Source: a virus. Taken from it: a DNA stretch of 33,116 bases. The notes below the pieces were generated by a model that made no database searches, was not told where the DNA came from, and was given only the letters and a program-made list of their open reading frames with translations. Shown here one piece after another: positions 1 to 33,116 of this stretch (positions within the stretch are counted from its first letter, which is position 1; the number at the start of each line of letters is the position of its first letter). The stretch lies in IMG/VR virus record IMGVR_UViG_3300042934_000549, positions 1 through 33,116 of that record. One strand, 5' to 3'. The translations under genes were made by a program, and so were the position numbers.

Positions 1-1
1 G

Positions 2-157
2 ATCGGCTTCGCAGCCATTCACAAGTTGACAGACGTGCAATCCGCAATTTCTCACAACGGGCCGCAAGCCAAGCCACGCAAGGCGCGCAGCCCCATCGAC
101 GAATTTATTACAGAGGAGAATGCACAGCATGAAAAATCGTCTTCAGGCTGGCTTTAA
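2..157 (+). CDS. C-terminal end of an unidentified phage protein (partial)
   Basis: An open frame enters from the left edge and ends at TAA (155-157), giving about 51 residues rich in charged and polar amino acids (LTDVQSAISHNGPQ, then SPIDEFITEENAQHEKSSS). It overlaps the start of the next gene by about 29 nt, a common arrangement in phage operons and the main reason to believe it is coding. I do not recognise the family. From its position just before the Q region it should be the last of the early or middle genes. Confidence 0.4.
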   Translation: MGFAAIHKLTDVQSAISHNGPQAKPRKARSPIDEFITEENAQHEKSSSGWL

Positions 158-401
158 ACGGCCGCGTCTGGACTTGGTTCAACGTTCGACATGCAAGGGT
201 AGGGCGGTCGTAACGGGCGTGCTCTATGAGCTGGTATGCGCCGACTGCAGTGGTTCAGGTTGGGTTTTTGATGGAGCTAGGTTGATGCTTCCACTTGACG
301 AGTTGATAACCCAGCTGAGCTTCAAATTGCAGCAGGCTCAGAGAAAAATCGAAAAGCTGACAAGACCGGCCAAAATAAGCAATCCAGAGCAGCAGTATTA
401 A
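129..401 (+). CDS. Small phage protein with a CxxC motif, function unknown
   Basis: A 90-residue protein with a basic N-terminus, a central VCADCSGSGW segment that holds a CxxC pair, and a C-terminal amphipathic helix (ITQLSFKLQQAQRKIEKL) that could form a coiled coil. The single CxxC is only half of a usual zinc ribbon; an upstream Cys (STCKGR) may add a ligand. I chose the ATG at 129 because GAGGAG (113-118) lies 10 nt upstream; an in-frame ATG at 120 is only 1 nt from that site. It sits directly before the Q antiterminator gene and probably shares its transcript. I do not recognise a function. Confidence 0.6.
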   Translation: MKNRLQAGFKRPRLDLVQRSTCKGRAVVTGVLYELVCADCSGSGWVFDGARLMLPLDELITQLSFKLQQAQRKIEKLTRPAKISNPEQQY

Positions 402-408
402 AAATCGA

Positions 409-428
409 ACCGCCCGGGGACGGGCGGT
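409..428. terminator. GC-rich hairpin between the CxxC gene and Q
   Basis: ACCGCCC (409-415) and GGGCGGT (422-428) form a perfect 7-bp stem with a 6-nt loop. On the plus strand it is followed by TAAAAATT, not a T run. On the minus strand it is followed by TCGATTTTT. It may be a weak or two-way terminator, or an RNA structure that tunes Q expression. Confidence 0.35.
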
Positions 429-452
429 AAAAATTACACAGGGGATTGATTC

Positions 453-842
453 ATGATGATTCGGAAGCCAGCCGGCCGCCCGTTGGGTGACACCGAGTAT
501 CTGCTGGAGCAGTGGGGGTGGTGGAGAATGGATGGAGCGGGAGTTTCTACCTGCATTTCGCCGACGTGGGCTCTAATGCAACAGGCTATGCCGCAAGTCT
601 CTGTAAGTCCGGATTATTGCATCACTGACGACTGGGCGCTCGCAATCGATAATGCCGTGGCTAGGCTTTCGCACCGTGACCTCCAAATGGGCGAGATTAT
701 TTGGCTATATTACGGTGCCAAATGGCCCATGCTGCGGGTTGGTAAGCACTTCGGGATCAGTGAGGGAAAAGCCAGAGAATTGGCCAGATCAGGGACAGCT
801 TGGATCGACTGCGCAATAAGCGTAGTCCGCGACGCCGCATGA
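453..842 (+). CDS. Q: Phage late antitermination protein Q
   Basis: A 129-residue protein resembling the short phage antitermination Q family. It has the N-terminal LLEQWGWWRMDGAG block, a SPTWALM segment, a central acidic DDWALAIDNAVARL helix, and a C-terminal helix-turn-helix-like stretch (LRVGKHFGISEGKARELARSG) ending in a WID element. Proteins of this family load onto RNA polymerase paused near the late promoter and let it read through terminators into lysis, head and tail genes. The order here, Q and then the lysis and structural genes, fits. AGGGGAT lies just upstream of the first of two consecutive ATG codons (453 and 456); either could be used. Family assignment is by recall of the pattern, not by a search. 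Confidence 0.72.
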   Translation: MMIRKPAGRPLGDTEYLLEQWGWWRMDGAGVSTCISPTWALMQQAMPQVSVSPDYCITDDWALAIDNAVARLSHRDLQMGEIIWLYYGAKWPMLRVGKHFGISEGKARELARSGTAWIDCAISVVRDAA

Positions 843-916
843 GTGATGTAAAAACTTCATCGGCAGAAAGCGGTTAAATTTATGCATAGTTACGACTAAT
901 TATAGACTTCAAAAGT

Positions 917-932
917 GGGGGCGTTAGCCCCC
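917..932 (-). terminator. Hairpin ending the SEC-C cargo gene
   Basis: GGGGGC (917-922), loop GTTA, GCCCCC (927-932). Read on the minus strand the stem is followed by ACTTTTG, which is terminator-like and lies downstream of the minus-strand SEC-C gene. On the plus strand no T run follows. A second hairpin, ATCGGC (942-947) with GCCGAT (957-962), stands between it and the gene. A role as the Q-dependent leader terminator of the late operon is possible but less supported. Confidence 0.5.
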
Positions 933-1016
933 TGCTTCCACATCGGCAGCGCCGGAGCCGATCATAAGTGAAAGTATATTTTTGAATATTTCCAAACTAG
1001 CGCATGATGTTTAAGG

Positions 1017-2165
1017 CTACGGCAGAATTTGCGTGGCACTCTGAGGCCAAAGCGAAATTTTAGTGTGAAGACTTTCCGCGGTCTTAGGAATAGGGCCGAC
1101 TCCCGTTCTGCAAAGCTCACAGATAGATTGCTGTTGGTCAATATCTAAATTATCCCACCAGGCTGGGGAGACATAAGTATTTTCTAGGTTCTGGAAACTG
1201 ATTCTCACTATTAAGTCTGATAATAAGTTGCGTGGGTGTTTCTTTATCGACTCAATGTAATTTGCTGCCACCTCAAAAGGATCATCCAGCCAACCAAACA
1301 CTGCGTACGATTTCCCATTGAGATTTAATAGGTTAAACGCGATTACTTGGAAGTCAATAGTTCCTCTTGATAGTTCTTGCAAAGGAACGTCATTAATGTC
1401 GAATTCTGGGCAAAATGCACCGCAGGCAACAATGGGAGAGGGGCTATCAAACTCAATCGCGAAGTATTTGAATTTACTGTATTCCTTATTTAGGTGTGCT
1501 GAGTCATAATTTTTCTTCAGCTTTTCGTGTGTTCTAAACCCGGTATTGTATCCTTGAGTTGAGATATGGACATAATTCTGTATGTATGCTTGAATTTCGA
1601 ACGGCTGGCCGCGGTCTTGTAGCACCATGAATGGTGTTGCCGCTATAGCGCGTTGTTTTCCATGGTATTCATAGGAAATCGCTCTGTAAGCCATGTAAAA
1701 CGCTGTTTCCTGGCCGATTAGGACAGTGGGTGTCTCAATTGGTTTGAAAAGTGCGGTATCGTGTTTGTTGCAAAAGCCTAAAAATGTAGACGCTTTTCGT
1801 ACACTAATTTTGCATGGTTGAAATATATCGCCATCCATAGATGGAACCAGCTTGAAAGTGTAAACATGCTGTTTTTCCGAAATTGTGCTTATCCCTCCAT
1901 TCATTTGAATCGTATGTGAGTTGATCGCACGTGCCGCACAGGTGTCAGGCCCAGCGCTGGGATGTAGGCATCGGCCCTGATCATAGTTCTTACGCACTAG
2001 GCGTTGGTATTCTCTTACATGAATTTCAGGCTCGGATTCACGAAGTTTGTGGCAGAATTTCCATTTCTTGCCAGAGCTGCACCAGCAAAGTACGTACGGA
2101 TCGCTTGGGCTTCGCTGTGGTTTGAGTTCAGTGTAATTTAACGGTGAAACGAGTGATGGATGCAT
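1017..2165 (-). CDS. SEC-C-motif protein, probable cargo (moron) gene, function unknown
   Basis: A 382-residue protein on the strand opposite to every phage gene and visibly AT-richer than they are, both signs of acquired cargo. Near the N-terminus LCWCSSGKKWKFCHK matches the SEC-C zinc motif (C-x-C-x8-C-H). A second cysteine/histidine region follows: GRCLHP, then DTCAARAINSHTIQ, then STFLGFCNKHDTALFKPIE. It looks like another metal site, perhaps of a treble-clef type (inference). No signal peptide or membrane segment is seen. The frame is open back to a GTG at 2234, but a promoter-like -10 overlaps that codon, and the ATG at 2165 has AGGA 7 nt upstream, so I prefer 2165. Cargo genes with such motifs between Q and the late genes are often anti-phage or exclusion factors; that role here is inference. 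Confidence 0.82.
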   Translation of the reverse strand: MHPSLVSPLNYTELKPQRSPSDPYVLCWCSSGKKWKFCHKLRESEPEIHVREYQRLVRKNYDQGRCLHPSAGPDTCAARAINSHTIQMNGGISTISEKQHVYTFKLVPSMDGDIFQPCKISVRKASTFLGFCNKHDTALFKPIETPTVLIGQETAFYMAYRAISYEYHGKQRAIAATPFMVLQDRGQPFEIQAYIQNYVHISTQGYNTGFRTHEKLKKNYDSAHLNKEYSKFKYFAIEFDSPSPIVACGAFCPEFDINDVPLQELSRGTIDFQVIAFNLLNLNGKSYAVFGWLDDPFEVAANYIESIKKHPRNLLSDLIVRISFQNLENTYVSPAWWDNLDIDQQQSICELCRTGVGPIPKTAESLHTKISLWPQSATQILP

Positions 2166-2225
2166 CTGAAGTTCCTGCGGAATGTTTTGTTTTCTTGTCC
2201 GGCGTAATGTCACGGTGTTGTCATA

Positions 2226-2255
2226 ATTAAACACCGTTCAATAACGTGAGGTCAA
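2226..2255 (-). promoter_or_regulatory. Sigma-70-like promoter for the SEC-C gene
   Basis: On the minus strand, TTGACC (2255-2250) and TTTAAT (2231-2226) are separated by 18 nt. They match the -35 and -10 consensus at 5 of 6 positions each. Transcription would begin near 2219, leaving a leader of about 53 nt before the ATG at 2165. Having its own promoter means the gene could be expressed in the lysogen. Confidence 0.5.
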
Positions 2256-2645
2256 TTCTGGCGCGATCATAAGCCACTTGCCCGGTCTGACGAATGACAA
2301 TTTTCTTGGATAGATGAAATCAAGCGCTGCGGATCAACCAGGCCGTCAGGAAGGATTCGAGCTACTCGGTGGGTGTTTTTTGGAGACAGCCACAGTTCAC
2401 GAATGGCGGCATTCAGCAATTTCTGCTCGAAAGCACCGGCGTCACTGGTCGACTTGTTAGGAGCAGGTTACCAAGCTTGGTACTTTCGCCCTAGGGACAT
2501 AGGCAGAGCTGCGGATCATATGAACGAGGCGAAAAAAAGCTTTTCCGCACGGAATGAGTTTGTTTTCATAGCAGCGTCTGTTGCTGTCAACGCAGCGCGA
2601 CGAATCCAAGAACCCTGCATCGAACCGGGTTTTTGTGCCCACTTC
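2256..2645. other. Gap between cargo gene and lysis genes; 14-bp palindrome
   Basis: No convincing gene. The open frames on both strands here have no ribosome-binding site and no recognisable sequence. The stretch contains a perfect 14-bp palindrome, TACCAAGCTTGGTA (2469-2482), that could be an operator, and a weak stem AACCC (2611-2615)/GGGTT (2627-2631) followed by TTT. A late promoter may lie here or between 842 and 917, but I cannot point to a good one. Confidence 0.35.
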
Positions 2646-2671
2646 AAGCCCTGCCATGCGCGGGGCTTTTT
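2646..2671 (+). terminator. Rho-independent terminator upstream of the holin gene
   Basis: AAGCCC (2646-2651) pairs with GGGCTT (2663-2668), followed by TTT and then CGTTCTC. It lies 78 nt before the holin start. In a Q-controlled phage such a terminator would be read through only by antiterminated polymerase, so it may act as a gate on the late operon (inference). Confidence 0.55.
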
Positions 2672-2749
2672 CGTTCTCGGCCCTGCGCTTGCGCCCCGCT
2701 TCATGCGGATGTCAGTGACATGTGAGCCAACCTAAATTGAGGAATGCAG

Positions 2750-3073
2750 ATGAACAACGAGCATCAGGCGCTCGCTGATGTGCCCTTGTGGCTATTGGTG
2801 CTGCTGAGCATGGCTGGCCTCTCCGGTGAAATGTTGCGTGCCTCTGGTGCTGATCTGAGTCTTCGGCAAATTCTGCAACGGGTAGCTCTGCGGTTTCTCG
2901 CTTCAGGGCTGCTCGGCATGGCTACGCTGCTGTTAGCCATGGCGCTCTGGAGCAATCTTTATCTGGCTGCGGGCCTAGGAATTGTCATTGCTGTGATTGG
3001 TGCAGATGTCGCCGGAGGTCTTTACACCCAATTCTTGGCCAAGCGCGTCGGAGTCTCGACCAGAGAACAATGA
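2750..3073 (+). CDS. Phage holin
   Basis: A 107-residue hydrophobic protein with membrane segments around residues 11-24 (VPLWLLVLLSMAGL), 47-67 and 70-91. The C-terminal GADVAGGLYTQFLAKRVGV resembles the end of LydA/HP1-type class holins (conserved G-D then a basic tail). It would form the pore in the inner membrane that releases or activates the endolysin at the end of the lytic cycle. GAGGA (2739-2743) is well spaced for the ATG at 2750 but abuts an upstream ATG at 2744, so 2750 is preferred. It is the first late gene; its endolysin and spanin partners are 21 kb away at 24766-25820, unlike the compact lysis cassettes of lambda or P2. Confidence 0.65.
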   Translation: MNNEHQALADVPLWLLVLLSMAGLSGEMLRASGADLSLRQILQRVALRFLASGLLGMATLLLAMALWSNLYLAAGLGIVIAVIGADVAGGLYTQFLAKRVGVSTREQ

Positions 3074-3083
3074 GGAGTGCGCA

Positions 3084-3824
3084 ATGATTGATCTGAAGTT
3101 GGGTATGGATGTTGCTCTGTTGTCTCGCGAACTCTCAGACATCCAGAAGCGGCAGATCCCTTTCGCACAGATCCTTGCCCAAACCCGGCTGGCCCAGCAG
3201 ATCAAGGCCGGCATGCTGGAGGTGATGAAGCAGCGTATCAACCGGCCTACGCCGACCACGATGCGCAGCTTGTTTGTGCAGGCGGCCACCAAGAACCGCC
3301 CGGCCAGGGTCTATTTCAAGGATGCTTGGACCTCGGGCATTCCTGCCGATGCCTACCTGCAGCAGGCCGTCCAGGGCGGACAGCGGCCGCATAAGCGGTT
3401 CGAGAAGTCGCTGATCGCCAAGGGGCTGATGAAGTCTGGGCAGTACGCGGTACCGGTCAACGACCTGCTCAACCAGTACGGCAACGTTTCGCGCGGCACC
3501 ATGACTCGCATCCTGTCAGGCCTGGGTGCGGCTGAGTCGGCAAGTGGCTTCCAGGCCAATGCCACTGGCAGCAAGCGCAGCCAGCGTAAGGGCAATGCCA
3601 GGCGCTATTTCACCGGCACGGTCAACGATGAGCAGGGCATATGGGAGCGCAAGGACACCGCTTTCGGTGAAGCGGCCAAGCCTGTCTTCCTGTTCACCGA
3701 CAGCGCGCCGTCCTACCGCGTGATCTTCCCGTTCTTCAAGATCGCCTCGAACATCGCCAAGGCCCACGGCCCGACTGTGCTCAATCGCGCCTTGCGTGAT
3801 GCCATCCTGACCGCTCGAACCTGA
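3084..3824 (+). CDS. Conserved phage protein between holin and terminase, function unknown
   Basis: A 246-residue soluble protein. The N-terminal half is helical (LSRELSDIQKRQIPFAQILAQTRLAQQIK), followed by INRPTPTTMRSLFVQAATKNRPARVYFKD. This resembles small phage neck or minor virion proteins in which a helical domain precedes a beta-rich one, so a structural role is possible. A later segment (VSRGTMTRILSGLGAAE) and a basic linker (GSKRSQRKGNARRYF) lead to a beta-rich C-terminus. GAGGAG lies 7 nt before the ATG at 3084, and the gene follows the holin stop by 10 nt, so the two are co-expressed. I recognise it as a conserved gene at this place in Pseudomonas-type phages but cannot give a proven function. 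Confidence 0.72.
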   Translation: MIDLKLGMDVALLSRELSDIQKRQIPFAQILAQTRLAQQIKAGMLEVMKQRINRPTPTTMRSLFVQAATKNRPARVYFKDAWTSGIPADAYLQQAVQGGQRPHKRFEKSLIAKGLMKSGQYAVPVNDLLNQYGNVSRGTMTRILSGLGAAESASGFQANATGSKRSQRKGNARRYFTGTVNDEQGIWERKDTAFGEAAKPVFLFTDSAPSYRVIFPFFKIASNIAKAHGPTVLNRALRDAILTART

Positions 3825-3881
3825 CCGTTTCCAGGCCGATACGCTGGAAGGCACGTATTCCGTGGCTTGCAGGGGCGAGAG

Positions 3882-4005
3882 GGTCGATTCTGTCGATTTT
3901 GGTCGATTTTTGACCATTTTCGACGGGTCCTCCCGAGGGTACCGGGGGTAGGGGGTAATTCGGGCCCCGCTTCTTCGCTATGTACGACCCAATTTCAGAG
4001 GTTGG
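3882..4005 (+). other. Candidate cos (packaging initiation) region
   Basis: This non-coding stretch sits directly before the small terminase gene, where cos lies in phages with Nu1/GpA terminases. It begins with three GTCGATT repeats (3883, 3892, 3902; 9-10 bp apart) and an inverted TTTTCGAC (3917-3924). A G-rich tract follows (3944-3955), then GGGCCCC (3962-3968) and TTCGCTATGTACGACC (3972-3987). The last part resembles the right side of lambda cosN, TTCGCTATTTATGA. The direct and inverted repeats could be terminase or host-factor sites. The cut position cannot be fixed from sequence alone. Confidence 0.45.
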
Positions 4006-4019
4006 TTGTTGTTTCGTCT

Positions 4020-4565
4020 ATGGCCATATCAACGATCGCACGCAAGCCGTATTGGCTGAACAAGAAAAGCATGGCCGAAAGCCTCGGGATCACCGTTCAA
4101 GCCTTCGATAAATGGGGGGTTGAGCCGGTCGCGAAGATCGGCCGCGAATCCTTCTACGACACCCGCTCGGTGCTCGACAACCGCCTGCAGCACCAGACGG
4201 GGAAACAACAACCTGGTGCTGCCGACATCGATCCGCTGATCGGACACAAGATCGACTTCGAGCGATGGCGGCTCACCAAGGAGCAGGCCGACGCCCAGGC
4301 CCGAAAAAATCGGGTAGGGGAGAAGGAGCTGGTCCCCGTCGCTTTCGCCACGTTCATGTTGGCCAGGCTGTGCGCTCTGCTGGCCTCCTACCTGGACACG
4401 ATCCCCAAGAAAGTGAAGCTCAAACACCCCGACCTCGAGATCCGTTTTATGGAGAGCTTCGAGCGGGAGATTGCTGTTACGCGTAACGAAGCGGCCGGTC
4501 TGGCCGAAACCATACCGGAGCTGCTAGATGAGTACGTCGCCGCCCTGGACAAAGAGTCTGGGTGA
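4020..4565 (+). CDS. Terminase small subunit (Nu1-like)
   Basis: A 181-residue DNA-packaging protein. The N-terminus carries a winged-helix-like segment (LNKKSMAESLGITVQAFDKWGVEP, then IGRESFYDTRSVLDNRL) typical of lambda Nu1 relatives, which bind cos and place the large subunit for cutting. The middle (FERWRLTKEQADAQARKNRVGEKELVP) is the usual charged helix after the DNA-binding domain. The C-terminus probably contacts the large subunit. The ATG at 4020 has only a distant AGAGG (3997-4001); the frame stays open upstream into the cos candidate, but residues before 4020 do not look conserved. It overlaps the large-subunit gene by 38 nt. A GTTACGCGTAAC palindrome lies inside it. Confidence 0.8.
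   Translation: MAISTIARKPYWLNKKSMAESLGITVQAFDKWGVEPVAKIGRESFYDTRSVLDNRLQHQTGKQQPGAADIDPLIGHKIDFERWRLTKEQADAQARKNRVGEKELVPVAFATFMLARLCALLASYLDTIPKKVKLKHPDLEIRFMESFEREIAVTRNEAAGLAETIPELLDEYVAALDKESG
4476..4487. repeat. GTTACGCGTAAC palindrome, copy 1 (inside small terminase gene)
   Basis: A perfect 12-bp palindrome encoding V-T-R-N. The same 12-mer occurs at 12132 and, with one mismatch, at 23632. Confidence 0.5.
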
Positions 4566-6612
4566 AGCGGTCAGGCGTGGCTTGGCCGCGCTCTACAAAG
4601 AACCTCCCCTGTCGGCCGTTGAGTGGGCCGACAAGCATTTTTACCTGTCGTCCGAGTCGTCCTATCAGGAAGGCCGGTGGACCACTGCGCCCTTCCAGGT
4701 CGCGCTGCTCAACGCGATGGGCAATGACCTGATCCGCATCGTCAACCTTATCAAGTCTGCGCGGATCGGCTACACCAAGATGCTGATGGCGAACCACGGC
4801 TACAAGGTTCAGCACAAGAAACGCAACTTGCTCATGTACTGCCCGACCGACCCGGACGCCGAAGGCATGATGAAGCGGCACGTCGACACGATGATCCGTG
4901 ACGTGCCGGTGCTGCTGGCCCTGGCCCCGTGGCACGGCAAGAAGCACGGCGATAACACCATCGACTCGAAGTGCTTCGAGAACCGCAAAATGCTGTGGTG
5001 CCTGGGTGGCAAGGCCGCCCGAAACTACCGCGAGAAAAGCCCCGACGAGGTGGTCTACGACGAGCTGTCGAAGTTCGACCCCGACATCGAGGGTGAAGGC
5101 GCGCCGACGATGCTGGGCGACAAGCGCCTGGAGGGTTCGACCTACAAGAAGTCGATCAGGGGATCGACCCCCGGTATCGCCGGCGCCTGCCAGGTCAGCC
5201 GAGCTGCCGAGAAGTCTTCGCGGTACATGCGCTTTCACATCAAGGCCCCGTGCTGCGGCGCTGAGCAGACCCTGAAATGGGGCGGGCCTGATGAGCCGTA
5301 TGGCTTGAAGTGGCGCAAGGGCGAGGACGGCGAGGTGGTAGCGGCCTGGTACCTGTGTGAGCACTGCCAGGGTGGCACGTTCGAGTACCACGAAATGGTC
5401 GAAGCGGCCGCCAAGACCGGGCGCTATATCTGCGACCGGACCGGCGTGTGGACGTGCGACAGCATGTCGTGGTTTCGCGCTGACGATAAGCCGATCGCGC
5501 CGCCGCGCTCGGTCACGTTTCACATCTGGACCATCTATTCGACCTTCACCACCTGGGTGGAGATCGCCGCCGAGCGCGTCGAGGTCGGCAAAGACCGCGG
5601 CAAACTGAAAACCTTCGTCAACACCACCCTGGGTGAGGTGTGGGAAGAGGACGAAACGGAAAAGGTCAGCTGGGAGCAGCTGCGCGAGCGGCGCGAGGTC
5701 TACCCGGCGCAGGTGCCGGCGCGCGCCCTGGTACTCATGGGATCGATCGATACCCAGGACGACCGCTACGAGCTGCGAGTATGGGCGTTTGGCTCTGGCG
5801 AAGAGTCATGGCTGATCTATCGGCGGGTGCTTACGGGCGACCCGTCCAGTATCGAGCTGCTGCGGCAGGTCGGGCTGGAGCTGCACCGGCAGTTCACCCG
5901 CGCCGATGGCACGGTCATGGGCGTGATGCGGTGGTGCTGGGACTCCGGTGGTCACCACTCCGACACCGTCAGGGAGCAGAGCCGCAAGCACGGTCTGCAC
6001 TGGGTCATCCCGATATTCGGGGCCAGTACCTACGGCAAGGCCATCGCCTCGTTCCCGAAGAAAAAAGACAAGAAGTCCAAGACCTACCTGACTGAGGTCG
6101 GTACCGACAACGCCAAAGAGGTCATCTACAACCGCCTCAAGCTGCAGCCTGATGGCGATCGCCCAGTACCTGGGCTTGTTCACTTCCCTGCAGACGACTT
6201 GATCTGCGACGACGACGAACTCAAGCAGCTGACCAGCGAGAGCAAGGTATGGGTCATCGTGCGCGGGCGTCGCGTGTTGCGCTGGGACGCCAAGAAGCGG
6301 CGCAATGAAGCCCTCGACTGCTTTGTGTACGCGCTTGCCGCCCTGCGGATCAGTCAGCAGAAGTTCGGCTTGGACCTTGAGGTGCTGGCCCTGCAGAACC
6401 CAGCAGTGCAGGCCTACAAGATTCAGGCACAGCCGCTGGAACCTTCCCCCGAGGCTGACGAGGAGGCTGCCGAAACAGCCGCTGAGCAGCCAAGCGAACC
6501 CGAAAGCGAGCCGGAGCCTGCCCCAGTAGCAGATCCCCCGGCATCCCCCCAACCAGACCCACCGTCAGTTTCTGGCGATTGGATCGATACAGGAGACAGC
6601 GGATGGCTTTAA
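4528..6612 (+). CDS. Terminase large subunit (lambda GpA family)
   Basis: A 694-residue packaging motor and endonuclease that cuts the concatemer and pumps DNA into the prohead. The ATPase domain shows a Walker A-like KSARIGYTK (about 76-84) and Walker B VVYDE (about 175-179). Two cysteine pairs (CCGAEQ and CEHCQGG) form a probable zinc site between domains, as in GpA relatives. The nuclease domain has acidic residues in GSIDTQDDRYELRV, CWDSGG and NEALDCFVYAL. The last 60 residues are a low-complexity Pro/Glu tail (SEPESEPEPAPVADPP). The start overlaps the small-subunit gene by 38 nt, pointing to translational coupling. The end overlaps gpW by 10 nt. Confidence 0.95.
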   Translation: MSTSPPWTKSLGEAVRRGLAALYKEPPLSAVEWADKHFYLSSESSYQEGRWTTAPFQVALLNAMGNDLIRIVNLIKSARIGYTKMLMANHGYKVQHKKRNLLMYCPTDPDAEGMMKRHVDTMIRDVPVLLALAPWHGKKHGDNTIDSKCFENRKMLWCLGGKAARNYREKSPDEVVYDELSKFDPDIEGEGAPTMLGDKRLEGSTYKKSIRGSTPGIAGACQVSRAAEKSSRYMRFHIKAPCCGAEQTLKWGGPDEPYGLKWRKGEDGEVVAAWYLCEHCQGGTFEYHEMVEAAAKTGRYICDRTGVWTCDSMSWFRADDKPIAPPRSVTFHIWTIYSTFTTWVEIAAERVEVGKDRGKLKTFVNTTLGEVWEEDETEKVSWEQLRERREVYPAQVPARALVLMGSIDTQDDRYELRVWAFGSGEESWLIYRRVLTGDPSSIELLRQVGLELHRQFTRADGTVMGVMRWCWDSGGHHSDTVREQSRKHGLHWVIPIFGASTYGKAIASFPKKKDKKSKTYLTEVGTDNAKEVIYNRLKLQPDGDRPVPGLVHFPADDLICDDDELKQLTSESKVWVIVRGRRVLRWDAKKRRNEALDCFVYALAALRISQQKFGLDLEVLALQNPAVQAYKIQAQPLEPSPEADEEAAETAAEQPSEPESEPEPAPVADPPASPQPDPPSVSGDWIDTGDSGWL

Positions 6613-6812
6613 CCGCACAGGAAATGGTGGACCGCTACCTGCGGGCCGAAATTGACCTGCTCGAGGGCGGCAAGGACGTGCAGTTTGGCGGCCGCCGCGT
6701 GACGATGGCCGAGCTGCCGCAGATCCGCGCCGGTCGCTTGGAATGGGAGCGCCGCGCCGCTGCTGCAGCGCGCGGGGGGCGTCCAGGGCACTCCCTGGCG
6801 ACGTTCGAATGA
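6603..6812 (+). CDS. Head-tail joining protein gpW
   Basis: A 69-residue protein with the size and plan of lambda gpW (68 residues): an N-terminal helix (TAQEMVDRYLRAEIDLLEGG), a short beta hairpin (KDVQFGGRRVTMAEL), a second helix (LPQIRAGRLEWERRAAAA) and a flexible basic tail. gpW closes the filled head below the portal and makes the site for tail attachment. AGGAGA lies just before the ATG. The gene is packed between terminase and portal with overlaps on both sides (10 nt and an ATGA), as in lambda-like head operons. Confidence 0.8.
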   Translation: MALTAQEMVDRYLRAEIDLLEGGKDVQFGGRRVTMAELPQIRAGRLEWERRAAAAARGGRPGHSLATFE

Positions 6813-8365
6813 TCGGTGACCTGGTCGACCGCGCCTTAGCGCCGTTCTTCCCGCGAGTAGTCGCCGAGCGCATGCGTGCCCGCAACGTGATTCTGGCCTT
6901 CGAGGCCGCCAAGCCTTCACGCACGCACAAGCCCAAGAAGCAGGCAAAAGACGCTGACAGCTCGTTGCACGGCTCGCTGAAATCCCTACGTGAGCAGTGC
7001 CGAAAGTTGGACGAGGACCACGACCTGGTCACAGGTCTGTTCGACCGGCTCGAGGAACGCGTGGTCGGCGGGCCTGGCATCGCTGTTGAGCCGATCCCCA
7101 TGCGCTACGACGGCACGGTGCATACAGCGTTTGCAGCGGCCATCAAATCGCTGTGGGCCGAATGGTCGCTGCGCCCTGAGACCTCTGGCGAGCTGACGCG
7201 CCCGCAGATGGAGCGGCTGGTGTGCCGCACCTGGTTGCGCGACGGGGAGGCCTTGGGGCAGATGCTCATGGGCAAGGTGCCAGGCTACACGCACCTGCAC
7301 GGTGTGCCCTTCGCCATCGAGCTGCTGGAGCCTGATTACCTGCCTATCGACTACGTCGACTACAGCGCCGGCATCGTCCAGGGCGTTGAGCGCGATAACT
7401 GGCGGCGGGTGATGGCTTACCACCTGCTCGATGGCCATCCGGGAGCCATGATTGGCCAGAAATGGGCGAGCAACACCAAGCGCGTGCCGGCCGATCGGGT
7501 GATTCACATCGCCAACCGCAAGCGCATTGGTCAGAACCGGGGCCAGCCGCTGCTGCACTCGGTGGTAATCCGCCTGGCGGACATCAAGGACTACGAGCAG
7601 AGCGAGCGTGTGGCCGCGCGGATCAGCGCCGCGCTGGCCATGTACATCAAAAAGGGCACGCCTGACGACTATGTGCCCCCAGGCCAGGGACAGAAGCAGG
7701 AGCAGCGGACCTTCCCGTTTGCGCCGGGCATGGTGATCGACAACCTGTTGCCCGGTGAGGAAGTCGGGACGATCGAGAGCAACCGGCCCAACCCGTTCCT
7801 TGAGGGGTTCCGTAACGGTCAGCTCAAGGCGGTTGCGGCGGGTGCGCGCAGCACCTATTCCAGCGTGGCCCGCAGTTACGACGGCACCTATTCGGCGCAG
7901 CGGCAAGAGTTGGTCGAGGGCCAGCTGGGCTATGACCTGCTGCAGCACGAGTTCATCGACTACTGGAGTCGGCCGACGTATCGCAACTTCCTTCGCATGG
8001 CAGTCATGAGTGGCCAGCTCAAGGTGCCGCCGGACGTGGACCAGCGGACGCTCTACGGCGCCTTCTATCAGGGGCCGGTCATGCCTTGGATTAATCCGGT
8101 GCATGAGGCGACCGCCTGGGAAATCCTGGTCAAGGCAGGCTTTGCCGACGAGGCCGAGGTGGCCCGATCGCGGCAGCGCAACCCGTCCGAACTCAAGGCC
8201 TCGCGGATCGCGGAGATTTCCGCCAACCGCGCGGCCGAGCTGGTCCTGAGTTCGGACTACTACCACCAAATCTACGGGAAGAACCAAACCGATGCAGATG
8301 CAAACAAGGAACCTGCCCCCGCCGCTGATGGAGCCGCAGGGGTCGGTCGGGACGACGACGGGTAA
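6809..8365 (+). CDS. Portal protein (lambda family)
   Basis: A 518-residue portal subunit; twelve copies would form the ring at the head vertex through which DNA passes. Family features visible are the early helical region (LREQCRKLDEDHDLVTGLFDRL), VVGGPGIAVEP, the RTWLRDGEALGQML motif, GVPFAIELLEPDYLPID, the ADRVIHIANRKRIGQNRGQPLL stretch split by a loop, and the conserved GARSTYSSVARSYDGTYSAQRQ segment near residue 360. The C-terminus is a low-complexity tail. The ATG overlaps the gpW stop in ATGA, and there is no strong ribosome-binding site, so translation is probably coupled to gpW. It overlaps the protease-capsid gene by 74 nt. Confidence 0.93.
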   Translation: MIGDLVDRALAPFFPRVVAERMRARNVILAFEAAKPSRTHKPKKQAKDADSSLHGSLKSLREQCRKLDEDHDLVTGLFDRLEERVVGGPGIAVEPIPMRYDGTVHTAFAAAIKSLWAEWSLRPETSGELTRPQMERLVCRTWLRDGEALGQMLMGKVPGYTHLHGVPFAIELLEPDYLPIDYVDYSAGIVQGVERDNWRRVMAYHLLDGHPGAMIGQKWASNTKRVPADRVIHIANRKRIGQNRGQPLLHSVVIRLADIKDYEQSERVAARISAALAMYIKKGTPDDYVPPGQGQKQEQRTFPFAPGMVIDNLLPGEEVGTIESNRPNPFLEGFRNGQLKAVAAGARSTYSSVARSYDGTYSAQRQELVEGQLGYDLLQHEFIDYWSRPTYRNFLRMAVMSGQLKVPPDVDQRTLYGAFYQGPVMPWINPVHEATAWEILVKAGFADEAEVARSRQRNPSELKASRIAEISANRAAELVLSSDYYHQIYGKNQTDADANKEPAPAADGAAGVGRDDDG

Positions 8366-10343
8366 CCCCGGAAGCAGCTGGTACACCATCAAGGCCGCTG
8401 CCACACGCGGCGTGGCCGAGGTGTATCTGTTCGGCGACATTGGCGACTGGGGAATCTCGGCGCAGCAGTTTGCCAACGACCTGCGCGCCGTGGGCGACGT
8501 GTCGCAGATCAACCTGCACATCAACTCGCCCGGCGGTGCCGTCTTCGAAGGCATGGCCATGTACAACCTGCTCAAGAGCCACAAGGCACGGGTGATCGGC
8601 ACCGTGGTCGGCCTGGCCGCGAGCATGGGCAGCGTGGTGGCCATGGCCTGCGACGAGATCCGCATGCCGGCCAACGCCATGATGATGGTTCACAAGCCCT
8701 GGGGCATCCAGGGCGGTGACGCCGAGGCGATGCGCAAGTACGCCGAAACCCTCGACAAGTTCGAGACCGGCATGGTGGCGGTGTACGTCGCCAAGACCGG
8801 CAAGAGTGTCGAAGAGGTCGAGGCGCTGCTGACGGCCGAAACCTGGATGACCGGCGCCGAGGCGGTCGCCCTGGGCTTTGCTGACACCTTGCTTGACCCG
8901 ATCGAAGCCTTCGCCACGATCAACTCCAACCGCCTGAAGGACTACACCAACATGCCCCCAGCTGCACAGCAACTCTTCACCCCACGCGGATCGGTCACCC
9001 CGCCTGCAGGCGGGCCAGCACCGACGCCTGGCAACCCCACCGAAACCGCCGAGCAGATCGCCGCGCGCGTCCTGGCGGCTGATGGTGCTCGCCGTACCGC
9101 CATTCAGGCGGCCTTCACTCCCTTCACCGGGCATGAAGCGCTGCGCGATACCTGCCTGAACGACACCAACTGCACACTCGAGCAGGCCAACGCCAAGCTG
9201 CTCGAGGTGATCGGCCAAGGTACGACCCCAACCGGCACCGTCCGCCACCATGGCCACGTCACCAACGGCAACCTGGTGGGCGACTCGGTTCGCGCTTCGA
9301 TCTACGCACGGGCCGGCCTGGACGAGCTGCAGCACGACAACGGCTTCAACTTCATGACCTTGCGCGAGCTGGCCCGTGCCTCGCTGGTCGAGCGCGGTGT
9401 GGGCGTCTCGACGCTCAACGTCATGAACATGGTCGGTCTGGCCTTTACTCACGGCTTGAGCGACTTCGGCAACATCCTGCTCGATGCGGCCTACAAGTCG
9501 CTGCTGGCGGGCTGGGAGAAGTCCGAAGAGACGTATCACCTGTGGACCAAGAAAGGCCGCTTGAGCGACTTCAAGATCGCCAACCGGGTAGGCCTGGGGT
9601 CGTTCTCGTCGCTGCGCGAGGTGCGTCCTGGTGCCGATTACAAGAACATCACCCTGGGCGACACCGGGGAGACCATCCAGCTGGCCACCTACGGCGAGCT
9701 GTTCACCATCAACCGTCAGGCGATCATCAACGACGATCTCGATGCGCTGACCGCGATCCCGCGCCTGATGGGTGAGGCGGCTCGGGCCACCATCGGCGAC
9801 CTGGTCTACGACCTGTTGACCAAAAACGGCAAGATGAAGGACGGCAAACCGCTGTTCGATGCCTCGCGCAAGAACCTCTTCACCGGCGCCGCTTCCAAGC
9901 TGTCGATTGAGGCCATGAGCGCGGCCAAGACTGCGATGGCCCTGCAGCAGGCCACGGTGGTCAAGGACGCCAAGCCGCGTCCGTTGAACATCCGTCCGGC
10001 CTTCCTGCTGTGCCCGGTGGCCCTGGAAGACAAAGCCAATCAGCTGATCCGCTCGGCCTCGGTACCGGGCGCCGAAACCAATGCCGGCATCGACAACCCG
10101 ATCCGCAACTTCGCCCAGGTCATCGCCGAGCCGCGACTGGACGCGGATTCCTCGAGTGCTTACTACCTGGCGGCCAAGCAAGGGGCCGACACCATCGAAG
10201 TGGCTTACCTGGACGGCATCGAGACGCCGTATTTCGACCAGCAGGAAGGCTTCACCAGCGACGGTATCGCCTCCAAGGTCCGCATCGATGCCGGCGTGTC
10301 CGCGCTCGATGCTCGCGGCTTGAACAAGTCCGCCGGCCAGTAA
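8292..10343 (+). CDS. ClpP-like prohead protease fused to major capsid protein
   Basis: A single 683-residue frame with two domains. Residues about 30-205 form a ClpP/S14-type protease: HINSPGGAVFEGMAMYNLL, nucleophile Ser about 111 in GLAASMGS, and His about 134 in MMVHKPW. The usual third acid may be Glu about 183 in TAETWMTGAEA (inference). After a Pro/Thr/Gly linker (about 230-265), residues 330-683 look like a Mu-gpT-type major capsid protein (FMTLRELARASL, LWTKKGRLSDFKIANRV, FTINRQAIINDDLDALTAIPRLMGEAA). Such fusions are known in phages: the protease domain would act as or with the scaffold and be cut away to leave the mature shell protein. ATG codons at 8298 and 8328 are other possible starts; GGGAAG before 8292 favours that one. 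Confidence 0.93.
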   Translation: MQMQTRNLPPPLMEPQGSVGTTTGNPGSSWYTIKAAATRGVAEVYLFGDIGDWGISAQQFANDLRAVGDVSQINLHINSPGGAVFEGMAMYNLLKSHKARVIGTVVGLAASMGSVVAMACDEIRMPANAMMMVHKPWGIQGGDAEAMRKYAETLDKFETGMVAVYVAKTGKSVEEVEALLTAETWMTGAEAVALGFADTLLDPIEAFATINSNRLKDYTNMPPAAQQLFTPRGSVTPPAGGPAPTPGNPTETAEQIAARVLAADGARRTAIQAAFTPFTGHEALRDTCLNDTNCTLEQANAKLLEVIGQGTTPTGTVRHHGHVTNGNLVGDSVRASIYARAGLDELQHDNGFNFMTLRELARASLVERGVGVSTLNVMNMVGLAFTHGLSDFGNILLDAAYKSLLAGWEKSEETYHLWTKKGRLSDFKIANRVGLGSFSSLREVRPGADYKNITLGDTGETIQLATYGELFTINRQAIINDDLDALTAIPRLMGEAARATIGDLVYDLLTKNGKMKDGKPLFDASRKNLFTGAASKLSIEAMSAAKTAMALQQATVVKDAKPRPLNIRPAFLLCPVALEDKANQLIRSASVPGAETNAGIDNPIRNFAQVIAEPRLDADSSSAYYLAAKQGADTIEVAYLDGIETPYFDQQEGFTSDGIASKVRIDAGVSALDARGLNKSAGQ

Positions 10344-10362
10344 GCCGCGCGCAATGCCAAAC

Positions 10363-10385
10363 ACCCCGCACCTGCGGGGTTTGTT
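10363..10385 (+). terminator. Hairpin between capsid and cement genes
   Basis: ACCCCGC (10363-10369), loop ACCT, GCGGGGT (10374-10380), then TTGTTGTTT and a TGGAG ribosome-binding site (10391-10395). It is probably a partial terminator or RNA-stability element in the late transcript. The stem and tail recur at 23645. Confidence 0.45.
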
Positions 10386-10405
10386 GTTTCTGGAGAAAGA
10401 GAATC

Positions 10406-10720
10406 ATGGCGACCAACTATGTGAACAGTGGCGACACCGTCACCCTGCCGGCGCCGACCGGCGGATCGGAGAAGGGCGTGCCCCAGGTCATCAACGACCT
10501 AGCTGTCATGCCGCTGGAAAGCGGCCCCAAGGGCACGCTCATCACCTATCGCACGACCGGGGCCTGGAACGTCCCGGCTGACGCGTCCCTCAAGGCCGGC
10601 AACGCGGCCAGCGTGAAGGACGGCGCGATGGTCGCGCCGGGTACGGAAGGCTCCAAGCCCTACGGCAAGCTGCTGAGCGATTCCGCCGGCGGCTATGCCG
10701 AAGTGCTGATCGTGCAGTGA
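10406..10720 (+). CDS. Capsid cement/decoration protein (DUF2190-like)
   Basis: A 104-residue beta-rich protein of the type found directly after the major capsid gene. MATNYVNSGDTVTLPAPTGG, GVPQVINDLAVMPLESGPKGTLITY and the ending GGYAEVLIVQ resemble DUF2190 capsid-stabilising proteins, which bind the outside of the expanded shell. TGGAG lies 10 nt before the ATG, downstream of a GC-rich hairpin. Such proteins are made in many copies, which fits a strong ribosome-binding site. Assignment is by pattern and position. Confidence 0.72.
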   Translation: MATNYVNSGDTVTLPAPTGGSEKGVPQVINDLAVMPLESGPKGTLITYRTTGAWNVPADASLKAGNAASVKDGAMVAPGTEGSKPYGKLLSDSAGGYAEVLIVQ

Positions 10721-11094
10721 TGGCGACGGCATCGAGCTTTCGAGAGCGCGCGGCCCGGCGCCTGGACGGACCCATTCTGCGACGTGTCGGCGATCGAGCC
10801 ACGCTTGCCGATGGCCGTTCGGTGCAGGGCATCTTCGAAAACCCCTTCCACGATCCCCAGCTGGGCAGCAAGCGCCTGGCCTCGAGCATCAACGCCGAGG
10901 CGGCGCGCGAACCCCAGTTCAGTCTACCGGTAGCCAACGCGGCCGGCCTGGGCAAGGGGGCGGCTCTGACCATCGAGCTGGCCCCCGAGGACGGCGGCGG
11001 GGCGTACACCGTGGTACGGCCGGAGCCGGACGGTACCGGCTGGGTAACCCTGATCCTGACGGTGAAGCATGAGCGAACAGCAGACATCACCTAG
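10720..11094 (+). CDS. Probable head-tail connector (lambda FII / Phage_attach-like)
   Basis: A 124-residue protein whose ATG overlaps the stop of the cement gene (TGATG). A basic N-terminus (SFRERAARRLDGPILRRVGD) is followed by a beta-rich part (TLADGRSVQGIFENPFHDPQ, FSLPVANAAGLGKGAALTIEL, GGAYTVVRPEPDGTGWVTLIL). Length and position match the small connector proteins that join the closed head to the tail (lambda FII is 117 residues). The IFENPF segment and GWVTLIL ending are the parts I find most like that family. The assignment is moderate; it could be a different completion protein. Confidence 0.55.
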   Translation: MATASSFRERAARRLDGPILRRVGDRATLADGRSVQGIFENPFHDPQLGSKRLASSINAEAAREPQFSLPVANAAGLGKGAALTIELAPEDGGGAYTVVRPEPDGTGWVTLILTVKHERTADIT

Positions 11095-11611
11095 CGAGCT
11101 GACCCAGTTGCACACGGCCATGACCGAGGCCATGACCCAGGCGCTGCCGCAGCTGCAGAACATCGCGGCGTATCCGGTGCTCGAGGCCGGCATGAAACTG
11201 CCGGCGCTGTTCTATGCCATCACCGGCATGGCCCCTGGGCCGGACCCCGGCGACGGCCGCACCTGCATCGTGGCCACTTTCGAGGCCTTGATACTGGTCG
11301 AGGAGATCCGCGAACAGGCGCCGCTGCAGGCTGCGATCCTGGCCAGCAAGCTGGTCAAGTTGCTGGACGGACAGTATTGGGATCTGGACTTCGTCGACCA
11401 GACCCATGACGTGCAGGCCATGCCGTCGGAAATCACGCCGGAGCTGCTGAAATGCGTCGGCTGGTCTGTGCAGTGGCGGCAGGATGTCTACCTAGGCGAC
11501 ACCGAATGGCCGTGGCCAGACGAGCCGCCGGGGTCGCTGGTCTTCGCTTTCGATCCCCAGTCCGGGCCGAGCCACGAAGGCCACTATCAGGCGCCGGAGA
11601 GTCTGGCATGA
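11069..11611 (+). CDS. Probable tail completion/terminator protein
   Basis: A 180-residue protein that overlaps the preceding gene by 26 nt and ends in an ATGA overlap with the baseplate spike gene V. An N-terminal helix ([20 protein letters not shown]) leads to [22 protein letters not shown] and a beta strand with an alternating pattern ([16 protein letters not shown]). This resembles tail-terminator or gp37-like completion proteins that cap the tail tube at the head end. The C-terminal part ([15 protein letters not shown], then a Pro-rich tail) is beta-like. Position between connector and V is the main support. Confidence 0.45.
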
Positions 11612-12210
11612 GCTACGCGGCGGCCCAGGCCGATCGCATGCTGGCAGGCCTGGTGATCCCCTGCTACGTCGTGGGGGTGGACCTGGCGGCCGGCAAGGTG
11701 CGCGTGTCAGACGGTGGCGACTGGACCAGTGCCTGGGTGCGTTGGCATGCCCTGGCCGCCGGCAAGGCACGGCACTGGCGAGCACCAAGCCTGGGCGAGC
11801 AGGGTGCGCTGGTCAGTCCAAGCGGCGAGCCGGCGCAGGGCACGTTTGTGCCAGGACTGTACGGCAACGCCGGCCCGCAGCCGGACAACCGCGACCACGT
11901 CGAGGTATGGCGCTTCGACGATGGCGGTTCGCTGGTCTACGACTGGCAGGCCAAGAGCTACACCATCACGCTGCCCAGCGGCACGGTCACCACCAAGGTC
12001 GGCAGCAGTACGGCGGTGATCACCGACGACACCATCACCGCCAAGACCGCGACGGCATCGGTCGAGGCCCAGGCGGTCACGGTCAAGGCACCGAGCATCA
12101 CCCTGCAGGGCGACGTTCAAGTCGACGGCGCGTTACGCGTAACGGGCGACATCTTCGGCGGTGCAAGGATCATCGATACCGCTGGCAACACCCCCAACCA
12201 CAAGCATTGA
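11608..12210 (+). CDS. V: Baseplate assembly protein V (central spike)
   Basis: A 200-residue P2 gpV-type spike that forms the tip of the contractile tail and pierces the outer membrane. Residues 1-95 give an OB-fold ([50 protein letters not shown]). The C-terminal half is an alternating beta-helix sequence ([38 protein letters not shown]). The end [17 protein letters not shown] carries the HxH pair that binds metal at the needle apex in P2-type spikes. The ATG lies in an ATGA overlap with the preceding gene. A GTTACGCGTAAC palindrome is embedded near the 3' end, using codons TTA and GTA that this gene otherwise avoids. Confidence 0.92.
12132..12143. repeat. GTTACGCGTAAC palindrome, copy 2 (inside gene V)
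   Basis: A perfect copy of the 12-bp palindrome at 4476. It is read here in a different frame (codons TTA CGC GTA), so conservation of the DNA is not explained by a shared peptide. Confidence 0.5.
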
Positions 12211-12217
12211 GGCAGGC

Positions 12218-12511
12218 ATGGCTGACAGCAAGACACGCGGACCTATCAACGGGGTCGACAGCGAAACGGTGGCCACCATGGTCGATCACCAGATCACCGG
12301 GCAGTTTGATCAGCACCGCATGCGCAACTTCTGGTGCCGGCTGCTGGCCGGTGACAACGACCCCGAGGTCATTGCCGACGGCCTGTGCCGGGCATTGAGC
12401 AGTGGCCATTACATCCAGGCCCCGGCACGCCATGTGACGGTGAATCTGGCAGTCCAGGGCAGCGTTGACGCCGAGGCCCTGGTGGCTGAGGTCCGGCAGG
12501 CGCTCGCGTAA
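12218..12511 (+). CDS. Small conserved phage protein between V and W, unknown
   Basis: A 97-residue protein starting 7 nt after the V stop, with GAGG close to the ATG. The first half (SETVATMVDHQITGQFDQHRMRNFWCRLLAGDNDPEVIADGLCRAL) is helical. The C-terminus (HVTVNLAVQGSVDAEALVAEVRQAL) is a strand plus helix of the kind seen at the C-termini of tape-measure and baseplate-associated proteins. I do not recognise the family. Its place within the baseplate operon suggests a tail or assembly role. Confidence 0.6.
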   Translation: MADSKTRGPINGVDSETVATMVDHQITGQFDQHRMRNFWCRLLAGDNDPEVIADGLCRALSSGHYIQAPARHVTVNLAVQGSVDAEALVAEVRQALA

Positions 12512-12538
12512 CACGATCACCCCACATCAACCTCTTCC

Positions 12539-12563
12539 AAGGCCCGCCGCGTGCGGGCCTTTT
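12539..12563 (+). terminator. Hairpin with short T tract upstream of the 12578 gene
   Basis: AAGGCCCGC (12539-12547) and GCGGGCCTT (12553-12561) form a perfect 9-bp stem with loop CGCGT, followed by TT and then CATTGGAG, the ribosome-binding site of the next gene. It has the shape of an intrinsic terminator inside the late operon. Confidence 0.5.
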
Positions 12564-12577
12564 CATTGGAGCCACAC

Positions 12578-12820
12578 ATGGCCACGAAAAAGACTACTGC
12601 TGCAGAAGATCCAGTTACCACCACCGAAACCGCACCGGCACCGGCCCCCGCACCGGCGCAGGTGACGTTCCGCGACACTGTTTTCACCTCTCGCGTGCTG
12701 ATCCTGCCGGACAGCATGCGCGAATTGCCCGTGCGTGCTCACCTAGTGAGCGTTGCCGAGGACGACGCCGAGGCCATGGCCTTCCTGCAGGCGCATTCGG
12801 ACCTGGTGCGCGAGGGCTGA
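12578..12820 (+). CDS. Small phage protein, unknown
   Basis: An 80-residue protein. The first 30 residues are low-complexity Thr/Ala/Pro/Glu (TTTETAPAPAPAPAQ). The rest is a compact domain (VTFRDTVFTSRVLILPDSMRELPVRAHLVSVAEDDAEAMAFLQAH). A TTGGAG site lies 6 nt before the ATG, directly after a terminator-like hairpin. It precedes baseplate gene W and was probably gained or kept as a unit with the hairpin. I do not recognise the function. Confidence 0.62.
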   Translation: MATKKTTAAEDPVTTTETAPAPAPAPAQVTFRDTVFTSRVLILPDSMRELPVRAHLVSVAEDDAEAMAFLQAHSDLVREG

Positions 12821-12824
12821 CCCC

Positions 12825-13151
12825 ATGATCGGCGTCGACCGCAACACGGGGCTGTCGCTGTCCGGGGTTGACCACCTCAAGCAGTCCATCGGCGACATCC
12901 TGACGACCCCGGTAGGGAGTCGGCGCATGCGTCCGGCTTACGGCAGCACCTTGCGCCGCTACGTCGACATGCCGGTCAACGACGGTTGGAAAAGTGCCGT
13001 GCAGGCCGAGGTTGCCCGCTCACTGGGCCGCTGGGAGCCGCGCATTAAGCTCGAGCGGGTCCAGGTGGTCTCGGTGATCGACGGACAGATCGGCCTGTGC
13101 CTAAGCGGCGAATACCTGGGCAACGCCCTGGTCGTGGAGGTCAGTGCATGA
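12825..13151 (+). CDS. W: Baseplate protein W (gp25-like)
   Basis: A 108-residue P2 gpW/T4 gp25-type wedge protein. The family core is clear: LSGVDHLKQSIGDILTTPVGSRRMRPAYGSTLRRYVDMPVND, with the LxTpxGsRxMrPxyGs motif, then WEPRIKLERVQV and a beta ending (GQIGLCLSGEYLGNALVVEVSA). It links the central hub to the outer baseplate and starts sheath contraction. The gene follows the preceding stop by 4 nt and ends in an ATGA overlap with J, the usual W-J-I order. Confidence 0.92.
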   Translation: MIGVDRNTGLSLSGVDHLKQSIGDILTTPVGSRRMRPAYGSTLRRYVDMPVNDGWKSAVQAEVARSLGRWEPRIKLERVQVVSVIDGQIGLCLSGEYLGNALVVEVSA

Positions 13152-14128
13152 TCGATCTTTCTCTACTGCCACCACCGGACGTGGTGGAAACGCTCGAGTA
13201 CGAAGCGCTGTATCAGGAAGTGCTCGACAACTTTCGCGAGCAGATGGGCGATCAATGGACGGCGCTGCTCGAATCTGATCCGGTCGTGAAGCTGCTCGAG
13301 GTCGCGGCCTACCAGAAGATGCTCGGCCGGGCGCGCACCAACGATGCGGCCAAGTCGAGCCTGCTGGCTTATGCCAAGGGCGCCGACCTGGACAACCGCG
13401 CTGCCGACTACGAGGTCACGCGCCTGACCCTGGTGCCGGCCGATCCTGACGCAGTGCCGCCGGTCGAGGCCGTCATGGAAAAGGACGAGCCACTGCGCTA
13501 CCGCACCCGGCTGTCGCTCGAGGCCCTGTCCGTTGCCGGCAGTCGCGGTGCCTACGAGTACCACGGCCTCAGTGCCTCGGCGAGCGTGGGCAGCGTGTCG
13601 GTGGACTCGCCGACCTTTGTCGGGGTCGCGGTACCGGAGGCTGTGCGCGCGCAGTTGCCGGCCGGGGCCATCGTCCTGGTCTGCGATTACGACGCAGGCC
13701 TGGCCAACCCGCTGCCCGGCGACGTGTCCCTGGCTGTACTGCCACGGCTGGACAGTCAGGAGAAGCCGCAAGCGCTGGTGGACCTGGTGCAGGCTGCGCT
13801 GTCTGCCGAGACGGTGCGACCGCTCACCGATCGACCGCGTGCCCAGCTGGGCCAGCCGGTGGACTTCAAGGTGGTGGCCACGCTCGAGCTGGACAGCGGC
13901 CCGGAGCCTGCCGTGGTCAAGAAGGCTGCACAAGCCAGCCTGGACGCGGCCATTGCCAAGGCGCGGGATCTGGAAGGCGAACTGTCGTTGTCGGCCATCT
14001 ACGCCGCGCTGCACGTCAGCGGGGTGCAGCGCGTCGACCTGGTCCAGCCCAAGGGCGACGTGCTGAGCGATAAGCGTCACTACCCCAACTGCACCGGCAT
14101 CGCGCTGGATACGAAGGTGGTGACGTGA
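13148..14128 (+). CDS. J: Baseplate protein J
   Basis: A 326-residue P2 gpJ-type wedge protein. Visible family parts are the start (LPPPDVVETLEYEALYQEVLDNF), LLESDPVVKLLEVAAYQKMLGRARTNDAAKSSLLAYAKGADLD with its conserved GxDLD, RTRLSLEALSVAGSRGAYEYHGLSAS, and the C-terminal repeat-like domain with LSLSAIYAALHVSGVQRVDLVQP. It forms the wedge arms that open when the tail fires. Overlaps of 4 nt at both ends (W at the start, I with a GTG at the end) show tight translational coupling. Confidence 0.93.
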   Translation: MIDLSLLPPPDVVETLEYEALYQEVLDNFREQMGDQWTALLESDPVVKLLEVAAYQKMLGRARTNDAAKSSLLAYAKGADLDNRAADYEVTRLTLVPADPDAVPPVEAVMEKDEPLRYRTRLSLEALSVAGSRGAYEYHGLSASASVGSVSVDSPTFVGVAVPEAVRAQLPAGAIVLVCDYDAGLANPLPGDVSLAVLPRLDSQEKPQALVDLVQAALSAETVRPLTDRPRAQLGQPVDFKVVATLELDSGPEPAVVKKAAQASLDAAIAKARDLEGELSLSAIYAALHVSGVQRVDLVQPKGDVLSDKRHYPNCTGIALDTKVVT

Positions 14129-14937
14129 GCCTGCTACCGCCCAATGCGACCCAGCTCGAGCGCGCGCTGGAAGTGGCCTGCGACCAGAACGTCGACCCCG
14201 ACATCATCCGTGGGGTCGCGGACTCGGCGCGCTGTCCGCCGAACTTCCTGCCCTGGCTTGGCTGGGCGATGAAGGTCGAGGGCTGGGAGGCGGCCAATAC
14301 CGAGGATCAGCAGCGCGCCCTGATCCGTCAGGCGATACCGATCCACAAGACCAAGGGCACGGTCGGTGCTATCCGCCGGGTACTGCGGGCGGTGAACGTC
14401 AACGCCGATCTCAAGGACTGGCGGGAGATCCCAAACGGGGTGCCGTACACCTTCCAGGTCACGGCCTGGGCCAACGAGAACCGAGGCGGTGAAGGCACGA
14501 TCATTTCGCCGCAGCTCGAGCAGCGGCTACGCGCCCTGGTTGACGCGGCGAAGAACGAGCGCAGTCACTACACCTTCCGGCTCGGGGCACGCTTCGACGG
14601 TGGTCTGCTGGCTGCCAGTGCAAGCCAGGCCTGGAGCGTTTGCCGGCGCACGGCCGAGGCGCAGCCGGTGCCACTTGATCCCTCGGCGCAGACCCTGCAG
14701 CTGGCCAACGCCACGCAAGGGCAGGCGCTGCACCGCACGACCCTGGAAGCGACGGCCGTACCGCTGCCGGCGTCGGCCCAGGCCCTGCAATGGGCCAACG
14801 CAACCCAAGCGCGCATGGTGTCTCGAGGCTTTGCCGAGGCGCTAGGCGTACCGATCCATGTTCAGGCAAGCGTGCAGGTCGCCAATGCGGCCCGCGCCCG
14901 TATCGTCGTGCGCGGCACGATGGAGGCTGTTTTATGA
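14125..14937 (+). CDS. I: Tail protein I with a C-terminal three-fold repeat
   Basis: A 270-residue P2 gpI-type baseplate protein. The first 160 residues match the family: LLPPNATQLERALE, PPNFLPWLGWAMKVEGWE, QRALIRQAIPIHKTKGTVGAIRRVLRA and AANERSHYTFRLGA-like (here AAKNERSHYTFRLGAR). It starts at a GTG overlapping the J stop. Residues 178-266 are unusual: three tandem units of about 30 residues (EAQPVPLDPSAQTLQLANATQ..., EATAVPLPASAQALQWANATQ..., EALGVPIHVQASVQVANAA...). The repeats probably form a rod or fibre-docking surface (inference). P2 gpI is about 176 residues, so this copy is longer by about the size of the repeat block. Confidence 0.88.
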   Translation: MSLLPPNATQLERALEVACDQNVDPDIIRGVADSARCPPNFLPWLGWAMKVEGWEAANTEDQQRALIRQAIPIHKTKGTVGAIRRVLRAVNVNADLKDWREIPNGVPYTFQVTAWANENRGGEGTIISPQLEQRLRALVDAAKNERSHYTFRLGARFDGGLLAASASQAWSVCRRTAEAQPVPLDPSAQTLQLANATQGQALHRTTLEATAVPLPASAQALQWANATQARMVSRGFAEALGVPIHVQASVQVANAARARIVVRGTMEAVL

Positions 14938-15812
14938 GTACCCCGTTGCAACCTGTGATCACCAAGGCCGGCTTGGGGGCGGTCTGGAATCAGACCAATA
15001 CCGGGCTGTCCGCGCAGATTACCCACGTCGTGCTCGGTACCGCCGGCTACACCCCCAGCAACTCACAGAAAAGCCTGCGCGCCCAGGTGGCCAAGTACCC
15101 GGTCGCCGGAGGCGAACGGCTGAGCGACACACTCATTCACCTGACTGCGCTGGCTGACGGCGATGCGGAGTTCTGGGTGCGGGAGATCGGCTTTGTACTG
15201 GCTGACGGCACGCTGCTCGCGGTGTGGTCGCACCCGACCGAGATCCTGACCTACAAAGCGGCAGGCACCGACCTGCTGCTGGCCTACGACCTGTCTTTGT
15301 CGGCGCTGCCGGCAGACAGCGTGACCATCGTCAGCAGCGCAGCCGGCCTTAACTTGACGCTTGCGGCGCCTCTTGCAGCCATGGCCAATGCCCTGATCAG
15401 TGAGCAGCTGCGTGGCCTGCAGCTGGAAGATCAAGTCGGCTCCCTGATTCGCCTGCAGCAGAACACCAGCGAGCAAACGGCGCGTGAAGTGGAGAGCCTG
15501 GCCGATCGGCTGAGCAGCGCTGAGTACCGGCATGCCCTTGACCAAGAGGGGGTGCTGGCAGTCAGCGTGCGTGCTGTTGAGGCGGTACTGGCTGCGCAGC
15601 TACGCAGTCTTGCCCTGGAAGATCAGATCGCTCTGCTGAGTCGGCAGCTGCAGCTTATCAGCGAGCAGGCCGTGGGCCGCGATACGCGTCTTGAGGCGGC
15701 AGAGCGCCGCCATGAGGTCGACCACGAAGGACTGCGCAGTATGGGTATCGCCGCTGCGCAAGCTGTTGTTTCAACCCAAACCCAACTTACACAACACATC
15801 AACGGAGCATAA
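14934..15812 (+). CDS. Tail fibre/collar protein (P2 gpH N-terminal type)
   Basis: A 292-residue protein starting in an ATGA overlap with I. Residues 1-150 are a phage tail-collar fibre domain (VITKAGLGAVWNQTNTGLSAQITHVVLGTAGYTPS, then DAEFWVREIGFVLADGTLLAVWSHP), which joins the fibre to the baseplate. Residues about 153-280 are predicted coiled coil made of two related segments of about 64 residues (QLRGLQLEDQVGSL... and QLRSLALEDQIALL...), each ending near AEYRHALDQEG or AERRHEVDHEG. There is no receptor-binding tip: the protein ends after the second coil. The tip may be the separate product of the next gene, which starts 6 nt later. Confidence 0.8.
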   Translation: MSTPLQPVITKAGLGAVWNQTNTGLSAQITHVVLGTAGYTPSNSQKSLRAQVAKYPVAGGERLSDTLIHLTALADGDAEFWVREIGFVLADGTLLAVWSHPTEILTYKAAGTDLLLAYDLSLSALPADSVTIVSSAAGLNLTLAAPLAAMANALISEQLRGLQLEDQVGSLIRLQQNTSEQTAREVESLADRLSSAEYRHALDQEGVLAVSVRAVEAVLAAQLRSLALEDQIALLSRQLQLISEQAVGRDTRLEAAERRHEVDHEGLRSMGIAAAQAVVSTQTQLTQHINGA

Positions 15813-15818
15813 GCATCC

Positions 15819-16559
15819 ATGAGTCTCGAAACTGAAATCGCAGGCCTGACCAGCAAAGTCACCTCGTTGATCGACTACTTCAACAGCTTCAAGTCCTCGA
15901 GCGCGCGGGCCATCGCAGATGCAGTCGCTGCTGCGCCGTCTATCTCGCGCATTTTCTTCGTCAACCAGCTGATCGGCGATGACAGTGCACTGGGCAACGT
16001 GGATTCACCCTTCAAGACCATCGATCGAGCCATCAACGCGACGCCGGACGGTGGGGTGGCCGACATCATTCTGGTGGAGAACTACACCCTGGATGTAACG
16101 GCCTCGGTGAAAAGTCGCCGCATCATGATTCGGGGCGATAACGGCAACTCCAACAGCCGCAAGCTCACTCTGAACGAGTACCTCAACACCAACGGCATGA
16201 AGAAATTTGGCGGCTTCCAGGTAGATCGGGGCGGCGCAGTCGACTTCGCGGACATGACCATTTCTCTGCCCGACTCGGCCGGCGGCTTGTCGGCAGCGCA
16301 GGATAACTACTACGCAATGATCTATGGCGGCGGCAGTAAAGCGCCCGGTCTCTTGCCGGTGAAGCTCTACAACGTTGTGTTCGCTTTGCGCGGAACATTC
16401 ACCGGCAAATTCATTGGTTCGGGCATCCCCTGCGTATCGCTGGGTGCGATCAACTGCACGATTCCGGCAGCACTTGAGGGTTCGATGGTCAACGGGGTAG
16501 CAGCGGGCAAAGACCCCAGCACCATCCCTTGGCTGACCACCAACATCTCCCGACTCTAA
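15819..16559 (+). CDS. Probable receptor-binding tail fibre/spike protein
   Basis: A 246-residue protein with a short N-terminal coiled coil (LETEIAGLTSKVTSLIDYFNSF) like the preceding fibre, then RIFFVNQLIGDDSALGNVDSPFKTIDRAINATPDGGVADIILVEN. The GDDSAxGxxxSPFKTIxxAI segment is typical of the first turn of right-handed beta-helix tail spikes and fibres. The rest is beta-rich with many Gly and Asn and no obvious enzyme motif. It probably carries host recognition, as the fibre before it lacks a tip. This is inference from position and fold signature; no catalytic residues for polysaccharide cleavage can be named. Confidence 0.6.
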   Translation: MSLETEIAGLTSKVTSLIDYFNSFKSSSARAIADAVAAAPSISRIFFVNQLIGDDSALGNVDSPFKTIDRAINATPDGGVADIILVENYTLDVTASVKSRRIMIRGDNGNSNSRKLTLNEYLNTNGMKKFGGFQVDRGGAVDFADMTISLPDSAGGLSAAQDNYYAMIYGGGSKAPGLLPVKLYNVVFALRGTFTGKFIGSGIPCVSLGAINCTIPAALEGSMVNGVAAGKDPSTIPWLTTNISRL

Positions 16560-16581
16560 CCCTTTCAAATTCGAGGTCACC

Positions 16582-17043
16582 ATGCGTAAGAACTCTTTGA
16601 ACATCTCGTTCGACGGCAACAACTACACCGGCTTTGCCTTCTCCGCACTGCCTCTGGGCGCGGCTTGCCTGTATGCAGCCCAGCAGGTCGATGAAGCCGC
16701 CGACAATGCGCGTATCGCGGTCGTGGGTAACTCGCTGCGTGTGCTCGAGTACCAGCTGGCCGAGCAGGAGGCCAAAGCCTTCCAGGCGGCTGAGTTCGCC
16801 GGCGAGGCGCCGGCTTCGGTGCAGGCCTGGGCTGACGCGGCCGGCCTATCCTCGCAAGAGGCCGCCGAGGACATCCTGGCTAAAGCCGCTGCCTGGAAAA
16901 CTGCTCTGTACGCCGTACGCACGGCGCGTCTGGCGGGCAAGCAGGCGGCGCTCAAGGCGGTCAACCATGACGAGGCAGAGGCGGTCGCCGATCAGGCCAT
17001 TGCCAAGATCAATGCGAGCGTGGCTGGCCTCGGCAACGACTGA
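16582..17043 (+). CDS. Probable tail fibre assembly-type protein
   Basis: A 153-residue, Ala-rich helical protein following the fibre genes. The start (SLNISFDGNNYTGFAFSALPLGAACLYAAQQ) is followed by long charged helices (LRVLEYQLAEQEAKAFQAAEFAG, AAAWKTALYAVRTARLAGKQAALKAVNHDEAEAVADQAI). The SVQAWADAAGLSSQEAAEDIL plus helix pattern resembles the C-terminal domain of short tail-fibre assembly chaperones, which often have a W-A-E-x-AG-hydrophobic motif. GAGGTCACC precedes the ATG. Assignment rests mainly on position at the end of the fibre module. Two hairpins follow before the sheath gene. Confidence 0.5.
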   Translation: MRKNSLNISFDGNNYTGFAFSALPLGAACLYAAQQVDEAADNARIAVVGNSLRVLEYQLAEQEAKAFQAAEFAGEAPASVQAWADAAGLSSQEAAEDILAKAAAWKTALYAVRTARLAGKQAALKAVNHDEAEAVADQAIAKINASVAGLGND

Positions 17044-17078
17044 CGCGATCCCAAGCGGATACACCGTCACCCCTTGAG

Positions 17079-17130
17079 CGCCCCACCTGTTGGGGCGTTT
17101 TCGTTTCTGCAGGGCCGCCACGCGCGGCCC
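17079..17130 (+). terminator. Two consecutive hairpins between fibre module and sheath gene
   Basis: CGCCCCA (17079-17085) pairs with TGGGGCG (17091-17097), followed by TTTTCGTTT. GGGCCGC (17112-17118) pairs with GCGGCCC (17124-17130), and a TGGAG ribosome-binding site (17141-17145) follows. The first is a good intrinsic terminator shape. It marks the border between the fibre and sheath modules. Confidence 0.5.
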
Positions 17131-17150
17131 TTGCCTTGCCTGGAGCACAC

Positions 17151-18329
17151 ATGGCTCGATTCTTTCACGGCGTTACGGTCTCGAACGTCGACACCGGGGC
17201 GCGCAGCGTTGCGCTGCCGTCTTCTTCGATCATCGGTCTGGTCGACACTTTCACCCCAGGCCCTGGCGCCTCGAGCACACCGACTGCGGCCGCCGGCGAT
17301 CTGCTGCTGATCACCAACGACCGCGAGGCGATCGCCGCCTGGGGTGCAGACGCGGCCATCACCAAGGCCTGTCAGGCGATCTTCGTCCGGGCCAAGGCGG
17401 TGATCGTCGCCTGCGGCGTGGCCAAGGGCGCCGATGCGGCCGCGCAAACCTCGGCCATCATTGGCGGTGTGCTGGCCAGCGGCAAGCGTAGCGGTCTGCA
17501 GGCGCTGCTGGACGGCAAGAGCCGCTTCAACGCCCAGCCGCGCCTGCTGATCGCGCCCAAGCACAGCGCGACCCTGGCGGTGGCCACGGCCATGGATGCA
17601 CTGGCCAGCAAGCTGCGCGCGGTCGCCATCATCGATGGGCCGGGCACCACGGACGAGGCCGCCATGGCTTACGCCAAGAACTTCGGTTCCAAGCGCGTGT
17701 TCATGGTCGACCCTGGCGTGCAGTACTGGGACACCACCAAGAACGCCACGGTCGACGCGCCGGGTTCTGCCTATGCCGCTGGCCTGTTCGCCTGGACCGA
17801 TGCCGAATACGGCTTCTGGGCCTCGCCGTCCAACAAGGAGTTCGTCGGCATCACCGGTACCACTCGTTCGGTCGAGTTCCTGGACGGCGACGAGACCTGC
17901 CGGGCCAACCTGCTGAACAACGCCAACATCACGACCATCATCCGCGAGGACGGCTACCGCCTGTGGGGCAACCGCACGCTGTCGAGCGATCCCAAGTGGG
18001 CCTTCGTCACTCGCGTGCGCACCATGGACATGGTCATGGACGCGATCCTGTACGGCCACCGCTGGGCGGTAGACCGAGGCATTACCGCGACCTACGTCAA
18101 GGACGTGACCGAGGGCCTGCAGGCGTTCATGCGCGACCTCAAGAATCAGGGCGCGATCATCAACTTCGAGGTGTACGCAGATCCCGTGCTGAACACCGCG
18201 ACCCAGCTCGAGCAGGGCAAGGTGTACTGGAACATCCGTTTCACCGACGTTCCGCCGGCCGAGAACCCCACTTTCCAAGTCGAGGTGACCAACCAGTGGC
18301 TCACCGAAGTCCTGGACAAAGCCGCTTAA
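17151..18329 (+). CDS. FI: Contractile tail sheath protein FI
   Basis: A 392-residue P2 FI-type sheath subunit. Family features: FHGVTVSNVDTGARSVALPSSSIIGLVDTF at the N-terminus, the KPRLLIAP-type stretch (here QPRLLIAPKHS), AAGLFAWTDAEYGFWASPSNKEF, and the C-terminal GYRLWGNRTLSSDPKWAFVTRVRTMDMVMDAI with the highly conserved R-LWGNRT. Copies form the contractile sleeve around the tube. TGGAG lies 5 nt before the ATG, directly after two hairpins. The tube gene follows 12 nt later with its own AAGGAG, so both can be made at high level. Confidence 0.95.
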   Translation: MARFFHGVTVSNVDTGARSVALPSSSIIGLVDTFTPGPGASSTPTAAAGDLLLITNDREAIAAWGADAAITKACQAIFVRAKAVIVACGVAKGADAAAQTSAIIGGVLASGKRSGLQALLDGKSRFNAQPRLLIAPKHSATLAVATAMDALASKLRAVAIIDGPGTTDEAAMAYAKNFGSKRVFMVDPGVQYWDTTKNATVDAPGSAYAAGLFAWTDAEYGFWASPSNKEFVGITGTTRSVEFLDGDETCRANLLNNANITTIIREDGYRLWGNRTLSSDPKWAFVTRVRTMDMVMDAILYGHRWAVDRGITATYVKDVTEGLQAFMRDLKNQGAIINFEVYADPVLNTATQLEQGKVYWNIRFTDVPPAENPTFQVEVTNQWLTEVLDKAA

Positions 18330-18341
18330 GGAGCGCCCCGC

Positions 18342-18851
18342 ATGGCATTGATTCCCGAAACCCTGGCGAACACCAACCTGTTCGTCGACGGCGTCAGCTT
18401 TCAGGGCGACGTGCCCAGCCTGACCCTGCCCAAGCTCACGCTCAAGACCGAGGAGCACCGTGCCGGTGGCATGGACATCGGCATCGAGCTGGACATGGGC
18501 ATGGAGAAGATGGAAGCCAACTTCACCACCACCGGCGTGCGCAAGGAGTCGCTGAAGTTCTTCGGCCTGGCCGACGGTAACGCCTTCAACGGCACGTTCC
18601 GTGGCTCGTTCAAGGGCCAACGCGGCGCGACCAAGGCAGTCGTCGTCACCCTGCGCGGCCTGCTCAAGGAACTGGACATGGGCGACTGGAAGGCCGGCGA
18701 CAAGGCCGAGGTCAAGCATGGCATCGCCGTCACCTACTACAAGCTCGAGGTCGGCGGCGAGCTGATCTACGAGATCGATCCGAGCGGCATGAAGCGCGTG
18801 ATCAACGGCACCGACCAGCTGGCCAGCCAGCGCTCCGACCTCGGCCTGTAA
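18342..18851 (+). CDS. FII: Tail tube protein FII
   Basis: A 169-residue P2 FII-type tube subunit. MALIPETLANTNLFVDGVSFQGDVPSLTLPKLTLKTEEHRAGGMD and the later GNAFNGTFRGSFKGQRG, DMGDWKAGDKAEVKHGIAVTYYKLEVGGELIYEIDPSGMKRVINGTDQL are characteristic. The rings stack inside the sheath and carry the DNA. AAGGAG precedes the ATG and the gene directly follows FI. A hairpin (GCGGCCC 18872-18878 with GGGCCGC 18888-18894) separates it from E; no T run follows that stem. Confidence 0.94.
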   Translation: MALIPETLANTNLFVDGVSFQGDVPSLTLPKLTLKTEEHRAGGMDIGIELDMGMEKMEANFTTTGVRKESLKFFGLADGNAFNGTFRGSFKGQRGATKAVVVTLRGLLKELDMGDWKAGDKAEVKHGIAVTYYKLEVGGELIYEIDPSGMKRVINGTDQLASQRSDLGL

Positions 18852-18924
18852 GGCCAATCCCTGATTCCTTAGCGGCCCATGACACCTGGGCCGCCTCTCG
18901 ACTATTTCCCAAGGACACCACCCC

Positions 18925-19221
18925 ATGAGCAAACCAGTACCGAAGTACCTGAACCTGAGCGCCGACAGCGTCACCGTCACCCTGACCAAGCCGAGCGCGG
19001 TCAACGGCGTGAACGTGCAGACCATCACCATGCGCTCGCCTACCGTGCGCGACGTGCGCGCCTCCACGCAGACCGGCGGTGACGACGATGAGCAGCGCGA
19101 GCTGAACCTGTTCGCCTCCCTGTCCGAGGTGGGGGTGAAGGATCTGGAAGGGCTGACCTACAAGGACTACAACCGCCTGGCCACCGGGTACAACTTTCTG
19201 GTGCGAGAAGACGAACTGTAA
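18925..19221 (+). CDS. E: Tail assembly chaperone E
   Basis: A 98-residue protein of the E/41/14 group of phage tail assembly chaperones. The N-terminus VPKYLNLSADSVTVTLTKPSAVNGVNVQTITMRSPTVRDVRA is typical, followed by an acidic stretch (GGDDDEQREL) and a helical end (LSEVGVKDLEGLTYKDYNRLATGYNF). Such proteins bind the tape measure and are usually made in two forms, short E and a frameshifted E+E'. An open frame for E' follows in the right place (19157-19333). The gene lies between tube and tape measure, the conserved place for this pair. Confidence 0.82.
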   Translation: MSKPVPKYLNLSADSVTVTLTKPSAVNGVNVQTITMRSPTVRDVRASTQTGGDDDEQRELNLFASLSEVGVKDLEGLTYKDYNRLATGYNFLVREDEL

Positions 19222-19333
19222 CCCGCAGACGTTGAAGCATGCGGCCAGGCGCCTGGCGTCCGAGCTGCATTTTTCCGCGCAAGAAATCATGACCATGTCG
19301 TATGCCGACATGGTTTGGTGGCTCACGGACTGA
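19157..19333 (+). CDS. E' extension of the tail chaperone, reached by ribosomal frameshift
   Basis: In the frame shifted +1 (equal to -2) from E, the sequence is open from 19157 to TGA at 19331-19333 and encodes NPQTLKHAARRLASELHF, then SAQEIMTMSYADMVWWLTD. The size and helix-W-W ending resemble P2 gpE'-type extensions, and it ends 19 nt before the tape measure start. There is no ribosome-binding site for an independent start; TTG at 19232 is the only early start codon. Slippage could occur at AAC-TTT-C (19192-19198; Phe-tRNA moving +1 from TTT to TTC) or at GAGAA (19205-19209; Glu-tRNA moving -2 from GAA to GAG). Phage Mu is known to use a -2 shift at this gene pair. Confidence 0.55.
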   Translation, partial: PTRTTTAWPPGTTFWCEKTNCNPQTLKHAARRLASELHFSAQEIMTMSYADMVWWLTD

Positions 19334-19352
19334 GCGGGCAGGGGAGGTATCC

Positions 19353-22300
19353 ATGGCGGGCAGGGTAGCGTTATCGCTGGTGATCGGCGGCGCGGTCGCC
19401 TCGTCGGTCGGCGCCGCGTTCAGGACGGTCGAAAACGGCATCCAGAAGCTCGAGGCCAAGGGCAACAAGGCCAAGGTGCTCAAGAGCACCATCGGCGAGA
19501 CCATCAAGCTGCGCGAGGAGTGGAAGCGCGCGCACGACAGCGGTTCGGCCAATGCCGACAAGCTGCAGAAGAAACTGGACGGCAATCTGGATGCGCTGCG
19601 CAGGCAGGGGATCGAGGTCGGCCGGCTGGGCCGCGAGTACCAACGCCTGGGCCGTGAGGCGAGGGCGGCCGACCTGCAGCTCAAGGGTCACCAGCAGCTG
19701 CAGGCGGGCAAGACCGCGCTCAAGTCCAACATCGGCCAGGCCGTGGTCGCCACCGGCCTGGCTGCGGTACCGACGACGATCAGCGCGAATTATCAGGCCA
19801 TCATCCGCGACATCGCCATCAAGGCCGACATCGCCAACAAGCCCGAGGAACAGCAGCTAAGCCGCACCGTGATCGACACGGCCAAGGACACCGGCATGTC
19901 GCGCAACGACGTGGCCGACCTGGTCAACCAGCTGGTCGGCGCCGGCATGGACCTGGACAAGGCTATGTCCTATGCCCCGGTAGCGGCCAAGTTCGCCGTG
20001 GGCCAGGGCGCCTCGGGCGTCGACACGGCGTCGATGATTCAGGCGCTCGAGCAGAACGCCAAGATCAGCGACCCCAAGGTCATGCAGCAGGCCCTGGAGG
20101 CGATCGCCTACCAAGGCCAGGCGGGTAGCTTCGAGGCCAACGACATGGCCAAGTGGTTCCCGCAGCTGCTCGCCGGCATGGAGAAGAACGGCATCACCGG
20201 GCTGGATGCGGTGACCTCGCTCGGCTCAATGCTGCAGGTGCAGATGAAGACCGCCGGCAGTTCGGACGAGGCGGCGAACAACTTCAAGAACTGGATGGAG
20301 AAGATCGGCGCCGGCGACGTGGTCAAGGCGTACAAGGACGCCGGCATCGACTATCAGGCCTCGCTCAACACTGGCCTGCAGAAGGGCATGAACGTCATCG
20401 AGTCGTCCATGGCCCTGGCCATGAAGTACGTCCAGGCGACCGATCCTGCCAAGGCCAAGAAGATCGAAGAGGCCAAGGCCAACATCGACAAGGAGGCCGA
20501 CCCGGAGAAGGCCAAGGCCGCGCTCGAAGCGCTGGAGCGCACCTTGCGTACCGGCGACATCTTCGCCGACATGCAGGTCAAGGCTGCGCTCACCGCCTAC
20601 GGGCAGAACCGCGGACTTTACGAAGAACTCAAGGCCGACTCGCGCAAGGCCTCGGGCATCCTCGACAAGAACCTGGCCGAGCGCCGCGAGACCTCGAAAC
20701 AGCAGTGGGACGAACTGCGCCAGGCGGCCGACGACTCGATGCGCAGCATTGGCGATGCCATCCGCCCGGCCACTGACCTGGCGGCCAAGGGACTGACCCT
20801 GGTCGCGCGCAAGGTCACCGCCTTGGCCGACGACTTCCAGCCGCTGGTCATGGGCATTGCCGGCGTCACGGCGGCCGTGATGGCCTTCGTGACGGCGCGC
20901 AGTGCGTTGAAGATCGGGCGCGGGGTACTCAACATCGCGCTCGGCCGCAGCCTGGAAGGCATGGCCGGTCGGGGCAACCGGGCCGCGCGGCCGCCTATCA
21001 ACCTGCCCAAGACCGGCAGCAAGGTGCTGGACACCGGGCTGGGCCTGCTGGGCAAGGTATTCGCACCGGGCGCCTCGACTGAGGCCGCAGAGGCCGCCAA
21101 CGACCCGCAGCGCGTGTTCGTGGTCAATGCCGATGCCATCGGTGGGATTGGCAGTCGGGTCGCTAATAACGGCCCTGCAGGCGGTCCAAAGGGCAGTCGG
21201 CGGACACGGCGCCGGGAGCGCCGCCGCGCCGCGCGACAGGGCGGTGCTGGTGGGCCTGCTGCCAAGGCCAAGCTGTCGACCACGGTGCCTGTGCCCAAGC
21301 CGCAGATTCCAGCCGTGCCACCTGCAGCGCCGTCAGCCCTCACCGGCGCGTCGAAGCTGGGCAAGGCCGCCCGTGCGCTACGCGGCGTCACACGCCTGGG
21401 CAAGTTCGTGCCAGGCGCCAAGCTGATCGATGGCGGCGCTACGGTCCTGGACGTGGCGATGAATGCCAAGACCCAGGACGAGAAGGCCGAAGGCTACGGC
21501 GGTGCTGCTGGTGGCATGGCGGGCACGCTTGCCGGTGCTGCTGCAGGCGCGGCGATCGGGTCCGTGGTTCCGGTGATCGGTACAGCGGTCGGCGGTTTGG
21601 TCGGCGCGTTCCTCGGTGGGCTTGGTGGCGAGTCGGCAGGCGGCTGGCTGGGTAAGCGTCTGTTTGGCGAGGACGCGGAAGAGGCCAAGGCAGAGGACGC
21701 CAAGACAGAAGACGCGAAGGCGAAGCCATCTACCACGCCTGCAGCAACGTTACCCGTCACGCCGCCTGCCGATCGAGAGATCAAGGCGCAGCCTGCGCCG
21801 CCGGCACGGGCTGTGTCGTATGACCCGCGCGACCCTGATTCTGAGGACGCGTTTCTGGTGCCGGCACTCGCGGCCGGGCGGGTGCGCTTCCATGGTGCTG
21901 ACCTGGTGCCTCCGGGTTACCGGGAGAAGTACGAAGCAGAGCAAGCCCAGGCGGCGCAAGCCAAGGCCGGGGCGGCGTCGGGCGTGCAGTACGGCCCAGG
22001 CGGCGAAGATCCCTTCGTGGTGCCGGCACTGACGGCTGGGCGAGTGCGCTTCCCTGGCACTGATCTGGTGCCTCCGGGTTACCGGGAGAAGTACGAAGCC
22101 GAGCAGGCGGCGCGAGCCAAGGCCGAAGCGGCGACAGGCGTGCAGCATGGTGCGACGCCAAAGCTGGGCGAGACGATCAAGGCCAAGCCTGCGCCGGCGG
22201 CACCTGCACTGGCACCGGCCAAAGCCCCCTTCGTGGTGCCGGTACCTGCAGCCAGTGCGGTGCGCTTCCCCGGCGCAGATCCCGTCAGACCTCAACCGCC

Positions 22301-22589
22301 TGCCGGACTGGGCGACCTGGTGCGCGACATGAGCAAGAGCGCAGCGCCGCCGGCGAAACTGCCCGACGCCTCTCCCGCCAAGGCAGCGACGCCGCCGCCG
22401 GCGCCGAAGGTCGACCAAGCGTTCTCTTTCTCGCCGAGCATCAAGCTCGACGTGCAGGGCGACGTGAAAGACCCGGCGCAGCTGCTGCGTGAGATGGAAG
22501 GCCCACTGAGGCAATTGTTCGAGTCCTGGAGCCGCGAGGCGGCCTCGCGTATGGCCTCGGCCCAGCTGTTCGATCAACCCCACGTCTAA
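19353..22589 (+). CDS. T: Tail tape measure protein
   Basis: A 1078-residue tape measure that sets tail length. GGGGAGG precedes the ATG. Residues 1-120 are coiled coil. About 145-330 match the PhageMin_Tail core (IIRDIAIKADIANKPEEQQLSR, TGMSRNDVADLVNQLVGAGMDLDKAMSYAPVAAKFAVGQG). Residues 430-500 are again coiled coil, and about 490-525 are hydrophobic. About 716-770 is a glycine-zipper stretch (GGMAGTLAGAAAGAAIGSVVPVIGTAVGGLVGAFLGG) that could enter the host inner membrane at infection. Residues 780-1020 are Pro/Ala-rich and contain an internal duplication of 54 residues (831-884, 885-938) and a worn third copy. The C-terminus (FSFSPSIKLDVQGDVKDPAQLLREME) is a typical gpT ending. Confidence 0.94.
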   Translation: MAGRVALSLVIGGAVASSVGAAFRTVENGIQKLEAKGNKAKVLKSTIGETIKLREEWKRAHDSGSANADKLQKKLDGNLDALRRQGIEVGRLGREYQRLGREARAADLQLKGHQQLQAGKTALKSNIGQAVVATGLAAVPTTISANYQAIIRDIAIKADIANKPEEQQLSRTVIDTAKDTGMSRNDVADLVNQLVGAGMDLDKAMSYAPVAAKFAVGQGASGVDTASMIQALEQNAKISDPKVMQQALEAIAYQGQAGSFEANDMAKWFPQLLAGMEKNGITGLDAVTSLGSMLQVQMKTAGSSDEAANNFKNWMEKIGAGDVVKAYKDAGIDYQASLNTGLQKGMNVIESSMALAMKYVQATDPAKAKKIEEAKANIDKEADPEKAKAALEALERTLRTGDIFADMQVKAALTAYGQNRGLYEELKADSRKASGILDKNLAERRETSKQQWDELRQAADDSMRSIGDAIRPATDLAAKGLTLVARKVTALADDFQPLVMGIAGVTAAVMAFVTARSALKIGRGVLNIALGRSLEGMAGRGNRAARPPINLPKTGSKVLDTGLGLLGKVFAPGASTEAAEAANDPQRVFVVNADAIGGIGSRVANNGPAGGPKGSRRTRRRERRRAARQGGAGGPAAKAKLSTTVPVPKPQIPAVPPAAPSALTGASKLGKAARALRGVTRLGKFVPGAKLIDGGATVLDVAMNAKTQDEKAEGYGGAAGGMAGTLAGAAAGAAIGSVVPVIGTAVGGLVGAFLGGLGGESAGGWLGKRLFGEDAEEAKAEDAKTEDAKAKPSTTPAATLPVTPPADREIKAQPAPPARAVSYDPRDPDSEDAFLVPALAAGRVRFHGADLVPPGYREKYEAEQAQAAQAKAGAASGVQYGPGGEDPFVVPALTAGRVRFPGTDLVPPGYREKYEAEQAARAKAEAATGVQHGATPKLGETIKAKPAPAAPALAPAKAPFVVPVPAASAVRFPGADPVRPQPPAGLGDLVRDMSKSAAPPAKLPDASPAKAATPPPAPKVDQAFSFSPSIKLDVQGDVKDPAQLLREMEGPLRQLFESWSREAASRMASAQLFDQPHV
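21843..22166 (+). repeat. Tandem 162-bp duplication inside the tape measure gene
   Basis: The segment from 21843 repeats from 22005 with a period of 162 bp (54 codons). The identity is highest around CTGGTGCCTCCGGGTTACCG (21903 and 22065). A worn third copy of the front part begins near 22221. The encoded unit contains VPALxAGRVRF and DLVPPGYREKYEAEQA. Confidence 0.75.
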
Positions 22590-22598
22590 GGAACCGCT

Positions 22599-23444
22599 AT
22601 GGCGTACATGCAGCAATTGGAGGCGTCACTGTCGGGCCTGGTGGCGGCAGGGGAGGCCGGCCGCAAGAGTGCGGACGGCATGCTGGCTCCGCTCAATACT
22701 GCCGTGGTCAACATCACCGGCGCGGCCACGGACTTGCAGAACATCCCGTTTCTGCCGTCGGGTGCTAGTGAAAAGCTGGGCCGGATGATGCGCACCATCA
22801 ACATGGCCCAGGCGCGAGTCGGCCAGGTGGCGTCGACGTACAACCGTGTCGTGTCCGGGGCTGCCCAGGTGCAGGAGCGGCTGGGAGCCTTCAAGCAGAT
22901 GGCCAGCAAGGTCTCGGCGAAGGTGATCCAGTTCGCCGGCAAGACCAGCCCTGCGCTGGCCAGCGTCTTGCCGTCCAGCAGCCTGGCAGCCTCGGCAACC
23001 CCGAAGCCCCAGGCCGTGGCGCCGTATCCGCACCTGCTGATCATCCAGACGCACGACCCCAACGTGCAACCGTACTACTTCAACCTCGACACGGCCGCGT
23101 TCGACGAGCTGCGCCGGCAGGCGTCCTTTCGCTGGGCTGGCCAGGAGCGGCTGCGCCGGAGCGTGGCCCAGCAGGCGGTCGGCCTGGGCGAAGAGAAGAT
23201 CACCCTCAAGGGCGCGATCTTCCCTCACCACAAGGGCGGGCTGAAACAACTCAACACCCTGCGCACGATCGGGCGAGGCCTGCGGCCGCTGAACCTGGTC
23301 ACCGGCTATGGCGAGGTGCTGGGCGACTGGTGCCTGGTCAGCGTCGAGGAAGAGCAGAGCAATCTGCTCGCCGGCGGCATCCCGCGTAAGCAGGGCTTTA
23401 CCTTGGAGTTTGTGAGCTATGGCAACGACCTGCAGAACGTCTGA
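22599..23444 (+). CDS. U: Tail protein U with an N-terminal extension
   Basis: A 281-residue protein. Residues about 140-281 match P2 gpU: YPHLLIIQTHDPNVQPYYFNLDTAAFDELRRQASFRW, EEKITLKGAIFPHHKGGLKQLNTLRTIG, PLNLVTGYGEVLGDWCLVSVEEEQSNLL, PRKQGFTLEFVSYG. gpU acts in tail or baseplate assembly after the tape measure. The first 135 residues are not part of P2 gpU (159 residues): they are helical (ASLSGLVAAGEAGRKSADGMLAPLN, LGRMMRTINMAQARVGQVASTYNRVVSG) and end in a Ser/Ala/Pro linker. The extension could be derived from the neighbouring tape measure, but I see no clear match. It overlaps X by 26 nt. Confidence 0.87.
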   Translation: MAYMQQLEASLSGLVAAGEAGRKSADGMLAPLNTAVVNITGAATDLQNIPFLPSGASEKLGRMMRTINMAQARVGQVASTYNRVVSGAAQVQERLGAFKQMASKVSAKVIQFAGKTSPALASVLPSSSLAASATPKPQAVAPYPHLLIIQTHDPNVQPYYFNLDTAAFDELRRQASFRWAGQERLRRSVAQQAVGLGEEKITLKGAIFPHHKGGLKQLNTLRTIGRGLRPLNLVTGYGEVLGDWCLVSVEEEQSNLLAGGIPRKQGFTLEFVSYGNDLQNV

Positions 23445-23625
23445 CGGGGATCTGCTGGACGTGCTCTGCCAGCAGTATTACGGGCACCTCAATGGCACCG
23501 TCGAGGCGGTGCTGGAGGCCAACCCGGACCTGGCCAGGCAGGCGCAGCCGTACCGCGCCGGTCTGCTCATCCACCTACCTGACCTGGCGGCACCTGCCGT
23601 CGAGCTGCTGCAGCTGTTCGGCTAA
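23419..23625 (+). CDS. X: Tail protein X (LysM-like)
   Basis: A 68-residue P2 gpX-type protein with a LysM-like fold: SDGDLLDVLCQQYYGHLNGTVEAVLEANPDLARQAQPYRAGLLIHLPDL. The pattern D-x-L-D-x-ICxxxYG, VLEANPxLA and P-x-G-xxIxLP is the family signature. It may bind peptidoglycan or act in tail assembly. The gene overlaps U by 26 nt and is followed by a palindrome and a terminator-like hairpin before D. Confidence 0.9.
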   Translation: MATTCRTSDGDLLDVLCQQYYGHLNGTVEAVLEANPDLARQAQPYRAGLLIHLPDLAAPAVELLQLFG

Positions 23626-23631
23626 GGCAGC

Positions 23632-23643
23632 GTTACGCGTCAC
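23632..23643. repeat. GTTACGCGTCAC, near-copy 3 of the palindrome
   Basis: Differs from the copies at 4476 and 12132 at one base (A to C at position 10). It is intergenic, between X and the hairpin at 23645. Confidence 0.4.
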
Positions 23644-23644
23644 G

Positions 23645-23666
23645 AACCCCGCCCCGTGCGGGGTTT
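23645..23666 (+). terminator. Hairpin between X and D
   Basis: AACCCCGC (23645-23652), loop CCCGT, GCGGGGTT (23658-23665), then TGCTGTTTCTGGAG, whose TGGAG is the ribosome-binding site of D. Stem core and tail match the element at 10363 almost base for base. Confidence 0.5.
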
Positions 23667-23685
23667 GCTGTTTCTGGAGCCTCAT

Positions 23686-24732
23686 ATGAAACCTACCTAT
23701 CAGATCATCGCTGACGGCAACGACATCACGGCGCTGATCAACGATCGGCTGCTGATGCTGCGCACCTCGGACAAGCCTGGCATGGAGTCGGACGAGTTCG
23801 AGCTGCGCATTGACGACCGCGATCAAGCCGTGGCGCTGCCCGCGCGCGGGAGCCAGGTCGCAGTCCTGATGGGCTACGAAGGCCAGGCCCTGACCCGGCT
23901 GGGCGCCTACACGGTCGACGAGGTCGAGCTGACCGGCCCGCCTGACACCATCGTCGTGCGGGGCAAAGCCAGCGACATGCGCGGCAGCGGAAAGACCGTG
24001 CGCAGCGGCAGCTGGGAGGGCGTGCCGTTGTCGCAGATCGTTGGCGACATCGCCAAGCGCAACGGCTGGGAGCCGGTGTGTTCGGTGGCCACCAAGGTCG
24101 AGCGCGTCGACCAGCGCAACGAGTCCGATTTTAACTTCATCACCCGTCTGGCCAAGCAATACGACTGCACCGCCAAGGTGGCCGAAGGCAAGCTGCTGGT
24201 CATGCCGCGTCAAGGCGGGCAGAGCACCACCGGCAAGGCCATGTCGGTGGTGACGATCAACAAGACCGACGTAAACCGGTACCAATTCCGGCTTGGGGAC
24301 CGCAGCACGCAGAAGGCGGTGAAGACCCAGCACCAAGACCAGAAGACTGGAAAGCTGCAGGTGGTCGAGCTGGGCAACGACGACGCCCCGGACAGCCTGC
24401 CGCCGGTGCATACCGATCGGCACGTCTACCCCAACAAGACCGCTGCCCAGCAGGCCGCAAAGGCGCGCTTGGCAGCGTTCAACCGCAGCACCGCCGGCGT
24501 GCGCCTCGAGATGCCTGGACGCACTGATCTGTTCGCCGAACGCTCGATCAACGCCCAGGGCTTCAAGCCTGGCTTGGACGGCGAGTACCTGGTGGATGGA
24601 GTCGATCAAGTGTTCACCCAGTCCGGGTGGACCACGACTGTGGAGTGCAACGGCGGCAAGAAAGGCAAGGCGAAAGCCAAAGGCAAGAAGACCAAGAAAA
24701 CCAACAAGCCGCTTCGTGTGGTGCAGGTGTAA
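23686..24732 (+). CDS. D: Tail hub / late control protein D
   Basis: A 348-residue P2 gpD-type protein that forms the hub between spike V and the tail tube. Family parts: YQIIADGNDITALINDRLLMLRTSDKPGMESDEFELRIDDRD, ALPARGSQVAVLMGYEG, LGAYTVDEVELTGPPDTIVVRGKASDM, RSGSWEGVPLSQIVGDIAKRNGWEP, then QRNESDFNFITRLAKQYDC. TGGAG lies 6 nt before the ATG. The last 25 residues form an unusual lysine-rich tail (KKGKAKAKGKKTKKTNK) that may contact DNA, RNA or peptidoglycan (inference); P2 gpD does not end this way to my knowledge. Confidence 0.93.
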   Translation: MKPTYQIIADGNDITALINDRLLMLRTSDKPGMESDEFELRIDDRDQAVALPARGSQVAVLMGYEGQALTRLGAYTVDEVELTGPPDTIVVRGKASDMRGSGKTVRSGSWEGVPLSQIVGDIAKRNGWEPVCSVATKVERVDQRNESDFNFITRLAKQYDCTAKVAEGKLLVMPRQGGQSTTGKAMSVVTINKTDVNRYQFRLGDRSTQKAVKTQHQDQKTGKLQVVELGNDDAPDSLPPVHTDRHVYPNKTAAQQAAKARLAAFNRSTAGVRLEMPGRTDLFAERSINAQGFKPGLDGEYLVDGVDQVFTQSGWTTTVECNGGKKGKAKAKGKKTKKTNKPLRVVQV

Positions 24733-24765
24733 CGCGGGGCCATGCCCCCTATCTGGAGAAGCAAG

Positions 24766-25311
24766 ATGACCATCACCGTTCGACAGCTACAGCAGATTTT
24801 CCCCAACGCCGGCCGCAACGCCGGCGTTTTTGTTCCTGCGCTCAATGCGGCCATGGGCAAATGGGGCATCGTCACCAGACTGCGCCGCGCGGCCTTCCTG
24901 GCCCAGGTCGGGCACGAGTCCGGGCAGTTCCGCTATGTGCGCGAGCTGGGCAGTGACAAGTACCTGTCCAAGTACGACACCGGTCCCCTGGCCGCGCGCC
25001 TGGGCAACACGCCCGAGGCCGACGGCGACGGGCAGAAGTATCGCGGACATGGCCTGATCCAGATCACTGGGCGCGACAACCACGCGCGCTGCGGTGAGGC
25101 CCTGGGCCTGGATCTGCTCAACCACCCCGAACTGCTCGAGCAGCCAGAGCATGCGGCGAACTCGGCGGCCTGGTTCTGGCACAAGGAAGGGCTGAATAGC
25201 CTGGCCGACAAGGGGGCTTTCGTGACCATCACCAAGCGGATCAATGGCGGCACCAACGGCCTGGAGGAACGTCAGGCGTTCTACGAGGCTGCGCTGAAGG
25301 TGCTGCAGTGA
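24766..25311 (+). CDS. Endolysin, glycoside hydrolase family 19 (chitinase-like lysozyme)
   Basis: A 181-residue muramidase-type endolysin that cuts peptidoglycan to release phage. GH19 features: first catalytic Glu about 51 in AFLAQVGHESGQF, second Glu about 60 in RYVRELGS, then KYRGHGLIQITGRDNHARCGEALGLDLLNHPELLE and the Trp-rich SAAWFWHKEGLNSLAD, ending with TKRINGGTNGLEER. No signal peptide or membrane anchor is seen, so it depends on the holin at 2750. TGGAGAAG precedes the ATG. The stop overlaps the GTG of Rz. The 5' coding part contains a terminator-shaped hairpin (24805-24831). Confidence 0.94.
   Translation: MTITVRQLQQIFPNAGRNAGVFVPALNAAMGKWGIVTRLRRAAFLAQVGHESGQFRYVRELGSDKYLSKYDTGPLAARLGNTPEADGDGQKYRGHGLIQITGRDNHARCGEALGLDLLNHPELLEQPEHAANSAAWFWHKEGLNSLADKGAFVTITKRINGGTNGLEERQAFYEAALKVLQ
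24805..24834 (+). terminator. Terminator-shaped hairpin inside the endolysin coding region
   Basis: AACGCCGGC (24805-24813), loop CGCAAC, GCCGGCGTT (24820-24828), then TTTGTT. The 9-bp stem is perfect and the T run has five bases counting the stem end. It encodes NAGRNAGVFV, so it may be a chance result of the NAG repeat, or an attenuator that keeps endolysin expression low without antitermination. Confidence 0.35.
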
Positions 25312-25820
25312 CCTGGCTGGCGCGGCTTGGCTTGCTGGCCCTGGTACTGGCGTCGTATTGGGGAGCCTACCAGCACGGTCGATCGGTGGAGCGTAGCCTG
25401 AGCCTGACTGCATCGGCGCAGCGCGACAGTGGCGAATGGCAGGCCGAGGCCCTGGGCCAGCGCGATGCCCGCGAAGAAGAACAACGACGCGCTCAGGCGC
25501 AGGAAGAGGCAAGAACCCATGCACACGAACACACCCAAGTGGCTGAGGCTGCTGCTGCTGACGCCGATGCTGCTGGCCAGCGGTTGCAGCACGCCGCCGC
25601 CCAGCTCGCCGCCGCTGTCAGTTGCCCCAGCGTGGATCCCGCCGCTATCGCTCGAGGCCAGGCAGCCACCCGCGCCGCCATGGTGCTCTCCGACCTGCTC
25701 GCACGGGCTGATGCTCGAGCGGGAGAGCTGGCGAAAGCGTATGACCGGGCCCGAATAGCTGGCCTGGCCTGCGAGGCCTCCTATACTGCGTTGACCAACA
25801 GGAAGGGTCCGCCGCCGTGA
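25308..25820 (+). CDS. Inner-membrane spanin Rz (i-spanin)
   Basis: A 170-residue protein with an N-terminal membrane anchor (WLARLGLLALVLASYWGAY, about 3-21) and a long periplasmic helix rich in Ala, Gln, Glu and Arg (about 40-110), as in Rz and DUF2514-type i-spanins. It spans the periplasm with Rz1 and fuses the inner and outer membranes at the end of lysis. The start is a GTG overlapping the endolysin stop. The Cys at about 106 in SCPSVDP and one in GLACEAS may stabilise the complex. Rz1 is wholly nested in the +1 frame. Confidence 0.77.
   Translation: MTWLARLGLLALVLASYWGAYQHGRSVERSLSLTASAQRDSGEWQAEALGQRDAREEEQRRAQAQEEARTHAHEHTQVAEAAAADADAAGQRLQHAAAQLAAAVSCPSVDPAAIARGQAATRAAMVLSDLLARADARAGELAKAYDRARIAGLACEASYTALTNRKGPPP
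25519..25758 (+). CDS. Outer-membrane lipoprotein spanin Rz1, nested in Rz
   Basis: A 79-residue proline-rich lipoprotein read in the +1 frame wholly inside Rz. It has a basic N-terminus (MHTNTPKWLR), a hydrophobic core (LLLLTPMLLA) and lipobox LLASGC with lipidated Cys about 23. The mature part begins STPPPSSPPLSVAPAWIPPLSLEARQPPAPP, the usual proline-rich Rz1 layout. The nesting and lipobox together make the assignment good. The ATG at 25519 is chosen because it gives a standard signal peptide. Confidence 0.78.
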   Translation: MHTNTPKWLRLLLLTPMLLASGCSTPPPSSPPLSVAPAWIPPLSLEARQPPAPPWCSPTCSHGLMLERESWRKRMTGPE

Positions 25821-26014
25821 ACCGTGAAGTCGTGATGCCAGACCACCCGCTGTACCTTCAGGCCAGGGACGCCCATCGGGACTACCTGGAGGCGAAGGAG
25901 CGCGGAGAGTCAGCGGCCACGGTCGACCGGCTGCGCCTGATCTATGAGGCGCACATGAAGGCCGCGACCGACTACCACCTGCATGGCGGGACCCCTACGC
26001 TGCCTTTGCAGTAG
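25817..26014 (+). CDS. Small phage protein after the lysis genes, unknown
   Basis: A 65-residue, charged, helical protein (YLQARDAHRDYLEAKERGESAATVDRLRLIYEAHMKAATDYHLHGG). It starts at a GTG overlapping the Rz stop (TGA/GTGA), with AGGAAGGG 9 nt upstream; an in-frame ATG at 25835 is the alternative. It is the last gene of the late operon. I do not recognise the function. Confidence 0.5.
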   Translation: MNREVVMPDHPLYLQARDAHRDYLEAKERGESAATVDRLRLIYEAHMKAATDYHLHGGTPTLPLQ

Positions 26015-26017
26015 GTC

Positions 26018-26164
26018 TCAGTCCACAAACCATCTTGAGATAGCGATCGCGTGCGAGGTGCGCAGTCGATTCATCACGTGTACAAGCTTTTCATAGTTGC
26101 TGTTGGCACGGAAGGACTCGGCAGCGAGCTGGCGCTGTAGCTCTTGGTCGCTGCTCCCACGTTT
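26018..26164 (-). pseudogene. Possible 3' remnant of an unidentified gene
   Basis: On the minus strand an open stretch ending at TGA (26020-26018) encodes SDQELQRQLAAESFRANSNYEKLVHVMNRLRTSHAIAISRWFVD, which has the composition of a real protein C-terminus. A stop closes the frame just upstream (26165-26167) and there is no start codon with a ribosome-binding site. It lies where the phage late operon meets the defence cargo and may be a leftover of an earlier cargo gene. Low confidence. Confidence 0.22.
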
Positions 26165-26301
26165 TCATGTGCCTGACCACTGGTAGGAAGTGCCTTCATT
26201 TCAGTGAGAAATCAGATGGCCGTAGGTAGGCCTGACGAGGAGGATGGACTAGAATGCCATCCAACGCAGTGACCCGCTAACGGGACAGGGAAATCGCTCA
26301 A

Positions 26302-27324
26302 ATGGCTACGGCCCAACAAATCATTGCTCTGCTGAGCAGCCATAACCAAGGTGATGAGGAGCAATTCCTCTCAATCGTCTTGCAGGTTGCTGCGGCTGAA
26401 GCGAGACGCGGGCGGAGTGATGTTGCGGCTGAGCTGAAAACGCTGGTTGATACTGCTCGTAAACGTGGGCAGAGCAAATCGCGTCACGTGCCTAGCCATG
26501 AGCAGGTTGCCATTCCAATCTCTAGGCCTCGTGGCGAGTTGGAAAACCTTCTCTCTGTAGCCTACCCCAAATCTCAGCTCCAAGATCTGATTCTGGATGA
26601 GTCAAAAAGCGACCGGCTGAGGAGGCTAATCCACCAACAGCGTCAGCGAGATAAGCTCAGAGCTCATGGCATGCCCCCTAGCTCACGGCTGCTTCTGGTG
26701 GGGCCCCCTGGCGCAGGCAAAACGTTGACCGCCTCCGTTTTGGCCGGAGAACTGCAGCTGCCTTTATTTACCATTCGCCTCGAAACACTGATCACACGTT
26801 ACATGGGCGAAACAGCATCTAAGTTGAGATTAATTTTTGACCATCTCAATACAGTGCGAGCGGTATACCTTTTCGATGAGTTTGATGCGATTGGGGGGCG
26901 GCGCAATGCCGATAATGATGTAGGTGAAATGCGCCGCGTCTTAAACTCCTTTCTTCAGTTCTTGGAAGAGCCAAATAGCACTGACAGCCTAGTAGTAGCG
27001 ACCACGAATCATCCAGAACTGCTTGATAAAGCGCTTTTCCGACGATTTGATGAAGTAATCGAATATGCTTTACCGGATGCTAAGGGCGTAAAAGCGGTTA
27101 TCAAAATGTGTATGAGCGCCTACCTTCCCCAAAGAATTTCATGGACCAAGATCGGTACTGCTGCTTCAGGGCTCAGTCAAGCTGAAATTAGCCGAGCAGC
27201 GTCTGAAGTTATAAAAGATTTGATTCTGCACGATGCTAAGCAGGCATCTGCCGAACAGATTGTAACCGCGCTTCAGCAAAGGCATGCACTAAAAAATACC
27301 CTATCAGGATTAAACCCTAGCTAA
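26302..27324 (+). CDS. ietA: AAA+ ATPase of an IetAS-type defence module
   Basis: A 340-residue ATPase. Residues 1-120 are a helical N-terminal region (FLSIVLQVAAAEARRGR, a Ser/Arg linker, then DRLRRLIHQQRQRDKLRAHG). The AAA+ core has Walker A GPPGAGKT (134-141), Walker B VYLFDE (188-193), sensor 1 in VVATTN (N236) and a probable arginine finger in LFRRFD (247-248). It is followed after about 44 nt by a subtilisin-like protease gene, the pairing seen in IetAS defence modules and first described as a Ti-plasmid incompatibility/toxin-antitoxin-like pair. AGGGA lies 10 nt before the ATG and a TAGAAT (-10-like) near 26249. The AT-richer sequence and the position beside attR mark it as acquired cargo. 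Its role in controlling the protease is inference. Confidence 0.88.
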   Translation: MATAQQIIALLSSHNQGDEEQFLSIVLQVAAAEARRGRSDVAAELKTLVDTARKRGQSKSRHVPSHEQVAIPISRPRGELENLLSVAYPKSQLQDLILDESKSDRLRRLIHQQRQRDKLRAHGMPPSSRLLLVGPPGAGKTLTASVLAGELQLPLFTIRLETLITRYMGETASKLRLIFDHLNTVRAVYLFDEFDAIGGRRNADNDVGEMRRVLNSFLQFLEEPNSTDSLVVATTNHPELLDKALFRRFDEVIEYALPDAKGVKAVIKMCMSAYLPQRISWTKIGTAASGLSQAEISRAASEVIKDLILHDAKQASAEQIVTALQQRHALKNTLSGLNPS

Positions 27325-27368
27325 TCGCTTAAGCGTCGTGGGTTTTGGATTTATGGAAAAATTCCAAC

Positions 27369-29864
27369 ATGGCATCGTACGAGCTCCCTCATTGCAGATT
27401 TGAGAAATTTAAATCCGCTAAGCTGTATAAAAAACGGCAGATGGATATGAGTTCTGCCTCAAGTGAGCGAGAGGCGGGCCATGGGGGTCGGCTTCGTGAA
27501 AGGTTTGATCTTTCGATCAAAGCTCACGCAGGACAAAATGGTTATTTTAGCAATGATATTAGCGAAACTCCACGCGCTATTTACATTGATGTGGAGATTG
27601 AGGCAGGTGCGCCCCCGCCCGACCTTAATTGGAAGACACAAAACATTCGATTGTCAGCTCTAAAGTTGCAAGAGGACGGAGTGACTGTCGGTGCGTTGTA
27701 CCTACCTGAAGGCTCGGTGTCTTTTTTTGATCAAAAACTAGCTGAATATGCCGAGCAGAGAACTCCAGGAGGAAAGCCGAAGAATGACTCGAAATTTTCT
27801 TCCCTCAACTATTTTTCACTTGGATCCATTCAGAGCCTCTGGACGGATTCTCGCCCCTTTCCAGTAAGTACAAAAAATCTTTGGTGGGAGTGCTGGTGCG
27901 GATCATCTCAAGTCAATCTCGTCAGGCGAATAGCGGAAAAGCTTAAGCTCAGAGTTAATGAGAACTCGCTAAAATTTCCTGATATCGAGGTCATGCTAGT
28001 TTATGCAAATGCAGTCGAGATATCGATGCTGGTGGATAATTCCAGTGGTATCCAAGAACTGCGGAAAGCATCCGATAGTCCGTACTTCTTCACTAGGTTA
28101 ACGCCTGGCGAGCAACAAGACTGGGGTGATAATTTACTGGGACGAATCCGGGTTGCTGACAATGAACATCCCGCAGTTTGTATCTTAGATAACGGCGTGA
28201 GCTCGGCCCATCCATTATTACAGCCAGTGTTAGATCCAGAAGATTGCCAAGCAATAAATAGTGAATGGGGGTGCGATGACCATGATGGGCATGGCACAAA
28301 CATGGCGGGAGCGGCAGTGTTTGGCGACATGACCTATGCGTTGGCTGACCAGAGAGACTTAGAACTGACCTATAAGCTAGAGTCGGTAAAGTTCTTACCA
28401 CCCACCGGTTGGACACGTAATGCCCCGGAAAGTTATGGAGTTATCACTCAGGCAGCCGTTAGCTTAGCAGAGACGAAGGCTCCGACAAGAAACCGAGTAT
28501 TTTGCATGGCCGTGTCGAATGCTCATGTCTCTGGAGAGCGGCCGACAACGTGGAGCTCTGCGATCGACCAGCTGTGCTCCGGCACCATGATTGGTGACTT
28601 TGACGATGAAGGTCATTCTGGTCCGCGACGCCTATTTATACTTTCGGCGGGCAACATCCCGGACTCAACAAATCCAGAAGACGTAGCCGATCTTTACGAC
28701 TATCCAATAGAAGACCCTGCTCAATCTTGGAATGCCATAGCCGTAGGCGGCTTCACTAATAAAACTGATCTGGATGGACAGCCTGGCTATGAGGGGTGGA
28801 GGACATTCGCCGAGGCAGGAGACCACAGTCCGTACAGTAGATCGTCGGTTGACTGGGAGCATAGTCGATGCCCGATCAAACCCGAGGTTGTCTTTGAAGC
28901 AGGTAATAAGGCCTTAAGCCCTGATGGAAAGCAATTTTATTCAGGAGTTCCTGCATTATCAATTTTGACAACTGGTAGAAACTTTACAAGAAATCCAATT
29001 GAGGAGTTTTGGGCTACCAGCTCCGCTACGGCCCAAGCTGCGGGTATGGCTGCCGCTATCATGGCTAAGCATCCAGATTTCTGGCCAGAAACAGTTCGAG
29101 CACTGATGATCCATAGTGCGCAATGGACACCTGCCATGCTCGAAAAACTACAAGGAAAGAGCAAGAAAGAGCGCATCCTACTTGCTCGGCATTTCGGATA
29201 TGGAGTGCCGCAGTTGGCGCGCGCTCTCGCGTCCGCTGAGCATGATTTGGCGTTGATATCTGAAACATATATTCAGCCGTTCAAGAAAGATCTCGACTCG
29301 CGAGGGAGAGAGCGCGGTGAGCCTCACTTCAATGAAGTCCACTACTACGATCTTCCTTGGCCAAAAGCGGAGTTAGAACGGCTTGAGAATCGTATAGTTC
29401 ATCTGAAAGTAACTTTGTCTTACTTTATAGAGCCAAGCCCTGGTGAATTGGCTCAAGTTATTCCCGCAAGATATCAATCGTTCGGACTTAGATTCGATTT
29501 GAAGCGAAAATCAGAAACTGAATCGGCGTTCCGCCACCGGATAAATAAATTAGAGGAACTTGAGCAAAAGCCACCAAAAACAGAGAGTGATAATAACTGG
29601 ACATTCGGCTCAAAGCACATTTCCGCAGGCTCAATACACAGTGATGTCTGGGTCGGTCCAGCAATTGACTTGGCGGCAAGGGATAAAATTGCAATCTCGC
29701 CGGTGTCTGGGTGGTGGCGATATCGCCAACATCTTGGAAAATATAAAAGTCAAGCTCGATATAGCCTTGTAGTATCCATTACATCTGAGGATGAAGATGT
29801 TAGGCTCTATACGGAAATTTCAAATTTGATTGCGGCTTCGGTCGAGCTAGATATTCTTGTGTGA
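27369..29864 (+). CDS. ietS: Subtilisin-like (S8) serine protease of an IetAS-type defence module
   Basis: An 831-residue cytoplasmic protease with no signal peptide. The catalytic triad is visible: Asp274 in CILDNGVSS, His308 in DDHDGHGTNMAG, Ser551 in ATSSATAQAAGMAA, with oxyanion Asn429 in LFILSAGNI. The usual GTSMAxP box is altered to TSSATAQ (Pro replaced by Ala). About 260 residues precede the protease domain and about 240 follow it (beta-rich; VHLKVTLSYFIEPSPGE), which may sense infection or bind the ATPase. I chose the ATG at 27369 (MASYELPHCRFEKF fits an IetS-type start); a TTG at 27345 is possible. Together with the upstream ATPase it forms the last operon before attR. Confidence 0.9.
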   Translation: MASYELPHCRFEKFKSAKLYKKRQMDMSSASSEREAGHGGRLRERFDLSIKAHAGQNGYFSNDISETPRAIYIDVEIEAGAPPPDLNWKTQNIRLSALKLQEDGVTVGALYLPEGSVSFFDQKLAEYAEQRTPGGKPKNDSKFSSLNYFSLGSIQSLWTDSRPFPVSTKNLWWECWCGSSQVNLVRRIAEKLKLRVNENSLKFPDIEVMLVYANAVEISMLVDNSSGIQELRKASDSPYFFTRLTPGEQQDWGDNLLGRIRVADNEHPAVCILDNGVSSAHPLLQPVLDPEDCQAINSEWGCDDHDGHGTNMAGAAVFGDMTYALADQRDLELTYKLESVKFLPPTGWTRNAPESYGVITQAAVSLAETKAPTRNRVFCMAVSNAHVSGERPTTWSSAIDQLCSGTMIGDFDDEGHSGPRRLFILSAGNIPDSTNPEDVADLYDYPIEDPAQSWNAIAVGGFTNKTDLDGQPGYEGWRTFAEAGDHSPYSRSSVDWEHSRCPIKPEVVFEAGNKALSPDGKQFYSGVPALSILTTGRNFTRNPIEEFWATSSATAQAAGMAAAIMAKHPDFWPETVRALMIHSAQWTPAMLEKLQGKSKKERILLARHFGYGVPQLARALASAEHDLALISETYIQPFKKDLDSRGRERGEPHFNEVHYYDLPWPKAELERLENRIVHLKVTLSYFIEPSPGELAQVIPARYQSFGLRFDLKRKSETESAFRHRINKLEELEQKPPKTESDNNWTFGSKHISAGSIHSDVWVGPAIDLAARDKIAISPVSGWWRYRQHLGKYKSQARYSLVVSITSEDEDVRLYTEISNLIAASVELDILV

Positions 29865-30351
29865 TTCAATAAGACTATGTGATCTCTGCTTTGAAGTAAC
29901 CTCTCAAAGCAGTAGCTCTAATATCTAGCTGCAGTTGGCTTACTCAATGTGAGTGTGAAGCTCAAACCTTGCTTGAGTTGCGAATTTCCATCCAGATCTT
30001 GTTCGTCTCTTACTTAGCCATTGCGAATAAGGCACACAAAAAAGGCAAGCTAGGTGCGCCCAGCGTAGTGCGGTAGAGCCGCCCCGAGATCTGACCCAAA
30101 GGCTTAAAATATGACGCTACCTGATTGACACGATGGAGCTCGTCGAGGCGAGCAGATTGTCAAGCTTGAGCACGCTGGACGGTGTCGGAGCATCGACTGC
30201 GACAGCGCAAGTGCAAGGGTATGAGCTTTCAAAAATCAATTCCGCAACTGAGTCTTGCCCTATTAAATTTAGAGGCTTGTAGGGCCCTCAAAAACACACT
30301 GTTGCGGAATTATTTACTGTCCAAGCTACTGATTTATAAGAAAATTTAGGT
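29865..30351. other. Non-coding phage arm next to attR, with inverted repeats
   Basis: No gene seen in about 490 nt. It contains the hairpin at 29886-29912 and a perfect 11-bp inverted repeat, AATTCCGCAAC (30238-30248) and GTTGCGGAATT (30301-30311), the second half of which ends 40 bp from the tRNA fragment. Repeats in this position could be integrase or excisionase arm sites (inference). Confidence 0.4.
29886..29912 (+). terminator. Hairpin after the protease gene
   Basis: CTGCTTTGA (29886-29894) and TCAAAGCAG (29904-29912) form a perfect 9-bp stem with a 9-nt loop, 22 nt after the ietS stop. No T run follows, so it may be a weak terminator or 3' mRNA stabiliser. Confidence 0.4.
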
Positions 30352-30399
30352 CGGATTGCAAATCCGTCTACGCCGGTTCGATTCCGACCTCGGCCTCCA
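30352..30399 (+). other. attR: 3' 48 nt of a tRNA-Cys(GCA) gene
   Basis: CGGATTGCAAATCCG (anticodon arm with GCA), a T arm around GGTTCGATTCC and the acceptor end CTCGGCCTCCA match the 3' part of a tRNA-Cys. The 5' half is absent: the sequence to its left is AT-rich phage DNA with no D arm and no matching GGCCGAG acceptor strand. This is what remains on the right when a phage integrates into a tRNA gene and rebuilds it at the left junction. The 48-nt match is therefore the likely att core, and an intact tRNA-Cys should lie at attL. Confidence 0.78.
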
Positions 30400-30409
30400 T
30401 ATTCGAAAG

Positions 30410-30438
30410 CCCCGCAGATCTTGGTCTGCGGGGTTTTT
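30410..30438 (+). terminator. Terminator of the original tRNA-Cys transcript
   Basis: CCCCGCAGA (30410-30418), loop TCTTGG, TCTGCGGGG (30425-30433), then TTTTT. It is a textbook intrinsic terminator 10 nt past the CCA, so this is host DNA that belonged to the tRNA gene. Confidence 0.88.
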
Positions 30439-30496
30439 CTTTGGGCGTAGAAAGCCAAGCGTTCTGAAACTTTTCGGCATGAGTTCCAAAACTCGG

Positions 30497-30700
30497 TCAC
30501 TTGGTGGGGCTGGCGATGGCTCCCACGCGGCGGTAGACCCGTTCGGTGATCCCCTCTTTGGAATGCCCCAGCAACAGGCTGGCTTCTGCCACATCGTTGA
30601 TCTCCGAAGCAGCCTTGGGCCGAATGTCCCTGGATTGGAATTGGACAATATGGTTGGCCAAGTCTGGCCTCAATAAGCGACCGAGCGAAATTATTCCCAT
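30497..30700 (-). pseudogene. C-terminal relic of a phage/island tyrosine integrase
   Basis: On the minus strand, ending at TGA (30499-30497), the sequence encodes SRDIRPKAASEINDVAEASL, then LLGHSKEGITERVYRRVG and AIASPTK. It contains the second catalytic Arg (RDIRPKAAS), the LGHS box His and the catalytic Tyr (VYRR) of a tyrosine recombinase. About 55 C-terminal residues are recognisable; upstream the similarity stops, and the first 250 or more residues are missing. It sits 60 nt past the tRNA terminator on the host side of attR, so it is not the integrase of the present prophage's right end. It most likely marks an older element that used the same tRNA-Cys. Confidence 0.62.
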
Positions 30701-31136
30701 CCTGTCATTCCTGAGCACGTTGAGGACTGATCCAAAGAACCTGACCCTTGAATTGGATTTTTTGTGCCTGGAGAATGTGCAGATACCCACTGCCAGGGTG
30801 GCCTGAAAGGGAGCTTGGACGCGGATAAGCCGGTAGTGACGCGACGGATAAAACTGGCAGCCCTGACGATCACACGGCCTTGCATACGGATCGGTTCGAT
30901 GCAGGCAGAGCCAGACCCCTCTGAAGAGGTGTCGCGTGAACAGATCAAGCGCTCAGAAAATCCAGAGAAGCAGCGTAGAAGCACCTATACGAACGGAGAA
31001 GCACCTTTTTCATAGTAGCGTCTCCTGCTCAATGCAACGCGGCACAGCCGAATCCCCGGCAAGCACCGGGATTCTCTGTATGCAGATGCGTACGGTTTTG
31101 CGATACTCAAACGCCATCAATCTAGGGAAGACGTTG
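30701..31136. other. Non-coding or degraded stretch between integrase relic and lipoprotein
   Basis: Short open frames are present (for example 30764-31015, plus strand) but none has a ribosome-binding site or recognisable product. An imperfect hairpin, GAATCC (31050-31055) with GGATTC (31069-31074), lies before the lipoprotein gene. It probably holds decayed mobile-element DNA. Confidence 0.35.
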
Positions 31137-31667
31137 ATGCGCTTTCGCTCTGTACCGGCTCTGGTTCTGTTGTCACTCCTGACGGGTTGCGTTTCCGCCC
31201 CACCCCTCAATTTCTCGTTACAGGACGTCGAGCCTTCAAAACGCTCGATAGACGCCGACTTGCGCAGCGTCTCCGTATCATTTGCAGCCCCTTCCGAGCA
31301 AACAGGAGAGGTTCCTTCTAACGGTGAAGGCATACCGCTGCTTTGGGAGCGAGCGCTAGTCGAAGCGGTGAACAAACGCTCGGTTTTTGACGATGATTCC
31401 GTGAACAAAGTGAATCTCTTCGTCAAAATCAAGCAGCTTGACCTACCGGCAGGTGGTCTCACCATGGTTACCGATGCTACCGCTAGCTATTTACTTGTTA
31501 GCAGGAAGAGTGGCGCGACGCTCTTGCAGCAGACAATCACTACGACGGGCTCGGTTCCCCCCGGATACGCGTTTTACGGTCATGTCCGCGCTAAAGAGTC
31601 CATCAATCGGGCTGTACAGAATAATATCCGTGAGTTCCTAGACAGGCTAGATTCATCCAGTAGGTAA
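31137..31667 (+). CDS. Small predicted lipoprotein, function unknown
   Basis: A 176-residue protein with a classic lipoprotein signal: basic start (MRFRSVP), hydrophobic core (ALVLLSLL) and lipobox LTGC with Cys about 17. The mature part (PPLNFSLQDVEPSKRSIDADLRSVSVSFA, then LWERALVEAVNKRSVFDDDSVNKVNLFVKIKQLDLP) resembles small periplasmic or outer-membrane lipoproteins that share a strand-helix-strand layout. A later segment (YAFYGHVRAKESINRAVQNNIREFLDRL) is helical. AGGGA precedes the ATG at 31137; the frame is open further upstream, but that would bury the signal peptide. The gene lies among mobile-element relics. I do not recognise its family. Confidence 0.8.
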   Translation: MRFRSVPALVLLSLLTGCVSAPPLNFSLQDVEPSKRSIDADLRSVSVSFAAPSEQTGEVPSNGEGIPLLWERALVEAVNKRSVFDDDSVNKVNLFVKIKQLDLPAGGLTMVTDATASYLLVSRKSGATLLQQTITTTGSVPPGYAFYGHVRAKESINRAVQNNIREFLDRLDSSSR

Positions 31668-31830
31668 TTATTGGCCGAGGCTAGCGACCTGAGCGGTTAG
31701 TTCGTTTTCCAACCTATCACCCCATACGGCACGCCCTATGTTCCCGGGCTAGTGATTACGCATGCCTTGAGCAATTGCTCCATTCGCCTTGCAGCCTGCT
31801 GATGCCGTCACCTTGAAGAGCTAGCTGCGT

Positions 31831-32321
31831 ATGAGGACGTTGGAGCAAAGCCTTGCCCAACGAGCGCAGATTCTGCTGTTGCTCGGTGAAGGGGTCGCGT
31901 CCATGGCTATCTGCGAACAGGTGCAGATCATTACTTCAACCGTGTTCAAATGGCGCAAGCGCTACGTGGAAACGGCCTCGACGGTCTGAAGGACTTGCCG
32001 CGCAGCGGGTAGCTCTTGAAGTTGGCTGCTGACAAGATCAAGGAAATCCTGACCCTGACGATCCATCGGGTGCCCAAGCAAGCCAACCACTGGAGCGTCC
32101 GGCTGATGGCCTGATATGCCTGTGTGACAATCTGGCAAGTCCGGCAGATCTGGGCCGCCTCCGATTTCAAACGCCATCGCCTGAGAACCTTCAAGACCAG
32201 CAACGATCCGGTGTTTGCCGAAAAAGTAATCGACGTGGGCGGGCTGTACCTCAACCCTCCAAATAACGCCATTGTGCTTTCAGTCGACAAGAAGACCCAG
32301 ATCCAGGCGCTGGGTCGCACC
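31831..32321 (+). pseudogene. Decayed, truncated IS630-family transposase
   Basis: The N-terminal helix-turn-helix is clear (SLAQRAQILLLLGEGVASMAICEQ, TSTVFKWRKRYVE). A frameshift follows near 31970, after which GLDGLKDLPRSG continues in another frame, then TAG (32010-32012), KIKEILTLTIHRVPKQANHWSVRLMA, TGA (32112-32114), and [24 protein letters not shown] to [19 protein letters not shown]. The first DDE Asp (LSVDKK) is present, but the remaining catalytic half is lost after 32321. It cannot make an active transposase. The 163 nt before it (31668-31830) hold no gene I can support. Confidence 0.82.
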
Positions 32322-32456
32322 TTTTTTTTAGCGGTGCCACCTGCGGCATGTCTACTGAAGGTGCTAAGGCTTTTCTGTAAGTTTGTATCAAAATCTCTAA
32401 GGTAACTGTATGATCCGCGCTGAAACATCTTGACAAGCTAGAGGTGTGAAGCGGCA

Positions 32457-33116
32457 ATGGGAATTTTAAGGTTTTTATTGGCGGCTTTAGTTGTCGTCAG
32501 TCATATGGCGTATACAGTGCAGGGCTTCAATCCAGGTGTGTGGGCGGTGGTCATTTTCTACATACTTGCGGGTCACGTGGTGGCGAAGCTCTGGGCGCAC
32601 AGGCCCCATGAAAAATTGCTTGACTCGATATTGTGGTTTTATAAAGATAGAACGCTCAGGATTTTTCCCTTGTATTTTGCAGCCTTAGCGTTTGGTGCTG
32701 CAATCTGGGGGTTTGGAGCCGAAAGCTACTTCCTAAGCGCGCCGCCTAATGTTTCACATTGGCTTGCCAATTTTACAGTTGTTCCGCTTAGTTACTACAT
32801 GTGGAATGGCATGGATCAGTTCACGCTACTTCCCCCTGCTTGGTCTTTGGGCGTGGAGTTGCAGTTTTATTTGCTGGTTCCATTTCTGATGTTGAGTGCC
32901 AGGTTTGCGATGTGTGCCACCTTCGCCAGTGTCCTGATGTTTAGTGCTGCGCAAATGGGTTGGCTTAACACTGATGTGTTCGGCTATCGAATAATTTTAG
33001 GTGTATTATTTATATTTCTTACCGGTGCGGCCATTGAAAGCGGTTCAAGAAGGGGGCGGCTATGTGTCATCCTGGCGTGGCTTTCTATGCTTTTGTATAT
33101 AGCGGCGCTTTGGGAG
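32457..33116 (+). CDS. Acyltransferase 3 family membrane protein (partial, runs off the right edge)
   Basis: An open frame from ATG 32457 to the end gives 220 residues with at least six hydrophobic segments. It matches the OafA/AT3 family: LRFLLAALVVVSH at the start (with the catalytic-type His in the first membrane helix), VIFYILAGHVV in place of the usual FFxxSGF/Y box, KDRTLRIFPLYFAAL (the conserved R-xxRIxPxY motif), and LPPAWSLGVELQFYLLVPFLM. These enzymes move acyl groups to O-antigen, exopolysaccharide or peptidoglycan across the inner membrane. GAGGTGTGAAG lies upstream. The gene is on host DNA beyond the IS630 relic and could alter the cell-surface receptor for phages (inference). 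Confidence 0.9.
   Translation, partial: MGILRFLLAALVVVSHMAYTVQGFNPGVWAVVIFYILAGHVVAKLWAHRPHEKLLDSILWFYKDRTLRIFPLYFAALAFGAAIWGFGAESYFLSAPPNVSHWLANFTVVPLSYYMWNGMDQFTLLPPAWSLGVELQFYLLVPFLMLSARFAMCATFASVLMFSAAQMGWLNTDVFGYRIILGVLFIFLTGAAIESGSRRGRLCVILAWLSMLLYIAALWE

Follow-up and report, generated by a model that had tools for sequence, protein, structure and literature searches.

A probable prophage-borne anti-phage defence gene in the Q/late-control cargo slot of a Pseudomonas-type lambdoid prophage

The DNA analysed here (the window, 33,116 bases) is an IMG/VR virus record. At the terminase and portal genes it shares 72-79% DNA identity with Pseudomonas aeruginosa phages, and Pseudomonas is therefore the probable host. 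The record itself is probably partial, as the part to the left of the antiterminator gene Q shows no integrase, repressor or replication gene. Between Q (453-842, plus strand; PF06530, 5.4e-9; phrog_79, 3.6e-27) and the holin gene (2744-3073, plus strand; PF16085, 1.4e-24) lies a gene of opposite orientation (1017-2165, minus strand), at the position between Q and the lysis side that had been assigned to it in a preliminary description of this DNA. This gene, hereafter the cargo gene, encodes a 382-aa protein carrying a SEC-C motif (residues 26-39), a Cys/His core, a helical hairpin (residues 152-225) and a C-terminal alpha/beta domain.

The minus-strand ORF (1017-2234) encodes 405 aa if read from a GTG and 382 aa if read from the ATG at position 2165. 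The GTG start was rejected and the ATG retained as the correct one, because the -10 box of the promoter lies downstream of the GTG and because the relatives of the protein align from the ATG. The alignment also reveals an N-terminal M..HPSL common to the cargo protein and its close relatives, and an AGGA upstream of the ATG provides a ribosome-binding site. As full-length relatives exist at 34-38% identity, the ORF is more than a chance occurrence and the minus-strand gene is real. Its description as AT-rich also holds, with a GC content of about 44% (0.42-0.45) versus about 61% (0.60-0.68) in the phage body. The promoter-like sequence reported previously, TTGACC-N18-TTTAAT, is indeed present on the minus strand (2255-2226) and matches the consensus at 10 of 12 positions; dinucleotide shuffling of the 255-nt upstream region reaches its score in 3% of cases, and only two promoter-like sites of that kind occur on the whole minus strand. 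A probable terminator (905-932, minus strand), consisting of a hairpin, GGGGGCTAACGCCCCC, followed by ACTTTT, was recognised by eye and is absent from the terminator-scan list. On sequence evidence, the cargo gene thus has a promoter-like site and a probable terminator of its own and a composition unlike that of its surroundings. It had further been presented as the only minus-strand gene of the prophage body; a 160-aa minus-strand ORF at 31946-32428, devoid of any family match, may be a second one.

The segment that houses the cargo gene is variable. Loci gathered solely by similarity to Q or to tail genes provided 57 distinct Q-holin intervals, which span 249-3646 bp (median 1905 bp), including a single empty site of 249 bp (L200). 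In the window, the segment 845-2528 is unlike the 56 other intervals, whereas the sequences outside these bounds are conserved, the left edge of conservation being the end of Q and the right edge lying at about 2530. Median GC content is 43% in the variable part, versus 57% downstream. Within a slightly wider set of 64 intervals, which adds loci delimited by the following gene when no holin was found, the slot contains 55 unrelated ORF families of at least 120 aa, although the smaller ones may in part not be genuine genes. Of the 55 filled intervals, 21 have their largest ORF in antisense orientation. The cargo gene is therefore an accessory insertion that is absent or replaced in related phages, i.e. 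a moron, and the moron position that had been claimed for it proves to be a recurrent cargo site. More generally, lambdoid phages, Stx phages among them, are established carriers of cargo in the region between Q and the lysis genes. None of the genes seen at the same site in other loci is related to this exact cargo gene, and no cultured phage carrying both the right-edge block described below and the holin was found.

A scan of 40 representatives of the slot for defence families identified three OLD/AriA-type ATPases (OLD/PARIS-like), two GmrSD and one each of DUF4238, ApeA, NACHT, KAP and PDC-S49 (the latter with an E-value of 4e-144); most occupants of the hotspot (loci L108-L219 and positions 842-2530 of the window) have no recognised function. 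Among these, DUF4238 has been validated for defence in P2-like phages of Escherichia coli (PMC9122126). The cos-proximal A-Q hotspot of P2 likewise displays variable, defence-rich cargo, including DUF4238, between conserved phage genes, but the two sites differ, since here the slot extends from Q to a late-control block in a Pseudomonas-type lambdoid prophage. DUF4238 and PDC-S49, which are single-gene defence genes or candidates, also occupy a prophage cargo slot singly, as one large gene; they have no sequence relation to the family of the cargo protein, which is an unnamed candidate.

The cargo is separated from the holin gene by a block of about 215 bp (2530-2743, plus strand), delimited by its conservation in 52-56 of the 56 relatives and including a palindrome (TTCCG-CA-CGGAA) and two tandem terminators (about 2612-2634 and 2646-2672). 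This block is probably the late-control region and would act as the promoter of the late genes. As these two terminators stand between the cargo gene and the holin, late transcription most likely begins to the right of the cargo. The earlier proposal that late transcription runs antisense through the cargo gene is thus not upheld and, given the location of this gene to the left of the probable late-control block, its shut-off by antisense late transcription is unlikely. The cargo gene is antisense to the early/Q side and lies outside the late operon, upstream of the late-control block; transcripts reading through from the early operon might still oppose it.

The SEC-C motif announced for the protein is intact, with the CxCxSGxxxxxC[HC] pattern provided by C27, C29, C38 and H39, though its Pfam score (12.9 bits) falls under the 20.4-bit cut-off. 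SEC-C profile matches were obtained in 16 of 22 relatives at E-values up to 1, the best being 2.8e-10. The protein belongs to no named family: Pfam, NCBIfam, PHROGs and PADLOC returned only the sub-threshold SEC-C motif and, in particular, no PADLOC defence family. Some relatives weakly match the PADLOC models E2 and PDC-S12, probably because of their SEC-C motif. The second Cys/His pattern noticed earlier (DTC...AINSHTIQ and GFCNKHD...LFKPIE) turns out to be where the family is best conserved. Indeed, C66, H84, G130, F131, C132, H135, D136, F140 and R161 are invariant in all 51 aligned members and C76, E144, K170 and N329 are nearly so, the Cys/His core comprising C66, C76, H84, C132, H135 and D136. 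The SEC-C motif is present in 30 of the 51 members and absent from the other 21 while the core is invariant, which indicates that SEC-C is not the working part; this role probably falls to the Cys/His core, SEC-C being accessory. The metal motif is shared with the SEC-C proteins SecA (in its tail), YchJ and YecA, but it is N-terminal in the cargo protein and C-terminal in SecA, and is optional in the cargo family. In the searches made, nothing in SecA, YchJ or YecA matched the Cys/His core or the C-terminal domain of the family. A sequence search of solved structures with the whole family and with the core retrieved, apart from chance matches, nothing but the SEC-C tails of SecA/YchJ.

An AlphaFold model of the cargo protein, obtained with a 51-sequence alignment, has a pLDDT of 89 and a pTM of 0.88. 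Foldseek returned no match at an E-value below 0.001, either for the whole model against PDB and viral models or for the Cys/His core against PDB. The core consists of a Cys pair, a strand ending in H84, a hairpin and a C132-x2-H135-D136 stretch that opens a helix; by eye, this order of elements in the model recalls a treble clef. It also resembles HNH endonucleases in the spacing of the Cys pair, the His and the C-x2-H beside a helix, with an Asp at the helix start. The corresponding mechanism, in which the cargo protein would be a catalytic endonuclease of the HNH family, nevertheless appears unlikely: hhalign comparison against a 12-sequence HNH profile gave a probability of 0.2%, no better than the reversed control, so that the HNH fold suggested for scrutiny in the preliminary description is not supported, no Pfam HNH match was obtained in any family member, Foldseek gave no support and the middle Asn of HNH is missing from the cargo family. 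Zinc binding and catalysis by the protein are both inferred.

Relatives of the cargo protein were found in genomes, on plasmids, in two Listeria records and in 50 virus records, and range from Proteobacteria to Bacteroidota, Spirochaetota and Firmicutes. Carriage is patchy, since the gene was found in about 7 of 369 gammaproteobacterial species genomes (SEC-C-only matches, which made up most of the total, being discarded by profile position) and in 92 of 5,426 E. coli genomes. Where their context could be read, relatives are mostly in mobile elements; this is not the distribution of a housekeeping gene. They are mostly AT-rich relative to their own context, and some copies are broken by an insertion (L077, L061). 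A member lies within 3 kb of the record end in 16 of 35 virus records, for 5.1 expected, a count in which some members are close relatives and which depends on how prophage calling sets the record ends.

Annotated neighbourhoods and PADLOC scans of the neighbours reveal PARIS, Gabija (twice), CBASS and a CBASS-type endonuclease beside members of the family. In Salmonella, the relative belongs to a satellite-like island with AriA and AriB of PARIS; on a Vibrio plasmid, it adjoins an Abi gene and GajA/GajB of Gabija; in a Listeria contig, it lies between GajA/GajB and a CBASS cyclase with a 2TM effector; and at locus L058 it adjoins the CBASS-type endonuclease. Furthermore, relatives accompany TIR and ISP restriction genes on a Lactococcus plasmid and ABC-three component genes on a Rhizobium plasmid. 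The survey of neighbours proposed earlier thus locates the family in defence islands and prophage cargo sites, as tallied without a formal background rate; a Pseudoalteromonas copy sits among metabolic genes, a non-defence setting. The E. coli relatives are found in an integrase-RepL element or between the P2-like genes D and ogr (for example in SCU-124 and E5), a further site distinct from the P2 cos-proximal hotspot. The D-ogr junction, left intact in about 720 of the 1,201 records that match it, is itself an accessory cargo site of E. coli P2-like prophages (L074, L076). At two other loci (L032, L041), the relative lies at a prophage end between genes that by eye resemble umuC and the SOS peptidase gene yedK. 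One Listeria record labelled as a phage (L024, OR846759.1) starts with a gene that by eye resembles guaA and encodes a GajA, a CBASS pair and two helicases of the Gabija type; it has the appearance of a bacterial defence island and not of a phage.

Because related phages carry defence genes in its place and because its family adjoins anti-virus systems elsewhere, the cargo gene is likely to have a defence role, as the preliminary description had guessed. It is probably, as far as sequence and context indicate, a single-gene anti-phage defence cassette borne by the prophage in a Q/late-control defence hotspot. Against this reading, cargo sites also house non-defence genes, no catalytic fold is recognised in the protein and the family is absent from PADLOC. 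The cargo gene would be expressed in the lysogen and its product would stop or kill cells infected by other phages. C66, C76, C132 and H135 would hold zinc, and this zinc core would place the invariant H84, D136 and R161 and the near-invariant E144 and K170 in the active site of an effector acting on nucleic acids, which the optional SEC-C motif might tether to host machinery, for example the ribosome or the Sec pathway. This is the most likely mechanism, but it is a guess and rather doubtful as a whole. Somewhat less tentatively, the family may be an undescribed, phylum-crossing family of single-gene defence proteins with a new fold built on zinc and a His/Asp/Arg/Lys core, located here in an undescribed Q/late-control hotspot of Pseudomonas-type lambdoid prophages. 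In the open-licence papers searched, neither a description of the family or of the Q-holin slot nor, in anti-phage work including that on SEC-C/YecA, the family itself was found. If the defence role holds, current libraries miss a defence protein family whose confidently predicted structure is unlike anything solved, and the slot is a marked genomic place to mine for further defence genes.

Two other roles deserve consideration. The cargo gene could be a non-defence moron involved in lysogenic conversion, encoding a zinc/SEC-C accessory protein that aids host fitness, for example as a chaperone-like factor of the Sec pathway or the ribosome. Such a function has been suggested for E. coli YecA (PMC8076867), which shares the SEC-C motif with SecA and YchJ, and many E. 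coli copies are named YecA family protein in RefSeq. This is improbable, given the 21 members that lack SEC-C while retaining the core and the repeated placement beside PARIS, Gabija and CBASS. A toxin-type or counter-defence cargo, directed against rival elements such as plasmids or satellites or acting on the host during the lytic cycle of the phage, is more improbable still: several relatives are on plasmids and beside toxin-antitoxin genes, but no conserved partner antitoxin gene was seen beside family members, and the antisense orientation and own promoter-like site speak against expression in the lytic cycle.

Besides this probable defence gene, the prophage carries a second AT-rich cargo region, in which lies a pair of genes encoding an IetA-like AAA ATPase followed by an IetS-like S8 peptidase (26302-29864, plus strand). 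Both match the Iet models of PADLOC (IetA, 3.2e-74; IetS, 5e-29), consistent with an IetAS-type pair, with NCBIfam scores below the equivalog cut-offs. An acyltransferase gene (PF01757) at 32457-33116, which runs off the end of the record, is possibly a lysogenic conversion gene that modifies the cell surface.
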